A stretch of 64,000 nucleotides of DNA from Desulfoferula mesophila (GTDB taxonomy: Bacteria; Desulfobacterota; Desulfarculia; Desulfarculales; Desulfarculaceae). Positions 1 through 64,000 of the stretch are shown in pieces. A model generated the notes under the pieces. It was not told the origin of the DNA. It saw only the letters and a program-made list of their open reading frames with translations, and did no database searches. Within the stretch, counting starts at the first letter, position 1, and the number at the start of each line of letters is the position of its first letter. The stretch lies in the NCBI RefSeq assembly GCF_037076455.1, contig NZ_AP028679.1, positions 759,501 to 823,500 of the forward strand. Reading direction: 5' to 3'. Made by a program: the position numbers and the translations under genes.

Positions 1-1
1 C

Positions 2-1462
2 CCTTGCGAGGACGTTTGCGCCTACAAGCAGTTCGGCGACCCCATTGCCATCCGGGCCATAAAACGGGCGGCGGTGGATCACGGCGGCGAGGCTTGGAAG
101 AGCCAAAAGGCCAAACCGGAAGCCAGCGGCAAGAAGGCGGCCATCGTGGGCGCCGGCCCGGCGGGCCTCACCGCGGCCTACTATCTGGCCGGCAAGGGTC
201 ACCAGGTAACCATCTTCGACGCCTTCCCCAAGCCTGGCGGCATGATGCGCTACGGCATCCCCAGCTACCGCTTGCCCGAGGCCCGCTTGGACCGCGACGT
301 GGAAGAAATCCTGGGCCAGGGGGTTGAGTTCAAGGGCTCCACCCTGGTGGGCAAGGACGTGGACCTGGCCCAGTTGGCCAAGGACTTCGACGCGGTTTTC
401 GTGGCCAGCGGCGCCAACTCCTCGGCCCGCATCCAGCTTGCCGGTTCGGACAAGCAGGGGGTGCTCTGGGGTTGGGAGTTCCTGCGCGACGTGGCCCTGG
501 AACAGGCCCCGGCGGTGGGCCAAAAGGTGGTGGTGGTCGGCGGCGGCAACGTGGCCATCGACGTGGCCCTGACCGCCAAGCGCCTGGGCGCCAAAGAGGT
601 TCAGCTCTTCTGCCTGGAAAGCCGCGCCGAAATGCCCGCCCATCCCTGGGAGGTCAGCCTGGCCGAGGACGAAGGGGTGATCATCAACAACTCCTGGGGC
701 CCCAAAGAGGTGGTGGGCGAAGGCAAGGCCAGCGGCGTGTCCTTCAAGGCCTGCACCTCGGTGTTCGACAAGGGCGGCAAGTTCAGCCCCATCTATAACG
801 AAGGCGTCACCACCCAGGTGGAGGCGGACACCGTGATCCTGGCCATCGGCCAGAGCCCGGTGCTGGAGTTCGTGGACGCAGCCGGGGTGGAAACCGCGGG
901 CAACCGCATCCAGGCGGGAGCCGACCAGGCCACCGGCGCCAAGGGCATCTTCGCCGGCGGCGACGTGGTCACCGGACCGGCCTCCATCATCGGCGGGGTG
1001 GCCCAGGGCCGCCGGGCCGCCGAGGCCATGGACAAGTATCTGGGCGGCGACGGCGACATCTCCGAGGTGTTGGCCGCGCCCGAGGATGAGGTGGAACTGA
1101 CCCCCCTGACCGGTCAGATCCTGTCCCGCCAAAAGACCCCCCATATGCACGTCTGGGAGCGCGGCGACAACTTCGACCAGGTGGAGCTGCCCATGAGCCC
1201 CGAGGCGGTGACCGCCGAGGCCAACCGCTGCCTGCAGTGTGACGCCCGCACCTTCGAGGTGATCCTCAACACCGAGTACTGCAAGGAGTGCGGCTACTGC
1301 GCCGAGGTGTGCGGAGTGGAAACCTTTGGACCAGCCGAGTTCTTCAACGTCAAGGGCTATCGCCCCATGGAGGTGAAGTCTCCCAAATGGTGCGTGGGCT
1401 GTTTCAAGTGCTTCTTCTCCTGCCCTGATTTCGCCATCGACGTCGTCGAAAAGAACGCGTAG
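2..1462 (+). CDS. GltD-like NAD(P)/FAD oxidoreductase with C-terminal ferredoxin domain (5' truncated)
   Basis: The reading frame is open from the first bases of the window, so the true start lies upstream; 486 residues are visible. The N-terminal end shows the CEDVC and AIRAIKR pattern of glutamate-synthase small-subunit proteins. This is followed by an FAD-binding AAIVGAGPAGLTAAYYL and a second dinucleotide-binding KVVVVGGGNVAIDVAL. The C-terminus carries cysteine clusters CKECGYCAEVC and CVGCFKCFFSC, typical of two [4Fe-4S] centres. It ends 18 nt before the alpha subunit of a 2-oxoacid oxidoreductase, so it probably passes electrons between that enzyme and NAD(P). It resembles PadH-type subunits in arrangement (inference). 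Family assignment is firm; the electron partner is inferred. Confidence 0.9.
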   Translation, partial: PCEDVCAYKQFGDPIAIRAIKRAAVDHGGEAWKSQKAKPEASGKKAAIVGAGPAGLTAAYYLAGKGHQVTIFDAFPKPGGMMRYGIPSYRLPEARLDRDVEEILGQGVEFKGSTLVGKDVDLAQLAKDFDAVFVASGANSSARIQLAGSDKQGVLWGWEFLRDVALEQAPAVGQKVVVVGGGNVAIDVALTAKRLGAKEVQLFCLESRAEMPAHPWEVSLAEDEGVIINNSWGPKEVVGEGKASGVSFKACTSVFDKGGKFSPIYNEGVTTQVEADTVILAIGQSPVLEFVDAAGVETAGNRIQAGADQATGAKGIFAGGDVVTGPASIIGGVAQGRRAAEAMDKYLGGDGDISEVLAAPEDEVELTPLTGQILSRQKTPHMHVWERGDNFDQVELPMSPEAVTAEANRCLQCDARTFEVILNTEYCKECGYCAEVCGVETFGPAEFFNVKGYRPMEVKSPKWCVGCFKCFFSCPDFAIDVVEKNA

Positions 1463-1480
1463 CCCAGGGAGGTTTATGCG

Positions 1481-2656
1481 ATGAAAAGATTTTTGGAAAC
1501 AGGCAACTTCGCCATCACCGAGGGCGCCATCCTGGCCGGATGCCGCTTCTTTTGCGGCTATCCCATAACCCCGGCCACCGAGCTGGCCGAGGCCATGAGC
1601 AAGCGGCTGCCCCAAGAAGGCGGAGTATATCTGCAGGCCGAGGACGAGTGCGCGGCCATGCACGTTTGCATCGGGGCCTCCCTGGGCGGCATGAAAGCCA
1701 TGACCGCCACTTCGGGTCCCGGTTACATCCTTTACGCCGACCCCTTCGGCTGGGCCTTGGGCTGCGAGATGCCCCTGGTGGTGGTCAACTCCGGCCGGGT
1801 GGGCCCGGTCAGCGGCATCACCGGCGCGCCGGGCCAGGGCGAGTTCTACCTCACCCGCTACCCCACCCAGGGCGGCAACTTCGAGGCCATCACCCTGGCC
1901 CCCAACTCGGCGCAGGAGGCCATGGCCATGGTGGTGGAGGCCTTCTATCTGTCCGAGCGCTTCCGCATGCCCGTCACCGTGCTGGGCGACCAGCTCATCA
2001 CCGACGGTTTCGAGGACATCACGGTGCCCGAGAACGAGGACGAGATGAAGGAGATGGGCTTCAGGACCTGGCCGCGCAGCTTCTGCGCCGGGCCCGACTT
2101 CTACCCCTATAGCGACTCCCTGGACATCCCGCCCGTGCAGATGGGCTCCGGGGCCGGGGGCCTGTGCTCCGACTGGACCCCCACCGAGCAGGGCTATGAC
2201 ATCGAGGAGGTGGAGGCCCACCACAAGCACGCCTACCGGCTCATCTACAAGGTGCGCAACCACCGGGACCTGTTCAACCACCTCTACGAGAAGAAGTACA
2301 TGGACGACGACCCCGACCTGGTGGTGGTCTCCTACGGCACGCCTTCGCGGGTGGTGAACACCGCGGTGGACCGGGCCCGCGCCGAGGGCATGAAGGTGGG
2401 GGCGCTGCGCCTGATCAACCTGTGGCCTTTCCCGGACGAGCACTTCAAGCGCAAGACCAAGTACCTGTCGGTGGAGCTCAACTGGGACGGCGAGTTGGTT
2501 CGCGAGGTGCAACGGGCCGCGCCCAAGGACTCCGAGGTGCATTTCCTGGGCAGCTGCGGCGATTTGCCCACCATCCCCGATCTGTTGGAGACCTTTGAGA
2601 AGCTACTGAAAAACCAGCCCCTGGAGCGCAAGGGTTGGACCTTGGAGGCGTGGTAA
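1481..2656 (+). CDS. 2-oxoacid:acceptor oxidoreductase, alpha subunit
   Basis: 391 residues. The N-terminal part matches the pyrimidine/TPP-interacting domain of 2-oxoacid:ferredoxin oxidoreductase alpha subunits (CGYPITPATELAEAM, AEDECAAMH, TATSGPGYILYAD). The C-terminal part (from about residue 280, VVVSYGTPSRVVNTAVDRA) is the transketolase C-terminal-like domain. With the beta and gamma subunits it should decarboxylate a 2-oxoacid to an acyl-CoA. A ribosome-binding site (AGGGAGG) precedes the ATG. The stop overlaps the beta start by one base. Which oxoacid is used (2-oxoglutarate, branched-chain, phenylglyoxylate or indolepyruvate) cannot be told from the sequence alone. Confidence 0.93.
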   Translation: MKRFLETGNFAITEGAILAGCRFFCGYPITPATELAEAMSKRLPQEGGVYLQAEDECAAMHVCIGASLGGMKAMTATSGPGYILYADPFGWALGCEMPLVVVNSGRVGPVSGITGAPGQGEFYLTRYPTQGGNFEAITLAPNSAQEAMAMVVEAFYLSERFRMPVTVLGDQLITDGFEDITVPENEDEMKEMGFRTWPRSFCAGPDFYPYSDSLDIPPVQMGSGAGGLCSDWTPTEQGYDIEEVEAHHKHAYRLIYKVRNHRDLFNHLYEKKYMDDDPDLVVVSYGTPSRVVNTAVDRARAEGMKVGALRLINLWPFPDEHFKRKTKYLSVELNWDGELVREVQRAAPKDSEVHFLGSCGDLPTIPDLLETFEKLLKNQPLERKGWTLEAW

Positions 2657-3504
2657 TGCAGTACTCATCCGCCACCCTTATCGATAAGTACCTACGCACC
2701 CGCAAGATCCCCAGCACGGCCTGTTCCGGCTGCGGTTTGGGCATCAACCACAAAGTGGTCGTGCAGGCCATCAACGAACTGGATCTGAAGGTCAACGACA
2801 TAATCTGGGGCACCTCCATCGGCTGCGCCGGGCGCCAGACCTTCGCCACCTGGCAGGGCGACGGCTTCGCCGGCACCCACGGCCGGGTCTACGCCATCGC
2901 CCGTGGCCTCAGGATCGCCCTACCGCCGGAGAAGAAGATCATCTGCACGGTGGGCGACGGCGACGCCTTCGGCATCGGCCTGATGCACCTGATCCACTCC
3001 GCCCGCTCCAACGTGGACATGACCGTCATCGTCAACGACAACCTGGGCTACCAGTCCACCGGCGGCCAGTTCGGCTTCACCACCCCCCAGGGGGCGCACA
3101 CCGACTCCAGCCCCTACGGCATGTTCGAGCACAACCTGATGAGCGAGGGCATGGACGTAATGCACATCCTCAAGGGGGCCGGGGCCACCTTCCTGGCCCG
3201 CCACGTGGCCATGGACGGCCAGCGCGCGGTGGAAAGCGTGAAGCGGGCCATCTTGAACCCCGGCTTCTCCCTGGTGCACATGCCTTATCCCTGCCCCACC
3301 AACTTCGCCTCCCGCGAGCTGGGCTCGCGCAACCAGGTGAACATCTACCGGTGGATCAAGGAGCGGGCCAAGCCCCTGGAAGAGGCTGATGAAAACACCG
3401 TGTGGGCCACCGGCGTCTGGCACGATGCCACCGGTTCCCGGCCCGAATTCAGCGAACACGTCTGGGGAGCGGTGAACAAGATCAGAAAGACGGGTGCGCT
3501 ATGA
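2656..3504 (+). CDS. 2-oxoacid:acceptor oxidoreductase, beta subunit (TPP-binding)
   Basis: 282 residues. It has the features of the TPP-binding beta subunit: an early cysteine pair (CSGCGLG) near residue 17, GTSIGCAGR, the TPP/Mg motif GDGDAFGIGLMHLIHSA and NDNLGYQSTGGQ. The ATG at 2656 shares its A with the TAA of the alpha gene, which supports this start and translational coupling. An upstream in-frame codon at 2635 lies inside the alpha gene and is less likely. The stop overlaps the gamma start (ATGA). Confidence 0.93.
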   Translation: MQYSSATLIDKYLRTRKIPSTACSGCGLGINHKVVVQAINELDLKVNDIIWGTSIGCAGRQTFATWQGDGFAGTHGRVYAIARGLRIALPPEKKIICTVGDGDAFGIGLMHLIHSARSNVDMTVIVNDNLGYQSTGGQFGFTTPQGAHTDSSPYGMFEHNLMSEGMDVMHILKGAGATFLARHVAMDGQRAVESVKRAILNPGFSLVHMPYPCPTNFASRELGSRNQVNIYRWIKERAKPLEEADENTVWATGVWHDATGSRPEFSEHVWGAVNKIRKTGAL

Positions 3505-4037
3505 AAGACAGACTGGAGATAGTGGCCAGCGGCTTCGGCGGCCAGGGCGTGGTGCGCCTGGGCCAGGTATTGGGCGAGGCCGCGGTGAAAGAGGGCCTGA
3601 GGGTGACCATGCTCAAGAGCCACGGCACCGAGATGCGCGGCGGCTACGTGCGCAGCCAGGTGGTGCTCTCGCCCAAGACCATCGACAGCCCCATGTGCGA
3701 AAACCCCGACTTCTTCATCGCCCTGTCCTCGGCGGCCTACAACCGCTTCAAGGACACGGTGCCCGAGAACGGGGTGATCCTGTTCGATCCCGCCTTCGTG
3801 GAGGAGATCGACGAAAAGCTGGCCTGCAGCCAGCGGGAGCTGCCGGCCAAGCAGTTGGCCATGGACCACTTCGACCGTCCCATCTTCAGTAACTCCATCG
3901 CCCTGGGGGCCATGGCCAAGTTGCTGGAGGGGGAAATGGACAAGGAAATTATCTTGGAGAGCCTCTTGGAGATCATTCCCAAGTTCCATGACAAGAACCG
4001 GGAAGCCTTCCAGGTAGGCTACGACTATATGAAGTGA
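3501..4037 (+). CDS. 2-oxoacid:acceptor oxidoreductase, gamma subunit
   Basis: 178 residues starting MKDRLEIVASGFGGQG. The GFGGQGV signature, SHGTEMRGGYVRSQVV and the NSIALGAMAK segment are typical of the gamma domain of pyruvate/2-ketoisovalerate-family oxidoreductases. The ATG overlaps the beta stop (ATGA), so the three subunits are translationally coupled. It is the last gene of the operon; a GC-rich hairpin follows immediately after the stop. Confidence 0.92.
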   Translation: MKDRLEIVASGFGGQGVVRLGQVLGEAAVKEGLRVTMLKSHGTEMRGGYVRSQVVLSPKTIDSPMCENPDFFIALSSAAYNRFKDTVPENGVILFDPAFVEEIDEKLACSQRELPAKQLAMDHFDRPIFSNSIALGAMAKLLEGEMDKEIILESLLEIIPKFHDKNREAFQVGYDYMK

Positions 4038-4043
4038 TGCGTC

Positions 4044-4069
4044 GGGGCCGCTCCCTTGGGGGCGGCCCC
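4044..4069 (+). terminator. Hairpin after the oxidoreductase operon
   Basis: Perfect 8-bp inverted repeat GGGGCCGC/GCGGCCCC begins 7 nt after the gamma-subunit stop. The trailing sequence is T/C-mixed rather than a pure T run, so it is a terminator or a 3'-end stabilising stem. Confidence 0.5.
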
Positions 4070-4072
4070 TTC

Positions 4073-4442
4073 CTTGACCGACCGGGGGTGGAAGGGCGAG
4101 GAAGTTGTAAAAAAATCCGTCCGCGCGCCAAGGCGGGTCGGGCCCGGGGGAGGGCCGCGACCCCACCAAGCGAGGCCGCGGACGAAGTAAAGGAAAAATG
4201 GCCAAACGAGCGGACAACCGTCACGTCCTGCCGGAAGGCGGTGGTTGATGATGGATAGACGTGGGCAAAACGCGGCGCGCGTAGGCCCGGGTTTCCCCCC
4301 GGGATGCGGTGGGCCCGTGGGCCCAAGCGGCTATTGCTGTTGTGTGGCCGCTCGTGAAGCGAAACAGGCAAGCCTGGCGAGGAGTTAAGCTCCCGCCGGG
4401 TTTTTTGTTTCGCGGCTGTCGCCGAGGAGGGCGAGGTAAGCA
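4073..4442 (+). other. Structured intergenic region ahead of the acyl-CoA ligase
   Basis: No convincing coding sequence. The region is rich in inverted repeats: arms CGTCCGCG at 4118-4125 and CGCGGACG at 4177-4184 enclose a second nested stem, and AGCGGC/GCCGCT arms flank 4326-4352. It ends in a strong intrinsic-terminator structure (4373-4406) only 36 nt before the ligase ATG. This could be a long attenuated leader of the ligase gene or an independent small RNA. I could not match it to a known RNA family by eye. Confidence 0.4.
4373..4406 (+). terminator. Intrinsic terminator or attenuator upstream of acyl-CoA ligase
   Basis: An 11-bp stem with one bulged A (CCTGGCG-A-GGAG, loop TTAAG, CTCCCGCCGGG) is directly followed by TTTTTT. 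Its position 36 nt upstream of the ligase start makes it either the 3' end of a small RNA or an attenuator in the ligase leader. Confidence 0.65.
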
Positions 4443-5960
4443 ATGCGCACCATTAGATATTTTGTGGATAAACATGCCGCCGAGCAGCCGGATAAGACCT
4501 TTTTAGTCGCTCCGGAGCCCGGCCTGGAACTCAGCTACGCCGATCTCAAGGAAAGCTGCCTCAAGCTTGCCGACTTTTATTTTGCCAAGGGCCTTGCCAA
4601 GGGAGACAAGGTCTCGTTCATGATGGGCAACAGCCTGCAAAGCGCCCGGATTATCGTGGGCACCATGTACGCCGGGCTGGTGGTGGCCCCCCTGAACCTG
4701 CAGGCCCAGCCCGACCAGCTCAGCTATGTGTTGGAGCACTCCGACTGCAAGCTGGTTTTCGTCACCGAGTTCCAGCGCGAGCGCCTGGAGGCGGCGCTGG
4801 TCAACGTAAAGCGTCCCATCGAGGTCATGGTCATCGAGCGCAACGCCGCGGAGATTCTGCCGCCCTCATGCTCCGCGCCTGAAAGCCTGCCTCCGGTCTC
4901 GGAAGATGACCCGGCGCTTTTGCTCTACACCTCGGGCACCACCGGGGTGCCCAAGGGGGTGATCCTCACCCACAAGAACATGTGCGCCGGCGGCGAGTAC
5001 GTCGTCGAGGCCCATGACTTGGTCAAGGACGACGTGGCCCTGTGCTCCCTGGTGCTCTATCACATCAACGCCCTGGTGGTGTCGCTGATGTCCACCGTGG
5101 TGCTGGGCTCCACGGTGGTGGTGCCCAACAAGTTCAGCGTGGGCGAGTTCTGGCCCCTGATCAGCGACTATCGCTGTACCTGGTTCAGCGTGGTGCCCAC
5201 CATCATCTCCTACCTGGTCAGCGGCAGCGAGATAGAGGGCCAGGGCTACCGCCTGGAGCAGCTTCGCTTCGGGCGCAGCGCTTCTAGCGCCCTGCCGCCT
5301 TCGTTGCATCACCAGTTCGAGGAAAAGTTCAAGGTGGGCATCGTGGAGACCATGGGCCTCACCGAGACCGCAGCCCCGGTGTTCTCTAACCCCATGGACC
5401 CGGGCAAGCGCAAGTACGGTTCGCCGGGGTGCGCCGTGGGCAACACCGCCAAGATCATCGACGAGCACGGCAAGGAACTCCCCCGGGGCACCATCGGCGA
5501 GATCATGATCAAGGGCGACAACGTGATGAAGGAGTACTACAAGAACCCCGAAGTCACCGCCAAGACCCTGGAGCCCGATGGCTGGCTGCACACCGGCGAC
5601 CTGGGCTACATGGACGAAGACGGCTTCGTTTTCGTAACCGGCCGGCTCAAGGAGCTGATCATCAAGGGCGGGGAGAACATCGCCCCCCGGGAGATCGACG
5701 AGGCCGCCTACAAGCACCCCTCGGTGCTGGACGCCGCGGCGGTGGGCATCCCCGACAAACATTACGGCGAAGAGATTTTGTTGTGCGTAACCCTCAAGCC
5801 CGACTGCACCTGCACATTGGAGGATTTGGGGGCCCACTGCCTGGAGCACCTGGGCAAGTACAAGAGCCCCAAGGAAATACGAATACTTGAGGAGATGCCC
5901 AAGGGACCCTCGGGCAAGATCCAGCGCCTGAAGTTGCCCGAAATGCTGGGCTACAAGTGA
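4443..5960 (+). CDS. AMP-dependent acyl-CoA synthetase/ligase
   Basis: 505 residues, normal length for the ANL superfamily. The P-loop is LLLYTSGTTGVPKGVILTH. The adenylate-binding region is GLTETAAPV. The A8 hinge region has WLHTGDLGYMDEDGFVFVTGR followed by KELIIKGGENIAPREID, and the catalytic C-terminal lysine lies in GPSGKIQRLK. It activates a carboxylic acid with ATP and CoA. The substrate is unknown. Placement between an oxoacid oxidoreductase and a TTT-family carboxylate transporter suggests an organic acid taken up or made locally. A ribosome-binding site (GAGGGCGAGG) precedes the ATG. Confidence 0.92.
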   Translation: MRTIRYFVDKHAAEQPDKTFLVAPEPGLELSYADLKESCLKLADFYFAKGLAKGDKVSFMMGNSLQSARIIVGTMYAGLVVAPLNLQAQPDQLSYVLEHSDCKLVFVTEFQRERLEAALVNVKRPIEVMVIERNAAEILPPSCSAPESLPPVSEDDPALLLYTSGTTGVPKGVILTHKNMCAGGEYVVEAHDLVKDDVALCSLVLYHINALVVSLMSTVVLGSTVVVPNKFSVGEFWPLISDYRCTWFSVVPTIISYLVSGSEIEGQGYRLEQLRFGRSASSALPPSLHHQFEEKFKVGIVETMGLTETAAPVFSNPMDPGKRKYGSPGCAVGNTAKIIDEHGKELPRGTIGEIMIKGDNVMKEYYKNPEVTAKTLEPDGWLHTGDLGYMDEDGFVFVTGRLKELIIKGGENIAPREIDEAAYKHPSVLDAAAVGIPDKHYGEEILLCVTLKPDCTCTLEDLGAHCLEHLGKYKSPKEIRILEEMPKGPSGKIQRLKLPEMLGYK

Positions 5961-6011
5961 ACCAGGCCCCGAGATGCGCCAAAGCGAATATTTAGCCTGG
6001 AGAGGTAAGGT

Positions 6012-7538
6012 TTGGTCGACTTTCTGACATTCTTTCCGCAGGCCCTGACCCCCATCAACTTGTTGGTGTTGGTGCTGGGAGTCATCGGCGGCCTGTTCCT
6101 GGGGGCCACGCCGGGGCTCAGTCCCACCATGGCGGTGGCCCTGTTGGTGCCTTTCACCTTTCACATGGAGCCGGCCACCGGGCTGGTTCTGTTGGGAGCG
6201 GTTTACACCGCCACCGTGGCCGGCGGAGCCATCTCGGCCATCCTGATCAACATCCCCGGCGCCCCGGCCAACATCGCCACCCTTCTGGACGGCCATCCCA
6301 TGGCCAAGCAGGGCCAGGCCCAGAAGGCCCTTTACTACTGTTTTATCTCTTCGCTGGTGGGCGGCCTTTTCGGCATGATCATCATGATCTTTTTCACGCC
6401 GCCCCTGGCCGAGATTTCCATGGAGTTCGGCCCCTCGGAGTTGTTCTGGATCGCGGTGTTCGGCATCACGGTCATGGCCGGGCTCACCTCGGGCTCGGTG
6501 CTCAAGGGCCTCATCGGCGGCATGTTCGGCCTGTTGGTGTCCATCATCGGCTACAGCCCCATGCTGGGCACTCCCCGTTTCGTGTTTTGCGACGTGCTCA
6601 CCGGAGGCGTGGCCATCGTGCCCGCCCTTATCGGCCTTTTCGCCATCCCCCAGGTTTTCTCCCTGATAGAAAGCTCTCACAAGGTGGCGCACGAGGTGGA
6701 TTTCAAGCCTCAGAAGGGCATCCTGTGGAGCACCCTGGTGGAGAACCTGGGCAAGGTCAAGGCCCTGTCCATCGGCTCGGTGGTGGGCGCTCTCATCGGG
6801 GTTATCCCCGGAGCCGGCGGCCAGGTGGCCGGGCTCATCGCCTATGACCAGGTGCGCAAGTTCAGCAAGGATCCCCACTCCTTCGGCACCGGCAACCCCG
6901 AGGGGGTGGCCGCGGCCGAGTCGGCCAACAACGCCATGGTGGGCCCCTCGCTCATCCCCCTGCTCACCTTGAGCGTGCCCGGCTCGCCCACCGCGGCGGT
7001 GCTGTTGGGCGGCCTCTTGATCCACGGCCTGTTCCCGGGTCCGGACCTGTTCCGCGACCACGCCGACGTCACCTACACCTTCATCGCCTCCCTGGTGCTG
7101 GCCCAGGTGGCCATGTGCGTCTTCGGATTGCTGATGTCGCGCTTTTCCCACAGCGTGATGAAGGTGCCCGACCTGGAGATGGCCGCGGCGGTCACCGTGC
7201 TGGCGGTGTTCGGCACCTACAGCGTGCAAAACAGCATGGACGACGTGGTGGTGATGTTCTCCCTGGGCACCCTGATGTACATCGGACGCAAGGTGGGCTT
7301 CTCGGCCGCCCCGGTGGTGCTGGGCATCATCCTGGGGGCCATCGCCGAGGACAACTTCCTCAAGGGCAAGCTCATCGCCGACACCGACGTGGGGGTGGTG
7401 ACCTACTTCTTCACCGGAACCCTGAACCTGGTCATCATCGTCCTTTGCGCCGTGTCGGTGGGCTACAGCGTGTTCAGCGAGGTGCGTCAGTACAAGAAGG
7501 CCAAGGCCGCGCTCAGGGCCAAGGAGGCGGCATCATGA
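6012..7538 (+). CDS. tctA: Tripartite tricarboxylate transporter, large membrane subunit TctA
   Basis: 508 residues with about 12 hydrophobic segments. Typical TctA motifs are GATPGLSPTMAVALLVPFTF, AGAISAILINIPGAPA-like (here GGAISAILINIPGAPAN), the second half-repeat GVIPGAGGQVAG, and NPEGVAAAESANNAMVG. The start is a TTG at 6012 preceded by GGAGAGGTAAGG; no ATG is available before the first conserved helix. It is the membrane channel subunit of a solute-binding-protein-dependent secondary transporter for carboxylates. Its stop overlaps the tctB start (ATGA). Confidence 0.93.
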   Translation: MVDFLTFFPQALTPINLLVLVLGVIGGLFLGATPGLSPTMAVALLVPFTFHMEPATGLVLLGAVYTATVAGGAISAILINIPGAPANIATLLDGHPMAKQGQAQKALYYCFISSLVGGLFGMIIMIFFTPPLAEISMEFGPSELFWIAVFGITVMAGLTSGSVLKGLIGGMFGLLVSIIGYSPMLGTPRFVFCDVLTGGVAIVPALIGLFAIPQVFSLIESSHKVAHEVDFKPQKGILWSTLVENLGKVKALSIGSVVGALIGVIPGAGGQVAGLIAYDQVRKFSKDPHSFGTGNPEGVAAAESANNAMVGPSLIPLLTLSVPGSPTAAVLLGGLLIHGLFPGPDLFRDHADVTYTFIASLVLAQVAMCVFGLLMSRFSHSVMKVPDLEMAAAVTVLAVFGTYSVQNSMDDVVVMFSLGTLMYIGRKVGFSAAPVVLGIILGAIAEDNFLKGKLIADTDVGVVTYFFTGTLNLVIIVLCAVSVGYSVFSEVRQYKKAKAALRAKEAAS

Positions 7539-7975
7539 ACCGCGACGCCGTAGTGGGTCTGGTCTGTCTGGTCGCCTCGGTGGCCCTGTATGCCTGCCTG
7601 GGGCACATCGAAGAGCCTCGGGCCATGGCCTTTCCCCAGACCGTCATCATAGCCATGGGGGTGCTCTCAGCCCTTTTGTTCCTGCAACACCTGCTTTTTC
7701 CCAAGCCGGGGGCCAAGACGGCGCCCTTGCCCTGGGCCAGGGTGGGCGGTCTTTTCGTAATCATCGTGGTCTACCTGTTTTTGCTAGAGCCGGTGGGCTT
7801 TTATCTGGCCTCGTTCCTGTTTTTCATGGCCGTGGTGTGCATCATGGGATGCAAGCGGCTGGGTATCAAGCAGTTGTTGATGTGGGCGGTGGGCGCAGTC
7901 GCCTTCACCGTCATTCTTTTCGTTCTCTTCAAAGTCCTATTGGAGGTGCAAACGCCGCAGGGCCTGTTGATCTGA
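7535..7975 (+). CDS. tctB: Tripartite tricarboxylate transporter, small membrane subunit TctB
   Basis: 146 residues with four hydrophobic helices, beginning MNRDAVVGLVCLVASVALY and containing the EEPRAMAFPQ segment common in TctB proteins. The ATG at 7535 overlaps the tctA stop. Sequence conservation in this family is low, so the call rests on topology, length and position between tctA and tctC. Confidence 0.88.
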   Translation: MNRDAVVGLVCLVASVALYACLGHIEEPRAMAFPQTVIIAMGVLSALLFLQHLLFPKPGAKTAPLPWARVGGLFVIIVVYLFLLEPVGFYLASFLFFMAVVCIMGCKRLGIKQLLMWAVGAVAFTVILFVLFKVLLEVQTPQGLLI

Positions 7976-8010
7976 CAGGCCGTTCGGGAAGTAGGAGGGA
8001 GACAGTAGTG

Positions 8011-8045
8011 GACCGCCGCATGGGCAGCGTACGGGCCCGGCGGTC
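8011..8045 (+). other. Intercistronic stem-loop before tctC
   Basis: Perfect 8-bp inverted repeat GACCGCCG (8011-8018) and CGGCGGTC (8038-8045) sits between tctB and the binding-protein gene. Such hairpins often adjust mRNA stability or separate expression of an abundant binding protein from its membrane partners; this role is inferred. Confidence 0.4.
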
Positions 8046-8073
8046 TCAACCAAATTCTCCGGGAGGAATAGGT

Positions 8074-9060
8074 ATGAAGTTTAAGAAGCTGTTAACTTGT
8101 TTGGCGGTGGCGGCCCTGACCGGGGCTCTGCTGCTGGCCTTGGGCTTGCCGGCCATGGCCGAAGGCTATCCGGACAAACCCATCAGCATGATCGTCACCT
8201 ACTCGCCGGGCGGAGCCACGGACTTCCAGGCCCGTCTGGTAACCATGCTGGCCAACGACGACAAGTATCTGGGCCAGCCCATTGTCATCATCAACAAGCC
8301 CGGCGCCGGCGGCCAGGTGGGCTGGAACTGGTTCGTGGAGAAGGGGAGCAAGGACGGCTACACCATAGCCACCTACAACGTGCCCCACTTCATCGCCCAG
8401 AGCATCATGTACCCCACCAAGTACAACATCAACACCTTTGAGGCGGTGGCCAACTGGGGCGCCGACCCCGCGGTGCTCATCGTGCCCAAGGACAGCCCCT
8501 TCAACAGCGCCAAGGACCTGGTGGCCTTTGCCAAGGCCAATCCCGGCAAGGTCACCGTGTCGGGCGCGGGCATGTACGTGGGCCATCACATCGCCACCAT
8601 GCAGCTCATGAAGGCCGCGGGCATCAAGCTGACCTACATCCCTGAAAAGGGCGGGGTGCCGGCCATGCAGTCGGTGATTTCCGGCAAGGTCAAGGCGGGC
8701 TTCAACAACCTGTCGGACGCCTACCGCAACCAGGACCGCATCAAGATTTTGGCCGTGGCCGACCTGGAGCGTCACGACTTCCTGCCCAAGGTTCCCACCT
8801 TGAAGGAAGAGGGCTATGACGTGGACAACTCCAGCGTGAACTACCGCGGGGTGATCCTGCCCAAGGGCGCCTCCCCGGAGGTGATCGCCAAGCTGGCCGA
8901 TGTCTTCCCCAAGATGTTCAACGACAAGAAGGTCCAGGCCAAGATGAAGGCCTCCGGCAGCCCCATGAAGGTGATGACCCGCGACCAGGTCATCAAGATG
9001 TTCAAGGAGCGCCAGGCTTATCTGGAAGGCCTGTTGGCCGAGCTCAAGAAGAAGAAGTAG
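8074..9060 (+). CDS. tctC: Tripartite tricarboxylate transporter solute-binding protein TctC
   Basis: 328 residues. A signal peptide spans about residues 1-28 (MKFKK, a long hydrophobic core, cleavage near AMA-EGYP). The mature N-terminus YPDKPISMIVTYSPGGATD is the hallmark of the Bug/TctC family, and PGAGGQVGWN is the second family motif. The ATG at 8074 has a good ribosome-binding site (GGGAGGAATAGG). An in-frame GTG at 8008 also has a GGAGGGA site but would put 22 residues ahead of the signal peptide. It acts in the periplasm and delivers a carboxylate to TctAB. Confidence 0.93.
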   Translation: MKFKKLLTCLAVAALTGALLLALGLPAMAEGYPDKPISMIVTYSPGGATDFQARLVTMLANDDKYLGQPIVIINKPGAGGQVGWNWFVEKGSKDGYTIATYNVPHFIAQSIMYPTKYNINTFEAVANWGADPAVLIVPKDSPFNSAKDLVAFAKANPGKVTVSGAGMYVGHHIATMQLMKAAGIKLTYIPEKGGVPAMQSVISGKVKAGFNNLSDAYRNQDRIKILAVADLERHDFLPKVPTLKEEGYDVDNSSVNYRGVILPKGASPEVIAKLADVFPKMFNDKKVQAKMKASGSPMKVMTRDQVIKMFKERQAYLEGLLAELKKKK

Positions 9061-9082
9061 CCTCCCTAGGCAAAACAGAAAA

Positions 9083-9116
9083 CCCCGGCCGGAGATTCGT
9101 CTCCGGCCGGGGTTTT
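9083..9116 (+). terminator. Bidirectional intrinsic terminator between tctC and the formate dehydrogenase operon
   Basis: Perfect 12-bp stem CCCCGGCCGGAG/CTCCGGCCGGGG with a 6-nt loop is followed by TTTT and preceded by an A-rich stretch. It can therefore end transcription of both converging operons. Confidence 0.9.
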
Positions 9117-9172
9117 CGCTTGTTCGGTTGGCCTCAGGGGGTGGCGCCCGGCACCCCGCACACGCTGGCCAC

Positions 9173-9265
9173 TCACACCGGCAGGGGCAGCACCCCGCTG
9201 ACCCAGCCGATTATCACCAGGGCCGCCACCAGAAGCCACCAATAGCGTTCCAGCAGGCGTTTCAT
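9173..9265 (-). CDS. Small single-span membrane protein downstream of fdhA (30 aa)
   Basis: An ATG 9 nt after the fdhA stop opens a 30-residue frame, MKRLLERYWW followed by LLVAALVIIGWVSGVLPLPV. It has a positively charged N-terminus and one strongly hydrophobic helix. The sequence before the ATG (AAGGCGG in the fdhA end) could serve as a weak ribosome-binding site. The composition is far from random and the position fits a small accessory subunit, but it is too short to be sure and I recognise no family. Confidence 0.45.
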   Translation of the reverse strand: MKRLLERYWWLLVAALVIIGWVSGVLPLPV

Positions 9266-9274
9266 GGCCGGCGC

Positions 9275-11314
9275 CTAGGCCGCCTTGTCCAGCTTGACCG
9301 CGCAGACCTTGAACTCCGGGATCTTGCACAGCGGGTCCAGGGCCGGGTTGGTGAGCACGTTGGCGCAGGCCTCCATGAAGTGGAAGGGCACGAACACCAT
9401 GCCCGGCCGCACCCGCTCGGTGATCATGGCCTTGGCCTCGATGCTGCCGCGCCGGGTGGTCAGCTTGAGCATCTCGCCCTCGCCCACCCCCAGCTGCTCG
9501 GCCTCCGCCGGGTTTATCTCCACGAAGCCCTCGGGCATCAGGGCGTGCAGCGAGGGGGAGTTGCGGGTCATGGTGCCGGTGTGATAGTGCACGTGGGCCC
9601 GCCCGGTGGTGAGCCACAGGGGGTATTCCTCGTCCACCACCTCGGCCGGGGCCCGCCACTCGATGGCGTGGAACAGGCCCTTGCCCCGGGCGAACTTGCC
9701 CCCGGAGTGCAGGAACTTGGTGCCGGGGTGATCGGTGGTGGGGCAGGGCCACAACAGCCCCTCGCCCTCCAGGCGCTCGTAGTTGATGCCTCCGTACTGG
9801 GGAGTCACCTGGGCGATCTCGTCCATGATCTCGGCCGGGGAGGCGTAGTTCATGGGATAGCCGAAGCGGTTGCTGATCTCCTGGGTGATCTCCCAGTCGG
9901 CCTTGGACTCGCCCACCGGCTCCACCGCCTTGTGCAAACGCTGCACCCGGCGCTCGGTGTTGCTGAAGGTGCCGTCCTTTTCGGCGTAGGAGGCGCCGGG
10001 CAGGAAAACGTCGGCCAACTGCAACGTCTGGTGGTCGAAGATGTCCTGGACCACCAACAGCTCGGCCTTTTTGAGGGCCTGCTCCACGTGGTGCTGGTCC
10101 GGGTCGCTCATCATGGGGTTCTCGCCCACCACGAACAGCGCCTTCACCGAGCCGTCGTTCAGGCCGGTGAGCATTTCCGGGATCTTGAGGCCCGGCTTCA
10201 GGCTCAGCTCGGCTCCCCAGGCCTGGGAGAACTTGGCCTGGTTGTCGGGCACGTCCACCTTCTGATAGCCGGGGTAGACGTCGGGCAGGCCGCCCATGTC
10301 GCAGGCGCCCTGCACGTTGTTCTGGCCGCGCAGGGGGTTCACGCCGGTGGACTCGCGGCCGATCTGGCCGGTGAGCATGGCCAGGTTGGCCAGGCTCTTC
10401 ACGTTGTCCACCCCCGAGGTGTGCTGGGTTATGCCCATGCAATAGACGATGGAGCCCGCCGTGGCCTTGGCGTACTTCTCGGCGATGAAATAGAGGTCCT
10501 CCTTGGACACCCCGGTGAGCTCGGTGGTGCGCTCGGGGGTGTAGGTCTCCACCAGCGCCTTGAAGGCCTCGTAGCCCTCGGTGTGCTCGTCGATGAACTG
10601 CTGGTTCTGCCAGCCCTCTTTAATAATGATGTGGGCGATGCCGTTGATCAGGGCGGCGTCGGAGCCCAGGGCCTGGCTCACGTACAGGTCGGCGGTGAGC
10701 GCCAGTTGAATCTTGCGGGGGTCGGCCACGATGATGGTGGCCCCGTTCTTTTTGGCCCGGTACAGCCGGTCGGCCACCAGGGGGTGGGCGGCGGTGGTGT
10801 TGGAGCCAATCACGAAGATGGTGTCGGCCGTGGCCAACTCCTCGATGGAGTTGGTCATGGCGCCGGAACCGAAGGCGGCGGCCAGACCGGCCACCGTGGA
10901 GCTGTGTCAGAGACGGGCGCAGTGATCGACGCTGTTGGTGCCGACCCCCGCGCGGGCGAACTTTTGCAGGACGTAGTTGTCCTCGTTGGTGATCTTGGCC
11001 GAGGCCAAGAAGGCGATGGAGTCCGGTCCGTGCTCGGCCTTGATCTCTTTTAGCTTGTCGGCCACGAAGTCCAGGGCCTCGTCCCAGGAGACCTCCACCA
11101 TCTCGCCGTTCTTGCGCAGCATGGGCTTGGTGAGCCGCCGGGGGCTCTGCACGAACTCGTGCACCTTCCAGCCCTTGACGCACAGCTTGCCGTTGTTCAC
11201 CGGGCTGGTGGCCGAGGGCTTGGTGCCCACCAGCTTGCCGTCTATGGTCTCCAAATAAAAACTGCACCCGCAGCCGCAGTAGGGGCAAACGGTCAAGGTG
11301 CTTTTGTAATCCAT
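9275..11314 (-). CDS. fdhA: Selenocysteine-containing formate dehydrogenase catalytic subunit
   Basis: One gene of 679 residues read through an in-frame TGA (10909-10907) as selenocysteine 136. The flanking residues NSVDHCARL-U-HSSTVAG are the classical formate dehydrogenase active site. The N-terminus carries a [4Fe-4S] site (CPYCGCGC and LCVKG), followed by the bis-MGD molybdopterin oxidoreductase domain (GSNTTAAHP, the MTRNSPSLHALMPEGFVEI C-terminal barrel region). A hairpin with a GGTCT loop starts 11 nt after the TGA, as in bacterial SECIS elements. It oxidises formate or reduces CO2, passing electrons to the Fe-S subunit encoded just upstream. No Tat signal is present, so it is probably cytoplasmic. 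Confidence 0.93.
10877..10909 (-). promoter_or_regulatory. Bacterial SECIS element of fdhA
   Basis: The TGA is followed after 11 nt by the stem GGTGGCC/GGCCGCC (10877-10895) with the apical loop GGTCT. The same loop core and spacing are found in the E. coli fdhF SECIS. It should recruit SelB with Sec-tRNA. Confidence 0.85.
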
Positions 11315-11347
11315 GGTCCCGTCTCTCTCTGGCTAGAGGGGCTTCTA

Positions 11348-12136
11348 CTAAAGTTGGGCCGGCGCCTGGGGCTGGGGCCGGGGGCTGGCCCCCACCAGGG
11401 GAATCCCCTGGCCCACCAACTGGGCCACCAGGCGGTAGAGCTTCTTAAGGGGTATACCCGCCGGGCAGGCCGCCTCGCACAGGCCGCAATACACGCAACG
11501 GTCCACCATGTGCACCGCGCGGGTGAACAGGAAGTTGGGCGTGGGCGGCAGCTGGCGTTGGGGCAGCATGGCCTCCTCTTCCAGGGTGCACTCATGACAC
11601 ACGCACACCGGGCAGGAGTTCTTGCAGCCCAGGCACTTGAGGCAGCGGTCGGCCTCGCCGAACCATTGCTGCAGCTCGGCCATCAGGTCGGCCATGTCGG
11701 CCTCGGGCGGCGGGAAGCCCTCGCCCTTTTCCCCGGCCACCAAGGCGTCGGGCCAGGGCTTGGCGCATTCGCAGGCCTTGGCCAGCTCTTCGGGGCAGGA
11801 GAAGCCCACCGGCACCACCCGCCCGGCCCTCAGCGGGCTGGAGCGGTCTTCCTTGGCGAGCTGCGTGAGGGCCCGCTCGTCGCAACCCCGGACCATGACC
11901 CCGAACTTCTCCTGGGGAAAGCGCTGGGCCAGGCTGTAGAGCAGCTTGACCAGGGGGTAGCGGGCGTCGCCCAGGCCCTGGCCGTCGCCCAGGGAGAGCG
12001 AGTCCAGCTCCTCGGGGTCGGTGAACAGGTGGGGGGCGATGTGCACGCCCTCCTGCTTCAGGGCCAAGAAGCCGTCTATCTCGCCGCTGGTCAAAAGCTC
12101 CTTGGCGCGAGCGATGATCTTTTGCTTAGTGTCCAT
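11348..12136 (-). CDS. Iron-sulfur electron-transfer subunit of the formate dehydrogenase complex
   Basis: 262 residues. The N-terminal half (VMVRGCDERALTQL, GFSCPEELAKACEC) resembles the N-terminal region of F420-dependent dehydrogenase/FdhB-like proteins. The C-terminal half has two cysteine clusters, CLKCLGCKNSCPVCVCHEC and CVYCGLCEAACPAGIP, for two [4Fe-4S] centres. The ATG at 12136 follows GAGAGCGGAC; an earlier in-frame start would extend over the spacer without conserved residues. It lies between the RnfB-GltD fusion and fdhA, so it probably carries electrons between them. Confidence 0.82.
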   Translation of the reverse strand: MDTKQKIIARAKELLTSGEIDGFLALKQEGVHIAPHLFTDPEELDSLSLGDGQGLGDARYPLVKLLYSLAQRFPQEKFGVMVRGCDERALTQLAKEDRSSPLRAGRVVPVGFSCPEELAKACECAKPWPDALVAGEKGEGFPPPEADMADLMAELQQWFGEADRCLKCLGCKNSCPVCVCHECTLEEEAMLPQRQLPPTPNFLFTRAVHMVDRCVYCGLCEAACPAGIPLKKLYRLVAQLVGQGIPLVGASPRPQPQAPAQL

Positions 12137-12194
12137 GTCCGCTCTCGGTCTGGCGGCCGCGCGGGGGGCCGGCCATGGCAACACCAAAACGGTG

Positions 12195-14240
12195 CTAGTT
12201 GTACTTGGTCCGGTAGTAACAAATCAGCCCGCAGTTGAGACAACGCCGGGCCTCCTTGCGGGCCGCTTCCTCGCTGAGCCCCAGCTCGGCCTCGGAGCTG
12301 CCCTCCAAAAGGGCGGCCTCGTCGGCCAGGGGCATGGGCTGGCGCTCGGGCGCGTCCAGCAGGTTGAACACCTGCTCCACGGTGAGCACCTTGTCGCCCT
12401 GGGCCAGCATGCCCCGGGGCGCGGCCACTTCCTCGCCGCTCAGAAGCTGGTGCACGGAGGCCGCCGCCCGGCGTCCGGCGCCGATGGCCTCCACCGCCGC
12501 CCTAAAGTCGCTTATCGCCTCCTCGGCCTGGAACAAGCCGCCGCTTCCGCCGCTGGGCGGGGCATAGGGCATCTCGGTGCGCCAGGCGCCGCCGGTGAGC
12601 TTGCCCTCGTCGTCGCGCGGCGAGATGGGCACGAAGATGGCGCCGGGCACCCGCCCGCTGGCCGCCACCACCGTGTCCGCGGCCAGGGTCTCCTGGCGGG
12701 CGGCCTGACCGTTGGCGGGCTGGCCATAGGTCAGGCCGGTCAGGCGGTCGTCTTTGCCCTCCAGGCTCAGCACCGTGGCCTTGAAGCGCATCTTGATGCC
12801 TTCTTCCTGGGCCTTTTCCAATTCCTTGGGGTCCACGCCGGTGGCTTCGCGGCCGGTGGGCCACAGGATGGTCACCTCCTTGGCCCCGCGCTCGGCGCAG
12901 CCGCGAGCCGCGGCCAGGGTCTGCTTGCCGCCGCCCACCAGCACCACCTTGTCGCCCAGCGCCACCTCGCGGCCCTGGGCCCAGGAGATCATCAGGGGCA
13001 GCAAAAGCTCCAGGCCCGGCATGGCGGGCTTCGCCTGGGAGGGGTCGCCCAGCATGAGTGCCGCGTCCCAGCCGCCGGTGGCCAACACGGCCATGTCAAA
13101 GCCCTCGGCGTACAGGGTGCCCAGGTCGAAGTCCCGGCCCAGGGTCTGGCCGGTCTTGGCCTGAACCCCCATGGCCAGGATGCCCTCGATCTCCCAATCC
13201 AGCACCTCCCGGGGCAGGCGCTCGGGCGGGATGGCGGTGCGCAGCAGGCCGCCCAACTGCTCTCTGGCCTCGTAGATCACCGGGCTGTGGCCCAGGCGGG
13301 CCAGGAAGTAGGCGGTGGTCAGCCCCTCCACGCCGCCGCCGATGACCGCCACCTTCTTGCCGGTGGCCGGGGCCTTGTAGGGCATGACCCGCTTGCCGCT
13401 CTGGCGCTCGTGGTCGGCCACGAAGCGCTTGAGGGGGTTGATGGCCACCGCCTCGTCGGCCAGGTTGCGCCGGCATTCGGCCTCGCAGGGATGGGGGCAG
13501 ATGCGTCCGCAGATGAGGGGCAGGGGGTTGCGCTCCTTGATGACCGACAGGGCGCCCGCGTAGTCGCCCATGGCGGTGTGCTTGATCTGCTGGGGAATGT
13601 CGATGCCCGCCGGGCAGCGGCGCTGGCAGGGGGCCGAGCAGTCCTCCACGGTGATCTCGTCCATGATGCGGTCGCTCACCGAGGTCAGGTGCATGATGCC
13701 CATGGGGCAGGTGCGCTCGCAGGTGCCGCAGCCGGTGCAGCGATACTGGTCCACCACCGGCAGGCCGTCGGGGTCGATGCTCAGGGCGTCGAAGGGGCAG
13801 GCCTTGGCGCAGGAGCCCAGGCCGATGCAGCCCACCGGGCACTCCTTGGGGCCGCCGGCCAAAAGGATGGCCGCACGGCAGTCGGTGGCTCCGCTGTAGT
13901 GGTATTTGAGGTCGGCCCGCTGCACGGGGTAGCGGCAGCCTACCTGGGCGATCTGGGGCTCGGTTTCCGAGACGGCGACTCCCAGGATGGCGGCCACGGC
14001 CACCGCCACGGTGGGCCCGCCGCCCACGCAGCCGTTGGGGGCCATGTTGCCCTTGGCGATCTCGCCGGCGGCGGTGGCGCAGCCGGCATAGCCGCAGCCT
14101 CCGCAGTTGGCGCCGGGCAGGGCTTCCTCGATGGCGGCCACCAGGGGGTCAACCTCCACGAAAAACACTTTGGCCGCTACGCCCAAACCCATGGCCGCCA
14201 GGCATCCCAATCCACCCAGTGCCAAGGCTTCTATGATCAT
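12195..14240 (-). CDS. RnfB-GltD fusion: ferredoxin-type Fe-S plus NAD(P)/FAD oxidoreductase
   Basis: 681 residues. One N-terminal membrane helix (about 3-25) is followed by an RnfB-type Fe-S motif (GANCGGCGYAGC near residues 43-54). Two ferredoxin clusters come next (CIGLGSCAKACPF, CTGCGTCERTCPM). A GltD module then starts at CSAPCQRRCPAGIDIP, with CGRICPHPCEAEC, FAD-binding VAVIGGGVEGLTTAYFLARL and NAD(P)-binding VVLVGGGKQTLAAARG. It ends in a cysteine pair CLNCGLIC. A GAGGGAG site precedes the ATG. It heads the fdh operon and likely links formate oxidation to NAD(P)H and ferredoxin. Bifurcation is possible but not shown by the sequence. Confidence 0.88.
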   Translation of the reverse strand: MIIEALALGGLGCLAAMGLGVAAKVFFVEVDPLVAAIEEALPGANCGGCGYAGCATAAGEIAKGNMAPNGCVGGGPTVAVAVAAILGVAVSETEPQIAQVGCRYPVQRADLKYHYSGATDCRAAILLAGGPKECPVGCIGLGSCAKACPFDALSIDPDGLPVVDQYRCTGCGTCERTCPMGIMHLTSVSDRIMDEITVEDCSAPCQRRCPAGIDIPQQIKHTAMGDYAGALSVIKERNPLPLICGRICPHPCEAECRRNLADEAVAINPLKRFVADHERQSGKRVMPYKAPATGKKVAVIGGGVEGLTTAYFLARLGHSPVIYEAREQLGGLLRTAIPPERLPREVLDWEIEGILAMGVQAKTGQTLGRDFDLGTLYAEGFDMAVLATGGWDAALMLGDPSQAKPAMPGLELLLPLMISWAQGREVALGDKVVLVGGGKQTLAAARGCAERGAKEVTILWPTGREATGVDPKELEKAQEEGIKMRFKATVLSLEGKDDRLTGLTYGQPANGQAARQETLAADTVVAASGRVPGAIFVPISPRDDEGKLTGGAWRTEMPYAPPSGGSGGLFQAEEAISDFRAAVEAIGAGRRAAASVHQLLSGEEVAAPRGMLAQGDKVLTVEQVFNLLDAPERQPMPLADEAALLEGSSEAELGLSEEAARKEARRCLNCGLICYYRTKYN

Positions 14241-14591
14241 CTGGCCGGTCTCCCTCGTTGCTGGTGTGATCCTTCCGGCCCCGGACGGCCGCGCGCGGGC
14301 CCTGGGGAGGAGGAAGGCATTGTGAGAACTCGCACAAAAACCAGGGGGATAGGCTGCTTGGACTATCGGCTAGTGGCGGCCCCTGGCTCCAACCATTGGC
14401 AATAGTTATGGTAAATGGTTGATTGACAAAGAAGCTTACTCCAAAGGAGAATTTCACACAAGAAAATAAGCCTCCCAAAACCCCGGTTTCGCCCCCGGCC
14501 GGTGGGTCGTGGTTGAAAGCCGCAGCCGATTTGCTCACAATAGAGTACGATAAACTTTATGCGTAATATTACTATACTTATTAGGTAGTCA
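14241..14591 (+). promoter_or_regulatory. Divergent intergenic region between fdh operon and efflux operon
   Basis: No gene seen. It separates two divergent operons and is AT-rich compared with its surroundings from 14400 to 14585. A TATACT at 14573-14578, close upstream of the tolC-like start, could be a -10 box, but no good -35 is paired with it. Confidence 0.35.
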
Positions 14592-16058
14592 ATGCCTGCC
14601 CTCAACCACCGCGCAATCGGCCCCGCCGCCGTCTTGGCCCTGGCCCTGGCTCTGGGCGCGGGCTGCGCCAAAACCCAGGCCCCCAGCTATCAGGCGATCA
14701 AGGCCGATTACGCCGCCGCGCCCGCCAAGGGGGAGCGGGCGGCCTCCGCCGCCCTGCCCGAGGCCAAGGTGCCGGCCAGCCTCAGCCTGCGCCAGGCGGT
14801 GGGCCTGGCCCTGGCCCACAGCCCGGACCAGGAGATGGCCCTGGCCCGCATTCGCCAGTCCGAGGCCCTGGTGGACCAGGCCCTGGCCGCCTTTTGGCCG
14901 GCCATCAGGGCCCAGGGCGCCTACCAGCGGGGCGACGCGCCCAGCGCCTATCTGTTTGCCACCATCGACCAGCGCGATTTGGGCAATAACGTAAACTTCA
15001 ATCAGCCCGGCACCTTCCAGAACTTCGAAGCCGCGTTGCAGGGGCAATGGAACCTCTACCGGGGCGGCCGCGACCTACTGAAGCAGCGCATGGCCGCCAC
15101 GGGGGTCGAAATCAGCCGCCTGGACCGCCAGAGCGTGGAAAACGCCTTGGTGGCCTCGGTGATCCAGGCCTTTTACAACGGCCTGGCCGCCCGTGATTTC
15201 GCCAACATAGCCGCCCAGTCCCAGAAGACGGTGGAGTCCCAGCTAAGCTCCATGCGCCTGCGCTACGAGGCGGGCGGGGTGCTCAAGGCCGACGTGCTCT
15301 CCCTGCAGGTGCGCCTGGCCCAGGCCCAGGAAGAGCTGGTGCGGGCCGAAAACCAACATCGCCTGGCCCTGGCCGCCCTGGCCAACCTCATGGGGGCCGA
15401 CCCGGATTCGGTGTTCAGCCTGACCGAGGGCGACGCGCCCCAGGCCAAGACCCCGGCCGCCTACCGCGAGGGCCTGTCGCTGGCCCTGGAGCTTCGGCCC
15501 GAGCTGAAAAAGGCCCGCCGCCAGGTGGAGCGGGCGGCCATGGCCGTAAGCCAGGCCCGCTCGGGCTACCTGCCCACCCTGGACGCCCAGGGCAAGGTGT
15601 ACCTGGACGCCTACACCCCCGGCCAGTTCGATGGCGACAACACCAACTGGGTGGCGGGGTTGGTGCTCAACTGGGACCTGTTCACCGGGATGAGCACCGA
15701 CGCCCAGGTGCGGGCGGCCACGGCCAACCTGGAGCGCATGCTGGCCGCGGACCGCAAGACCACCCGCCAGGTGCAGCTGGAGGTCAAGAGCGCCTATCTC
15801 AACCTCACCGCGTCCCAGGCCCGCTGCCGGGTCAGCCAGGCCAGCCTGGCCAGCGCCGACCAGTCGCTGATCTTGGTGCAGCGCCAGTTCGACGGCGGCG
15901 CGGCCACGGTGACCCGCTATCTGGAGGCCGAGTTGGATCTCACCCGGGCGCGGCAAAGGGCCGCCGCCGCCCGCTATGACCAGGCCAAGGCCGGGGCGGA
16001 CATCGCCCGCTCCCTGGGTTTGTGGGCCCGCCGGGAGGATACGCGCCGTGCCCCGTAA
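14592..16058 (+). CDS. TolC-family outer-membrane efflux lipoprotein
   Basis: 488 residues. The N-terminal lipoprotein-type signal ends LGAGCAKTQ, with the lipid-attachment cysteine near residue 19. The rest is the duplicated, alanine- and glutamine-rich coiled-coil pattern of OEP proteins (SLRQAVGLALAHSPDQEMALARI and a second repeat from about residue 295). It provides the outer-membrane channel of the RND pump encoded by the next two genes. Its stop overlaps the adaptor start, so the genes are coupled. Confidence 0.88.
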   Translation: MPALNHRAIGPAAVLALALALGAGCAKTQAPSYQAIKADYAAAPAKGERAASAALPEAKVPASLSLRQAVGLALAHSPDQEMALARIRQSEALVDQALAAFWPAIRAQGAYQRGDAPSAYLFATIDQRDLGNNVNFNQPGTFQNFEAALQGQWNLYRGGRDLLKQRMAATGVEISRLDRQSVENALVASVIQAFYNGLAARDFANIAAQSQKTVESQLSSMRLRYEAGGVLKADVLSLQVRLAQAQEELVRAENQHRLALAALANLMGADPDSVFSLTEGDAPQAKTPAAYREGLSLALELRPELKKARRQVERAAMAVSQARSGYLPTLDAQGKVYLDAYTPGQFDGDNTNWVAGLVLNWDLFTGMSTDAQVRAATANLERMLAADRKTTRQVQLEVKSAYLNLTASQARCRVSQASLASADQSLILVQRQFDGGAATVTRYLEAELDLTRARQRAAAARYDQAKAGADIARSLGLWARREDTRRAP

Positions 16059-17124
16059 CAAACTTAAGCTTATTACCGTGTTGGCCGGCTGCCTGGCCCT
16101 GGTGGTGTTGATTCTCTACACCGGCGGTTTTCTTGACCTGGGCAAGATAGCCCCCGGCCGGGTGGAGGCCCAGACCACCGCCGCGCCCCAGGGCGAGGTG
16201 GTCAAGGCCCGGCGGGTGGAGTTGCCCATCAACTACCCGGCCGTGGGCACCCTGCGCCCCATCAGCGAGATCAAGGTGGAGTCCCGCGTGCCGGGGCGCA
16301 TCCTTTCCCTAAAGGCGGAACCCGGCCAGATGGTCAAGCAAAACCAGGAGTTGGTGGTGCTGGACAGCCGAGAGTACCAGGCCAAGCTGGAGCAGGCCCG
16401 CCAGGCGCTTATCGAGACCCAGGCGGCGGTGCAGCTGGCCCGCTCGGAACACCAGCGGATCAAGCGTCTGCTGGCGGGCCAGGCGGCCACCCAGCGCCAG
16501 ATGGAGCAGGCCACCGAGGCCCTGGACGGGGCCCTGGCCCGCCAGGCCCAGGCCCAGCGCGGGGTGGAGCAGGCCAAGGTGGCCTTGGACTACACCCGGG
16601 TCACCGCCCCGGTGCCCGGGAGGGTGCTCAAGCGCCTGGCCGAGCCGGGCGACCTGGCCCTGCCGGGGCGGCCCCTCTTGATCATGGAGGCGGGCCGGGG
16701 GCTGCGCCTGGAGGCCCTGGTGCCCGAGCGCCTGGTGAGCCGGGTGAGCCCCGGCCAGGAGTTGACGGTGGAACTGCCCGCCCAGGACCGGCGGCTCGTT
16801 GCCAAGGTGGAGCAGATCGTGCCCTCGGCCGATCCGGCCACTCGCACCTTTGTGGTCAAGGCCAACCTGCCCGAGGCCCCCGAGCTGTTCGCGGGCATGT
16901 ACGGCCGTTTGCTCATCCCGGTGGGCCGGCGTCCGGCGGTGCTCATCCCGGCGGCCGCCGTCCAGATGGTGGGCCAGTTGGAGATGGTCACCGTGAAGCA
17001 TGACGGGGCCTGGCAACGGGCCATGATCACCACCGGACGCCGCCAGGGCGCCGACGTCGAGGCGCTGTCGGGCCTGCGGGGCGGCGAGGAACTGCACATC
17101 CCGGCAGGGGGCCATGCCCGTTAA
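16048..17124 (+). CDS. RND efflux periplasmic adaptor (membrane fusion protein)
   Basis: 358 residues starting with GTG at 16048, chosen because GGGAGGAT lies 7 nt upstream and the first helix (LITVLAGCLALVVLILYTGG) follows directly. Typical HlyD/AcrA elements are the lipoyl half-motifs (GTLRPISEIKVESRVPG, LKAEPGQMVKQNQELVVLD), an alpha-hairpin and the second lipoyl half VTAPVPGRVLKRLAEPGDL. It joins the TolC-like protein to the inner-membrane RND pump. The last bases overlap the pump start. Confidence 0.9.
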   Translation: MPRNKLKLITVLAGCLALVVLILYTGGFLDLGKIAPGRVEAQTTAAPQGEVVKARRVELPINYPAVGTLRPISEIKVESRVPGRILSLKAEPGQMVKQNQELVVLDSREYQAKLEQARQALIETQAAVQLARSEHQRIKRLLAGQAATQRQMEQATEALDGALARQAQAQRGVEQAKVALDYTRVTAPVPGRVLKRLAEPGDLALPGRPLLIMEAGRGLRLEALVPERLVSRVSPGQELTVELPAQDRRLVAKVEQIVPSADPATRTFVVKANLPEAPELFAGMYGRLLIPVGRRPAVLIPAAAVQMVGQLEMVTVKHDGAWQRAMITTGRRQGADVEALSGLRGGEELHIPAGGHAR

Positions 17125-20100
17125 TCCTTCTCAACCCGAGGAGCCGCGCCTGGGCCTGATGGCCCGCCTAGTGCGCCCATTCGTCACCGGCCAGCTTTCG
17201 GTGCTGTTGATGATCCTGGCCGTGGCCCTGGGCGCGACCGCGGTGATGCTCACCCCCCGCGAGGAAGAGCCCCAGATCGTGGTGCCCCTGGCCGACGTCA
17301 TGGTGTCCGCGCCGGGGGCCGACGCCGCCGAGGTGGAGCGCCTGGTCACCACTCCCCTGGAGCGCCTGCTGTGGCAGATCGACGGGGTGGAGCACGTGTA
17401 CTCCATGGCCCGCCAGGGCCAGGCGGTGGTCACGGTGCGCTTTTTCGTGGGCGAGGACCGGGAGCGCTCCCTGGTCAAGCTCTACAACAAGATCGCCATG
17501 AACACCGACCAGGTGCCCACCCTGGTCACCGGCTGGGTGGTCAAGCCGGTGGAGATCGACGACGTTCCCATCATCACCCTGACCCTGCACTCGGCCCGCT
17601 ACTCCGACTACGAGCTGCGGCGCATGGCCGAGGAGATGCTCTTCTATCTCTCCCAAGTGCCGGACATCTCCCGCAGCGACATCGTGGGCGGGCGGCCCCG
17701 CCAGCTCCGGGTGGAGCTGAGTCCCCAGGCCCTGGCCGCCCACGGGCTCACCGCCCTGGCGGTGCAAAGGGCCCTGAGCGGGGCCGACTCCGCCGCCCTG
17801 GCCGGCAGCTTCGACCAGGCCGGGCAGAACTACCAGCTCACCAGCGACTCCTTCCTCACCAACGCCCGCCAGGTGGGCGAGTTGGTGGTGGGGGTGCACC
17901 AGGGCCGCCCGGTGTATTTGCGCGACGTGGCGCATATCATCGACGGCCCGGCCGAGCCGGGCACCTACAGCCGCATCGGCTTCGGCCGCCTGTGGCTCAA
18001 GGACCAGGGCCTGCCCATGGGCCGGCCGCCAGAGAACGCGGTGACCATCGCCCTGGCCAAGAAGCGCGGCACCAACGCGGTGAGCGTGGCCCAGGACATC
18101 CTGGACCAGGCCGAGACCCTCAAGCGCAAGATCCTGCCCGCCGGGGTGGGGCTCACCGTGACCCGCAACTACGGCCATACCGCCCAGACCAAGAGCGACG
18201 AGCTGATGAACTCGCTGTTTTTTGCGGTGCTCACCGTGGTGGCCCTTTTGGCCTTCACCCTGGGCTGGCGCGAGGCGCTCATCGTGGCCATCGCCGTGCC
18301 CCTGTCCTTTGCCATGGCCCTGTTCGTCAACTACCTGTTCGGCTACACCATCAACCGGGTGACCATGTTCGCCCTGATCCTCTCCCTGGGCCTGGTGGTG
18401 GACGACCCCATCACCAACGTGGACAACATCCAGCGCCACATCCGCATGGGCCGGCGCAAGCCCCTGGACGCCACCCTGGTGGCGGTGAACGAGGTGATGC
18501 CCCCGGTGATCATGTCCACCCTGGCCATCATCGTCAGCTTCGCCCCCATGTTTTTCATCACCGGCATGATGGGCCCCTACATGGCCCCCATGGCCGCCAA
18601 CGTTCCCCTCACCGTGACCTTCAGCACCCTGTGGGCCCTCACCGTGGTGCCCTGGCTCAGCTACCGCCTGCTCAAGGGCCTGGCCCCGTCCGGGTCCCAA
18701 CGGGAGGCGGAGCCCGTCCCCGCCCGGGAGCTGACCTCCCCCCTGCTGCGGCGCGTTTACGCCGCGGGGGTGCGGCCCTTTTTGGAGCACCGCTGGCTGC
18801 GCTGGGCCCTGGGTCTGGGCATCGTGGCGGCCCTGCTGGCCAGCGTGATGCTGGTGGCCCTGCGCCAGGTGCCGGTGAAGATGCTGCCCTTTGACAACAA
18901 GAACGAGTTCCAGCTGGTCTTGGACCTGCCCGAGGGAACCACCCTGGAGTCCACCGACCGGGCGGTGCGTGCCTTCGAGGACTACCTGGCCGGGGTGCCC
19001 GAGGTGGTGGATTTCACCTCCACCGTGGGCACGGCCTCGCCCATGGACTTCAACGGCATGGTGCGCCACTACTACCTGCGCCGGGGCGGCAACGTGGCCG
19101 ACATCCGGGTCAACCTGGTGCCCAAGGAGCGCAGGGAGCAGCAGAGCCACGAGATCATGCTGCGCCTGCGGGCCGACCTCACGGACATCGCCCGGCGCCA
19201 CGGGGTGAACCTCAAGCTGGTGGAGCTGCCGCCGGGCCCGCCGGTTTTGGCCACGGTGGTGGCCGAGGTCTACGGCCGCCCCGGCACCCCCTACGCCGAT
19301 CTGGTAAAGGGAGCGGCGCTGGTGCGCAAGGTCATGGGGGCCGAGGACCTGGTGGTGGACATCGACGATTCCACCGAAGCGGTGCGCCCCCGTTGGGATT
19401 TCGTGGTGGACAAGGAAAAGGCGGGCCTGCACGGGGTTAGCACCGAGCGCATCATCCAGACCCTGCGCCTGGCCTTGGGCGGGGTGCAGCCGGCCACGGT
19501 GCATCTGGCCCATGAGCGCCAGCCCCTGCCGGTACGCCTGATCCTGCCCCGCCTGGCCCGCTCCAGCCTGGAGGAGCTGAGCCAGCTTCCCCTGGCCACG
19601 GCCCAGGGCGGCAGCGTGCCCCTGGGCGAGCTGGGCCGCTTCCAGCAGATGGACAGCGAGCAGCCGGTGATGCACAAGGACCTCAGGCCGGTGGTGATGG
19701 TCTATTCCGAGCTGGCCGGGCGCTCGCCGGCCACGGCCATCCTGGATTTGCAGGACAAGCTGGCCCGGGAAAAGCTGCCGCCCGGGGTGCAGGTGTCCTG
19801 GGACGGCGAGGGAGAGTGGCACATCACCCTCAGGGTGTTCCGCGACCTGGGCCTGGCCTTCGGCGCGGCCCTGGTGGGCATCTTCATCCTGCTGGTGGTG
19901 CAGACCGGCAGCTTTTTGGTGCCGCCCCTGCTCATGGTGGCCATACCGCTCACTTTGTTGGGCATCATGCCCGGTTTCTGGCTGTTGAACCTCATAGGGG
20001 GCTCCCCCGTGGCCGGCCTGCCCAACCCCATATTCTTCACCGCCACCAGCATGATCGGCATGATCGCCCTGGGGGGCATCGTGATCCGCAACTCGGTGGT

Positions 20101-20374
20101 GCTCATAGAGTTCGTGCACAACGAGCTGGACGAGGGGCTGTCCTTCCAGGAGGCCATCCTGGCCAGCGGGGCGGTGCGCTTCAGGCCCATCATCCTCACT
20201 GCGGCCACCACCGCCCTGGGGGCCTGGCCCATCACCCTGGACCCCATCTTCTCCGGCCTGGCCTGGGCCCTTATCTTCGGCCTGGCCGCCTCCACCGCCT
20301 TCAGCCTGCTGGTGGTGCCGGTGGCCTATTACGCCCTGTACCGTAAAAAACTGGGCTCCTCCCCGGCGGCCTAG
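17114..20374 (+). CDS. RND-family efflux transporter, inner-membrane pump
   Basis: 1086 residues, the usual length for AcrB-type pumps, with 12 membrane helices and two large periplasmic loops. The TM4 aspartate pair of proton relay is in LGLVVDDPITNVDNIQRH, and the N-terminal R..VTTPLERLLWQIDGVEHV segment is the docking/porter region. The DDPITNVDNI variant puts it in a less studied branch of the family, so the exported compound cannot be named. It forms one operon with the channel and adaptor genes. Confidence 0.92.
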   Translation: MPVNPSQPEEPRLGLMARLVRPFVTGQLSVLLMILAVALGATAVMLTPREEEPQIVVPLADVMVSAPGADAAEVERLVTTPLERLLWQIDGVEHVYSMARQGQAVVTVRFFVGEDRERSLVKLYNKIAMNTDQVPTLVTGWVVKPVEIDDVPIITLTLHSARYSDYELRRMAEEMLFYLSQVPDISRSDIVGGRPRQLRVELSPQALAAHGLTALAVQRALSGADSAALAGSFDQAGQNYQLTSDSFLTNARQVGELVVGVHQGRPVYLRDVAHIIDGPAEPGTYSRIGFGRLWLKDQGLPMGRPPENAVTIALAKKRGTNAVSVAQDILDQAETLKRKILPAGVGLTVTRNYGHTAQTKSDELMNSLFFAVLTVVALLAFTLGWREALIVAIAVPLSFAMALFVNYLFGYTINRVTMFALILSLGLVVDDPITNVDNIQRHIRMGRRKPLDATLVAVNEVMPPVIMSTLAIIVSFAPMFFITGMMGPYMAPMAANVPLTVTFSTLWALTVVPWLSYRLLKGLAPSGSQREAEPVPARELTSPLLRRVYAAGVRPFLEHRWLRWALGLGIVAALLASVMLVALRQVPVKMLPFDNKNEFQLVLDLPEGTTLESTDRAVRAFEDYLAGVPEVVDFTSTVGTASPMDFNGMVRHYYLRRGGNVADIRVNLVPKERREQQSHEIMLRLRADLTDIARRHGVNLKLVELPPGPPVLATVVAEVYGRPGTPYADLVKGAALVRKVMGAEDLVVDIDDSTEAVRPRWDFVVDKEKAGLHGVSTERIIQTLRLALGGVQPATVHLAHERQPLPVRLILPRLARSSLEELSQLPLATAQGGSVPLGELGRFQQMDSEQPVMHKDLRPVVMVYSELAGRSPATAILDLQDKLAREKLPPGVQVSWDGEGEWHITLRVFRDLGLAFGAALVGIFILLVVQTGSFLVPPLLMVAIPLTLLGIMPGFWLLNLIGGSPVAGLPNPIFFTATSMIGMIALGGIVIRNSVVLIEFVHNELDEGLSFQEAILASGAVRFRPIILTAATTALGAWPITLDPIFSGLAWALIFGLAASTAFSLLVVPVAYYALYRKKLGSSPAA

Positions 20375-20399
20375 GCAGGTCCGGCCGCGTTTATTGGGC

Positions 20400-20429
20400 T
20401 TGGGCCCCGGCGCCTGCTCGTATTATATT
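20400..20429 (+). promoter_or_regulatory. Possible sigma-70 promoter for the NarL-type two-component pair
   Basis: TTGGGC at 20400-20405 and TATATT at 20424-20429 are separated by 18 nt in the short gap before the kinase gene. Moderate match only. Confidence 0.3.
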
Positions 20430-20479
20430 GGGGCGGCGCGGGGCCATGGGGACCAGGCCCGGCGCGAGGAGAAAACGGT

Positions 20480-22525
20480 TTGCCGGGCAGAGAGCACAAA
20501 ACGAGGCCGCCGCGCCGCAGCCAGTGGGTGGGTTACGGAGCCCTGTTTCTGACCATCCTCTTGGGCGCGATCTATTCCCTGGCCGTGTTCAGCACCATCC
20601 GGGACCAGGCCACGGAAGAAAACAAGGACGCCACCCTGGTCCAGGCCGAGACCGCAACCCGCTTCATCGCCGAACAACAAGACGGCCTGCTCAATCTCCT
20701 GGGGGTCATCGCCTCCCGGGACCGACTGCGCCAAGCGGTGTCCGCGGGAGACCAGGTGGAGCTGGACTCCTTCCTGCAGCCGGTTTTGGCCCTGGACACC
20801 CAGATCAGCTCGGTTTTTCTGGCGGACACCCAAGGCCGCTATCTCACCCGGGTGCCCAAGCTGGGCGGCGACCGGGAGCTGCCGCCGGTGGGGTTGTTGC
20901 CCCCCACCCCCTGGGTGTCGGGCATGGAGCCCAGCCGTTGCGGAACCCTGGAGCCCTGCCTGATAATCTCGGTGCCGGTCCGGGGGCTGGACGGCGAGAT
21001 AGCCGCCTATTTGGGGGTGACCCAGCCTCCCGTTTTTTGGAAAAACTTTTTCCGGCAGATGGCGGCGCGGCCCGGGCGCACCTATTTCCTTTTTGATCAA
21101 GACGGCAGGGCGGTGGCCGCCGGGCTGGCCAAGGCCGAGCTGCCCGCCGGGGCCCTGGAGGACATGGCTTCGCTGGTGCGCCGGCATCTGGGGCCCAAAG
21201 AGCGCCACTGGGTGGGCGTGGTGCGTCTGCCCGGCAACGGCGAACAGGTTTTCGCCGCCGGGGCCTCGGTGCCGGCCTCGGGCTGGAGCGTGGTGGTCAT
21301 CCACGACTACCAGACGGCCATGGCCCCCAACCGGGCCATGTTCCGCAGCATCTTTTTGTTTTTGGCGCTCTTGCTGTGCTGCCTGGTCTTTTTGGGGGGC
21401 CTGTTGTTCACCCGCTACCGGGCCCAGGAGCGCCGCCTGGTGAGCATCCGGGGCGAGGCCCGCCACCTGGAGGCCCTGGTGGCCGAGCGCACCGCCGACC
21501 TGGAGCTGTCCACCCAGCGCTACCTCAGCCTGGTGCAGGATCTGCCCGACGTGGTGTTCGAGCTGGACCAGGACGGGCGCTTCACCTTTGTGAGCCGGGC
21601 GGTGGAAAGGGTGTTGGGCTTACGTCCCGAGGAGATGCTGGGCCAGGTGCACCGGGAGTTCGTCCTGCCCCAAGACCGCCCCAAGTACGACCAGCAAAGG
21701 GCCCTTACCGAGCACGACGGCCTCATGAACATCCTGGCCCTCAGGCACCAGACCGCCGACGGCCGGGTGCGTTGGCTCTCCATCCACTCCCGGGGCCTGA
21801 ACGACGCCCGGGGCCGCAGCCTGGGCCGCCGGGGGGTGGCCCGCGACGTTACCCAGCAGGTGTTGGCCGAGCAAAGGGTGCGCGAGCTTTCCGGCCAGCT
21901 CATCAACGCCCAGGAAGAGGAGCGCAAGCGCCTGGCCCTGGATCTGCACGACGAGATGGGCCAGTTGCTCTCGGCGCTCAAGATCGGCCTGCAGACCCTG
22001 GCTCGCAACCACGAAGAAGCCCGGCCCGACCTGGACCGGCTCATCCGCCTAACCCAGGAGGTGATGGACCGCAGCCGTTCCCTGGCCTATCGTCTGCGCC
22101 CGGCCATCCTGGACAACTTCGGCCTCACCGCCGCCCTGACCGACCTGTGCGAGAGCCTCTCCGAAGACGGCGCCTTGGAGGTGATAACCCACTTGGAAAA
22201 GATCGACGACCGGGCCCTGGGCCCGGCCATGAAGACCACCCTGTTCCGCTTCGTGCAGGAGGCCCTCACCAACGTGATCAAGCACTCCCAGAGCGCCAAG
22301 GCCGAGGTCAGCCTCAACTCCCGCGACGGGTTGATCCGGGCCGAGGTGCGCGATTTCGGCCGGGGGTTTGACGTGGAAAAGATATTGGAGCAGGGTGGCG
22401 GGAGCCGTTTGGGTCTGTTGGGCATGCATGAACGCTTGAACCTGGTGGGCGGTCGGCTTACCATAAAGACCTCCACTCAGGGCACCGTATTGGTGGCCGA
22501 AGTGCACCCCGGAGGTCAGGCATGA
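20480..22525 (+). CDS. Sensor histidine kinase, NarL/DesK-type (extracytoplasmic sensor, PAS, HisKA_3)
   Basis: 681 residues from a TTG start preceded by GCGAGGAG. Two membrane helices (about 19-38 and 295-318) flank a periplasmic sensor region of some 250 residues, probably a Cache-like fold. A PAS domain follows (about 350-460; DLPDVVFELDQDGRFTFVS). The HisKA_3 dimerisation helix has the phosphorylated histidine in LALDLHDEMGQ (His490), and the ATPase domain (VRDFGRGFDVEKI, RLGLLGMHERLNL) completes the protein. It overlaps the response-regulator gene (ATGA). Position behind the RND operon suggests, but does not prove, that it controls the pump. Confidence 0.9.
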   Translation: MPGREHKTRPPRRSQWVGYGALFLTILLGAIYSLAVFSTIRDQATEENKDATLVQAETATRFIAEQQDGLLNLLGVIASRDRLRQAVSAGDQVELDSFLQPVLALDTQISSVFLADTQGRYLTRVPKLGGDRELPPVGLLPPTPWVSGMEPSRCGTLEPCLIISVPVRGLDGEIAAYLGVTQPPVFWKNFFRQMAARPGRTYFLFDQDGRAVAAGLAKAELPAGALEDMASLVRRHLGPKERHWVGVVRLPGNGEQVFAAGASVPASGWSVVVIHDYQTAMAPNRAMFRSIFLFLALLLCCLVFLGGLLFTRYRAQERRLVSIRGEARHLEALVAERTADLELSTQRYLSLVQDLPDVVFELDQDGRFTFVSRAVERVLGLRPEEMLGQVHREFVLPQDRPKYDQQRALTEHDGLMNILALRHQTADGRVRWLSIHSRGLNDARGRSLGRRGVARDVTQQVLAEQRVRELSGQLINAQEEERKRLALDLHDEMGQLLSALKIGLQTLARNHEEARPDLDRLIRLTQEVMDRSRSLAYRLRPAILDNFGLTAALTDLCESLSEDGALEVITHLEKIDDRALGPAMKTTLFRFVQEALTNVIKHSQSAKAEVSLNSRDGLIRAEVRDFGRGFDVEKILEQGGGSRLGLLGMHERLNLVGGRLTIKTSTQGTVLVAEVHPGGQA

Positions 22526-23193
22526 GTCCAAAGCATAGGGTCGTAATTTGCGACGATCACAGCATCGTGCGCGAAGGCATAAAACAGGTGCTGGCCAGCA
22601 ACCCCGGCCTGGAAGTGGTGGGCGAGGCGGCGGGCGGCCTGGAAGGCCTGGCCCTGATCGCCAAGGTCAAGCCCGACGTGGTGGTAACCGACATCACCAT
22701 GCCCGAGATGAACGGCATCGACTTGACCAAGGAGTTGGCCAAGGAGTTCCCCGAAATCCGGGTGGTGATACTCAGCGTGCACTCGCGCAAGACCTTCATC
22801 CTGGAGGCCCTCAAGGCCGGGGCTCGGGGTTACGTGCTCAAGGATTCGGCCGGAGAGAAGCTGTTGGACGCGGTGGAGGCGGTGTTGGCCGGGGAAAGCT
22901 ACCTGGACTCGCCCGTGGCCGGGCACATCGTGGACGAGTTCGTCAAGATGCCCTCGCCGGTGGAGCCCGCCGGCGGCGGCGAGACCCTCACCGACCGCGA
23001 ACGCCAGATCCTTTCCCTGGTGGTGGAGGGATTCTCCAACAAGCAGATCGCCGAGAAACTCTTTCTCAGCCCCAAGACGGTGGACAACCACCGCGCCAAA
23101 ATCATGTCCAAATTAGGCCGCCGCGACGTCATCGGCCTGGTCAAATATGCCCTGGCTACTGGGTTGGTGGATCCCGACACCTGGGGACGGTAG
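22522..23193 (+). CDS. NarL/LuxR-family response regulator
   Basis: 223 residues. The receiver domain (VVICDDHSIVREGIKQVL, phosphorylation aspartate in VVTDITMPEMNG) is followed by a LuxR-type helix-turn-helix (LTDRERQILSLVVEGFSNKQ, SPKTVDNHRAKIMSKLG). The ATG overlaps the kinase stop, so the two form a cognate pair. Confidence 0.93.
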   Translation: MSPKHRVVICDDHSIVREGIKQVLASNPGLEVVGEAAGGLEGLALIAKVKPDVVVTDITMPEMNGIDLTKELAKEFPEIRVVILSVHSRKTFILEALKAGARGYVLKDSAGEKLLDAVEAVLAGESYLDSPVAGHIVDEFVKMPSPVEPAGGGETLTDRERQILSLVVEGFSNKQIAEKLFLSPKTVDNHRAKIMSKLGRRDVIGLVKYALATGLVDPDTWGR

Positions 23194-23766
23194 GGCGGCT
23201 TCGCCAGACGGCGGGATGCTGCGTTGCCATCGTCGCTCCGAACTCGCTGTAGGCTTTGCTACAGCTCCGTTTGTCGCTCCTCGGCGCCTTGCCTGCCGCC
23301 GCCTGGCTGTGCCGCTGGGGGGCGCCCAAGCTCGGCTGCGATAATAGTCAAAACGCCTAACTTGTTCGCCGGGCGCCTTGCCTGCCGCCGCCTGGCTGTG
23401 CAGCGGGGAAAGCCGCCTCCCAGGTGGACTAAAGGCCGCTACCCATAGCCCCCCATCGGCCTTAGCGCTCGGTCAATCCCTTAACTCCCTAAAATTTAAT
23501 CTATTTATTGTGCAAACCCGCTCGGCGGCCACTTTGGCGGTAGGGTTGGTTTCCCGTTCCACATGGTGATTTCTCCCGCCCGGCGGGGCGATTTCCCCCC
23601 ATGTATTAGTGCCTAGCTATGGCCTCTATGAGGTTTCCCCCTCATTTACCCCGGCGGCCTTCCTCGTTTTTACTGATAGCCATAGGGCAAAAAGGCCTGC
23701 CAGTCCCCTGGGGTACGGCGGGGCCTGGACGGACTAAGGGCAAAAATCTAGAGAGGGAGAAGATTT
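23194..23766 (+). other. 573-bp non-coding region with repeats
   Basis: No convincing gene. It contains a 30-bp perfect direct repeat (23283-23312 and 23372-23401) and a hairpin GCTGTAG/CTACAGC near 23249-23268. A long lower-GC stretch leads to the start of the TauE/SafE operon at 23767. It probably holds that operon's promoter, which I could not place. Confidence 0.5.
23283..23401 (+). repeat. 30-bp direct repeat pair
   Basis: The same 30 bases, beginning GGCGCCTTGCCTGCC and ending GGCTGTGC, occur at 23283-23312 and 23372-23401, 89 bp apart. The unit is cytosine-rich and lies outside any gene. It may be part of an interspersed repeat family. Confidence 0.75.
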
Positions 23767-24066
23767 ATGGTTAGGAAACTGACGGCTGCCGGTCTGACGG
23801 CCGCCCTTTTGAGCCTGTTGCCCGTATGGGCCTGGGCCGCGGGAGGCGGTGGAGCCAGCGAACTGGTGGTCGTGGCCGACACCCGAGGCCTGGGTGGATT
23901 CAACTTCTATTTGGCCACCCTCTACAACCAGAACATGTGGCTCTTCGCCACCTGGGCGGTGGTGCTCACCTCCCTGCTGGGCGTCTGCCTGGGCCTGCTC
24001 ATGGACCTGATCATGAGCCACATCGGTCTGGACCTGGGCAAGGGCGCCACTCACGTGGAACACTAG
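23767..24066 (+). CDS. Small membrane protein with signal peptide (99 aa)
   Basis: 99 residues: an N-terminal signal sequence (MVRKLTAAGLTAALLSLLPV, cleavage near AWA-AGG), a short extracytoplasmic stretch, and one membrane helix (about 58-85). A GAGAGGGAGA site precedes the ATG. It heads an eight-gene operon and lies 27 nt before the TauE/SafE permease, so it is likely an accessory subunit of that transporter. I recognise no named family. Confidence 0.7.
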   Translation: MVRKLTAAGLTAALLSLLPVWAWAAGGGGASELVVVADTRGLGGFNFYLATLYNQNMWLFATWAVVLTSLLGVCLGLLMDLIMSHIGLDLGKGATHVEH

Positions 24067-24093
24067 GCAACCCGGGCATAAGGAGCGAATACA

Positions 24094-25131
24094 ATGGATT
24101 GGCTATTCATGCACATGCCCATCGCGGGGGTCGATATCTTCTGGCCCGGCCTGGTGTTGATCGGATTCGCGGTGGGGGTGATCGGCGGCTTCTTCGGCAT
24201 GGGCGGGGCCTGGATGGTGACCCCGGGGCTCAACATCCTGGGATTCCCCATGGCCTTCGCCATCGGCACCGACATCGCCCACATCGCGGGCAAGTCGATG
24301 ATCTCCACCATGCGGCACTCCAAATTCGGCAACGTGGACTACCGCCTGGGCTTCATCATGCTGATAGGCACCATGGCGGGCATCGAGGTGGGCGCCCAAG
24401 GCATCATGGCCCTGGAACGCATCGGCCGGGTGGGCCCGGTGGTGCGCTGGGTCTACGTGATCTTCCTGGGCCTCATCTCGTTCATGGTGTTTTATGATTA
24501 CATCAAGGCGGTGAGAAGCCGCACCAAGAGCGACGACCCCAGCCACACGGGAGCCACCGGCGGCATCAACTGGGCGCCGACCCTGCACAAGATCAAGATT
24601 CCGCCCATGGTGCACTTCCGGGTCGCCAACATCCACTGTTCGGCGTGGCTGCCCATCTCCATCAGCTTCCTCACCGGCGTGCTGGCCGGCTTTCTGGGCG
24701 TGGGCGGCGGCGTGCTGCGCATGCCCGCCCTGATCTACTTCATCGGCGCCCCCACCCACGTGGCCGTGGGCACCGACCTGTTCGAGGTGATGATCTCCGG
24801 CCTGTACGGAGCCTTCACCTACAGCCTCAAGGGCCGCATCGAGCTGGTGGCGGTGTTCGTGATGCTCTGCGGCGCGGCCATAGGCGCCCAGATCGGCACC
24901 GTGGCCACCAAGTACGCCCAGGGCTACGGCATCCGCCTTCTGTTCGGCTGCGCGGTGCTTACCTGCATGATCTCCATCGTCTGCAAGCAGTACGGCGCCA
25001 ACGCCGCGGCCACGGTGCTCATCCTGGGGGCCATCAGCGTCATCTGCATCTACATCATGGCGATCATGTTCCGGGGCGCGGCCAACGAACTGCGGGAAAA
25101 GAAGATGGGCTCATCCGGGGCCAAGGCATAG
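24094..25131 (+). CDS. TauE/SafE (TSUP) family anion/sulfonate transporter
   Basis: 345 residues with about eight membrane helices. Two half-repeats carry the TSUP glycine-rich motifs: GFAVGVIGGFFGMGGAW and GVLAGFLGVGGGVLRMP. This family moves sulfite, sulfonates such as sulfoacetate, or other small organic anions across the inner membrane. The insertion between helices 4 and 5 is longer than in minimal TSUP proteins. The start has AAGGAGCG upstream. Its operon partners (two dikinase-like proteins and a two-component pair) suggest uptake of a substrate that is sensed and then phosphorylated, which is inference. Confidence 0.88.
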   Translation: MDWLFMHMPIAGVDIFWPGLVLIGFAVGVIGGFFGMGGAWMVTPGLNILGFPMAFAIGTDIAHIAGKSMISTMRHSKFGNVDYRLGFIMLIGTMAGIEVGAQGIMALERIGRVGPVVRWVYVIFLGLISFMVFYDYIKAVRSRTKSDDPSHTGATGGINWAPTLHKIKIPPMVHFRVANIHCSAWLPISISFLTGVLAGFLGVGGGVLRMPALIYFIGAPTHVAVGTDLFEVMISGLYGAFTYSLKGRIELVAVFVMLCGAAIGAQIGTVATKYAQGYGIRLLFGCAVLTCMISIVCKQYGANAAATVLILGAISVICIYIMAIMFRGAANELREKKMGSSGAKA

Positions 25132-25147
25132 GGCCGGGAGGTATGTG

Positions 25148-25471
25148 ATGAAAAAGATCGTATTGCTGTCGATCATGCTGCTGGCCCTGGTCTTTGCCGC
25201 CGGCTGCCTGGACAAGGCCGACGAGTCCCTGGTCTACCAGGGCGCCTGCCTGCAGGTGGACAACGGCGGCCACACCCTGGTGTTGGCCAACAGCCAACCG
25301 GAGCGCAACCCCATCAAGGGCGACAAGGCCACCTTCGACATCTCCAAGGCCAAGGTGGGCCTGGCCCCCGAGGTGGGCAACATGATCCGGGTGGCCTACT
25401 TCCCGGACAAGGGCAAGAACGTGGCTATCAAGGTGATGAACGTCACCAAGCAGGATCTGCGCAAGAAGTAA
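25148..25471 (+). CDS. Small lipoprotein (107 aa)
   Basis: MKKIVLLSIMLLALVFAAGC is a clear lipoprotein signal, with the lipidated cysteine at residue 20. The mature part (about 88 residues) is predicted to be mostly beta strand and contains no catalytic motif I recognise. The ATG at 25148 follows GGGAGGT at the right distance and only 16 nt after the permease stop. It probably sits in the envelope with the TauE/SafE transporter. Confidence 0.8.
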   Translation: MKKIVLLSIMLLALVFAAGCLDKADESLVYQGACLQVDNGGHTLVLANSQPERNPIKGDKATFDISKAKVGLAPEVGNMIRVAYFPDKGKNVAIKVMNVTKQDLRKK

Positions 25472-25488
25472 CCCCTCGGACTTCCCCG

Positions 25489-25520
25489 CCCCTCCCCTTG
25501 GCCCCGGCCATGGGGAGGGG
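25489..25520 (+). other. Intercistronic hairpin
   Basis: Perfect 9-bp inverted repeat CCCCTCCCC/GGGGAGGGG between the lipoprotein gene and the next gene, without a T run. It may be a partial terminator or an mRNA-stability element that splits the operon into two expression levels. Confidence 0.4.
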
Positions 25521-25547
25521 CTGGGAAGGCCTCCACAAGGAGCGGAC

Positions 25548-25838
25548 ATGGATTTTCGTAGAGGCCTGATCCTGGGCGTAATGGATATCCTGCTCTTGAG
25601 CGAGTTGACCTTCGCCATCTGGTACGCCCATTTTGAGATGGAAGTGGTGCTCTGGCGCTTTTTGCAGGTTTTCCTGCCCCTGGTGATCATCACCATCCTG
25701 GGTACCCGCTGGGCCTTCAGGCGCTGGGCCCCCAAGGTAAAGGTCACCGCCGAGGAGGCGGCCAGACAGCCCTGGCGGCCGGTGCATATGTTCGGGGCCC
25801 TGGGGCATGATCCCAACCCCCCCCGGCGCGATTCCTAG
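25548..25838 (+). CDS. Small two-helix membrane protein (96 aa)
   Basis: 96 residues with two hydrophobic helices (about 8-28 and 35-56) and a basic, proline-rich cytoplasmic tail. An AAGGAGCGG ribosome-binding site precedes the ATG. It lies 19 nt upstream of the first dikinase-like gene. No family recognised; the hydrophobic pattern, ribosome-binding site and codon use support a real gene. Confidence 0.7.
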   Translation: MDFRRGLILGVMDILLLSELTFAIWYAHFEMEVVLWRFLQVFLPLVIITILGTRWAFRRWAPKVKVTAEEAARQPWRPVHMFGALGHDPNPPRRDS

Positions 25839-25857
25839 GGGTAAGGGACACGGCGCG

Positions 25858-28428
25858 ATGGTCAAACGCATCGGCAAAATCTTGAATCGCCTGCGGGGCG
25901 GCAACGGGAGCTTGGGTCCCGGGGCCCACGGGGAGCTCAAGCTGCGCTTCCGCGAGTTCAAGTATTTGCTGAGGGCCAACAACGAGGTGTTGGCCATCAT
26001 CGCCGAAATCGAGCAACAGTTGGCCGAGGGCGGCCAGGTGGGCCTGGACTTTCTGCGCAGCCGCTACATCGCGGCCAGCTCCAAGGTCTACAAGATGATC
26101 CGCCACCTGGGCCACATCTCCGACAACCGCTACCCCCAATTGGAAGTGGCCTTCCACCGCATCCGGGCGGAGATCGACCGGATCCTGGAGGAGGGCGGCG
26201 GCACGCGCAGCGGGGTGTTGGTGTTGCCCCTGGAGAATTTGGAGCCCGGCGAGGCCCACCTGGCGGGCAGCAAGGCCTCCAACCTGGCCGAGCTGGCCCG
26301 GGCCGGGCTGCCGGTGCCCGAGGGCTTCGTGGTCACCACCGAGGCCTTCCGGAGCTTCATGGACTTCAGCGGCCTGGGAGGCGCCTTGCGCCAGGCGGTG
26401 ATGATCCTGGAGGGATCCTCCCTGGCCGAGGTGGAAGATTTCAGCCGCCTGTTGCAACAGAAAATCTTGGACGCGCCCCTGCCGCCGGAGCTGGAAAAGG
26501 AGCTCAGGGCCGGGGCCGCGCGCCTGGGGGCGCAAGGGGCCAGGGGGCTCATCTCCCTGCGCTCCAGCGCGGTGGGCGAGGACACCCAAAGCTCCTTTGC
26601 CGGCCTTTACCGCAGCCTGTTGGGGGTCTCCCCGGATGGGGCGGCCTCGGCCTACCGGGCCGTGGTGGCCGCCCTGTTCGCGCCCGAGGCGGTGGTCTAC
26701 CGCCGCCGCCGGGGCCTGTTGGACCAGGACGCGGAGATGGCGGTGTTGGTCCAAGCCATGGTGGAGCCCAAGGCCAGCGGGGTGATGTACACCACCGATC
26801 CCCTGGGCGGGGGCAAGGGGCCGCTTTTGATCAGCGCGGTGCGCGGGCTGGGCCAAAGCCTGGTGGACGGCTCGGTGGACCCGGACCTCTACCGCCTGGA
26901 GCGCCGCCACCCCCCGCTGCTGCTGGATTTTTGCCCCGGCGGCCAGAGGGAGAGCCTGGGCCTGGAGAACGAGGGCCTGAGCCGCAGCGGGCTGGACGAG
27001 GCCGGGCGGGAGGAACCCCCGCTCAGCGAAGGCCAGGCCCTGGAGCTAGCCCGCCTGGGCCTGGAGCTGGAGGAGCGCTTCACCTGTCCCCAGGACGTGG
27101 AATGGGCCCTCACCGGCGACAACCGCCTGGTGATCCTCCAATCGCGTCCTTTGCAGGTGTTGGCCGCGCGCGCCGGCGCGGAGGCCGCCCCCTCGGTGGA
27201 GCCTCTCCTTAGCGGCGGCCAAACCGCCCGGCCGGGTGCCGGTTCCGGGGTGGCTTTTGTGGTGGAGCCCGGCGGGGACCTCAAGGATTTTCCCGACGGC
27301 GGGGTGCTGGTGGCCAAGAGTTCCTCCCCGGCCTTGGCCGCGGCCCTGCCGCGGGCGGCGGCCTTGGTCACCGACGTGGGCGGGGTGGCCGGCCATCTGG
27401 CCTCCCTGGCCCGGGAAATGGGAGTGCCCGCCCTGGTGGGCACCGGCGAAGCCACCAAGCTGATAGCGCCGGGGCGGGAGATCACCGTGGACGCCGGAGG
27501 GCGGCGCATCTATCCCGGCCGGGTGACCGAGCTGACCGGCCCCGAGCCCTCCACCTCCCTGTGCCGCCCGCGTCCCTTGCCGATCCCCTACTGGCACCAG
27601 GCCGCCGGGCTCATCACCCGGCTCAACCTCACCGACCCCCATTCGCCGCGCTTCGCGCCGGCCCGCTGCTCCACCTTCCACGACATCATCCGCTACGTGC
27701 ACGAGATGTCCTTCAAGGAGATGTTCCGCCTGGGCGACGAGGTGGGGCGCGATCCCGGCGGCGGCGCCCAGCGCCTGGAGGCGGTGCTGCCCTTTGAGTT
27801 GTGGCTCATAGACCTGGGCGGCGGGTTGAACGCCGGCGAGGGGGTGGCTATCAAGCCGGAGCAGGTGACCTCGCTTCCCGGGGCGGCCCTGCTGGGGGGC
27901 CTGTTGGACCCGGCGGTGGACTGGAACCGGCCCCGCCCGGTGAGCCTTAAGGGACTGGCCTCGGTGTTCAGCGCCTCGCTACTCACCCCACCCAGGGACG
28001 GCAAGGTGCGCGACATGGGCCAGCGGGCCTACGCCATCGTCAGCGCGGAGTACCTGAACTTCAACTGCCGGGTGGGCTACCACTTCACCGCCCTGGACAG
28101 CTTCGTGGGCGCCCAGCAAAACGACAACTACATCAGCTTCCGCTTCCACGGCGGCGCGGCCACCGAGGACCGCCGCCAGCTCAGGGCCGAGCTTATCGAG
28201 CGCCTGCTCACGGACCTGGGCTTTAGCGTGGAGCGCACCGGCGACCAGGTCAGCGCCTTCCTCAAGAAATACCCCGCGCCCCAGATGCTGGAACTCTTGG
28301 AGGAGTTGGGCCGCCTGATCCTGTTCACCCGGCAGATGGACATGCTCATGAGCGGCAGGCCCATGGTGGAATGGTTGGCCCAGGCCTATGCCGCCAAGAA
28401 CTACAACCTGAGCGAAAACGGGGAGTGA
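25858..28428 (+). CDS. PEP-synthase-like protein with ATP-binding and phosphohistidine domains and a different C-terminus (copy 1)
   Basis: 856 residues in four parts. A helical domain (about 20-100) comes first, then the ATP-grasp PPDK/PEP-synthase nucleotide domain (about 125-430; ASNLAELARAGLPVPEGFVV, LRSSAVGEDTQSSFAGLY, DVEWAL..VILQSRPL). The swivelling phosphohistidine domain has catalytic His513 in VGGVAGHLASLAREMGVPAL. The last ~300 residues lack the usual PEP/pyruvate TIM-barrel motifs (no GTNDLTQ). They have instead YLNFNCRVGYHFTALDSF and FRFHGGAA. The enzyme probably transfers a phosphate from ATP via the histidine to an unknown acceptor. A paralogue follows three genes later. Confidence 0.85.
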   Translation: MVKRIGKILNRLRGGNGSLGPGAHGELKLRFREFKYLLRANNEVLAIIAEIEQQLAEGGQVGLDFLRSRYIAASSKVYKMIRHLGHISDNRYPQLEVAFHRIRAEIDRILEEGGGTRSGVLVLPLENLEPGEAHLAGSKASNLAELARAGLPVPEGFVVTTEAFRSFMDFSGLGGALRQAVMILEGSSLAEVEDFSRLLQQKILDAPLPPELEKELRAGAARLGAQGARGLISLRSSAVGEDTQSSFAGLYRSLLGVSPDGAASAYRAVVAALFAPEAVVYRRRRGLLDQDAEMAVLVQAMVEPKASGVMYTTDPLGGGKGPLLISAVRGLGQSLVDGSVDPDLYRLERRHPPLLLDFCPGGQRESLGLENEGLSRSGLDEAGREEPPLSEGQALELARLGLELEERFTCPQDVEWALTGDNRLVILQSRPLQVLAARAGAEAAPSVEPLLSGGQTARPGAGSGVAFVVEPGGDLKDFPDGGVLVAKSSSPALAAALPRAAALVTDVGGVAGHLASLAREMGVPALVGTGEATKLIAPGREITVDAGGRRIYPGRVTELTGPEPSTSLCRPRPLPIPYWHQAAGLITRLNLTDPHSPRFAPARCSTFHDIIRYVHEMSFKEMFRLGDEVGRDPGGGAQRLEAVLPFELWLIDLGGGLNAGEGVAIKPEQVTSLPGAALLGGLLDPAVDWNRPRPVSLKGLASVFSASLLTPPRDGKVRDMGQRAYAIVSAEYLNFNCRVGYHFTALDSFVGAQQNDNYISFRFHGGAATEDRRQLRAELIERLLTDLGFSVERTGDQVSAFLKKYPAPQMLELLEELGRLILFTRQMDMLMSGRPMVEWLAQAYAAKNYNLSENGE

Positions 28429-28439
28429 GGGGGACAGCC

Positions 28440-30098
28440 ATGACTCGTCCCTATGCCAACCTCTCGCGGCGCATGACCATTGTGGCCCTTTTGGTGGCCT
28501 TGTTGCCGCTCAACGGCCTGGGGCTGGGCCTGTATTACTATTACAACTACACCAACACCCAGGCCCTCAAGGAAGAGCTCAGGATAAGGGCCCTGAACCG
28601 GGCCACGGCCATCGAGCTGTTTTTGGCCGAGCGCACCGCTCTTTTGGAGGTGTTGGCCCATGGGGCGCGCCTGAACCAACTGAGCAACGAAAGCGAGCTG
28701 GCCGGCCTGCTCTCTATCATGAACCGCCGCTCCTGGAGCTTCGTGGACCTGGGCATCATCGACAAACAAGGCCTTCACCGCGCCTACGTGGGCCCCTACC
28801 TGCTCAAGGAACAGAAGTACCTGGACGCGCCCTGGTTCCAGCAGGCCATGCAAAAGGGGGTCTACGTCAGCGACGTGTTCCTGGGCTTCCGCCAGGTGCC
28901 CCACTTCGTCATCGCGGTGAAGCACGAGAACGGCAGCGACAGCTGGGTGCTTCGGGCCACCATCGATTCGGACGTGTTCAACCGCCTGGTGCGCACCGCC
29001 CAGGTGGGCAAGTCCGGCGACGCCTACATCCTGGACCGTCAGGGACGTTTGCAGACGCCCTCGCGCCGGGGGGGCAAGGTGTTGGACCCCGCCCCGGTGG
29101 ACATGAGTTCGGTGTCGCCGGGCAGTTCGGTGGTGGAGCGCACCACCGCCGACGGCCGCGAGGTGCTCACCGCCTTTTCCTGGATCTGCGGCGGCAAGTG
29201 GCTGTTGGTCATCGACCAGGACCCCCGGGAGATCCTGGGGCCGCTCAACCTGGCGCGCAACGTGGAGCTGGCCGTGCTGGGCCTGGCCAGCCTGTTCGTA
29301 ATGGTGGCGGTGTTCATCCTGGTTCGCCTGTTCATCCGTCAGCTTAGGCGCAACGACGAGGAGCGGGCGGCCATCGACGCCCAGCTGGCCCACTCGGCCC
29401 GCCTGGTCTCCCTGGGGCGCATGGCCGCCGGGGTGGCCCATGAGATCAACAACCCCCTGGCCGCCATGAGCGAGCTGGCCGGCGAGATGCAGGACATCCT
29501 GGTGCCCGGCGAGCTGGCCAAGCTGGAAGAGGGCGACGTGGTGGGGGAAAACCTGAGCCGCATCCAGAACCAGGTTGAGCGGGCCCGCGGGGTGACCCAC
29601 CGCATGCTCAAGTTCGCCCGGCGCATGGAGCCCCACATGGAGGGCATCGACATCAACGACGTGCTGCGCGAGTCCTACTCCTTCATCGAGAAGGAGGCCC
29701 TGTTCAACAACGTGAAGGTGCAGCTCGACCTGAACCCCAACCTGCCCATGGTGCAAAGCGACCGGGCCCAGTTGCAGCAGGTGTTCTTGAACCTCATGGA
29801 CAACGCCCTGGACGCGGTGGGCCAGGGGGGTCGCGTAAGGGTGAGCAGCCAGGCGGACGGCGCCTGGTTGACGGTGAAGGTCAGCGACAGCGGCCCCGGA
29901 GTGCCGGCCGATCTGGCCGGCCGCATCTTCGATCCTTTCTTCACCACCAAGGATCCCGGCCAGGGGACCGGCCTGGGGCTTTCCATCAGCCACTCCATAA
30001 TGCAGCGTTTGGGCGGCTCTCTGGAGTTGGAGAACCATCCGGGGCAAGGGGCCACCTTTGTGGCGCGCCTGCCCAATTCGCCGCCCGACACGGCGTGA
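28440..30098 (+). CDS. Sensor histidine kinase with periplasmic double-Cache-type domain
   Basis: 552 residues. The first membrane helix (about 13-34) is followed by a periplasmic dCache-like domain (about 35-275; FVDLGIIDKQGLHRAYVGPY, YVSDVFLGFRQVPHFVIAV). A second helix (about 282-302) leads to the HisKA domain with His334 in GVAHEINNPLAAM, and then a complete ATPase domain (DSGPGVPADLAGRIFDPFF, GTGLGLSISHSI). dCache domains usually bind small ligands such as organic acids. It sits 11 nt after one dikinase-like gene and 20 nt before the receiver protein. Confidence 0.92.
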   Translation: MTRPYANLSRRMTIVALLVALLPLNGLGLGLYYYYNYTNTQALKEELRIRALNRATAIELFLAERTALLEVLAHGARLNQLSNESELAGLLSIMNRRSWSFVDLGIIDKQGLHRAYVGPYLLKEQKYLDAPWFQQAMQKGVYVSDVFLGFRQVPHFVIAVKHENGSDSWVLRATIDSDVFNRLVRTAQVGKSGDAYILDRQGRLQTPSRRGGKVLDPAPVDMSSVSPGSSVVERTTADGREVLTAFSWICGGKWLLVIDQDPREILGPLNLARNVELAVLGLASLFVMVAVFILVRLFIRQLRRNDEERAAIDAQLAHSARLVSLGRMAAGVAHEINNPLAAMSELAGEMQDILVPGELAKLEEGDVVGENLSRIQNQVERARGVTHRMLKFARRMEPHMEGIDINDVLRESYSFIEKEALFNNVKVQLDLNPNLPMVQSDRAQLQQVFLNLMDNALDAVGQGGRVRVSSQADGAWLTVKVSDSGPGVPADLAGRIFDPFFTTKDPGQGTGLGLSISHSIMQRLGGSLELENHPGQGATFVARLPNSPPDTA

Positions 30099-30118
30099 AA
30101 CCGGGAGCGGAGAAACAA

Positions 30119-30532
30119 ATGAACCCATTCAAGGTATTGGTGGTGGACGACGAGCGGGACTTTCTGGAGTCCCTGGTGCGGCGCCTGCAACGGCGCTCGG
30201 TGGACGCCACCGGAGTCACCAGCGGCGAGGCCGCCCTGGAGCACATGCGCGTGCACAAGGTGGACGTGGTGGTCTTGGACGTGAAGATGCCGGGCATGAA
30301 CGGCATCGAGGCCCTGCGCCGCATCAAACACAGCTACCCCGAGGTGGAGGTGATCCTGCTCACCGGTCACGCCTCGGTTGAATCAGGGGTGGAGGGGTTG
30401 GCCCTGGAGGCCTTTGACTATCTCATCAAGCCGGTGAAGCTCGACGAGCTCATCGAACGCATCATGGAGGCCTACGACCGGCGCAAGGTGGTCGGCGAAC
30501 TGGCCGGCTCCCCGCCGCCCGACGCCCCCTAG
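30119..30532 (+). CDS. Single-domain response regulator
   Basis: 137 residues, a receiver domain only: VLVVDDERDFLESLVRRL, phosphorylation site Asp54 in VVVLDVKMPGMNG, ILLTGHASVESG and the KPVKLDEL lysine. There is no output domain, so it must act by protein contact. The genes on both sides encode dikinase-like proteins, which makes them plausible targets. The ATG at 30119 is preferred over an earlier codon because the receiver fold begins there. Confidence 0.9.
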   Translation: MNPFKVLVVDDERDFLESLVRRLQRRSVDATGVTSGEAALEHMRVHKVDVVVLDVKMPGMNGIEALRRIKHSYPEVEVILLTGHASVESGVEGLALEAFDYLIKPVKLDELIERIMEAYDRRKVVGELAGSPPPDAP

Positions 30533-30541
30533 GCGGCGCGC

Positions 30542-33133
30542 ATGAACCTGGTCGAGCACTTCCGCCGCCTCTTCGCCCAACGCCCCCAGCCGGCGGACGA
30601 ACAAGAGGTGGAGCGCCTGCGGGCCGAGTTCGCGGCCCGCTACCGTTGCTTCCGCGATTTGCTCTGCGCCAACCAGCGGGCCTTGGAGGCCCTGGCCGAG
30701 CTGGAGCAGGCCCAGGAGGGGAGCGCCCCGCCCAGCATGGCCTTTGTGCGGGGCCGGGCCACCGCCATGGCGGTGAACGTTTTTCGCATGATCCAGAACC
30801 TGGAGGCCCTGGCCCCGGACCGTTATCCCGGCCTGAGCCCCAGCTTCCAGGCGGTGCAAGCGGCGGTGCAGGGCCCCCTGGGCCCCGCGCCCGCGCCTTC
30901 GGAAGGCCCCCTGGTGCTGCCCCTGACCCAGGCGGCGCTGGGCGGCGAGGCCCTGGCCGGGCCCAAGATGGCCCTGTTGGGCCGGGTGGCGGCCGAGCTG
31001 GGCCTAGCCGTGCCGCCGGGTCTGGTCATCACCACCCGGGCCTACGCCCTGGTGGTGGAGCACAACGGCCTGGCCGAGGAGATCGCCCGGCTGCTGCAAA
31101 TCGCCGACCTGGAGCGCATGGACAGCTTGCTGGCCACCTGTTCCCAGGTGCAGGGCCTGTTCATGCGGGCTCATATCCCCCCCGAGCTGGATCAGGCGGT
31201 GGAGGAGGGCCTGGACGCCCTGGACGACGGCGGCCACCAGCCCCTGCGTCTGGCCCTGCGCTCCAGCGCCCAGGGCGAGGACGCGCCGGGGGCCTCCTTT
31301 GCCGGGCAGTTCACCAGCGAACTCAACGTGGATCCCTCCCGCTGGGGCGAGGCCTACCGGGGGGTGATCGCCAGCCTTTTCAGCCCCCCGGCCGTAAGCT
31401 ATCGCCGCCACATGGGACTCAGGGACGAGGACGCGGCCATGGCCGTGGGCTGTCTGGCCATGGTGCCGGCCCGGGCCGGGGGCGTGGCCTACAGCGCCGA
31501 TCCCCTGAACCCGGACCAGCCGGGGGTGCTCGTCAGCTCTTGCTGGGGCCTGCCCAAGGCGGTGGTGGACGGCTCCTGGGACTGCGACCAGTTCCGGGTG
31601 ACTCCCGGCCCGCCGGCCCGCCTGGCCCAGGCAACGGTGGCGGCCAAGCCGCGGCAATACGTCTGCGATCCCGTGGAGGGGGTGCTGCCTTCCCTGGTGG
31701 GACCGGAGCTCAGGGACGAGCCCAGCCTGAGCAAGGCCCAGGCCTTGGAGGTGGCCGAGGCGGCCCGGCGGCTGCAGGAGCATTTCGGCGGGCCCCAGGA
31801 CGTGGAATGGGCCTTGGATCAGGAGGGCGGGCTGGTCATCCTGCAATGCCGCCCCCTGCCGGTGGGGGATCGGCCGGGGCGCCGGGCCCTGGTCAAGGGG
31901 GCCGAGCAACACCTGCTCCTGCGCGGCGGCACCACCGCCAGCCCCGGCGCGGCGGCGGGCCAGGTGCGCTGGGTGCAGACCGGGGGCGACGCGGTGGCCT
32001 TTGGCGAGGGCGAGGTGCTGGCCGTGGAGCAGCCTTTGCCCCGTTGGGCCCCCCTGCTGGGACGGGCCGCGGCCCTGGTGGCGGTAAAAGGCGGGGAAGC
32101 GGGGCATTTGGCCAGCGTGGCCCGCGAGTTCGGGGTGCCCGCTCTGTTGGGGGTGGGCCCGGCGGGCCGGGAGCTAGCCCAGGGCCGGGAAGTCACGGTG
32201 GACGCCGGCGGCCGGGCGGTGTACGCCGGGCGCCTGCCCCTGGCCGACCGCCCGGCGGCGGAGCCGCGCCTGCCCGACACCCCGGTGCGCCGGGCCCTGG
32301 CCCAGGTCGTCGCCCAGGCCGCGCCGCTCAACCTGCTGGACCCCGAGGACCCCGGCTTCACCCCCGAGGCCTGCCGCACCCTGCACGATCTGACCCGCTT
32401 TTGCCACCAAAAGGCGGTGGAAGAGATGTTCTCCCAGGCGGGCCGGGAGCACTTTCCCTTGCACGCCGCCCGCCAGCTCTATTATCACGCGCCCATGCAG
32501 TGGTGGATCATCGACCTGGAAGACGGGCTGCGCCACCCCCTGGCCGAAAAATACGTGCGCATCGAGGATATCTTGTGCGCCCCCTTCCACGCCTTTTGGG
32601 AGGGCCTGTTGGAGATTCCCTGGCAGGGGCCGCCGCCCATGGACGCCAAGGGCATGGCCTCGGTGATGTTCCAGGCCACCATGAACCCGGCCCTCAACAC
32701 GGGGGTGAAAAGCAGCCTGGCCGAGCGCAACTACTTCCTGATCACCAAACAGTTCATGAACCTGCAATCCAGGGTGGGCTTCCATTTCTCCTCCCTGGAG
32801 GCCATGGTCACTCCCAATGCGCCGGAAAACCTGGTGAGCTTCTGCTTTAGGGGAGGGGCGGCGGACGAGGGCCGCCGGCGGGCCCGGCTAACCTTCCTGG
32901 AGGAGTTCCTGGCGGGTTTGGGCATGGCGGTGAGCCTCAAGGGCGACGCCTTGCTGGCGCGCTCCGAGGAATTGGAGGCTCCCCGGTGCCTGGGACTGGT
33001 CAAGTCCCTGGGCTATCTGACCATGCACACCCGCCAGCTGGACATGATCATGGCCAGCCCCCAGCGGGTGGAGTACTACCGGGCCAAGATCGCCGCCGAC
33101 CTGGCCGCGCTGCGCCCGCCCGCCGGGGCTTGA
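30542..33133 (+). CDS. PEP-synthase-like protein with ATP-binding and phosphohistidine domains (copy 2)
   Basis: 863 residues with the same order as the protein at 25858: helical N-terminal domain (about 15-95), ATP-grasp domain (MALLGRVAAELGLAVPPGLV, LRSSAQGEDAPGASFAGQF, DVEWALDQEGGLVILQCRPL), phosphohistidine domain with His522 in KGGEAGHLASVAREFGVPAL, and the same non-TIM-barrel C-terminus (FMNLQSRVGYHF-like, here FMNLQSRVGFHFSSLEAM, and CFRGGAADEGRRRARL). It diverges clearly from copy 1 outside these blocks, so this is an old duplication or two distinct subunits. It follows the receiver gene by 9 nt and ends the operon. Confidence 0.85.
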   Translation: MNLVEHFRRLFAQRPQPADEQEVERLRAEFAARYRCFRDLLCANQRALEALAELEQAQEGSAPPSMAFVRGRATAMAVNVFRMIQNLEALAPDRYPGLSPSFQAVQAAVQGPLGPAPAPSEGPLVLPLTQAALGGEALAGPKMALLGRVAAELGLAVPPGLVITTRAYALVVEHNGLAEEIARLLQIADLERMDSLLATCSQVQGLFMRAHIPPELDQAVEEGLDALDDGGHQPLRLALRSSAQGEDAPGASFAGQFTSELNVDPSRWGEAYRGVIASLFSPPAVSYRRHMGLRDEDAAMAVGCLAMVPARAGGVAYSADPLNPDQPGVLVSSCWGLPKAVVDGSWDCDQFRVTPGPPARLAQATVAAKPRQYVCDPVEGVLPSLVGPELRDEPSLSKAQALEVAEAARRLQEHFGGPQDVEWALDQEGGLVILQCRPLPVGDRPGRRALVKGAEQHLLLRGGTTASPGAAAGQVRWVQTGGDAVAFGEGEVLAVEQPLPRWAPLLGRAAALVAVKGGEAGHLASVAREFGVPALLGVGPAGRELAQGREVTVDAGGRAVYAGRLPLADRPAAEPRLPDTPVRRALAQVVAQAAPLNLLDPEDPGFTPEACRTLHDLTRFCHQKAVEEMFSQAGREHFPLHAARQLYYHAPMQWWIIDLEDGLRHPLAEKYVRIEDILCAPFHAFWEGLLEIPWQGPPPMDAKGMASVMFQATMNPALNTGVKSSLAERNYFLITKQFMNLQSRVGFHFSSLEAMVTPNAPENLVSFCFRGGAADEGRRRARLTFLEEFLAGLGMAVSLKGDALLARSEELEAPRCLGLVKSLGYLTMHTRQLDMIMASPQRVEYYRAKIAADLAALRPPAGA

Positions 33134-33348
33134 GCCAGGGCCTGCTGGGGCAGGTTCTTGGCGTGGATCACCTTGCCGTCGCGTTGCGCCAAGACAAAAC
33201 GATAGGGGCTGTCACCGCCATTGCGGATTCGCCAAAACCGCCTGGTGCCAGCGCGGGGCATATGGGGTATCATGGCCTGGCCGAGAAAAAACAGCGACGC
33301 CCAGGTTCCGGCGGGCAAGGGCCCTCCGTGCTCGGCTGGACAAACCAA
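33076..33348 (-). CDS. Possible small antisense ORF, unknown
   Basis: A minus-strand frame of up to 90 residues that overlaps the 3' end of the dikinase-like gene by 58 bp. The part outside the overlap (YRFVLAQRDGKVIHAKNLPQ) uses codons like the genome's real genes. No clear start codon or ribosome-binding site is seen; the longest reading begins at TTG. It could be a gene remnant. Confidence 0.25.
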   Translation of the reverse strand: MVCPAEHGGPLPAGTWASLFFLGQAMIPHMPRAGTRRFWRIRNGGDSPYRFVLAQRDGKVIHAKNLPQQALAQAPAGGRSAARSAAILAR

Positions 33349-33460
33349 CGTCCTGTAATTAATAACGTTTTATCGGTCAAGCGCTCGCCGGGCCGGGCTG
33401 GGAGCCCGGCTTCCCGCCTGGGGGCGAAATCCGCTGGACCGCGGCCTGGGCCTTGCCGCC
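33134..33460 (+). other. Intergenic region after the dikinase-like operon
   Basis: No plus-strand gene. A perfect 8-bp hairpin GCCGGGCT/AGCCCGGC with a 3-nt loop lies at 33392-33410 and could act as a terminator, although it has no T run. A weak antisense ORF covers its first two thirds. Confidence 0.4.
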
Positions 33461-33874
33461 ATGCGTAGAAAATTTTCTACCCAGGTGTCACCCTACGGAT
33501 GTTTCCCCACCGCGGTGATCAATGCCTTCATCTACCGGGAACTGGCCCCACCCCCGGCGGAAGCTTTGGTCAGCCGCAGCCGTTGCGACGAGCTGCGCGG
33601 CCGCATCGACAAGGTGAAGCTGCTCCGGGGGGTGCGCGGCCTGGGCTTTCGCCGGGCCAGCGCCGGGGAAGTCCTCAAGGACGCGGGCATCATCACCTAC
33701 AGCAACCGGCGCTACATCAACCACTCGGCCTTCTTCTTTCGCATCAACGGCCACGCCTACGCGGTCAACGCCCAGTTGGACAGCACCGCCCTGGTGGAGG
33801 TGGTGGGCATCCGCGCCTTTCTCAAGGAATACGAGAAATCCCTCTCCCAATACCAGCACTGGCGCCTGATTTGA
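33461..33874 (+). CDS. Unknown protein, possible C39-like cysteine peptidase fold (137 aa)
   Basis: 137 residues. The N-terminal QVSPYGCFPTAVINAF resembles the active-site region of C39/papain-like folds (Q, then C followed by PTA..N). A histidine is present later in INGHAYAVNAQLD, the spacing expected for a catalytic pair. There is no signal peptide. The ribosome-binding site is poor. The TTGA junction couples it to the cysteine-rich protein that follows. The peptidase reading is a suggestion from motif spacing only. Confidence 0.6.
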   Translation: MRRKFSTQVSPYGCFPTAVINAFIYRELAPPPAEALVSRSRCDELRGRIDKVKLLRGVRGLGFRRASAGEVLKDAGIITYSNRRYINHSAFFFRINGHAYAVNAQLDSTALVEVVGIRAFLKEYEKSLSQYQHWRLI

Positions 33875-34416
33875 GCGAACGCAATATTGCCGGGACCGCG
33901 CCCGCCGGGGCGACGGCCCTGGCGGCCCTGGCCAAGGCCAGAGCCATCCTGGAAGCCCACGGGCCGCAGCTGGCCACGGACCCCGAGCAGGCCCGCCTGC
34001 TGGGCGAGTACCACCAGGAAATCCTGCGCTCCCACGGCCTGATGCTGGCCAAGCTGGTCTTTGCCGACTGCGAGGTGTGCGCCGGGGTGGACGGCGGGGT
34101 GAGCTGCTGTTTCGAGGGGGCCGAAGATTGGTATTACCCCTTGTTGTTGTTGGCCAATTTGCTGATGGGGGTGGAGCCATCCCTGGAGCGCCGCCGGGCG
34201 GGCGACTGCCTGTTCAACGGCCGGCTTGGCTGTGAGCTCCCGGCCCGCTACGGCATCTGCCTCAACTTCTTCTGCCCCGACCTGTGCGCCCGCCTGGGCG
34301 AGGCCGACCTGCTGCTCCTGCGCCGGGCGGTGGGGCGGGAGCTGGAGGCGGGCCGCTTGTGGGAGGAGTTCGTGGGCCGCTGGCTCATGGCCCACGGCGA
34401 CCGGAGCTGGATCTAA
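33871..34416 (+). CDS. Cysteine-rich protein, YkgJ-like metal-binding pattern (181 aa)
   Basis: 181 residues from a TTG that overlaps the previous stop (TTGA). The centre and C-terminal half hold a cysteine pattern, CEVCAGVDGGVSCC and then CLFNGRLGCELPARYGICLN and CPDLC, which recalls YkgJ-type zinc/iron-chelating domains. The N-terminal 60 residues are helical. A metal- or Fe-S-binding role is likely; nothing more specific can be said. No close named family recognised. Confidence 0.65.
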   Translation: MSERNIAGTAPAGATALAALAKARAILEAHGPQLATDPEQARLLGEYHQEILRSHGLMLAKLVFADCEVCAGVDGGVSCCFEGAEDWYYPLLLLANLLMGVEPSLERRRAGDCLFNGRLGCELPARYGICLNFFCPDLCARLGEADLLLLRRAVGRELEAGRLWEEFVGRWLMAHGDRSWI

Positions 34417-34675
34417 AGCCTTCGCCGTCTCTGCCTCCTTGTCCCCGACTGTGGCGTATGCTACAAAAGTACAAGCGGCGGCGCCCCGCACCGGCCGTCC
34501 CCACCATCCTGAGAAAACCGCGTTGCCGCTCCCAAGGCAGAATGCATCCGCGATGCGCCGCCCCACCTTCCGGCCGGGCAGCCATACGCGATCATGTTGA
34601 CATAACAGTCTTTCTCCGCTCCGCCGACGTGGGGCGGGGAAGCCGTGGTTGGCGTTACCCCTTGCCTGGGAGTTT

Positions 34676-36247
34676 ATGCCCATACCCAGCCATGCCCCGG
34701 TCTTGGCCGCGCCCCAAGCAACGGCGGACACCTATGCCCGCTTTCTGCGGTGGTTGGCGGGCCAGCGGGACGAGATCATAGACCAATGGGTGGAACGCCT
34801 CACCCTGATGTCGCCCTCCTACCGCCGCCGCCCCACCGCCGAGCTGTATCAGACGGTGACCGAGGCCTTCCGGGCCAACCAGCAGGCCCTGGAAAGCGGC
34901 GACCTGGGGCTCATGGACCGCTTCATCGACTTCATCACCGAAAAGCGCCTGCACGCGGGCTTTCCCCTTTCGGACGTGCAAAAGGCCTTTGAGCTGTTCC
35001 GGGAGTTGGTGATGGAGCGCCTGTGCCAGGGAGATCTGACCGGCTATTTGCCCGAGTGCCTGCCGCGCGTCAACGCCTGCCTGGCCTACACCATCCACCG
35101 CTTTTCCGACTGCTTCCAGGGCATGCACGAGCGCTATCTGCGCCAGCACGCCCACCAGCTGGAGCGCCAGGTGCACGCCCGCACCGCCGAGCTGGCCGAG
35201 AGCGAACGGCGCTACAAGACCCTGGTGGACGAGATCAACGACGGATATTTCATCATCCAGGGAGAGCGCATCGTCTTTGCCAACCAGACTTTTTGCCAGA
35301 TGCACGGGGCCGGCCTGGAGAGCGTGGTGGGGGGGCGGTTCGCCGATTTCGTGGCCCCCGAAGACCGGCCCCTGGTCATGGGCGCGGTGTGGGAGGCCTT
35401 GGCCCATCGCTCCGGCGGGGGGCAGTTGGGGTACGACCGGGCCGGTTGCCCGGCCGACCAGACGGCCACGGAGATCAAGTTCAAGGTGGTGGACCTGGGC
35501 CAGGGCCCGGTGACCATCGGGGTGTGCCGGGACATCAGTCAGCGGGTGGCCCTGGAGGCCACCATCCGGGGGCACGAACGCATGGCCTACGTGGGCAAGG
35601 TGGCCGCCTCGCTTTCCCACGAGATACGCAACCCCCTGTCCACCTGCACCCTGAACATGCTAATCCTCAAGCAGAAGCTGAACCTGGACGGCTTCGACCG
35701 CCGCCGCCTGGAGCTTACGGTGCGGGAGCTGACCCGCCTGGAGGACATCCTGCGCGAGCTCTTGGACCTGGCCCGGCCCCTGGAGCTGAACCGCCGCCCG
35801 TCCCATCTGCCCCAGGTGGCCAAGGACTGCCTGGATCTGTTGGCCGGCAAGGTGCACGCCCAGGGGATCAGTATCTACCAGCGCCACGCCCGGGGCCTGC
35901 CCCCGGCCGAGGTGGACCCGGACAAGATCGAACAGGCCCTGTTGAACCTCTTGCTCAACGCCATCGATTCGGTGGAGACGGGGGGGCGCATCACCGTATG
36001 GACCCGGCGGGTGGCCCAAGACCGGCAAGACTGGGCCGAGCTGGGGGTGCACGACAACGGACCGGGCATCGATCCCAAGCTCAAGGAGAACCTTTTCGCT
36101 CCCTTTGCCACCAACAAGGCCCACGGCACCGGCCTGGGCCTGAGCAACGTCAAAAGGGTGGTGGAGGCCCACGGGGGCCGGGTGCTGGTCAAGAGCCGTC
36201 CCGGCCTGGGGGCAACTTTCATGATGAGGCTGCCGTGGACAAGCTGA
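34676..36247 (+). CDS. Cytoplasmic sensor histidine kinase with RsbRD-type N-terminal domain and PAS domain
   Basis: 523 residues, no membrane helix. The N-terminal ~160 residues are an all-helical RsbRD/globin-sensor-like region (AGQRDEIIDQWVERL, FRELVMERLCQGDL). A PAS domain (about 185-300), HisKA with His315 in SLSHEIRNPLST, and an ATPase domain (VHDNGPGIDPKLKENLFAPF, GTGLGLSNVKRVVEAHGG) follow. The ATG at 34676 has TGGGAG just upstream. It overlaps the sigma-54 activator gene by 13 bp, so it is the cognate kinase. Confidence 0.9.
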   Translation: MPIPSHAPVLAAPQATADTYARFLRWLAGQRDEIIDQWVERLTLMSPSYRRRPTAELYQTVTEAFRANQQALESGDLGLMDRFIDFITEKRLHAGFPLSDVQKAFELFRELVMERLCQGDLTGYLPECLPRVNACLAYTIHRFSDCFQGMHERYLRQHAHQLERQVHARTAELAESERRYKTLVDEINDGYFIIQGERIVFANQTFCQMHGAGLESVVGGRFADFVAPEDRPLVMGAVWEALAHRSGGGQLGYDRAGCPADQTATEIKFKVVDLGQGPVTIGVCRDISQRVALEATIRGHERMAYVGKVAASLSHEIRNPLSTCTLNMLILKQKLNLDGFDRRRLELTVRELTRLEDILRELLDLARPLELNRRPSHLPQVAKDCLDLLAGKVHAQGISIYQRHARGLPPAEVDPDKIEQALLNLLLNAIDSVETGGRITVWTRRVAQDRQDWAELGVHDNGPGIDPKLKENLFAPFATNKAHGTGLGLSNVKRVVEAHGGRVLVKSRPGLGATFMMRLPWTS

Positions 36248-37593
36248 ACGAGATACTGCTCATCGAGGACGACCACGCCCTGCGCGAATCCCTGGAGATG
36301 TTTCTGCAGGAAAAGGGCTGCCGGGTGAAAAGCGTGGGCAGCGGCGAGGAGGGCCTGCGCCTGTGGCGGGAAATCTCGCCCCAGGTGATCATTCTGGACG
36401 TGCGCCTGCCGGACATCTCGGGCCTGGAGATGTTGCCGCGCATCACCCGCCAGGACCCGGAGGTCAAGGTCATCGTCATCACCGCCTTCCACGACATGGA
36501 GACCACCATCGAGGCCATGCGCCTGGGGGCCTACGACTATCTGCGCAAGCCCATCAAGGTGGACGAGCTGGACCGGGCGGTGGACAAGGCCATGCACATC
36601 GCGGTGGCTACCCGGGACAGCCGCCCGGTGGTGGGCCACGACCAGCCTCCGGACCCGCGCAACCGCATCATCGGCGACACCCCGGCCATGCACGCCATCT
36701 ACAAGACCATCGGCCTGCTCTCGCGCAACCAGGCCTCGGTGCTCATCATGGGCGAGACCGGCTGCGGCAAGGAGCTGATCGCCCGGGTGATCCACGACTC
36801 CTCGCCCAACCGGGAGGAGCCCTTTGTCACCGTGGACTGCACCACCCTGCTGGACAACCTGTTGGAGTCGGAGCTGTTCGGCCACGAGCGGGGGGCTTTC
36901 ACCGGCGCGGTGGAGACCAAGCTGGGCCGCCTGGAGCTGGCCGGCAAAGGCACCATTTTTTTTGACGAGGTGGGCGATCTGCCCCTGCCTTTGCAGGCCA
37001 AGCTGCTCAGGTTTCTGGAATACCGCGAGTTCACCCCGGTGGGCAGCAACCGGGTGCACCGCTCCCAGGCCCGCATCATCGCGGCCACCAACCAGGATCT
37101 GGAGGCCATGGTCCAGGCCAAGAGCTTCCGCCAGGATCTGATGTTCCGCCTCAAGGTGGTGAGCATCAAGGTGCCTCCCTTGCGGCGGCGCCTGGCCGAC
37201 CTGCCCGAGCTGGTGCAGTTTTTTCTGTTCCAGATAAACCGGGAGCTCAACACCCGGGTGAGCCGGGTGGAAGAGGCGGCCTTGGAGCGCCTGAGGGCCC
37301 ATCCCTGGCCGGGCAACGTGCGCGAGCTACGCAACGTGCTGACCAAGGCGGCCCTGGAGTCGCGCGGGGCGGTGTTGTTGGCCGAGGCGGTGGACGCGGC
37401 CCTGGACGCCGCCGGGGCGGCGCTTCCCCCCGAGGCGGCCCTGCGCAGTCTGGACGAGATGGAGCAGGAGCATATCGCCAGCACCCTGGACCAGACCGAA
37501 TGGAACATCTCCGCCGCCGCCCGCTCCCTGGGCATGTCGCGCCCCACCCTGCGCAAACGCATGGCCCGCTACGGCCTCAAACGCCCGGTCTGA
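36235..37593 (+). CDS. NtrC-family sigma-54-dependent response regulator
   Basis: 452 residues from GTG at 36235. The receiver domain carries Asp55 in VIILDVRLPDISG. The AAA+ domain has Walker A GETGCGKE (about 173) and the sigma-54 contact loop GAFTGA (220-225). The Fis-type helix-turn-helix at the C-terminus reads NISAAARSLGMSRPTLRKRM. All key residues are present, so it should be active. Two palindromes and a near-consensus -24/-12 promoter lie just downstream of it, making the following ABC operon its likely target. Confidence 0.93.
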   Translation: MDKLNEILLIEDDHALRESLEMFLQEKGCRVKSVGSGEEGLRLWREISPQVIILDVRLPDISGLEMLPRITRQDPEVKVIVITAFHDMETTIEAMRLGAYDYLRKPIKVDELDRAVDKAMHIAVATRDSRPVVGHDQPPDPRNRIIGDTPAMHAIYKTIGLLSRNQASVLIMGETGCGKELIARVIHDSSPNREEPFVTVDCTTLLDNLLESELFGHERGAFTGAVETKLGRLELAGKGTIFFDEVGDLPLPLQAKLLRFLEYREFTPVGSNRVHRSQARIIAATNQDLEAMVQAKSFRQDLMFRLKVVSIKVPPLRRRLADLPELVQFFLFQINRELNTRVSRVEEAALERLRAHPWPGNVRELRNVLTKAALESRGAVLLAEAVDAALDAAGAALPPEAALRSLDEMEQEHIASTLDQTEWNISAAARSLGMSRPTLRKRMARYGLKRPV

Positions 37594-37601
37594 TCCCCCA
37601 C

Positions 37602-37644
37602 CTGGAAAGCCCTTTTCCAGCCCCCCGGTAAAGCCCTTTTCCAG
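37602..37644 (+). promoter_or_regulatory. Paired upstream activator sites (putative NtrC-type enhancer)
   Basis: A perfect palindrome with 7-bp arms CTGGAAA/TTTCCAG (37602-37620) is followed by a variant CGGTAAA/TTTCCAG (37626-37644). The sites are offset by 24 bp and lie 95-140 bp upstream of the -24/-12 promoter, the usual geometry for an activator dimer pair. Confidence 0.6.
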
Positions 37645-37738
37645 CGCCGCTGACCGCCTTCGCGCACCGGCCGGGGCATTGGGCCCATTTGTCCATGATA
37701 GCGGGGCCTTGGGACGATCACACCCCGGAGGCCTGTCC

Positions 37739-37754
37739 CGGCACGGGCCTTGCA
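37739..37754 (+). promoter_or_regulatory. Sigma-54 (-24/-12) promoter of the Fis-HTH/ABC operon
   Basis: CGGCACG-GGCC-TTGCA matches the sigma-54 consensus TGGCACG-N4-TTGCW at 15 of 16 positions, with the invariant GG and GC correctly spaced. It lies 43 nt upstream of the small Fis-type gene and directly downstream of a gene for a sigma-54 activator. Confidence 0.8.
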
Positions 37755-37796
37755 GCACAGCAAGTGTGCAGATCCATCACTATTCGGTGAACGTGC

Positions 37797-38015
37797 ATGA
37801 ACCAGACCCGAACCCTACAAGACGCACGCCAAAGATATATCCGCAAAGTGCTGGCCCACACCAAGGGTGACCTGGAGCAGGCCAGCCGCATCCTGGGAAT
37901 CACTCCGGCGGCCTTGAGCAACTTGCTGCGCCAATCGGAGACCCCGCCGTCCGGGGAGGGAAAGCGGTCTTTGTCTGAACCCAAACAAGGGTGGAAGCAT
38001 GAAAAAGAAACTTAG
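37797..38015 (+). CDS. Stand-alone Fis-type helix-turn-helix protein (72 aa)
   Basis: 72 residues. Residues about 12-47 (YIRKVLAHTKGDLEQASRIL and GITPAALSNLLR) form a Fis-family (HTH_8) DNA-binding motif like the one at the end of NtrC-type activators, with no AAA+ or receiver domain. It is the first gene after the sigma-54 promoter and its end overlaps the substrate-binding-protein start by 17 bp. It may bind the same or related sites as the activator and tune the operon. The ribosome-binding site is weak. Confidence 0.65.
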   Translation: MNQTRTLQDARQRYIRKVLAHTKGDLEQASRILGITPAALSNLLRQSETPPSGEGKRSLSEPKQGWKHEKET

Positions 38016-39276
38016 GTTGTTCGTGGCGCTGGCGGCGATGCTGGCCCTGTTGGTGCCGGCCGGCGCGGCCCTGGCCGCCGATCCCATCGTGATCGGTTGC
38101 CCCTTGTCCACCGCCTTCCTCTATGGCTGGGACGCCGAGCGGGCGGTCAAGCTGGCGGTGGAGGAGATCAACGCCGCCGGCGGGGTGAAGGTGGGCGGCG
38201 AGATGCGCCCCTTCAAGGTGGAGGTTATCGACACGCGCGATTTGGAGCCCGGCGTGCCGGTGAGCGAGGCCCTGATGGGGGTGGAAAAGCTCATCCTGGA
38301 AAAGCACGCCAACTTCCTCATCGGCGGCCCGGTGCGCTCCGAGGCGGCCCTGGCGGCCATGGCTCTTTTAAGCAAGCACAAGATGATCTCCATCCTCACC
38401 ACCGGGGCCCTGACCCCCAAATACCACGCCACGGTGGCCAAGAACCCCGAGAAGTTCAAGTACCTGTTCCGCATCTCCGGCGAAGTGGTGTGGATGCTCA
38501 AGGGCGAGATGATCCCGGCCCTGGTGGCCGTGGGCAAGGAGTACAAGCTAAAGAGCATGTACATCATGGTCCAGGACGTGGCCTGGGCCCGCGCCCTGGG
38601 TGATCTCATCGGCAAGATCATGACCAAGCAGGGCTGGCAGGTGATGGGCCACAACGTCTACCCCACGGGCACCACTGATTATTCGATGGGCCTGGTGGAG
38701 GCCAAGAAAAAGGGCGCCCAGGTGCTGGTGCTGGCCATGGACATGCCCGAGAGCGCCGTCCTGCTCAAGCAGTGGTACGACATGAAGGTCCCGGCCCTGC
38801 CCTTCGGCACGGTGCTGGCGGCGGCCGAGCAGCCCGGTTTCTGGAAGGCCACCGAGGGCAAGGGTGAGTACACCCTGGCCAGCGTGGTCAACGCGGGCAA
38901 CGCCCCCAGCAACGCCACTCCCTGGACCATGAAGTTCGTCAACGCCTACCAGAAGAAGTACGGCGTGGAGCCCGAGGGCTACGGCACCTCCTCCAGCTAC
39001 ATGGCCGTCTACGTGCTCAAGGACGCCATCGAGCGGGCGGGCACCCTCAACTCCGACAAGGTGGCCAAGGCCATCGAGCAGACCGACATGATGGGCGTGT
39101 ACGGGCGCATCCGCTTCGATCCCAAGTCCCACCAGATCATCCCCTCGATAGACCCCAAGGAGGGCGCGGTGGGCACCATCTTCCAATGGCAGAAGGGCAA
39201 GCGGGTGGTGGTGTTCCCGCCCAAGATCGCCACCGGCAAGATTCTGCTGCCTCCCTGGATGAAGGCTGGCAAGTAG
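37999..39276 (+). CDS. Branched-chain-amino-acid-type ABC transporter substrate-binding protein
   Basis: 425 residues. The signal peptide (MKKKLRLFVALAAMLALLVP, cleavage near ALA-ADP) is followed by a type I periplasmic binding fold (IVIGCPLSTAFLYGWDAERA, AVEEINAAGGVKVGG). Members of this family bind branched-chain amino acids but also aromatic acids, urea and other organic solutes. The CoA ligase at the end of the operon favours a carboxylic acid. The ATG is preceded by GTGGAAGC-type purines and overlaps the Fis-HTH gene. Confidence 0.9.
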   Translation: MKKKLRLFVALAAMLALLVPAGAALAADPIVIGCPLSTAFLYGWDAERAVKLAVEEINAAGGVKVGGEMRPFKVEVIDTRDLEPGVPVSEALMGVEKLILEKHANFLIGGPVRSEAALAAMALLSKHKMISILTTGALTPKYHATVAKNPEKFKYLFRISGEVVWMLKGEMIPALVAVGKEYKLKSMYIMVQDVAWARALGDLIGKIMTKQGWQVMGHNVYPTGTTDYSMGLVEAKKKGAQVLVLAMDMPESAVLLKQWYDMKVPALPFGTVLAAAEQPGFWKATEGKGEYTLASVVNAGNAPSNATPWTMKFVNAYQKKYGVEPEGYGTSSSYMAVYVLKDAIERAGTLNSDKVAKAIEQTDMMGVYGRIRFDPKSHQIIPSIDPKEGAVGTIFQWQKGKRVVVFPPKIATGKILLPPWMKAGK

Positions 39277-39302
39277 CTTTGGCCCGCACCTTATGAACCC
39301 AC

Positions 39303-39336
39303 GGCGCACCGGCCCACTAGACCGGGCCGGTGCGCC
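39303..39336 (+). other. Intercistronic stem-loop after the binding-protein gene
   Basis: Perfect 13-bp stem GGCGCACCGGCCC/GGGCCGGTGCGCC between the binding protein and the first permease gene, without a T run. It probably protects the upstream mRNA or lowers read-through, so that more binding protein than permease is made. Confidence 0.6.
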
Positions 39337-39358
39337 TCAAGCAAGGGCATAAGCTCAT

Positions 39359-40225
39359 ATGGACATATTGATCTACGGGTTCATCAACAGCGCCACCCTG
39401 GCCCTGATGGCCTTGGGCTTCACCCTGGTCTACGGGGTCAGCCGCCTGCCCAACTTCGCCCATGGCGCCCTGTACGTGCTGGCCGGCTACATCTGCTGGT
39501 TGTTGCTCAATCGGCTGGGCCTGCCTTATATCCTGGCCATCGCCCTGGCCCTGGCCTTTGTGGCCGTGGTGGGCGGGGCCATGTACCAGCTCATCCTGGT
39601 GCGCATCCGGGGCATGTCCATCAGCGAGATCATCGCCTCCTACGCCATCGGCCTGGCTATTTTGGAAGGCCTGCGCTGGGGCGGGCTCAAGGGCGGCACC
39701 TTCACCCTGTCCGCCTTTCTGGAGGGCAGCGTGGACCTCTTGGGCGTGTCGGTGGATTTCCAGCGCATCCTGGTGGTGGTGCTGGGCGCCTTGCTGGTGG
39801 GCCTACTCTATTTCTTCGTCAATCACACCCGTTTGGGCCTGGCGCTCAAGGGCATGGCCCAGGACGAGCGGGCCGCCCTGACCCTGGGCATAGACAGCGA
39901 CCGCATGGCCGTGGCCTCCATGGCCCTGGGCTCGCTGAGCGCGGCGGTGGCCGCCCTGATCCTGCTGCCCCTGGGCAGCATCGTGGTGGAGGCCGGCTAT
40001 CACGTGCTGATCATGGCCGTGGCCGTGTGCATCGTGGGCGGCCTGGGCTCCTGGACCGGGGCCATCCTGGCCAGCTTCGTCATCGGCTTCGCCCAGATCC
40101 TCACCACGGTCTACCTGGGGGCCCACTTCCAGGTGGTGGTGGCCATCCTGGCCATCATCCTCACCCTGATCCTTCGGCCCTCGGGCCTGTTCGGCAAACA
40201 AAAAGAACTGGAAGAGAGGGTCTAG
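39359..40225 (+). CDS. Branched-chain-type ABC transporter permease (LivH family)
   Basis: 288 residues with about eight membrane helices. Family motifs are ALGFTLVYGVSRLPNFAHGA near the N-terminus, ALTLGIDSDRMAVASMALG, and GGLGSWTGAILASFVIGF, the coupling loop and final helices. It forms the membrane channel with the LivM-type permease encoded 2 nt downstream. Confidence 0.93.
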   Translation: MDILIYGFINSATLALMALGFTLVYGVSRLPNFAHGALYVLAGYICWLLLNRLGLPYILAIALALAFVAVVGGAMYQLILVRIRGMSISEIIASYAIGLAILEGLRWGGLKGGTFTLSAFLEGSVDLLGVSVDFQRILVVVLGALLVGLLYFFVNHTRLGLALKGMAQDERAALTLGIDSDRMAVASMALGSLSAAVAALILLPLGSIVVEAGYHVLIMAVAVCIVGGLGSWTGAILASFVIGFAQILTTVYLGAHFQVVVAILAIILTLILRPSGLFGKQKELEERV

Positions 40226-40227
40226 CC

Positions 40228-41250
40228 ATGGCCAAGGCACAAGAATCAAGGCGCAAGGAACGTCTGGACCGCGGGGTCAAGGTGCGCTCCGACGGGGTCT
40301 ACGCCGTGGCCTCCTGGCGGGAGATGGCCTTCCTTTTGGGGCCGCGCCTGTTGTTGATCGTGGGTCTGCTCGTCATGCCCCTGGTGCTCATGCCCTCGCC
40401 CTATTGGCAAAAGGTGCTCACCATCATCTGCATCTATTCCCTTTTGGCCATAGGCTTCGATTTCCTGGCCCATTACGTGGGCCTGGTCAGCCTGGGCGGG
40501 GCGCTCTACATCGGGGTGGGGGCCTATATCTCGGCCCTGCTGAACACCGAGATGGGCCTGCCCATTTGGGCCACCATCCCCCTGGCCACGGTGTTGGGGG
40601 GCGGGGTGTGCACCGTGCTGCTCTGGCCCTGCCTGCCGCTCAGGGGGGTCTACTTCGCCATCGTCAGCCTGATGTTTCCCCTGCTGGCCGCCCGGCTCAT
40701 CGAGGCCTTTGACGTTTTCGGAGGCACCGACGGCATCATGGGCCTGGACGGTTTTCCCAACCGCTGGAGCGAGATGTACGTGCTGATCATCTGCCTGCTC
40801 CTGGTCCTGTTCGCTCTCCGGCGGCTGGTCAACGAGGACGTGGGCCTGGTGTTCCGCGGGGTAAAGGACAACGACCAGGCGGTGAAAGCCAGCGGCATCG
40901 ACATCACCACCTATAAGGCGCTGGGGGTGTTCATCGCCTCCTCGTTGGGCTGCCTGGGCGGGGCCTCGTTGGCCCACATCTACATGTGGGCGGGCATCAG
41001 CCAGTTCGCCCTGGACTTTTCCATCATCCCCATCGCAGCCACGGTGGTGGGCGGGGGCGGCACCCTGGCCGGGCCGGTGATCGGCTGCCTGATCCTGGTG
41101 CCCATCTCCGAGCTTCTGCGGGACTTCGGCACTCTCCGGGTCGCGGTCTACGCCCTGATCCTCATGGGCTTCATCGTGTTCAAGAGCGAGGGGCTGATGA
41201 GCTACGGCAGCCGCAAGTACAACCAGTTCGAGCACTGGGTGGAGATCTAG
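40228..41250 (+). CDS. Branched-chain-type ABC transporter permease (LivM family)
   Basis: 340 residues starting at ATG 40228, two bases after the LivH-type stop. A hydrophilic N-terminal stretch of about 35 residues precedes ten membrane helices. Motifs include YSLLAIGFDFLAHYVGLVSL, VGAYISALL and GGGGTLAGPVIGCLILV. Second half of the permease. Confidence 0.93.
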   Translation: MAKAQESRRKERLDRGVKVRSDGVYAVASWREMAFLLGPRLLLIVGLLVMPLVLMPSPYWQKVLTIICIYSLLAIGFDFLAHYVGLVSLGGALYIGVGAYISALLNTEMGLPIWATIPLATVLGGGVCTVLLWPCLPLRGVYFAIVSLMFPLLAARLIEAFDVFGGTDGIMGLDGFPNRWSEMYVLIICLLLVLFALRRLVNEDVGLVFRGVKDNDQAVKASGIDITTYKALGVFIASSLGCLGGASLAHIYMWAGISQFALDFSIIPIAATVVGGGGTLAGPVIGCLILVPISELLRDFGTLRVAVYALILMGFIVFKSEGLMSYGSRKYNQFEHWVEI

Positions 41251-41251
41251 C

Positions 41252-42031
41252 ATGGCCGACGAGCCCATCCTTTCCGTGCGCGACGTGAACAAGACCTTCG
41301 GCGGGGTCAAGGCCCTGACCGAGGTGAGCTTCGACCTGATGCCCGGCGACATCCTGGGGGTGATCGGGCCCAACGGCAGCGGCAAGACCACTCTGGTCAA
41401 CGTGATCACCGGCTTCGTGCGGGCCGACAACGGCCAGGTGCTCTACAAGGGCAAGAACCTGGTGGGCAAGGCCCCCCACAAGATCGCCGACCAAGGGCTC
41501 ACCCGCACCTTCCAGGTGATGCGCCCCTATTTCAGCCTGCCCGCCTACAAGAACCTCATCGTGCCCCTGTTCAGCCCAAGGGCCCGGCGCACCGGCGGCT
41601 GGCGGGGCGGGGGGCGCATGGGCTCACGCGACACGGTAGCGGTGGACATCCTGGAGGAGATCGGCTTCGAGCGCGAGTCCTACGTGCCCTACAAGACCGC
41701 CTCCAGCCTGCCCACCGGCTATTTGAAGCGCCTGGAGCTGGCCCGCTGCCTGGCGCTCAGGCCCGAGGTGATCATCTGCGACGAGGTGTTTTCCGGCCTG
41801 TCCATGAGCGAGATGGCCTCCATGGTGCCCTTGATGGAAAAGCTGCAGATGGAGGGCATCACCCTGATCATGGTGGAGCACCGTTTGCGCGAGCTGTTCC
41901 GCCTGGCCAACCGGGTGATGGTTTTGAACTTCGGGGCCAAGATCGCCGAGGGCAGCCCGGCCGAGGTCATGGAAAACAAAGAGGTCAAGGAAGCCTATTT
42001 CGGCTCCGAGGAGGTCTTCAGCTATGTTTGA
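41252..42031 (+). CDS. Branched-chain-type ABC transporter ATP-binding protein (LivG family)
   Basis: 259 residues. Walker A is GPNGSGKTTLVNVITGF. The usual LSGGQ signature is altered here to SLPTGYLKRLELARCLAL. The Walker B region is VIICDEVFSGLSM, in which the residue after the aspartate-glutamate pair differs from most homologues, and the H-loop is MVEHR. The degenerate signature is worth noting but the fold is intact. It starts 1 nt after the permease stop and overlaps the next ATPase. Confidence 0.9.
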   Translation: MADEPILSVRDVNKTFGGVKALTEVSFDLMPGDILGVIGPNGSGKTTLVNVITGFVRADNGQVLYKGKNLVGKAPHKIADQGLTRTFQVMRPYFSLPAYKNLIVPLFSPRARRTGGWRGGGRMGSRDTVAVDILEEIGFERESYVPYKTASSLPTGYLKRLELARCLALRPEVIICDEVFSGLSMSEMASMVPLMEKLQMEGITLIMVEHRLRELFRLANRVMVLNFGAKIAEGSPAEVMENKEVKEAYFGSEEVFSYV

Positions 42032-42770
42032 GGCCCTGGGCCTGATGGTCTTCTACGAAAACATGCTGGCCCTGAACAACGTCAGCCTGGCCTGTGGCGA
42101 CAACCAGATCGTGGGCGTGTTCGGGGCCAACAGCGCGGGCAAGTCCACCCTGATGTACACCCTGAGCGGCATCATGGAGGACATCGCCAAAAAAGAGGAG
42201 ATGGCCGGCGGCGAGCGCATCACCCTCAGGGGCAGCATCAACTTTCACGGCCGGGAGATCATGCACGACAAGCCCTCGCGCCGGGCCAAGGCGGGCATAA
42301 TCCTTTGCCCCGAGCGGCGGCGCATATTCCCGGAGAGCTCGGTCATCGAGAACCTGAAGATCGGCGGCTACCTGGCCAAGCCCTCCCAGGCGGCCGAGAC
42401 CCTGGAGTACGTGTTCAAGATCTTCCCGCCGCTGACCAAGATCAAGCACCGCCTGGGCGGCTTCCTCTCCGGCGGCGAGCAACAGATGCTGGCCATCGGC
42501 CGGGCCCTCATGGCCCAGCCCAAGCTCTTGCTGTTGGACGAGCCCCTGCTGGGCCTGTCCCCGGCGATCCAGTATTGGCTGGCCAAGTCCATCAAGGAGA
42601 TCGCCGACGAGCGGGGGGTGGCCATCATCGTGGCCGAGCAATACGCCCGGCCCATCATGCCCATCATCGACTACGGCTACATCCTGGAGAACGGCTCGGC
42701 GGTGGTGGAGGGCGACAAGGATGAACTGATGAACAACCCCGACGTCAAGTCGGCCTACTTCGGGGCGTGA
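42024..42770 (+). CDS. Branched-chain-type ABC transporter ATP-binding protein (LivF family)
   Basis: 248 residues. Walker A GANSAGKSTLMYTLSG, LivF-type ICPERRRIFPESSVIENL-like segment (here ILCPERRRIFPESSVIENLK), signature LSGGEQQMLAIGRALM and Walker B LLLLDEPLLGLSP are all present. It overlaps the LivG-type gene by 8 bp and pairs with it. Confidence 0.93.
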   Translation: MFEALGLMVFYENMLALNNVSLACGDNQIVGVFGANSAGKSTLMYTLSGIMEDIAKKEEMAGGERITLRGSINFHGREIMHDKPSRRAKAGIILCPERRRIFPESSVIENLKIGGYLAKPSQAAETLEYVFKIFPPLTKIKHRLGGFLSGGEQQMLAIGRALMAQPKLLLLDEPLLGLSPAIQYWLAKSIKEIADERGVAIIVAEQYARPIMPIIDYGYILENGSAVVEGDKDELMNNPDVKSAYFGA

Positions 42771-42772
42771 GC

Positions 42773-44416
42773 ATGCAGGCGGAATACACCTACACCCGCT
42801 TCGAGCAGGCGGCCCAAAAGTATCCCCACAACGCGGCCCTCATCTTCCTGGGCCAGCGTTTCACCTACGCCAAGCTGAAGGAGATGGTGGACCGCTTCGC
42901 CACCGGCCTGGCCCGGCGGGGCATCGGCCGGGGCGAGAGGGTGCTGCTGTATCTCAACAACAGTCCCCAACTGGTCATCGCCTGGCTGGCCACCCAGAAG
43001 ATCGGCGCGGCGGTGGTGCTGGTCTCGCCCATCTACACCAGCCACGAGATCGCCTACATGGTTGAGGACTCCGGGGCCAAGGCCATCATCTGCCACGACA
43101 CCAACTACGGCTACGTGGCCGAGATATTCGAGGGCAGCAGCCTGGAGACCATCATCGTCACCAGCCTGTTGGACCTGGTCTCGCCGCTGAAGCGGGCGGT
43201 GGCCTCCCTATTCGACAAGGCCCCCACCGGCACGGTGAAGGGCGGGCCGGAGACGGTGTGGTTCAAGAAGGTTCTGGCCGCGCCGCCCGATCCGCCCCAG
43301 GTGGAGCTGGACCCGGTCACCGACCTCTCCTACATCCTCTACACCGGCGGCACCACCGGCTTTCCCAAGGGGGTGCCGGGCAACCACTGGGGCCACTGCT
43401 CCTACGTGGCCGACGTGATGCACGACGTCTTGGAGGGGCACGTGCGGCCCGGCCAGGACGTGTACATCGCCATCAACCCCCTGTTCCACATCATGGCCCT
43501 GGGCCTGATGATGGCCCTGGGGCTCAACCAGGGCAATACCACGGTGCTCATGCCCCAGCCCCAGGTGGACGCCATCCTGGAAGCCATCCAGCGTTACAAG
43601 GTGCGCTGGATGCTGGGGGTGCCCGCCCTGTACCGCATGATCCTGGAGAACGACCGCCAGCACTTCTACGACCTCAGCTCGCTGAAATACTGTTACTGCG
43701 GCGGCGACGTGCTGCCCCGGGAGGTGCTGGCCCGCTGGAAACAGCGGGTGGGCTCGCCCATCTACCAGGTCTACGGCTCCACCGAGGCGGGCCACGTGAC
43801 CTACAGCCGCATCGACGCCGGAGAGCCCCCGGCCATGAGCATCGGGGTGCCGCTGACCAGCCGCCGGGTGCTTTTGGTGGAGCCCGACAGCCTGGAGCCG
43901 GCCCCGCCCGGCGAGCTGGGCGAGCTGTTGGTCACCAGCGACCACGCCATGAAGAGCTATCTCAACAAGCCCGAGGAGACCGCCGCCGCCTTTGTGGAAC
44001 TGGACGGCGAGATCTACTACCGCACCGGCGACTTCGTGAAGCAGGGCGAGGACGGGCAGATCTACTACGTGGAGCGCTCGGCCGACATCCTCAAGCACAA
44101 GGGCTACCGGGTCAGCGCCTCGGAGATCGAGGCGGTGCTCCAGGACCACCCCGTGGTGGTGGGGGCCTGCGTGGTGGGAGTGCCGGATCAGAAGGTGGGC
44201 GAGCGCATCAAGGCCATCGTGGTGATGAAGGATGACGCCAAGGGGGTGGGAGCCACCGAGCTCATCCGCTTCTGCCGCGACCGCCTGGCCGGCTACAAGG
44301 TGCCGTCCTACATAGAGTTCCGGGATATGTTGCCCAAGTCCAAGGTGGGCAAGCTCCTGCGCCGCGAGATTCGCGACGAGGAGCGCCGCCGCCAGGAAAA
44401 GGAAAAGACCGCTTGA
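42773..44416 (+). CDS. AMP-dependent acyl/aryl-CoA ligase
   Basis: 547 residues. The P-loop is ILYTGGTTGFPKGVPGNHW, followed by VYGSTEAGHVTYS, YRTGDFVKQGEDGQIYYV and the hinge/A8 segment RSADILKHKGYRVSASEIEA. The C-terminal lysine is in SKVGKLLRREIR. It forms a CoA thioester from an imported carboxylic acid. Being the gene right after a Liv-type ABC transporter, it suggests uptake and activation of an aromatic or cyclic acid, as in other aromatic-acid clusters; this is inference. A GTG at 42767 overlapping the livF-type stop is an alternative start. Confidence 0.9.
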   Translation: MQAEYTYTRFEQAAQKYPHNAALIFLGQRFTYAKLKEMVDRFATGLARRGIGRGERVLLYLNNSPQLVIAWLATQKIGAAVVLVSPIYTSHEIAYMVEDSGAKAIICHDTNYGYVAEIFEGSSLETIIVTSLLDLVSPLKRAVASLFDKAPTGTVKGGPETVWFKKVLAAPPDPPQVELDPVTDLSYILYTGGTTGFPKGVPGNHWGHCSYVADVMHDVLEGHVRPGQDVYIAINPLFHIMALGLMMALGLNQGNTTVLMPQPQVDAILEAIQRYKVRWMLGVPALYRMILENDRQHFYDLSSLKYCYCGGDVLPREVLARWKQRVGSPIYQVYGSTEAGHVTYSRIDAGEPPAMSIGVPLTSRRVLLVEPDSLEPAPPGELGELLVTSDHAMKSYLNKPEETAAAFVELDGEIYYRTGDFVKQGEDGQIYYVERSADILKHKGYRVSASEIEAVLQDHPVVVGACVVGVPDQKVGERIKAIVVMKDDAKGVGATELIRFCRDRLAGYKVPSYIEFRDMLPKSKVGKLLRREIRDEERRRQEKEKTA

Positions 44417-44441
44417 AACACGGCGCAAGGGAGAGGGAACC

Positions 44442-45014
44442 ATGGAGTTGATGCAAGCCATCCAAGGGCGGCGCAGCGTGCGGGCCTTCAAGGGCGATCC
44501 GGTGAGCGACGAGCAGGTGAACGCGCTCATACAGGCGGCGGTGTGGGCCCCCAGCCCCCTGCACCAGCAGCCCTGGTCCTTCGTGGTCATCCGCGGCCCC
44601 GAGGCCAAGGCCAAGGTCAATCAGCTGTGCCTGGCTTCCCAACAGGCGGTGGCGGACGGAGGCGGCCCCGGCTGGGCGGGCAAATACAGCTTCGCCTATC
44701 TGGACCAGGCCCCGGTGTACGTGGCGGTGTTGTTCGATCCCCAAAAGGCGGGCCTGGGCGTCTATTTCGGCCAGAGCCAGGGCGCCCTGGCCGCGGCCTC
44801 GGCGGCGGTGCAAAACCTCATGCTGGCCGCCACCGAGCAGGGACTGGGCAGCCTGTGGCTCACCTTTTTCGACCCCAAGGACATGGCCCGGGCCTTGGGC
44901 GCGCCCGAGGGCCTGGAGGTGGCGGGCATAATTCCCCTGGGCGTGCCGGACGAGGAGCCCAAGGCCCCGCCCCGCAAGGACCCCAAGGTGTTCCGCGACT
45001 TCTACGGCCAATAA
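44442..45014 (+). CDS. Nitroreductase-family FMN oxidoreductase
   Basis: 190 residues. The N-terminal RRSVRAFKGDPVSDEQVNAL and WAPSPLHQQPWSFVVI are the FMN-binding motifs of nitroreductases, and the C-terminal half has the usual GLGSLWL and IPLGVPDEEPKAPPR segments. It ends the transporter-ligase operon and is followed by a strong terminator. The physiological substrate could be a quinone, nitro compound or an unsaturated CoA ester. Confidence 0.9.
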   Translation: MELMQAIQGRRSVRAFKGDPVSDEQVNALIQAAVWAPSPLHQQPWSFVVIRGPEAKAKVNQLCLASQQAVADGGGPGWAGKYSFAYLDQAPVYVAVLFDPQKAGLGVYFGQSQGALAAASAAVQNLMLAATEQGLGSLWLTFFDPKDMARALGAPEGLEVAGIIPLGVPDEEPKAPPRKDPKVFRDFYGQ

Positions 45015-45033
45015 GCCCGAGCTTGATTTTCTG

Positions 45034-45070
45034 CGGGCCCGCCTCCGTTGCCAAGGGGCGGGCCCGTTTT
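45034..45070 (+). terminator. Intrinsic terminator of the ABC transporter operon
   Basis: Perfect 10-bp stem CGGGCCCGCC/GGCGGGCCCG followed by TTTT, 19 nt after the nitroreductase stop. Confidence 0.88.
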
Positions 45071-45197
45071 CGTTGCCGGCCGGGTGGCCTTGTGTTACGC
45101 CCTTGGCGGGGTTAATCTAAGCTGGTAAGCAGGTCGCCCCTGATGCGGGTCTCGGCAACGGCGGCCCTGGGCCCTTTCTTTGGCATAAGAGCGTGAC

Positions 45198-46508
45198 ATG
45201 ATCGAAGCATATGAAAACGATCCCCGGCTGGAACGCTATCTGATCGCCTTTCAGAAGGGGCAGACCATCTTTTTGGAGGGCGACGAGTCCCAGGACCTCT
45301 ACGTGTTGCTGGAGGGCGAGCTGGACGTGCTCAAGGGCGACCAGGTCATCAGCATCCTCTCCGGGCCCGAGGCGGTTTTCGGTGAGATGTCCTTTTTGAC
45401 GGGCGACAAGCGCACCGCCTCCATCCGGGCCCGCAGCCAGGGCAAGGCCCTGCAGGTGCCCCGCGGAGACATCGGCCAGTTTTTGCAGCAATTCCCCCGG
45501 CTGGGCAAGAACATGGCCCAGGTCCTGGCCCAACGTTTGGAAGCCACCAACGACCAGCTCTTCGGGCTCAAGGAGTTCTGCGACATGCTGCCCGACGCGG
45601 TGGTGCTCACCGACCAAACGGGCAAGGTGACCGCCCTGAACCGGGCGGCCTCGGAGCTCTACGGCCGCGATTGGCAGCAGGCGGGCCACCGCCCCATGGA
45701 CGAGCTTTTCGACCAGGGGCATCTGGTGCGCGAGATGGCCTGCCAGGTGCGGGGAGGGGAGCCTTGCCAGGAGCAGGTGGTATGCTGCCAGCATCCCCAA
45801 AGCGGCTCCCGCTTCGTTTCCCTGAGCTTCAGCGCCCTCTATGACGCCCAACAGGATTTCAAGGGCCTGCTTTTGGTAGGGCGCGACGTGACCGCGGTGG
45901 AGCGTCTCAAGCTCCGCATGCGCCGCCTGCGCGTCTGGCTCATCGCCGCCCTGGCCGCCCTGGTGCTTTGCGTGGTGGGCATGGCGGTATATCCCTACCT
46001 GATCACTCAAAGCAACCAGGAAACCCAGTTGCACGAAACCTTCCGCATGCAGATTAGCCGGGACCACCTGTTGCTGCGCTCCCTTTTGGCCGAGGATCTG
46101 GCCAAGGGCAACCTGGACCGGGGCGAGGATCTGCTGCGCCGCTTTTTCGCCACCCCCTCGGATGGCGGGCTGCCGCTCACCGGGGTGGTGGTGCTCGATC
46201 CCGCCAAAAAGGTCTTGGAGGCCTATTATCCCAAGGGGGCGGACGAGGCCCAAAAGCCGGGCGCCAGCTACGGTCACATCCCCTTTGAAGGCGAAAGTAA
46301 GGACCAGCACCGGGTGCTCAAGGTCTTCCACCAGGGCCAGGGCGACAGCGGCAGTTGGGAAGAGTTGCTCATGGCCTTCCCCCTGAGCTATCAAGGCAAG
46401 GACCTGGGTTGGCTGCTGTTGGGCCTGGACCCCAAGGTTTTGCAAAAGCGCTACGACCTGGATCATGCGGAGCTGATCAAGCTGAACCTCGCGCCGTCCA
46501 AGGAATAA
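45198..46508 (+). CDS. Cyclic-nucleotide-binding/PAS protein with one membrane helix and an extracytoplasmic C-terminal domain
   Basis: 436 residues. Residues about 15-125 form a cNMP-binding (Crp-type) domain (GDESQDLYVLLEGELDVL, VFGEMSFLTGDKRTASIRA). A PAS domain follows (about 135-235; MLPDAVVLTDQTGKVTALNR), then one helix (about 248-270). The last ~165 residues should lie outside the membrane, with a Cache-like pattern (LTGVVVLDPAKKVLEAYYP). No kinase, cyclase or DNA-binding output is present. The order, sensors inside and a third sensor-like domain outside, is unusual. Confidence 0.8.
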   Translation: MIEAYENDPRLERYLIAFQKGQTIFLEGDESQDLYVLLEGELDVLKGDQVISILSGPEAVFGEMSFLTGDKRTASIRARSQGKALQVPRGDIGQFLQQFPRLGKNMAQVLAQRLEATNDQLFGLKEFCDMLPDAVVLTDQTGKVTALNRAASELYGRDWQQAGHRPMDELFDQGHLVREMACQVRGGEPCQEQVVCCQHPQSGSRFVSLSFSALYDAQQDFKGLLLVGRDVTAVERLKLRMRRLRVWLIAALAALVLCVVGMAVYPYLITQSNQETQLHETFRMQISRDHLLLRSLLAEDLAKGNLDRGEDLLRRFFATPSDGGLPLTGVVVLDPAKKVLEAYYPKGADEAQKPGASYGHIPFEGESKDQHRVLKVFHQGQGDSGSWEELLMAFPLSYQGKDLGWLLLGLDPKVLQKRYDLDHAELIKLNLAPSKE

Positions 46509-46547
46509 CCAGACCGTGACGACCCGACTCCCATTCCCGGCGCTGCC

Positions 46548-48062
46548 GTGAACCCCGCAATCAAATACCGGCCCATCATGGTGGCCGGCACCGGCAGCCA
46601 CGTGGGCAAGAGCGTGCTGGTCATGGGCCTGTGCCGGGTGTTCCAGCGCCGAGGCATCGACGTGGCCCCCTTCAAGGCCCAGAACATGGCCCTCAACTCG
46701 GGCATCACCCCTCAGGGACACGAGATAGGCCGGGCCCAGGTGGCCCAGGCCCAGGCCGCCGGGCTGGAGCCCTCGGTGGACATGAACCCCATCCTGCTCA
46801 AACCGGGCGGGCAGACCGCCTCCCAGGTGGTGCTCATGGGCCGCCCCTTGGGCAATTTGGCGGGTATCGATTATTACCAGCTCAAGCCGCGCCTGGTGCG
46901 CACGGTGATGCAGGCCTTTCGCCGCCTAGCCGCCCGCCATCAGCTGGTGATCCTGGAAGGGGCGGGCTCCTGCGCCGAGGTGAACCTCAAGCGCCACGAC
47001 CTGGTGAACCTGCCCATGGCCCGCCGGGCCGGGGCCAAGGTGATCCTGGCAGCGGACATCGACACCGGCGGGGTTTTCGCCCAGGTGCTGGGCACCCTCA
47101 GGCTGATGACCCCCGGCGAGCGCAAGATGATGGCCGGGGTGGTGATCAACAAGTTCCGCGGCGACCCTTCCCTGTTCAGCGAGGGCATGGACTACATCGC
47201 CCGCAAGGGCAAGGTGCCGGTGCTGGGCCTGGTGCCTCGCTTCGAGCACATCATGCTGCCCCAGGAGGACGGGGTGGCCCTGGAGCGCGGCGAGCTGGGG
47301 GGCCGGGCCGGGTCGGTGCGGGTGGGGGTGGTGCGCCTGAGCCACATCAGCAACTACACCGATTTCGACGCCCTGGCCGCCACCGAGGGGGTGCAGCTTT
47401 CTTGGCTGGAGCGCCCCGAGGAACTGGCCGGGCTGGATCTTCTTATCCTGCCGGGCACCAAGAACACCCTGGCCGCCCTGGGTCGCCTGCGCGCCGGCGG
47501 GCTGTTCGAGGCCGTGCGGGACTTCCACCGGCTGGGAGGCAAGGTGCTGGGCCTGTGCGGCGGGTATCAGCTTTTGGGCCGGGAGATCGCCGACCCCCAG
47601 GGGGTGGAGGGGCCGCCCGGTGCGGAGCAGGGCCTGGGGCTGTTGCCGGTGACCACGGTGATGGCCGGGGACAAGACCACCACCAGGGTGCAAGCTGCCT
47701 GCGCCTCGGGGCTGCCGTTCGCGGTGCCCGGAGAGGTGAGCGGCTATGAAATCCACATGGGGCGCACCAAGGCCCGGGGGACGGATCGCCCCGCCTTCCG
47801 CTTCACCCAGGTGCTGGGCCGCGAAGAGCGGCGCGACGAGGGCCAGGTGAGCGAGGATGGCCGGGTGGTGGGCACCTATTTGCACGGCATCCTGGACAAC
47901 GACGATCTGCGCGCGGCGGTGCTGGCCTGGGCCCGCGGCGGCGCGGCGCCGGAGCAAAAGGGGGATTACGCGGCCTTCAGGGAGCGGCAATTCGACCTGT
48001 TGGCGGACCATCTTGAGCGGTATTTGGACCTGGAGGGCCTTCTGGAGCCGCAAAACGAATAA
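46548..48062 (+). CDS. cobQ: Cobyric acid synthase (adenosylcobyric acid synthase)
   Basis: 504 residues from GTG. The N-terminal DTBS-like ATP-binding domain has MVAGTGSHVGKSVLVMGLCR and APFKAQNMALNSG. The C-terminal class I glutamine amidotransferase domain carries the nucleophile cysteine in LGLCGGYQLLGREI and the catalytic histidine in GTYLHGILDND. It amidates four side chains of adenosylcobyrinic a,c-diamide in cobalamin biosynthesis. The gene lies directly upstream of two cobalamin riboswitches and a BtuB-like receptor, so B12 genes cluster here. Confidence 0.95.
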   Translation: MNPAIKYRPIMVAGTGSHVGKSVLVMGLCRVFQRRGIDVAPFKAQNMALNSGITPQGHEIGRAQVAQAQAAGLEPSVDMNPILLKPGGQTASQVVLMGRPLGNLAGIDYYQLKPRLVRTVMQAFRRLAARHQLVILEGAGSCAEVNLKRHDLVNLPMARRAGAKVILAADIDTGGVFAQVLGTLRLMTPGERKMMAGVVINKFRGDPSLFSEGMDYIARKGKVPVLGLVPRFEHIMLPQEDGVALERGELGGRAGSVRVGVVRLSHISNYTDFDALAATEGVQLSWLERPEELAGLDLLILPGTKNTLAALGRLRAGGLFEAVRDFHRLGGKVLGLCGGYQLLGREIADPQGVEGPPGAEQGLGLLPVTTVMAGDKTTTRVQAACASGLPFAVPGEVSGYEIHMGRTKARGTDRPAFRFTQVLGREERRDEGQVSEDGRVVGTYLHGILDNDDLRAAVLAWARGGAAPEQKGDYAAFRERQFDLLADHLERYLDLEGLLEPQNE

Positions 48063-48099
48063 AACTTGACGGAAGTGTGACTCTGGCGTAGGAGATAAG

Positions 48100-48275
48100 A
48101 CAACATAGAGGAAACGGCGCCGCGAGGCTTAATAGGGAAGACGGTGTGATACCGTCGCGGTCCCGCCGCTGTAACCGGGGACAAGGGTCGCCACTGGCCA
48201 CTGCCGCTCATTAGAACGGTGGGAAGGCGCGGCCCAAGGATGATCCGGGAGCCAGAAGACCTGCCGTTTCTACCG
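48100..48275 (+). promoter_or_regulatory. Cobalamin riboswitch 1
   Basis: Conserved B12-element blocks appear in order: AATAGGGAAG with GGTGTGAT, GCGGTCCCGCCGCTGTAA, the B12-box core GCCACTGG, GGGAAGGCG and GAGCCAGAAGACCTGCC-like (here GGAGCCAGAAGACCTGCC). It begins about 40 nt after cobQ and is followed by a 7-bp stem CTGCCGA/TCGGCAG and an intrinsic terminator, fitting transcriptional control. Confidence 0.92.
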
Positions 48276-48361
48276 AAGTATCTGCCGACGGTGATCGGCA
48301 TCGGCGGCCCGTTGGCCGCTTGGCTTCGGCAGGGGAGATCAAGCAAACTGGGTGCAGTCCC

Positions 48362-48390
48362 TCCGTTCCGTAAGGAACGGGGGTTTTTTT
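48362..48390 (+). terminator. Intrinsic terminator between the two riboswitches
   Basis: The stem CCGTTCC/GGAACGG with loop GTAA is followed by a run of seven T. It is the likely expression platform of riboswitch 1: with cobalamin bound, transcription should stop here before riboswitch 2 and btuB. Confidence 0.88.
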
Positions 48391-48454
48391 ATGGCCGGCC
48401 CCGAATGGCTAGCGGGGCCTTGACGGGAGGCAAAGGCCTCCCGGCATAGCGGAC

Positions 48455-48595
48455 TGGATGCGTGGAAGTGGCGTGAGATTCGCCCGCTGCCCCGCAGCCG
48501 TGAGGGGAACGAAAGCCCGAGATGCCACTGTTGCGCGTTGCGCGATGGGAAGGCGGGCCGGTAGGCAGCCCCGAGCCGGAAGACCCATCCAGCCC
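48455..48595 (+). promoter_or_regulatory. Cobalamin riboswitch 2
   Basis: Second full set of B12-element blocks: GTGGAAGTGGCGTGAGATTC, CGCTGCCCCGCAGCCGTGAG, ACGAAAGCC, GCCACTG, GGGAAGGCG and GAGCCGGAAGACC. It ends about 25 nt before the btuB ATG, with the ribosome-binding site GAGGGAGGAAAG right after it. No terminator follows, which suggests control of translation initiation. Confidence 0.92.
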
Positions 48596-48618
48596 AGGAA
48601 CCTCGAGGGAGGAAAGTA

Positions 48619-50481
48619 ATGAGGAAATCGCTGATTATGATGGCGGGGCTGGCCTTGCTGGCAGCCCAGGCCGCGCCTGCTTGGGCCGCGGAAGCCGCTT
48701 CCCAGGAGGACGGCAAGACCGAGGCGATCAAGCAGAGCGAGATGGTGGTAACCGCCACCACCACCGAGGAGAACATCAACAAGGTTCCCTCCACCACTTT
48801 CGTGGTTACCGACCAGGAAATCACCGAAAAGGCCCAGTGGAGCCTGCCCGACGCCCTGCGCGACGTGCCCGGCCTCTACATCCGCAGCAACGGCCCCTTT
48901 GGCGGGGTCACCAGCCTGAGCATGCGCGGCACCCAGTCCGGGCAGACCATGCTCATGCTCGACGGCGTGCGCCTGGGCGACCCCATCAGCACCAACGGCT
49001 CCTATGACATGGCCAACCTGCTCACCGGCGGCATCTCCCAGGTGGAGGTGGTGCAGGGCCCGCAATCCACCCTGTACGGCTCCGACGCCATGGCCGGCGT
49101 GGTCAACATCATCACCAAGCGCGGCCAGGGCGCGCCTACCGGCTGGGCCTCGGCCGGTTACGGCTCCTACAACACCTGGCAGGGTACCGCGGGCACCCAG
49201 GGTCAGATCGACCGCTTCAATTTCATGCTCAGCGGCGGGGGCATCAGCACCGACGGCGTCTCCAAGGCCAAAAGCGGCAGCGAGGACGACCCCTACAACG
49301 CCTATCAGTTCAACGGGCGCTTCGGCTTCGACATCAACGACAACACCGAGGTCTACTTCATCGGCTATTACAACAAGGCCGACACCGACTACGACGGCTG
49401 GGTCAACGGACAATTCGTCGATACCCCGGACAGCATGACCACCGAGGCCTACACCGGCATCCTGGGCTTGACCAACTCGCCCGTCTCTTGGTGGAACCAG
49501 AAGCTGACCTTCTCCTATGGTTCGGTGGACAACGACTACAGCGACGACTCCACCTACAAGTCCTATATCACCACCGCCCAGTGGCTGAACAACCTGCTCT
49601 ACAAGGACATCAACACCTTGACCCTGGGAGTGAACTGGCAGCGGGAGCAGGGCGAGTACAGCACGGTTTGGGACAGCCTGCCCGAGCAGTCGATGGACAC
49701 CCTGAGCTTCTACCTGCAAGACCAGCTGAAGGTGCTGGAAGGCCTGTACCTGTTGGGCGGGGTGCGTAACGACGACTACGAACACTTCGACAACAAAACC
49801 ACCTGGCGGGTAGGCGCCTCCTACACCATCGCGGTCAGCGATACCACCTTCAAGGGGACCTACGGCACCGGTTTCAAGGCCCCCAGCCTATACCAGCTCT
49901 ACAGCCCCTACGGCGACCAGGACCTGAGCCCGGAGACCAGCAAGGGCTGGGACCTGGGCGTGGTGCAGATGCTGTGGAACAAGCGCATCGAGCTGGGGCT
50001 GACCTACTTCAACATCCAGACCGACGACCTGATCAACTTTGACATGAACACCTGGACCTATCAGAACCTGGACCAGGTGAAAAGCCAGGGCGTGGAGTTC
50101 TACGCCAGGGCCAACCTGCTGTCCTGGCTGTCGGCGGACTTCTCCTGGACCTATACCGACGCCCAGGACGAGGCCACCGGCAAGGAGCTGGCCTACGATC
50201 CCCGGGACAAGGGAACCCTGGGCGTGCGCTTGCCGCTCATGGGCGACCGCCTCAACATCAGGGTATGGGCCTTGTACGTGGGCAACCGCTACGCCGACGC
50301 GGCCAACACCACCGAGTTGGACCCCTACGTCACCGTCAACGCAGCGGCCACCTACAAGATCACCAATTGGCTCAGCGTGTACGGCAACGTGGTCAACTTG
50401 ACCGACGAGGACTACGTGGAGATCCAAGACTACACTACCCTGGGCCTCAGCGGCTTTATCGGCCTGCGCGCCGACTTCTAG
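48619..50481 (+). CDS. btuB: TonB-dependent outer-membrane receptor, cobalamin type
   Basis: 620 residues. The signal peptide ends near AWA-AEA. A plug domain follows (KQSEMVVTATTTEENINKVP as TonB-box region, LPDALRDVPGLYI, MLMLDGVRLGDP, VEVVQGPQSTLYGSDAMAGV). A 22-strand barrel rich in aromatic residues closes with LRADF, a typical terminal phenylalanine. The gene is preceded by two cobalamin riboswitches, so the transported compound is very probably cobalamin or another corrinoid. No btuFCD genes follow; the inner-membrane importer must be elsewhere. Confidence 0.92.
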   Translation: MRKSLIMMAGLALLAAQAAPAWAAEAASQEDGKTEAIKQSEMVVTATTTEENINKVPSTTFVVTDQEITEKAQWSLPDALRDVPGLYIRSNGPFGGVTSLSMRGTQSGQTMLMLDGVRLGDPISTNGSYDMANLLTGGISQVEVVQGPQSTLYGSDAMAGVVNIITKRGQGAPTGWASAGYGSYNTWQGTAGTQGQIDRFNFMLSGGGISTDGVSKAKSGSEDDPYNAYQFNGRFGFDINDNTEVYFIGYYNKADTDYDGWVNGQFVDTPDSMTTEAYTGILGLTNSPVSWWNQKLTFSYGSVDNDYSDDSTYKSYITTAQWLNNLLYKDINTLTLGVNWQREQGEYSTVWDSLPEQSMDTLSFYLQDQLKVLEGLYLLGGVRNDDYEHFDNKTTWRVGASYTIAVSDTTFKGTYGTGFKAPSLYQLYSPYGDQDLSPETSKGWDLGVVQMLWNKRIELGLTYFNIQTDDLINFDMNTWTYQNLDQVKSQGVEFYARANLLSWLSADFSWTYTDAQDEATGKELAYDPRDKGTLGVRLPLMGDRLNIRVWALYVGNRYADAANTTELDPYVTVNAAATYKITNWLSVYGNVVNLTDEDYVEIQDYTTLGLSGFIGLRADF

Positions 50482-50500
50482 ACAGCCCTCCAACGCCTTT

Positions 50501-50534
50501 CGCGGCGGGCCCATGCGCCTTGGGGTCCGCCGCG
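50501..50534 (+). other. Hairpin after btuB
   Basis: An 8-bp inverted repeat CGCGGCGG/CCGCCGCG about 20 nt after the btuB stop, without a T run. Possible terminator or 3'-end protecting stem. Confidence 0.35.
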
Positions 50535-50716
50535 GAAGGCATCCCACGCGCGCCCGTGGCAAATGGGGCGCCCGTCTTGCCCGCTGGAAATTCCCTTTTG
50601 CGCTCGCCCCCAAGTACGGCCTTGTCTTGCCCGGCATGACCCCGTACACTTTACACAGAATAACGGCCTGAAAAGGTTGACGATCGGACTCGTGACCCTT
50701 AAAGGGAATTGGGCGC

Positions 50717-51625
50717 GTGGCGAGCATGGCCATTCAAATAGCCGACGGCTTGCGAAAAAAGATAAGCTCCCGCGCCGCCGCCTCCGGAGGCTTTGCGCCC
50801 CTGGGGGGCAGGCCCCCCCGGCCCGACTGCACCGCCTGGGCCATACTGGCCTTGGCATCGATGGGAGAGCCGCGAAACGATCTGCTCCCGGCAAGGCGGT
50901 TTTTGGCCGCTTGCCAGGCGCCCGACGGGTCGGTGCCTTTCTCCCCGGAGCAACCCTCGGCCTGGTGGCCCACCGCCCTGGCGGTCCTGGCTTGGTCGGG
51001 CGCCCCGGAATTCAGCCAGGCCCAGGCAAAGGCCGTGGCGTTCTTGCTGGGGCACGCGGGACATCATTATAAAAGGAAACCTGACAGCCCTCTGGGGCAC
51101 GACACCGATCTGCAAGGCTGGCCCTGGGTGGCTAATACCCATGCCTGGGTGGAACCCACCGCGATGGCCGTGGTCGCCCTAAGGGCCACGGGGCATGGCG
51201 ACCACCCGCGGGTGGCCGAGGCCGTGCGCCTGCTGGTGGACCGCCAATTAAGTCACGGCGGCTGGAATTCCGGCAATACGCTGGCATTCGGGGTGGAACT
51301 GAGACCCATGCCCGACGCAACCGGCATGGCCCTGGCCTCGCTGCCGGGGCTGGTTCCCCGGGTCGATCTGCAAAACAGCCTGGATTACCTCTCCTCCGGG
51401 TTGCGGCAAAGCCTTACCCCTCTCTCCTTCGCCTGGAGCCTGTTGGGGCTAAGCGCCTGGAGCGTGCCGGCGCCGGATGTCACCGCGGACGTGGGGAGGA
51501 TATTGAGTCGGCAGGCCAAGCTGGGGGAATACGACACTTCAGAGTTCAGCCAATTGCTGATGGCTAACCAGGCGCGCCGGGGCATGCTGGACTTGGCGAT
51601 GACCCTGCAAAGGGAGGGTGCATGA
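50717..51625 (+). CDS. Terpenoid-cyclase/prenyltransferase-type alpha-alpha toroid protein
   Basis: 302 residues. Repeated helical motifs (PDCTAWAILALASMG, SAWWPTALAVLAWSG, EPTAMAVVALRATG, LSHGGWNSG, DATGMALASLPG) mark the alpha/alpha6-barrel fold of squalene cyclases and protein prenyltransferase beta subunits. The protein is half the size of squalene-hopene cyclases and lacks their DXDD acid motif, so it is probably not a triterpene cyclase. The start is a GTG at 50717 (ATG at 50726 is an alternative). Its end overlaps the DUF362 gene (ATGA), so the two work together. Function unknown. Confidence 0.75.
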   Translation: MASMAIQIADGLRKKISSRAAASGGFAPLGGRPPRPDCTAWAILALASMGEPRNDLLPARRFLAACQAPDGSVPFSPEQPSAWWPTALAVLAWSGAPEFSQAQAKAVAFLLGHAGHHYKRKPDSPLGHDTDLQGWPWVANTHAWVEPTAMAVVALRATGHGDHPRVAEAVRLLVDRQLSHGGWNSGNTLAFGVELRPMPDATGMALASLPGLVPRVDLQNSLDYLSSGLRQSLTPLSFAWSLLGLSAWSVPAPDVTADVGRILSRQAKLGEYDTSEFSQLLMANQARRGMLDLAMTLQREGA

Positions 51626-52650
51626 AACAAAAGACGCCCAAGAAATATTCGCGCCGGGACGTGCTGGCCCTGGGCATGGGGGCGGGCGTGGCCTTGGGCG
51701 GCATGAGCTTCGGCGCCTGGCGCTTGGCCACCTTTTGGGAGCGATCCACCGAGGTGTTCATCGCAAAAGCCAACGATTACAGCGGCGAGCTAAGCAAAAC
51801 CATCGAAGCCGGGCTGCGTGAGCTGGGCGTGGGGGAGGCGCAGATCAGGGGCAAGAGCCTGCTGCTCAAACCGAACCTGGTGGAGACCTGGCCCAACGTG
51901 CACCATGTCTGCACCAATCCCGCCGTGGTCTGGGCGGCGGCGGAAACCTTCTGGCGCCTGGGGGCCTCCCGGGTGATGGTGGGGGAGGGGCCCGGCCACT
52001 GCACCGATACCGTGCGCACCCTCGACCAGAGCGGCATGAGCGAAATCATCGACGTCAGAAAGTTGCCCTTTGTGGACCTGAACCGGTACGAGTTGTTCAC
52101 CTTGCCCAACCAGGGCGGCTTCAGCGATCTGGCCAGCTTGATCTTTCCCGCCACCCTGCGCGAGGTGGACATCGTGGTTTCCATGGCCAAGATGAAAACC
52201 CATCATTGGGCCGGAGTGACCCTGTCCATGAAAAACCTTTTCGGCCTAATGCCCGGCAGCGTCTACGGATGGCCCAAGAACCTGTTGCATTACGCCGGGA
52301 TAGCCAACGCCATCCTGGACATCAACTCCACCTTCAAACCACAGTTGGCCATCGTGGACGGTATCGTGGGCATGGAAGGCGACGGGCCCATCATGGGCAC
52401 CCCCAAGAAGGCCGGGGTTCTGGTCATGGGCAGCAACCTGCCCGCGGTGGACGCCACCTGCGCCCGCATCATGGGTCTGGACCCCCTGAAAGTGGAATAC
52501 CTGGCCTTGGCCTCGGGCCGCCTGGGCGCGGTGCGGGAGAGAAACATTGCCCAGCGCGGCGAAACCATTAAAAGCGTGATGACGCCCTTTGAACTCAAGG
52601 ATTACATCCCAGCCCACCAAAACCTGCGGTTGAAACCACGGCCGGCGTGA
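51622..52650 (+). CDS. Tat-exported DUF362-family protein
   Basis: 342 residues. A twin-arginine signal (SRRDVLALG followed by a hydrophobic stretch) is at residues 10-40. The mature part matches DUF362 proteins: LLLKPNLVETWPNVHHVCTN, GASRVMVGEGPGH, and the central VVSMAKMKTHHWAGVTLSMK, NLFGLMPG, DGIVGMEGDGPIMGTPKKAG blocks. DUF362 proteins often occur with Fe-S domains, but none is fused here. Tat export implies folding or cofactor loading in the cytoplasm. It is coupled to the toroid protein by an ATGA overlap. Biochemical role unknown. Confidence 0.88.
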   Translation: MKQKTPKKYSRRDVLALGMGAGVALGGMSFGAWRLATFWERSTEVFIAKANDYSGELSKTIEAGLRELGVGEAQIRGKSLLLKPNLVETWPNVHHVCTNPAVVWAAAETFWRLGASRVMVGEGPGHCTDTVRTLDQSGMSEIIDVRKLPFVDLNRYELFTLPNQGGFSDLASLIFPATLREVDIVVSMAKMKTHHWAGVTLSMKNLFGLMPGSVYGWPKNLLHYAGIANAILDINSTFKPQLAIVDGIVGMEGDGPIMGTPKKAGVLVMGSNLPAVDATCARIMGLDPLKVEYLALASGRLGAVRERNIAQRGETIKSVMTPFELKDYIPAHQNLRLKPRPA

Positions 52651-52804
52651 ACCGAGAAACCGTCAATGTAAAATCTCAAGATTTGCCGACTAGGGGTTCT
52701 GTCCCTTTTAATGATATATTTCCCTTACGCCCTTGCCGGAGGAGAGAATAGTTTCATACGGTTTTCTCTTGCACATTGGTCATGGGCAAATCAACCTGAG
52801 AACG

Positions 52805-54598
52805 CTAATCAGTTTTCTTGTTATGTCTCATGATACTCATACCGAATCTATTGCTGCGAAATGGCGTAGCTCCTAATTGATATGTATCAACATAATGTTG
52901 CCTAATCCGTTCCATTATTGCGACGCCATAATCGATACCAAAAAATTTATATCCATACTCAGATGTGTCGCTGTGCACTAGCACGGCGTAATCAGGAGGA
53001 TTGTCTTTTATAGAAGCTAAAATATTTTCCTCGCCGAACATAAATATTTCTGGAGGCATAAAATTTATTATGGCGGTTGGATTTAATCTGCGAGACAAAT
53101 AGTTGATCATCACGCCTTCCGGCAATACTAGCAGGGAGGAATCCTGGCTGGTATGCTCGGTGAACCAAGTTACGGCGTCGTTAACTAGGACGCCTTTTTT
53201 GCTGGTGAAAAATACGTCATCCCCATAACCTACTTTATTTTGTTTCATGCTGTACCTAACAGAACTTATGCTAATAAAACAAGCAATAATAACAACGAAT
53301 AATGATATCATGCCCGTTAAATATGGCCTACGAAAATCAGGGTTTTTCGCTACACGCTTTAGCCTGTCTGGTACCCAGCTGAACAAGAGACACGCAACTG
53401 TTACCATGGCAGGCATGGCCAAATAAAAACCATAATGATATATGCGCGTATGAAACATTATTTTGAATAGTAAAACAAACGAAAAGGTGCAAAAAATCAT
53501 TGCCGCGACTGTCCTAAACGATCCTGCCACCCATGTCCTACGAATCATAACTAGCAAAGAGCCTGCAACTAATAGCGGGAAAGGGCGCGCAAAATTTACT
53601 AGGATATACGATGGCCATAAATAAAATATGATTGCAAAAAGTATGGAGGGTACTAGCGTTATCATCACGGTGATTATCGATAATCTATTAAATTTATTAT
53701 AATTAAAATGCGATGCTGCGATGATGATGCCTATAAATATTAGATAAAATGCCCCAACGAATGCTATAATGCTGGCGCTTTTAGCTAGATCATTAACTCC
53801 CATGGAAGCTTTATAAAAAGGTAGATTCCAGAGGGCTGGCATTTCGGCGTATTTCCAGGAGCCAATAACGGATTCTATGGCTTTTTCACCCGGCATTATT
53901 TGTAGATAAGTTAAATATACAATAAATATGGGAACTAAAGACAAGATGAGAACAGTTGTTATAAAATAAATACCGCGCTTTATACCTGAAATTCTCCATA
54001 ATCCTATAAAAGCCATTAAGATAGCGGAGGCCGCGGCTAAAAACAATTCACTTTTTGTAAGAAAGGTAAGGCCCAATAAAAATCCGGAAACAAACGGCAT
54101 AAGCCTATTGTTGTTTTTAATATAAAATAAAACAGAAACGATCATTGCTAAAGAAAGCACCATACCATGCGTGGCTTCATGCGAGTATGGCGCAATAAAA
54201 TTATAGTTACCTATTAATATATATTGGCAAAAAGCGAAAAGAAAAACAAACAACATGGTGCTAATGAAGGCCGCAAAATTAGAGGCAATTTGTCTGGCAA
54301 CTATGTTGACTAATAATGCAATTATCCCGGCTACCACAAAATTGAAATAAAATATTCTGTTTATTCCTGTGCCGAACAAATTGAATATCAGTGCATTTAC
54401 ATGCGGACTAAGAGGTCCGTTGAAGTAAAAAATATCAATATAAAGGATCTTGCCTTGGTTGATAGCCCATGGAATATATACTTCGCGTCCAAAATCAACA
54501 ATAGGGTCTGCCCATTTGTCATAGCTAAAGATAAACATCGCGAAGAAGGCCACAATAATAGATAAAGAATATAAAATTTTCTTTGAATTTAAATTCAT
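52805..54598 (-). CDS. GT-C-type membrane glycosyltransferase (AT-rich gene)
   Basis: 597 residues from ATG 54598 (a TTG at 54640 overlapping the previous stop is an alternative). About 12 membrane helices are interrupted by an early loop with DFGREVYIPWAINQGKILYI and FNGPLSPHVNAL. These acidic/GPL patterns are typical of GT39/GT83-like lipid-linked-sugar transferases. A C-terminal soluble part of about 130 residues follows. It ends the DprE1/DprE2/UbiA operon and is a good candidate for the enzyme that uses the polyprenyl-phospho-pentose made there. Base composition is much more AT-rich than its operon partners, a sign of separate origin. Confidence 0.82.
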   Translation of the reverse strand: MNLNSKKILYSLSIIVAFFAMFIFSYDKWADPIVDFGREVYIPWAINQGKILYIDIFYFNGPLSPHVNALIFNLFGTGINRIFYFNFVVAGIIALLVNIVARQIASNFAAFISTMLFVFLFAFCQYILIGNYNFIAPYSHEATHGMVLSLAMIVSVLFYIKNNNRLMPFVSGFLLGLTFLTKSELFLAAASAILMAFIGLWRISGIKRGIYFITTVLILSLVPIFIVYLTYLQIMPGEKAIESVIGSWKYAEMPALWNLPFYKASMGVNDLAKSASIIAFVGAFYLIFIGIIIAASHFNYNKFNRLSIITVMITLVPSILFAIIFYLWPSYILVNFARPFPLLVAGSLLVMIRRTWVAGSFRTVAAMIFCTFSFVLLFKIMFHTRIYHYGFYLAMPAMVTVACLLFSWVPDRLKRVAKNPDFRRPYLTGMISLFVVIIACFISISSVRYSMKQNKVGYGDDVFFTSKKGVLVNDAVTWFTEHTSQDSSLLVLPEGVMINYLSRRLNPTAIINFMPPEIFMFGEENILASIKDNPPDYAVLVHSDTSEYGYKFFGIDYGVAIMERIRQHYVDTYQLGATPFRSNRFGMSIMRHNKKTD

Positions 54599-54636
54599 AA
54601 TTGCTTTGCTGCTCTCTATCGGCGCTACCACAAATA

Positions 54637-55389
54637 TCAAAGATCCATCTTATTGAAAATGAAACGGGGTAGATGGCGTATCACCAGCATGATGATTTGC
54701 CATATTCCGGTGACGTAGACCACCGGGCTACCCTTTTCCATGCCGGAGACGATTTGCGCCGCGGCGACTTCCACGGGTATCAGCTTCGTCCCCTGATCTT
54801 TGAATTTGGCGGTCATGGGCGTGTCGGTGGGGCCTGGTTTGATCAGTACCACCTTCACGCCGCTACCGGCGAAGCGGTGCTGCATCCCTTGGGCATAGCG
54901 GGTGAGCAGCCCCTTGGCCGCGCCGTAAACGTAGTTGGATTTTCTCCCGCGATCCCCGGCCACCGAGCTGATGATCCCCAGGGTTCCGGTGCCGGCGCGG
55001 GCCATGCGCTTGGCAAAAGCCTCGGCGAAAAGGGCGGGTGAGACGGCGGTTATCTCCAAGGCCTGGCGGCATGCCCCCAGATCGTCCTGGCACGCCTGCT
55101 GATCCGGCAAGATACCGTGGGCTATGAGCACCAAGTCCACCGCTCCGTCGCCGACCGTGTCTTGCACGATCTTTTCAATTGCGTCGGCCGAAAGGAAGTC
55201 AGCGGTCACCGCGTGCGCCCTGACCTGGGGGCCCCGCACCAGCAGGTCTTGGGCCACCCTTTCCAGACGGGCCTGATCCCGTCCGATCAAAGTGATTTCC
55301 ACTGGAGCCTTTTGGACCCACAAGCGGGCGCAATGTTCGGCGATGGCCGAAGTTGCCCCGACGATAAAAATTCGTTTGAACTCAGCCAC
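54637..55389 (-). CDS. dprE2: DprE2-like short-chain dehydrogenase (polyprenyl-phospho-2-keto-pentose reductase)
   Basis: 250 residues from GTG 55389 with GGAGAG upstream. It has the SDR Rossmann motif IFIVGATSAIAEHCA, the active site SSVAGDRGRKSNYVYGAAKG (Ser, Tyr-x3-Lys) and PGPTDTPMT. The SSVAGxRxRxSNYVYG pattern is characteristic of DprE2, which reduces decaprenyl-phospho-2-keto-ribose to the arabinose form. It follows the DprE1-like gene by 1 nt. Confidence 0.85.
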   Translation of the reverse strand: MAEFKRIFIVGATSAIAEHCARLWVQKAPVEITLIGRDQARLERVAQDLLVRGPQVRAHAVTADFLSADAIEKIVQDTVGDGAVDLVLIAHGILPDQQACQDDLGACRQALEITAVSPALFAEAFAKRMARAGTGTLGIISSVAGDRGRKSNYVYGAAKGLLTRYAQGMQHRFAGSGVKVVLIKPGPTDTPMTAKFKDQGTKLIPVEVAAAQIVSGMEKGSPVVYVTGIWQIIMLVIRHLPRFIFNKMDL

Positions 55390-55390
55390 G

Positions 55391-56689
55391 TCAACTCTCC
55401 ATTAGGCGCCTGGCCAAGGCGGAACTTATCCCCGGATCGCGATAGGAACTGAACTCGCCCAGGCGGGGGTAGCCTTGTCTAAACAAGGCCGGCGGCATGC
55501 GGGCGTCCTTGGCCGGATACAAGCGGCCGCCGGCCTGGGCGACGATGGCGTCGAGACGCTGGAAAAGCTTTAGGGTGCCTTCTCCCCGGTTGGGGAAATC
55601 CAAGGCCAGGGTCACTCCGGCGCGGGGGAAGCTCAACATGCCGGCCGGCGGACGATCCCCAAAACTTTTCAGCACCGCCAGGAAGGACCCCTCGCCCGAC
55701 GAGCTGATTTCGCCGAGCATGGCTTGCACCGCCTCTCGGGAATGCTCGGGCGGGACCACGCTTTGATATTGGAAAAATCCCCGGGGGCCGTAGATCCGGT
55801 TCCATTCCTGCAGGTGGTCCAGCGGATAAAAAAATGGCTGGTAGTGCACCAGGCCGCGCCGGTTCCGGCGCTTGTTTACGTTGAAGTAGAGATCATTGAA
55901 GAGTCTAAGGGTCAGCCGGTTGACCAGGGAGCAAGGCGGAGTGAGGGGCACGGCCCGCTCTCGCGTTTTGGGCTCGGGCCGAGTACCGGCCTCCGCCGGA
56001 TTGCCCCGGAAAAATATGCCCCTCCCCGAATCGCCGCGCAGGCAGTCGAACCAGGACATGGTGTATTCCCAGCCAGCCTCCGAGGCGCTGGAAAGGTCGA
56101 AAAAGTCCGACAAGCTGTAGTACGGAATCGTTTCGCAGTCGATCCAGGGGCCGGTCGTGGGGTGTAGTTGAAGCTCGGCCGTGAGGATAAGCCCGGTGAG
56201 TCCCAAACCGCCCACCGTGGCGGCGAACCAATCGGCCTTTAGATCTGGCCCGCACTCGATAATCTCGCCGTCGGTGCGGACCAGGGTAAGGCGCCGCACA
56301 TATTCACCGAAGGTGCCTCGCACGTGGTGGTTTTTGCCGTGCACGTCGTTGGCTATGGCACCCCCCACGGTCACCAGCAGGGTTCCCGGGGTCACCGGAA
56401 GCATCCAGCTGCGGGGAATGAAAAGCCGCTGAATGTCGCGCAAAAGCACCCCTGCTTCGCAAACCAGTATGCCGGTGTTGGGGTCGAAGCTGATGAAACG
56501 GTCTAGCGCCGCCGTTCTCCACAGCCATCCACCCGGGTTGAGGCAGACGTCGCCGTAGCTGCGACCCAAACCATAGGCCAGGCCCGGACGCCTAAGACTT
56601 ATCTGTCCGCCAGCCTGTTCGCGGTCGGTAAGTGCCAACACCTCATGTTCCCAGTGGCCCAAACGACCCCACGAAGAGACTAGCGCCAT
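55391..56689 (-). CDS. dprE1: DprE1-like FAD-dependent oxidase (polyprenyl-phospho-ribose 2'-epimerase, oxidising subunit)
   Basis: 432 residues. The FAD-binding PCMH segment shows GLGRSYGDVCLNPGG, MLPVTPGTLLVTVGGAIAND and VHGKNHHVRGTFGEYVRRL. These are nearly the same blocks as in mycobacterial DprE1, including the conserved HGKNHH. Length is close to the mycobacterial enzyme. With DprE2 it should epimerise polyprenyl-phospho-ribose to arabinofuranose. The ATG at 56689 lies inside the end of the UbiA gene (stop at 56680); an ATG at 56701 is an alternative. Confidence 0.87.
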   Translation of the reverse strand: MALVSSWGRLGHWEHEVLALTDREQAGGQISLRRPGLAYGLGRSYGDVCLNPGGWLWRTAALDRFISFDPNTGILVCEAGVLLRDIQRLFIPRSWMLPVTPGTLLVTVGGAIANDVHGKNHHVRGTFGEYVRRLTLVRTDGEIIECGPDLKADWFAATVGGLGLTGLILTAELQLHPTTGPWIDCETIPYYSLSDFFDLSSASEAGWEYTMSWFDCLRGDSGRGIFFRGNPAEAGTRPEPKTRERAVPLTPPCSLVNRLTLRLFNDLYFNVNKRRNRRGLVHYQPFFYPLDHLQEWNRIYGPRGFFQYQSVVPPEHSREAVQAMLGEISSSGEGSFLAVLKSFGDRPPAGMLSFPRAGVTLALDFPNRGEGTLKLFQRLDAIVAQAGGRLYPAKDARMPPALFRQGYPRLGEFSSYRDPGISSALARRLMES

Positions 56690-58116
56690 GTCCAGTCCCA
56701 TATTCCCAGGATCATGACCAAGGCGAAAAGGGCCCCGGAAAGCAGGCTAACCTTATCTTTCATGGCAAAAACCAGCGGATCGTCGTGCATGTTGCCTCTA
56801 TGAGCCTGTATCCAAACCCAATTGACCCAAAAGAGCAAAACCAGAACCGCGCCCCATACTATCTGGGGGCTTTTATAAAGCCTGACCACGTCCTCGCTGT
56901 TGAGGTAAAGCGCGAGTACCAAAACCGCCGCGAAGCCGGAAGCGACCCCCAAAATCAGTACTATCGGCGAGTCATCGGTGAAATACCCGCGGCCGTGGGC
57001 CTTGGTTTCATTATTAGACAGTTGGGTTTGCAGCTCGGTGTAACGTTTGCTGAAGGCCAGCGATAGGAACAAAAAGATCGATAAGGCCAGCAGCCAGAAG
57101 GAAAGAGTCACCCCGGCCGCCGCCCCTCCGGCAACGATGCGCAAAGTGTGCAAGACCGAAAGGGTCAAGCAGTCGACCAGGACGATCCGCTTCAATCTCC
57201 AAGAGTAGGCGCAGGTCAGCAAAAAATAGAACAACAGCCAGTAAATGAAGGGGCCTTGGACCAGCGCTGCCACCGCGAAGGAGACCAGCAAAAGGGACGG
57301 GGCCAATGCCAAACCCAACCACAGGGGGAACCCTCCGGCGGCAAAGGGCCTGAGGCGTTTGCGCGGATGCCGTCGATCGCTGTCCAAGTCCAAAAGATCA
57401 TTAACGATATATACACAAGAGGAACAAAGGCAAAAAGAGACTAAAGCCAGGAACAAGTGCAGCCAATTAGTTAGGGCCATGAACTGGTGGGCTGCCAACA
57501 GCGGCACGAAAAGTAACAGGTTTTTGGGCCAAAGCTTAACCCGCAACAAGTCGGCCCACGCGCTCGGCCTTGGCTTTGGATATGAAAAAATTTTTTCCAC
57601 CTCGCAGCAAGCCTTGACCTCGTTTATGAGGCTCTGGTCGTGGGTCACTACTATGGCATGACGAGCCGTCCGCCAAACCGGCAAGTCGGCGCGGCAGTCC
57701 CCCACGTAATCGAATCCGTTTTGGCCATAGAGTTGGCAGAGTGTGCGAGCCTTATTTGCGCCCTTTAGGTTGCGCCGGCCATCGCTGGCGATAACTTGAT
57801 CGAAAATGCCCAAATGTTGAGCGATGGAGTCGGCAACTGTCTGGTTGGAGGCGGTGCAAAGGATAATGGTTCGCCCCGCATGGCGCTGTTGCTCGAGCCA
57901 AGCCAAAAGCTGGCGGTTATAGGGCAGTGAATCGGGGCCCAAGGATGCCTGTTGGGCTAGGTGATTTTTAAACGCCGCCTTGCCCTTCAATATCCAGAAA
58001 AGAATTACAAATATTTTTAGGGGATGCGCATAAAGAGCCTTTAATAATGATTCATATAGGGTGTCGGTGCGGACCAAGGTTCCGTCCAAATCGACTGCCA
58101 AAGGAATTTCCGACAT
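56680..58116 (-). CDS. HAD phosphatase-UbiA prenyltransferase fusion (polyprenyl-phosphate phosphoribosyltransferase type)
   Basis: 478 residues from ATG 58116, chosen because GAGGAG lies 7 nt upstream. The N-terminal ~190 residues are a HAD phosphatase (AVDLDGTLVRTDTLYESLLK, ILCTASNQTV, DYVGDCRADLPVW). The C-terminal ~285 residues are a UbiA-type membrane transferase with VNDLLDLDSDRRHPRKRLRP. That motif form is shared with Rv3806c-type enzymes that put 5-phosphoribose on polyprenyl phosphate. The fused phosphatase could then remove the 5-phosphate. The gene starts the arabinofuranose-type operon. Confidence 0.88.
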   Translation of the reverse strand: MSEIPLAVDLDGTLVRTDTLYESLLKALYAHPLKIFVILFWILKGKAAFKNHLAQQASLGPDSLPYNRQLLAWLEQQRHAGRTIILCTASNQTVADSIAQHLGIFDQVIASDGRRNLKGANKARTLCQLYGQNGFDYVGDCRADLPVWRTARHAIVVTHDQSLINEVKACCEVEKIFSYPKPRPSAWADLLRVKLWPKNLLLFVPLLAAHQFMALTNWLHLFLALVSFCLCSSCVYIVNDLLDLDSDRRHPRKRLRPFAAGGFPLWLGLALAPSLLLVSFAVAALVQGPFIYWLLFYFLLTCAYSWRLKRIVLVDCLTLSVLHTLRIVAGGAAAGVTLSFWLLALSIFLFLSLAFSKRYTELQTQLSNNETKAHGRGYFTDDSPIVLILGVASGFAAVLVLALYLNSEDVVRLYKSPQIVWGAVLVLLFWVNWVWIQAHRGNMHDDPLVFAMKDKVSLLSGALFALVMILGIWDWTWR

Positions 58117-58313
58117 GTTTAGCTCCTCATTGGCTAACATCTTTACATGAAAAACAATGCCAGAGGTAGCTTAAAATATACAAAATGTGCTTGCCTTCGC
58201 CCTGGAATACACGGTCAAACAAACGCCCATGGCCCCCGTGATTTTCAGCGGATATTGCCGTTTTTGTTTTGGCTCACAGCAAGCAACGGCAAAGACCGGG
58301 CATTAGGCCGCGC
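58117..58313 (-). promoter_or_regulatory. Leader of the UbiA-HAD operon
   Basis: About 200 bp of AT-richer DNA upstream of the minus-strand operon without a convincing gene. It must hold that operon's promoter; no clear -35/-10 pair could be fixed by eye. Confidence 0.3.
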
Positions 58314-58839
58314 TCACCAAACCATTGCGGCAGCTTTCAATATAAGCACCAAGAAGGGGGAGGTAAATAATTCAAAAAATAGCTTCAAGCTCATGTTCTG
58401 GAAAATAGCGCAATAAGTTGGTACGTTTAATAAGAGGAAAAAGAATGCGATGAATATGCCGTCTTTCGCAAATATGCGAATCTTGCAGACCCTGATAAGT
58501 GCATAATTGAGTTTGGATGTGACGCGTTGAAATGGAAAAGATAGTGATTTGTAGATGTCGCTTTCGATTAAAATTAAATATACAAATGCAAATTGTATGG
58601 TCGCAAGAAACAGCCAGCGTCCCCAGTCAATAGCTATGATAAACAGCGGAAGCATGCATAACAGCGGAAGGGCATAAAACCATACCATTGTACTTAATAT
58701 TTCGATATAGCGTGAACAGTAATATGGTCAATACGCTGGAGATGACATATATAATTATTGGTGCAATCATTGAGCTGAAAATTCTTGAACAAGTGCGCCG
58801 GTTGATCCTCTCAAAAAACCCAATCTGGATTGTGTTCAC
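58314..58839 (-). pseudogene. Broken integral membrane protein gene (polysaccharide-biosynthesis type)
   Basis: Two overlapping minus-strand frames look like parts of one damaged gene. Frame one (58839-58627) gives a membrane helix ending LTILLFTLYRNIKY. Frame two (58688-58314) continues with MVWFYALPLLCMLPLFIIAI, then DWGRW and three more helices. The joint needs one frameshift near 58690. The IAIDWGRW motif recalls membrane proteins of exopolysaccharide clusters. The amino-terminal majority of such a protein is missing. Composition is AT-rich. Confidence 0.5.
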
Positions 58840-58927
58840 ATCAGTATAATATTTGCGGATTAATTATTTGTTCTTGGCATTACCTCACCAGGGAATACTT
58901 AAGGCTCTACCAATTTAGTTGCCTGTT

Positions 58928-60160
58928 TTAGCGAACAATATTACGGGCGGAAGAATATTGCGCTTCCTGCCCTCCGGCCCATAGCCGGCAACGGTAGAGA
59001 GCATAGCCAAGCACTATTGCAATCACAATCGGATCCAGCGTGAAATGGATCAACTCATTTACCGCCGTTGTGAAAAACGAGAGCGAGATCGCGATCAAAT
59101 AGATGATCTTTTCGCCGGGCAGCCAGCCCGTGTGCAGGCCGGCCAGACACAGCCAGGCCAACGCTGGGATGAGCAAGACGAGATCATAGCGGAAGGCATG
59201 CGGCGCTATCAAGATGGAAGCAACCATCAGCACGGCGTTTTTAAGGTCGTCAGGTATTTCGCGACGACGCCAAACGCCAACCACCACTGCCGCTCCAAGA
59301 AGCATCATCACCGACTGGGCGACCCGGGCTAGCCAGGGTTCACCCCCGGCCAGCAGCACAGCCGATGATACGGTTGACATCTGTGGAAGCTTGGCCGCCC
59401 CGGCTTCGATCGCATTGGTGGCGTAATAGATGCCTTCGAAAAAGCCCTGCCACGATGCCCATCCAAGGATCATCAAGCTGAGTAGGATCCAGCCTGCCAG
59501 CCCTGCGAGCCACCAGGCTAGGGCCTTGAAATTTTGTCCCGCAAGGAGCGCCAGCGGTACCAGGAAGGCAAGTTGAGGCTTATAGGCCAAGGTGACAAGC
59601 AGCAGACCGGCTATGGCGGAGTTCCTGGGGAGCATAAGGAGCCCGCCGGCGAAAAGCGCGGCAGAAAGATAACCGTTCTGGCCGTAGACAAAATTTGTGA
59701 AAACCACCGGGGTCGCCAAAACCAAAAGCACCGTCAAGGAGTCTGGTAAAATTCGCCGGATAATGATTATGAGACACGACAATGGCAACAACAGCCAGAT
59801 GGCGAAGGCCAACAGCGGTGGTAACCAGGCGAGTGGCGCTATCAGGAGCAAAGTCGTAGGCGGGTAGTACCAAGGGAAAATACCGCAATCAAAGCCCGCA
59901 AGTCGTTTCTCGGCCTCATGGATTGCAGGGCGATCGTAGGCCATTTCGGCCCGGCCTTGTTGCACCATTTCGGCTGCAGCATAAAAAGCCACAAAGTCCT
60001 TGAACGGGGAATGATGTTCGGTGCCGGCTATCCATTGAATGTAGAATACAACGTATAGTATTATCACCCCAATCAATATGAGCCTCAGTTGGGGCCTGCG
60101 TTTTACCACGAGGTTTAATTGTGGGGGTAGTTCAATCTTTTTGTCCGGCGCTCTATTCAT
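58928..60160 (-). CDS. GT87-type (DUF2029) polyprenyl-phospho-sugar glycosyltransferase
   Basis: 410 residues with about ten membrane helices. The first external loop has DFVAFYAAAEMVQQGRAEMA followed by YD, and GIFPWYYPPTTLLLIAPLAWLP, the acidic D and YPP motifs of the GT87/DUF2029 family (polyprenyl-phospho-mannose- or arabinose-using GT-C enzymes). Further motifs are VYGQNGYLSAALFAGGLL and LAYKPQLAFLVPLALL. The start codon is at 60160. Likely glycosylates a surface polymer or lipid outside the inner membrane. Confidence 0.85.
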   Translation of the reverse strand: MNRAPDKKIELPPQLNLVVKRRPQLRLILIGVIILYVVFYIQWIAGTEHHSPFKDFVAFYAAAEMVQQGRAEMAYDRPAIHEAEKRLAGFDCGIFPWYYPPTTLLLIAPLAWLPPLLAFAIWLLLPLSCLIIIIRRILPDSLTVLLVLATPVVFTNFVYGQNGYLSAALFAGGLLMLPRNSAIAGLLLVTLAYKPQLAFLVPLALLAGQNFKALAWWLAGLAGWILLSLMILGWASWQGFFEGIYYATNAIEAGAAKLPQMSTVSSAVLLAGGEPWLARVAQSVMMLLGAAVVVGVWRRREIPDDLKNAVLMVASILIAPHAFRYDLVLLIPALAWLCLAGLHTGWLPGEKIIYLIAISLSFFTTAVNELIHFTLDPIVIAIVLGYALYRCRLWAGGQEAQYSSARNIVR

Positions 60161-60929
60161 TTTTTTGCTCTGAATAACTATTCAAGGGCGCAAGGCTCTT
60201 GGCTTGGCGTCATCCGATCCAGCGCAATATGCACGACTCAGATAATACATAAATCATACTACAACAGTCGCGATCCCCTATTTAGCCGCACTAGTGAAAC
60301 CGGGTGAATAACTAATCCGCGAACAACGTATCATATTATATATGATGAAATTCCTGATTTGGGAGCGCAGCCGCAGTTGGTGGCGTACCGGGAAGCTCAA
60401 CTGTGGGTTCGCGGCTGAAGAGCTGAGGTTTTCTATCCCAGCAGGCGTATTGGATAGAGCTCTTTGGCGTGTCTTAAGGAATGGGGTTAGGACAGATAGC
60501 GTCGGCGGCCTCCACCCTGTGGCGCCATCTTGCGGGCGCAAGCAAAATGATTTGCAATGGTCTGAGGCTTAGGCGCTACTGCCTTGGGCTGACGCTGGGC
60601 GAGAATAATGGGTGTGTTATCAGTTAGTTGCGCTGACTGGGCAGGACCCAAGTATCGCTCTCGGAAATAATGAATGGGCGCTACAGCCATGGTTGTCTGG
60701 CAGGATCGAGGCTGTCCCAAGCGCTGGAGAGGCCGCTTTTCCTCTATCTGAAAAGCCAGACGCCAGAGTCGATAAATTTTAGTTAACGATGGGCTGTGGG
60801 GAGAGCAAATGGAGCTAGCCACGCGCACAGGGCTGGAAATTGGAAATGACGCATAGTATCCTGAAACCTTCAAAAGAACGCACTTTGTCTGCGGTGAATT
60901 AATAGTAAATCTTCCAGGTTGGAAGGCGC
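60161..60929 (+). other. 769-bp region between divergent membrane-protein genes
   Basis: No recognised gene. A minus-strand frame of 128 residues (60873-60487) has no start signal or homology I can see and is arginine/proline-rich, so it is not called. The middle of the region (about 60340-60840) is richer in GC than both flanks and may be remnant DNA. The first 180 bp and last 100 bp, which are AT-rich, probably carry the two divergent promoters. Confidence 0.4.
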
Positions 60930-62429
60930 GTGGTTTTGAAATACACGGCGAATTATATAAATAAAAATTATGGGAAAGACATATTTTTTTTCTGTGCCCT
61001 GAGTGTGTTTTTTTTAATTAGCTTAGGCTCTCTACCGGCTGACCCTGATCTTTGGGGATATCTTGCTTTCGGGAAATTATTCTGGACCCTTCCTGGTTAT
61101 CCCTACGTAGATGTGTTTTCCTACCTGCCGGTAAAGCCTGAGTGGGTTTATCATGAGTGGCTGACAGGCGCAATTTTCTATCCCATATACAACAATTTTG
61201 GCGATACCGGGCTTCAGTTTCTCAGGTACCTATTGTTACTAGCAACTTTGCTCGTCACGTTCGCGACGGCGAGGATGCGAGGCGCCGGGACAATTTGCGC
61301 TTTCGTGACCCTAATACTGTTAGGGGGCTACCTTAAAATGGGCTATAGCCCAGTGCGGGCCCAAATATTCACCTACTTATTCTTCGCAATCTATCTGTAC
61401 CTGTTGGAAAAAGTCAGGCTCGGCAAGCTTCGGACCGGCATTTTGTGGTTAATACCTTTGCAGATCGCCTGGACCAACTTGCACGGAGGATATCTGGCGG
61501 GGATAGGCCTCTTGTTCATCTATACTGCTTCCGCCTATATCACAAAGGCCTCAAGTCGTAAGATTCTAACGGCTGTTTTGGGGTTGTGTCTGGTAAGCAC
61601 TTTGCTTAACCCGTATGGCTTGGCCTACTGGGTGTATACCTTTGAAGCGGTAAGTATGCCTCGGAATGAAATATCCGAATGGTGGTCAATAGTTAAGGCC
61701 TTGCAGAATGGCTACGGAGTTATCGCCATAGTATGGATGTTATGTTCCGCAGTCCTAGTAGCCATTATTCTGCTTAGGCAGCGAAAAGTAACGGTATATG
61801 AGCTTGGAGTGCTGGGGATAACTTTTGCACTAAGTGTTTCATCCAACAGGCACATAATATTTTTCTTGCTGGCCTCATGCGCCTTGGTTCCCACATTTGT
61901 GCAGGAGCTAGTACCGCAAGTCCCGAAATTATATAAGTATAAGTTGCCAGAGATTAAATATAGAAGTGAAATGGAAATTGCGATGATGTTCATATTTATA
62001 CTTTCGTTTTCATTATTCTTCACCCTGTCGGGTTCATTCAGGCTCAACATACCACTATGTGGTGGTGCATCAGATGAGCAAAAGCTTTGCTATCCTACTG
62101 GTGCGGTAGAGTATATAAAACAGAAGAGAATTACCGGTAATATACTGACCTTGTTTGAGTGGGGCGAGTACTTGATTTGGGAAACCTATCCCCACTGCAA
62201 AATCGGGCTGGATGGGCGCTACGAAACAGTATATCCCAACTGGGTATGTGACAAATATTTTGACTTTTTAAACGCCAGACCTGGGTGGAGTGAGTTCCTA
62301 AAACAATTCCCGCCAGACATGATCCTGTTGCCGGCGAGCCGCAAGGTCACTTCCTTGATTCGCAAGGAGGGGACTTGGGATATAGCCATGGAGAATTCCG
62401 GCAGCGTTCTTTTCATAAGGAAAGACTGA
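60930..62429 (+). CDS. Large integral membrane protein, GT-C-like
   Basis: 499 residues from GTG 60930 (TTG 60936 possible) with GGAAGG upstream. It has ten or more membrane helices. The first loop holds DPDLWGYLAFGKLFW and VYHEWLTGAIFYPI, acidic and histidine residues in the position of GT-C catalytic loops. The soluble C-terminus has NILTLFEWGEYLIWETYPHC and KIGLDGRYETVYP. I know this WGEYL...DGR arrangement from uncharacterised membrane proteins of surface-polysaccharide clusters; the reaction is not established. AT-rich compared with the first 52 kb. Confidence 0.75.
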   Translation: MVLKYTANYINKNYGKDIFFFCALSVFFLISLGSLPADPDLWGYLAFGKLFWTLPGYPYVDVFSYLPVKPEWVYHEWLTGAIFYPIYNNFGDTGLQFLRYLLLLATLLVTFATARMRGAGTICAFVTLILLGGYLKMGYSPVRAQIFTYLFFAIYLYLLEKVRLGKLRTGILWLIPLQIAWTNLHGGYLAGIGLLFIYTASAYITKASSRKILTAVLGLCLVSTLLNPYGLAYWVYTFEAVSMPRNEISEWWSIVKALQNGYGVIAIVWMLCSAVLVAIILLRQRKVTVYELGVLGITFALSVSSNRHIIFFLLASCALVPTFVQELVPQVPKLYKYKLPEIKYRSEMEIAMMFIFILSFSLFFTLSGSFRLNIPLCGGASDEQKLCYPTGAVEYIKQKRITGNILTLFEWGEYLIWETYPHCKIGLDGRYETVYPNWVCDKYFDFLNARPGWSEFLKQFPPDMILLPASRKVTSLIRKEGTWDIAMENSGSVLFIRKD

Positions 62430-62591
62430 TTCGCTCATTTTGCGTCGTAGCAAGCTATTGTTGTAAAATCATGGTGTTGCAAGCCATGCCTTTTTCATTG
62501 ATTCCGCAGCGAACATATTGATGATGCTTAGGATTAAATGGCTACCATTTAACTTGTGTTTGAGCTAAACCTTATTATTGGTCAGTGCATT

Positions 62592-64000
62592 GTGAAAACG
62601 CAGGGTGTCGTTATTACAAGGTGTCGCGATTGGTGCTTTGGCAGGCACCAACTTGATATTTTAAACGTCCTGACGGTTATCGTATTCTTGATATCAACCA
62701 TCTTAATAATATTATCCGCCAGAGGCGACCTTTGGCTTGATGAAATCTGGTCTCTCGAGTTGACAAGGCAAGCAACTTCGGTGATTGACGTCATCGCTAG
62801 CATCAAGCATGACAATAATCACATCCTAAATACCATTTACTTATATTTTGTAGGGCGGGGACAAGCCTTTTATATTTATCGTTTGCTTGCTGTTGCTTGC
62901 GGCATCGGCTCACTAATGGCTATTTGGCGCTTGGCTGTACCGGCCGGTAAACTTGCGACCCTCCTGACCCTATTCTTTACAGGTTTCTCATACCCTTTAG
63001 TGCTCCTATTCTCCGAAGCGCGCGGTTATGCTCCGGCTATCCTATGCTCCCTGCTGGCTTACCTGCAGTTACGCAGATGTCGTGAGCGACTATCAGCATT
63101 TAATATTGTCATTTTCATGCTTGTAAATATTTTAGGACTCCTTTCCCATGCCACATTTGCGATTGTCCTGTTGGCACTTTTTACTGCAACAACGCTGCAG
63201 AGGGGCCCATCTCCCTTGCTCGCGCGATTAAAGCAGCTTGTGTTGCTGTATTTAATTCCGCTGCTGGCGCTTGCGTTGCTGTATTTCGGCTTTGTTCGAG
63301 TAATGACTATAGGCGGCGGAGACTCGTTGCATACTGACTACCTTTATGTAGTGGGCCATTTCGCTGCGCTGCTGTTTGGCCTGCCTAATAGTCAACCATG
63401 GACCAGCATTGCGTTAGCGGGATATTTGGCTGTGGTTATAGGCGCCTCCTATCAGCTATACCGGCAGCGGGATAACCAATGGTTGTTTTATCCGTGTTGT
63501 CTGGCTCTTTTTCCCTTGGCGATGATAGTGGCGACCCGTCCTAGGTTTATTTACTGGCGCTATTTTGTCCTTACGGCCCCATTCTTATACTTTTTAATTG
63601 CCAGGTTGATTTCCAAGCAACTTATCATCCGAAAACCATTGGCTAGATTGCTCATAATCTGTCTGTTTATAGCGCTAATGGGAGGCCAGTTCGTTAGATT
63701 GGAGAGGCTTGTACTATACGGTAGGGGGGGATATATGGCCGCTCTTGCCTACATTGCGTTGAATACAAAAGGTGCGATTGTAACTATCGGTAGTGATGAC
63801 GATATCCACAACACCAGGATTGTTGGCTATTATAAGGCGCGTTTGCCGGCTGGCAAAACTATAACGTATGTCATGCAAAATGAACTAAAGAGCCAACCGC
63901 CTCAGTGGTTTATAACCCATACAGAGGCTACGCCTCAGGCACTCCAAAAATGTTTCGACCCGAAGGTGACCACTCGATACCGTTTTCAAAAAGAATTTTT
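62592..64000 (+). CDS. GT-C-type membrane glycosyltransferase, 3' truncated by window end
   Basis: The frame is open from GTG 62592 to the end of the window (469 codons, no stop). After one helix the first loop reads GDLWLDEIWSLELTRQATSV and KHDNNHILNTIYLYFVG. The D/E pair and HxNN..L pattern fit GT39/ArnT-like transferases. Nine or more helices follow, then a soluble C-terminal part (AIVTIGSDDDIHNTRIVGYY). A sugar is likely moved from a polyprenyl-phosphate donor to an acceptor outside the membrane. The true end lies beyond the window. Confidence 0.75.
   Translation, partial: MKTQGVVITRCRDWCFGRHQLDILNVLTVIVFLISTILIILSARGDLWLDEIWSLELTRQATSVIDVIASIKHDNNHILNTIYLYFVGRGQAFYIYRLLAVACGIGSLMAIWRLAVPAGKLATLLTLFFTGFSYPLVLLFSEARGYAPAILCSLLAYLQLRRCRERLSAFNIVIFMLVNILGLLSHATFAIVLLALFTATTLQRGPSPLLARLKQLVLLYLIPLLALALLYFGFVRVMTIGGGDSLHTDYLYVVGHFAALLFGLPNSQPWTSIALAGYLAVVIGASYQLYRQRDNQWLFYPCCLALFPLAMIVATRPRFIYWRYFVLTAPFLYFLIARLISKQLIIRKPLARLLIICLFIALMGGQFVRLERLVLYGRGGYMAALAYIALNTKGAIVTIGSDDDIHNTRIVGYYKARLPAGKTITYVMQNELKSQPPQWFITHTEATPQALQKCFDPKVTTRYRFQKEF

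Follow-up and report, generated by a model that had tools for sequence, protein, structure and literature searches.

The leader of a btuB-like gene in a 64-kb stretch of the Desulfoferula mesophila genome (hereafter, the window) raises the question why two cobalamin riboswitches should stand one behind the other in front of a single gene, how each of them would act on that gene, and whether the pair arose by duplication or was assembled from different sources. The elements of this locus are, from 5' to 3':

48066-48094, + strand: promoter-like element TTGACG-N17-TAGGAG, with a predicted transcription start near 48101
48098-48282, + strand: aptamer 1, a cobalamin riboswitch with all helices (P1 48110-48118/48263-48271; L5 UCCCG 48161-48165; RF00174, 118.8 bits)
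48273-48329, + strand: three-way-junction domain 3' of aptamer 1 P1 (closing helix 48273-48278/48324-48329; hairpin H1 48283-48300; second hairpin 48301-48323)
48332-48364, + strand: antiterminator-like hairpin, stem A (GGGGAGAU-CAAGCAAACUGGGUGCA-GUCCCUCC), whose 3' strand is the 5' arm of the terminator
48360-48390, + strand: intrinsic terminator (10-bp stem and 4-nt loop at 48360-48383, T7 at 48384-48390)
48391-48450, + strand: spacer with two GC-rich hairpins (about 48394-48443), reduced to 31-32 nt in two relatives (G002 and G003)
48451-48595, + strand: aptamer 2, a divergent P2-less cobalamin riboswitch (P1 48451-48460/48586-48595, with covariation; L5 CCCCG 48490-48494; RF00174, 67.4 bits; aptamer 2 CM R1)
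48601-48612, + strand: P13 hairpin CCUC-GAGG-GAGG of aptamer 2, which contains the Shine-Dalgarno (SD) sequence GGGAGG and whose loop GG could pair with L5
48619-50481, + strand: gene for a btuB-like TonB-dependent receptor of 620 aa (TIGR01779, E 1.7e-85; 1nqe, E 1.8e-45)

A search of the full window against all Rfam families (cmscan) yields exactly two matches above the cut-off, both to the Cobalamin family (RF00174, gathering cut-off 31.5 bits) and both on the + strand; matches below the cut-off were regarded as chance and left out. The match to aptamer 1 covers the full model (positions 1-189, E 3.4e-29), and that to aptamer 2 (48464-48584, E 1.8e-14) covers model positions 47-167, with P1 and P2 of the model lying outside it. 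The P1 helix of aptamer 2 is present directly around the match and brings the aptamer to its full extent; P2, a helix that varies within the RF00174 family, is absent, and a P2-less start (model position 45-47) is also seen in other above-cut-off RF00174 matches. In the conserved core, 59 of 66 conserved columns match in aptamer 1 and 46 of 56 in aptamer 2. P1 of aptamer 1 is mostly paired across the eight genomes of the genus, and in P1 of aptamer 2, 7-8 of the 10 pairs are unbroken in all eight, with pair 5 alternating between U-A and G-C. Because of the E-values and the retention of the whole arrangement in all eight same-genus genomes, chance matches are excluded. A sequence-only reading of this DNA had claimed two cobalamin aptamers in series, and the covariance search accepts both of them; the leader, from about 48066 to 48618, is slightly wider than the extent given there, 48100-48600. 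The source genome, a single 4.48-Mb contig, contains four cobalamin riboswitches, namely, the btuB pair and two singles.

In six relatives, a BtuB search combined with an Rfam search over the genus finds both aptamers upstream of the orthologous btuB gene (64-83% identical). The seventh relative, G007, has two contigs that are broken within aptamer 2, and the part common to both shows the same tandem. Thus, all eight genomes have the tandem together with its terminator and sequestering hairpin, and a single promoter-like element upstream of it, and comparison of the eight leaders reveals compensatory base changes in the terminator, both P1 helices, H1 and the SD hairpin. The product of the downstream gene scores 287.8 bits against the NCBIfam B12 receptor model TIGR01779, under the curated cut-off of 599.7, and its best match among solved structures is E. 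coli BtuB. The gene upstream of the leader is cobQ, for cobyric acid synthase; adjoining cobQ, at 45198-46508, is a gene for a protein with cyclic-nucleotide-binding and PAS domains, in which a domain search found no kinase domain.

The region between the aptamers comprises two structures that compete for the same RNA strand. The terminator is far more stable than expected (-19.1 kcal/mol, z -4.5; none of 200 shuffles as stable), and its pairs 2-11 are unbroken in all eight genomes, several of them having changed on both sides. The pairing of stem A exceeds that in 500 of 500 shuffles, as scored with an imperfect automatic parser that weakens the observed signal, and its loop, CAAGNAARCUGGGUGC, is present in all eight genomes with small variation only. 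Folding of nascent and longer RNAs indicates that the two structures are mutually exclusive: with P1 assumed to be formed, in almost every genome, RNA that reaches the terminator loop adopts stem A, and longer RNA adopts the terminator. Folding of the full unbound leader gave no view of switching, with the aptamer misfolding in silico and the terminator arm pairing with various sites. Between P1 and stem A, the closing helix of the junction domain varies in sequence and can still pair in most genomes of the genus, and the stem of H1 covaries. H1, with the loop CGGUGA, is a candidate for P13 of aptamer 1; its loop CGG complements the CCG of L5 only in G000, G004, G005 and G007, with no obvious CGG in the other four genomes. 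A small ACUG/CAGU hairpin around GGGUG was also considered as P13 and rejected, its stem not being kept in the relatives.

The same stem A with its near-invariant loop occurs behind many single cobalamin riboswitches of Desulfarculaceae (14 such loci), and the conservation of the loop exceeds what pairing alone requires. The strict form of this motif is nearly confined to Desulfarculaceae, with one strict match in another family (G145).

In the second platform, the SD sequence lies within P13 of aptamer 2 and ends 6 nt 5' of the ATG at 48619. The hairpin is found in all eight genomes, with a CCUC/GAGG stem in seven and a compensatory CUUC/GAAG stem in one (G006); in isolation, its stability is no better than that of shuffled sequence (z 0.17). 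Both the anatomy and the covariation bear out the placement given in the sequence-only reading, with an intrinsic terminator with a T7 tract after the first aptamer and the end of the second at the btuB ribosome-binding site (RBS); that reading had proposed that the first aptamer acts on transcription and the second on translation.

A TTGAC-N18-TA(G/A)(G/A) element precedes aptamer 1 at the identical place in all eight genomes; its -10 box is weak, and a simple consensus scan misses it. A separate promoter between the aptamers, which had been named as a ground for discarding the sequence-only reading, was not found in conserved form by a promoter scan and by comparison of the eight leaders at the sequence level. 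Such a promoter would make the btuB mRNA on its own, so that only the second riboswitch would control btuB and the first would end a separate short RNA; the spacer of G000 does contain TTGACG, at 48420, but this hexamer lacks an adequate -10 box and is not kept in other species, and the spacer shrinks to as little as 31 nt, which makes this scenario highly improbable. The spacer hairpins vary in sequence and keep their pairing, the second (GGGAGGC..GCCTCCC) repeating the SD sequence and its complement; perhaps, they have a role in insulation.

The sign of each switch can be approached by comparison with characterized riboswitches. Upon corrinoid binding, according to published work (PMC10653944), L5-L13 kissing promotes the RBS hairpin of translational cobalamin riboswitches and, in one repressing riboswitch that acts on transcription, the terminator; transcription-acting cobalamin riboswitches have been detected by RNA-seq in Gram-negative bacteria (PMC12121620). 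Judging from its sequence, aptamer 2 directly fits the published translational kissing-loop scheme (PMC10653944). Repression by aptamer 1 is suggested by the gene context and by the sign that riboswitches of this class usually have; the anatomy does not fix the sign of this switch because an arrangement like the overlap of stem A with the terminator gives activation in one published riboswitch. Were the first riboswitch ON, with corrinoid stabilizing stem A and blocking termination, and the second OFF, btuB would be expressed within a band of corrinoid levels, and the two B12 riboswitches of this leader would together make a naturally occurring band-pass filter for a B12 importer. The mutual exclusion of stem A and the terminator is indeed like that of P13 and the terminator in the activating cobT riboswitch of A. 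halodurans (PMC10653944), L5 has a potential partner in the GGG that is invariant in the stem A loop, and in most genomes the 3' strand of P1 could form a helix with the GGGG of stem A. However, H1, which adjoins P1, is a better L13 candidate than the stem A loop, this platform also stands before genes apparently for uptake and biosynthesis (as named, behind the single riboswitches of the family, from N-terminal sequence only), which are normally repressed, and a corrinoid-activated B12 importer would be unusual; we consider this arrangement of signs quite improbable.

The most plausible interpretation, and in our assessment a probable one given the sequence features, is that the btuB leader is a two-checkpoint, transcription-then-translation OFF/OFF tandem cobalamin riboswitch derived from two lineages. 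The RNA would start from a single promoter directly in front of aptamer 1. At low corrinoid, the nascent RNA behind aptamer 1 would form stem A with the terminator 5' arm, allowing read-through, and with aptamer 2 also empty, the SD hairpin would be open and btuB would be translated. When corrinoid is bound, aptamer 1 would favor the terminator, such that most transcripts would end near 48390, and in those that escape, an L5-L13 kissing loop in aptamer 2 would stabilize P13 and hide the SD sequence. With both switches OFF, expression would therefore require both aptamers to be empty, and the expected outcome, by analogy with bi-mechanism SAM tandems, is that repression multiplies and becomes tighter, with existing mRNA shut off late.

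The two halves of the leader differ in origin. Over 117 shared columns, the identity between the two aptamers is 66%, and in a tree of 65 aptamers (few columns, with the deeper forks unresolved) their respective orthologues form separate clades with 100/100 support, aptamer 1 being placed among the ordinary riboswitches of the family and aptamer 2 at the end of a very long branch. With a covariance model built from aptamer 2, five genomes from other families of the phylum (G114, G069, G157, G146 and G077) give scores of 97-123 bits, and scores elsewhere in the order of the genus reach 81 bits at most. Four of these five relatives have a single riboswitch, and in each an SD hairpin much like that of the btuB leader, typically CUCGAGGGAGG, comes directly after the aptamer. 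Aptamer 2 belongs to a translational subtype that, outside the genus, has its best relatives in other families of Desulfobacterota. The identity level, the separate clades and the kin of aptamer 2 in other families together imply that two different modules were combined; recent duplication, which had been dismissed already from the sequence alone, is rejected by the tree and the 66% identity. In the sister genus (G008, BtuB 52% identical), btuB is preceded by a single aptamer of the first type, followed by stem A and a terminator; the second aptamer was not found in that leader. In the simplest history, the ancestor of the genus already had the transcriptional riboswitch in front of btuB, and a translational one was inserted between the two; alternatively, the second aptamer was lost in G008.

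Distinct ancestry, together with the 66% identity, could also mean that the two aptamers sense different corrinoids (differing in the upper or lower ligand), in which case the leader would be a NOR gate for two inputs instead of a steeper switch for one. The sequence-only reading had proposed either a steeper response or sensitivity to two different corrinoids. The missing P2 of aptamer 2 is the only structural hint of a difference in selectivity, and swaps of P2-L2 or the P6 accessory altered corrinoid selectivity in one published chimera (PMC9600662). Against this, both aptamers match most of the conserved core columns, among them the AAGAC segment toward the 3' end, and a study of 38 riboswitches found none that responded to just a single corrinoid (PMC9600662); such a division of labor seems unlikely. 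Under the preferred two-checkpoint reading, this leader would be a conserved case in which cobalamin riboswitches of different ancestry have been joined and one gene is checked at transcription and then at translation; with the single-switch version in the sister genus and the second switch alone in distant relatives, each half is testable in its natural context.

Tandem architectures of this kind have precedents. Bi-mechanism tandems are an established architecture, and a survey of 44,270 genomes reports 26 tandem AdoCbl doublets (Sherlock et al. 2022, PMC9481103); these doublets resemble the btuB leader in consisting of two same-orientation cobalamin riboswitches, each with its own expression platform, but the article lists them as pseudo-cooperative, unsorted by mechanism, whereas the btuB leader has a terminator followed by an SD hairpin and two aptamer lineages. 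The bi-mechanism SAM-II/SAM-V tandems described in the same article share with the btuB leader the order of a transcription stop first and a translation block second, but combine two SAM classes, whereas both aptamers here belong to the cobalamin class. The two btuB riboswitches are adjacent and on the same strand, with the terminator first and the RBS second and, as judged from sequence, no intervening promoter. Among single riboswitches, the repressing corrinoid riboswitch of Priestia megaterium metE (PMC10653944) is similar in L5-L13 kissing (CCG/CGG; putative in the btuB leader) and in opposing an antiterminator to a terminator, but its antiterminator uses the P13 3' strand, whereas the btuB leader uses a separate hairpin with a conserved loop. 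In the E. coli btuB riboswitch (PMC10653944), a kissing loop, as proposed for aptamer 2, promotes an RBS-blocking hairpin before btuB, but the riboswitch is single. AdoCbl riboswitches in tandem are thus already known, as is the bi-mechanism principle (PMC9481103); a literature search found no published bi-mechanism AdoCbl pair, nor a published match for the combination of a bi-mechanism cobalamin pair, two aptamer lineages and genus-wide conservation.

Tandems had been claimed to be rare, and the counts agree: in the complete list for Desulfarculaceae, the only RF00174 pairs less than 500 nt apart are the btuB tandems of this genus, and among the 94 matches listed for 29 genomes of the phylum, one per genus, no tandem was found in the 28 other genera, in line with the small number of doublets in the published survey. 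Three further tandems were identified in unrelated Desulfobacterota, G088, G121 and G042, which suggests that the tandem cobalamin arrangement arose more than once. Their occurrence in three other families, in two cases before TonB-dependent receptors, suggests that very stringent control over the import of corrinoids has been selected for repeatedly.

In the G088 tandem (L130, G088:C352:1916-2344), the terminator comes first and the second riboswitch adjoins the RBS of a gene for a TonB-dependent receptor, the best-scoring family of which is not BtuB. The G042 tandem (L093, G042:C221:6733-7235) has sister aptamers with two terminators, before a BtuB-like receptor, and, by sequence comparison, looks like a true duplication. 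The G121 tandem, in which the first riboswitch has a terminator and the second an RBS-sequestering hairpin (z -3.6), precedes a gene for an outer-membrane-type protein of the Phenol_MetA_deg family. In two Desulfobacterota families, Phenol_MetA_deg outer-membrane-type proteins are encoded directly behind cobalamin riboswitches (L129:1401-2153 and L132:1172-1954), one of these being a tandem, and such proteins are candidate corrinoid channels.
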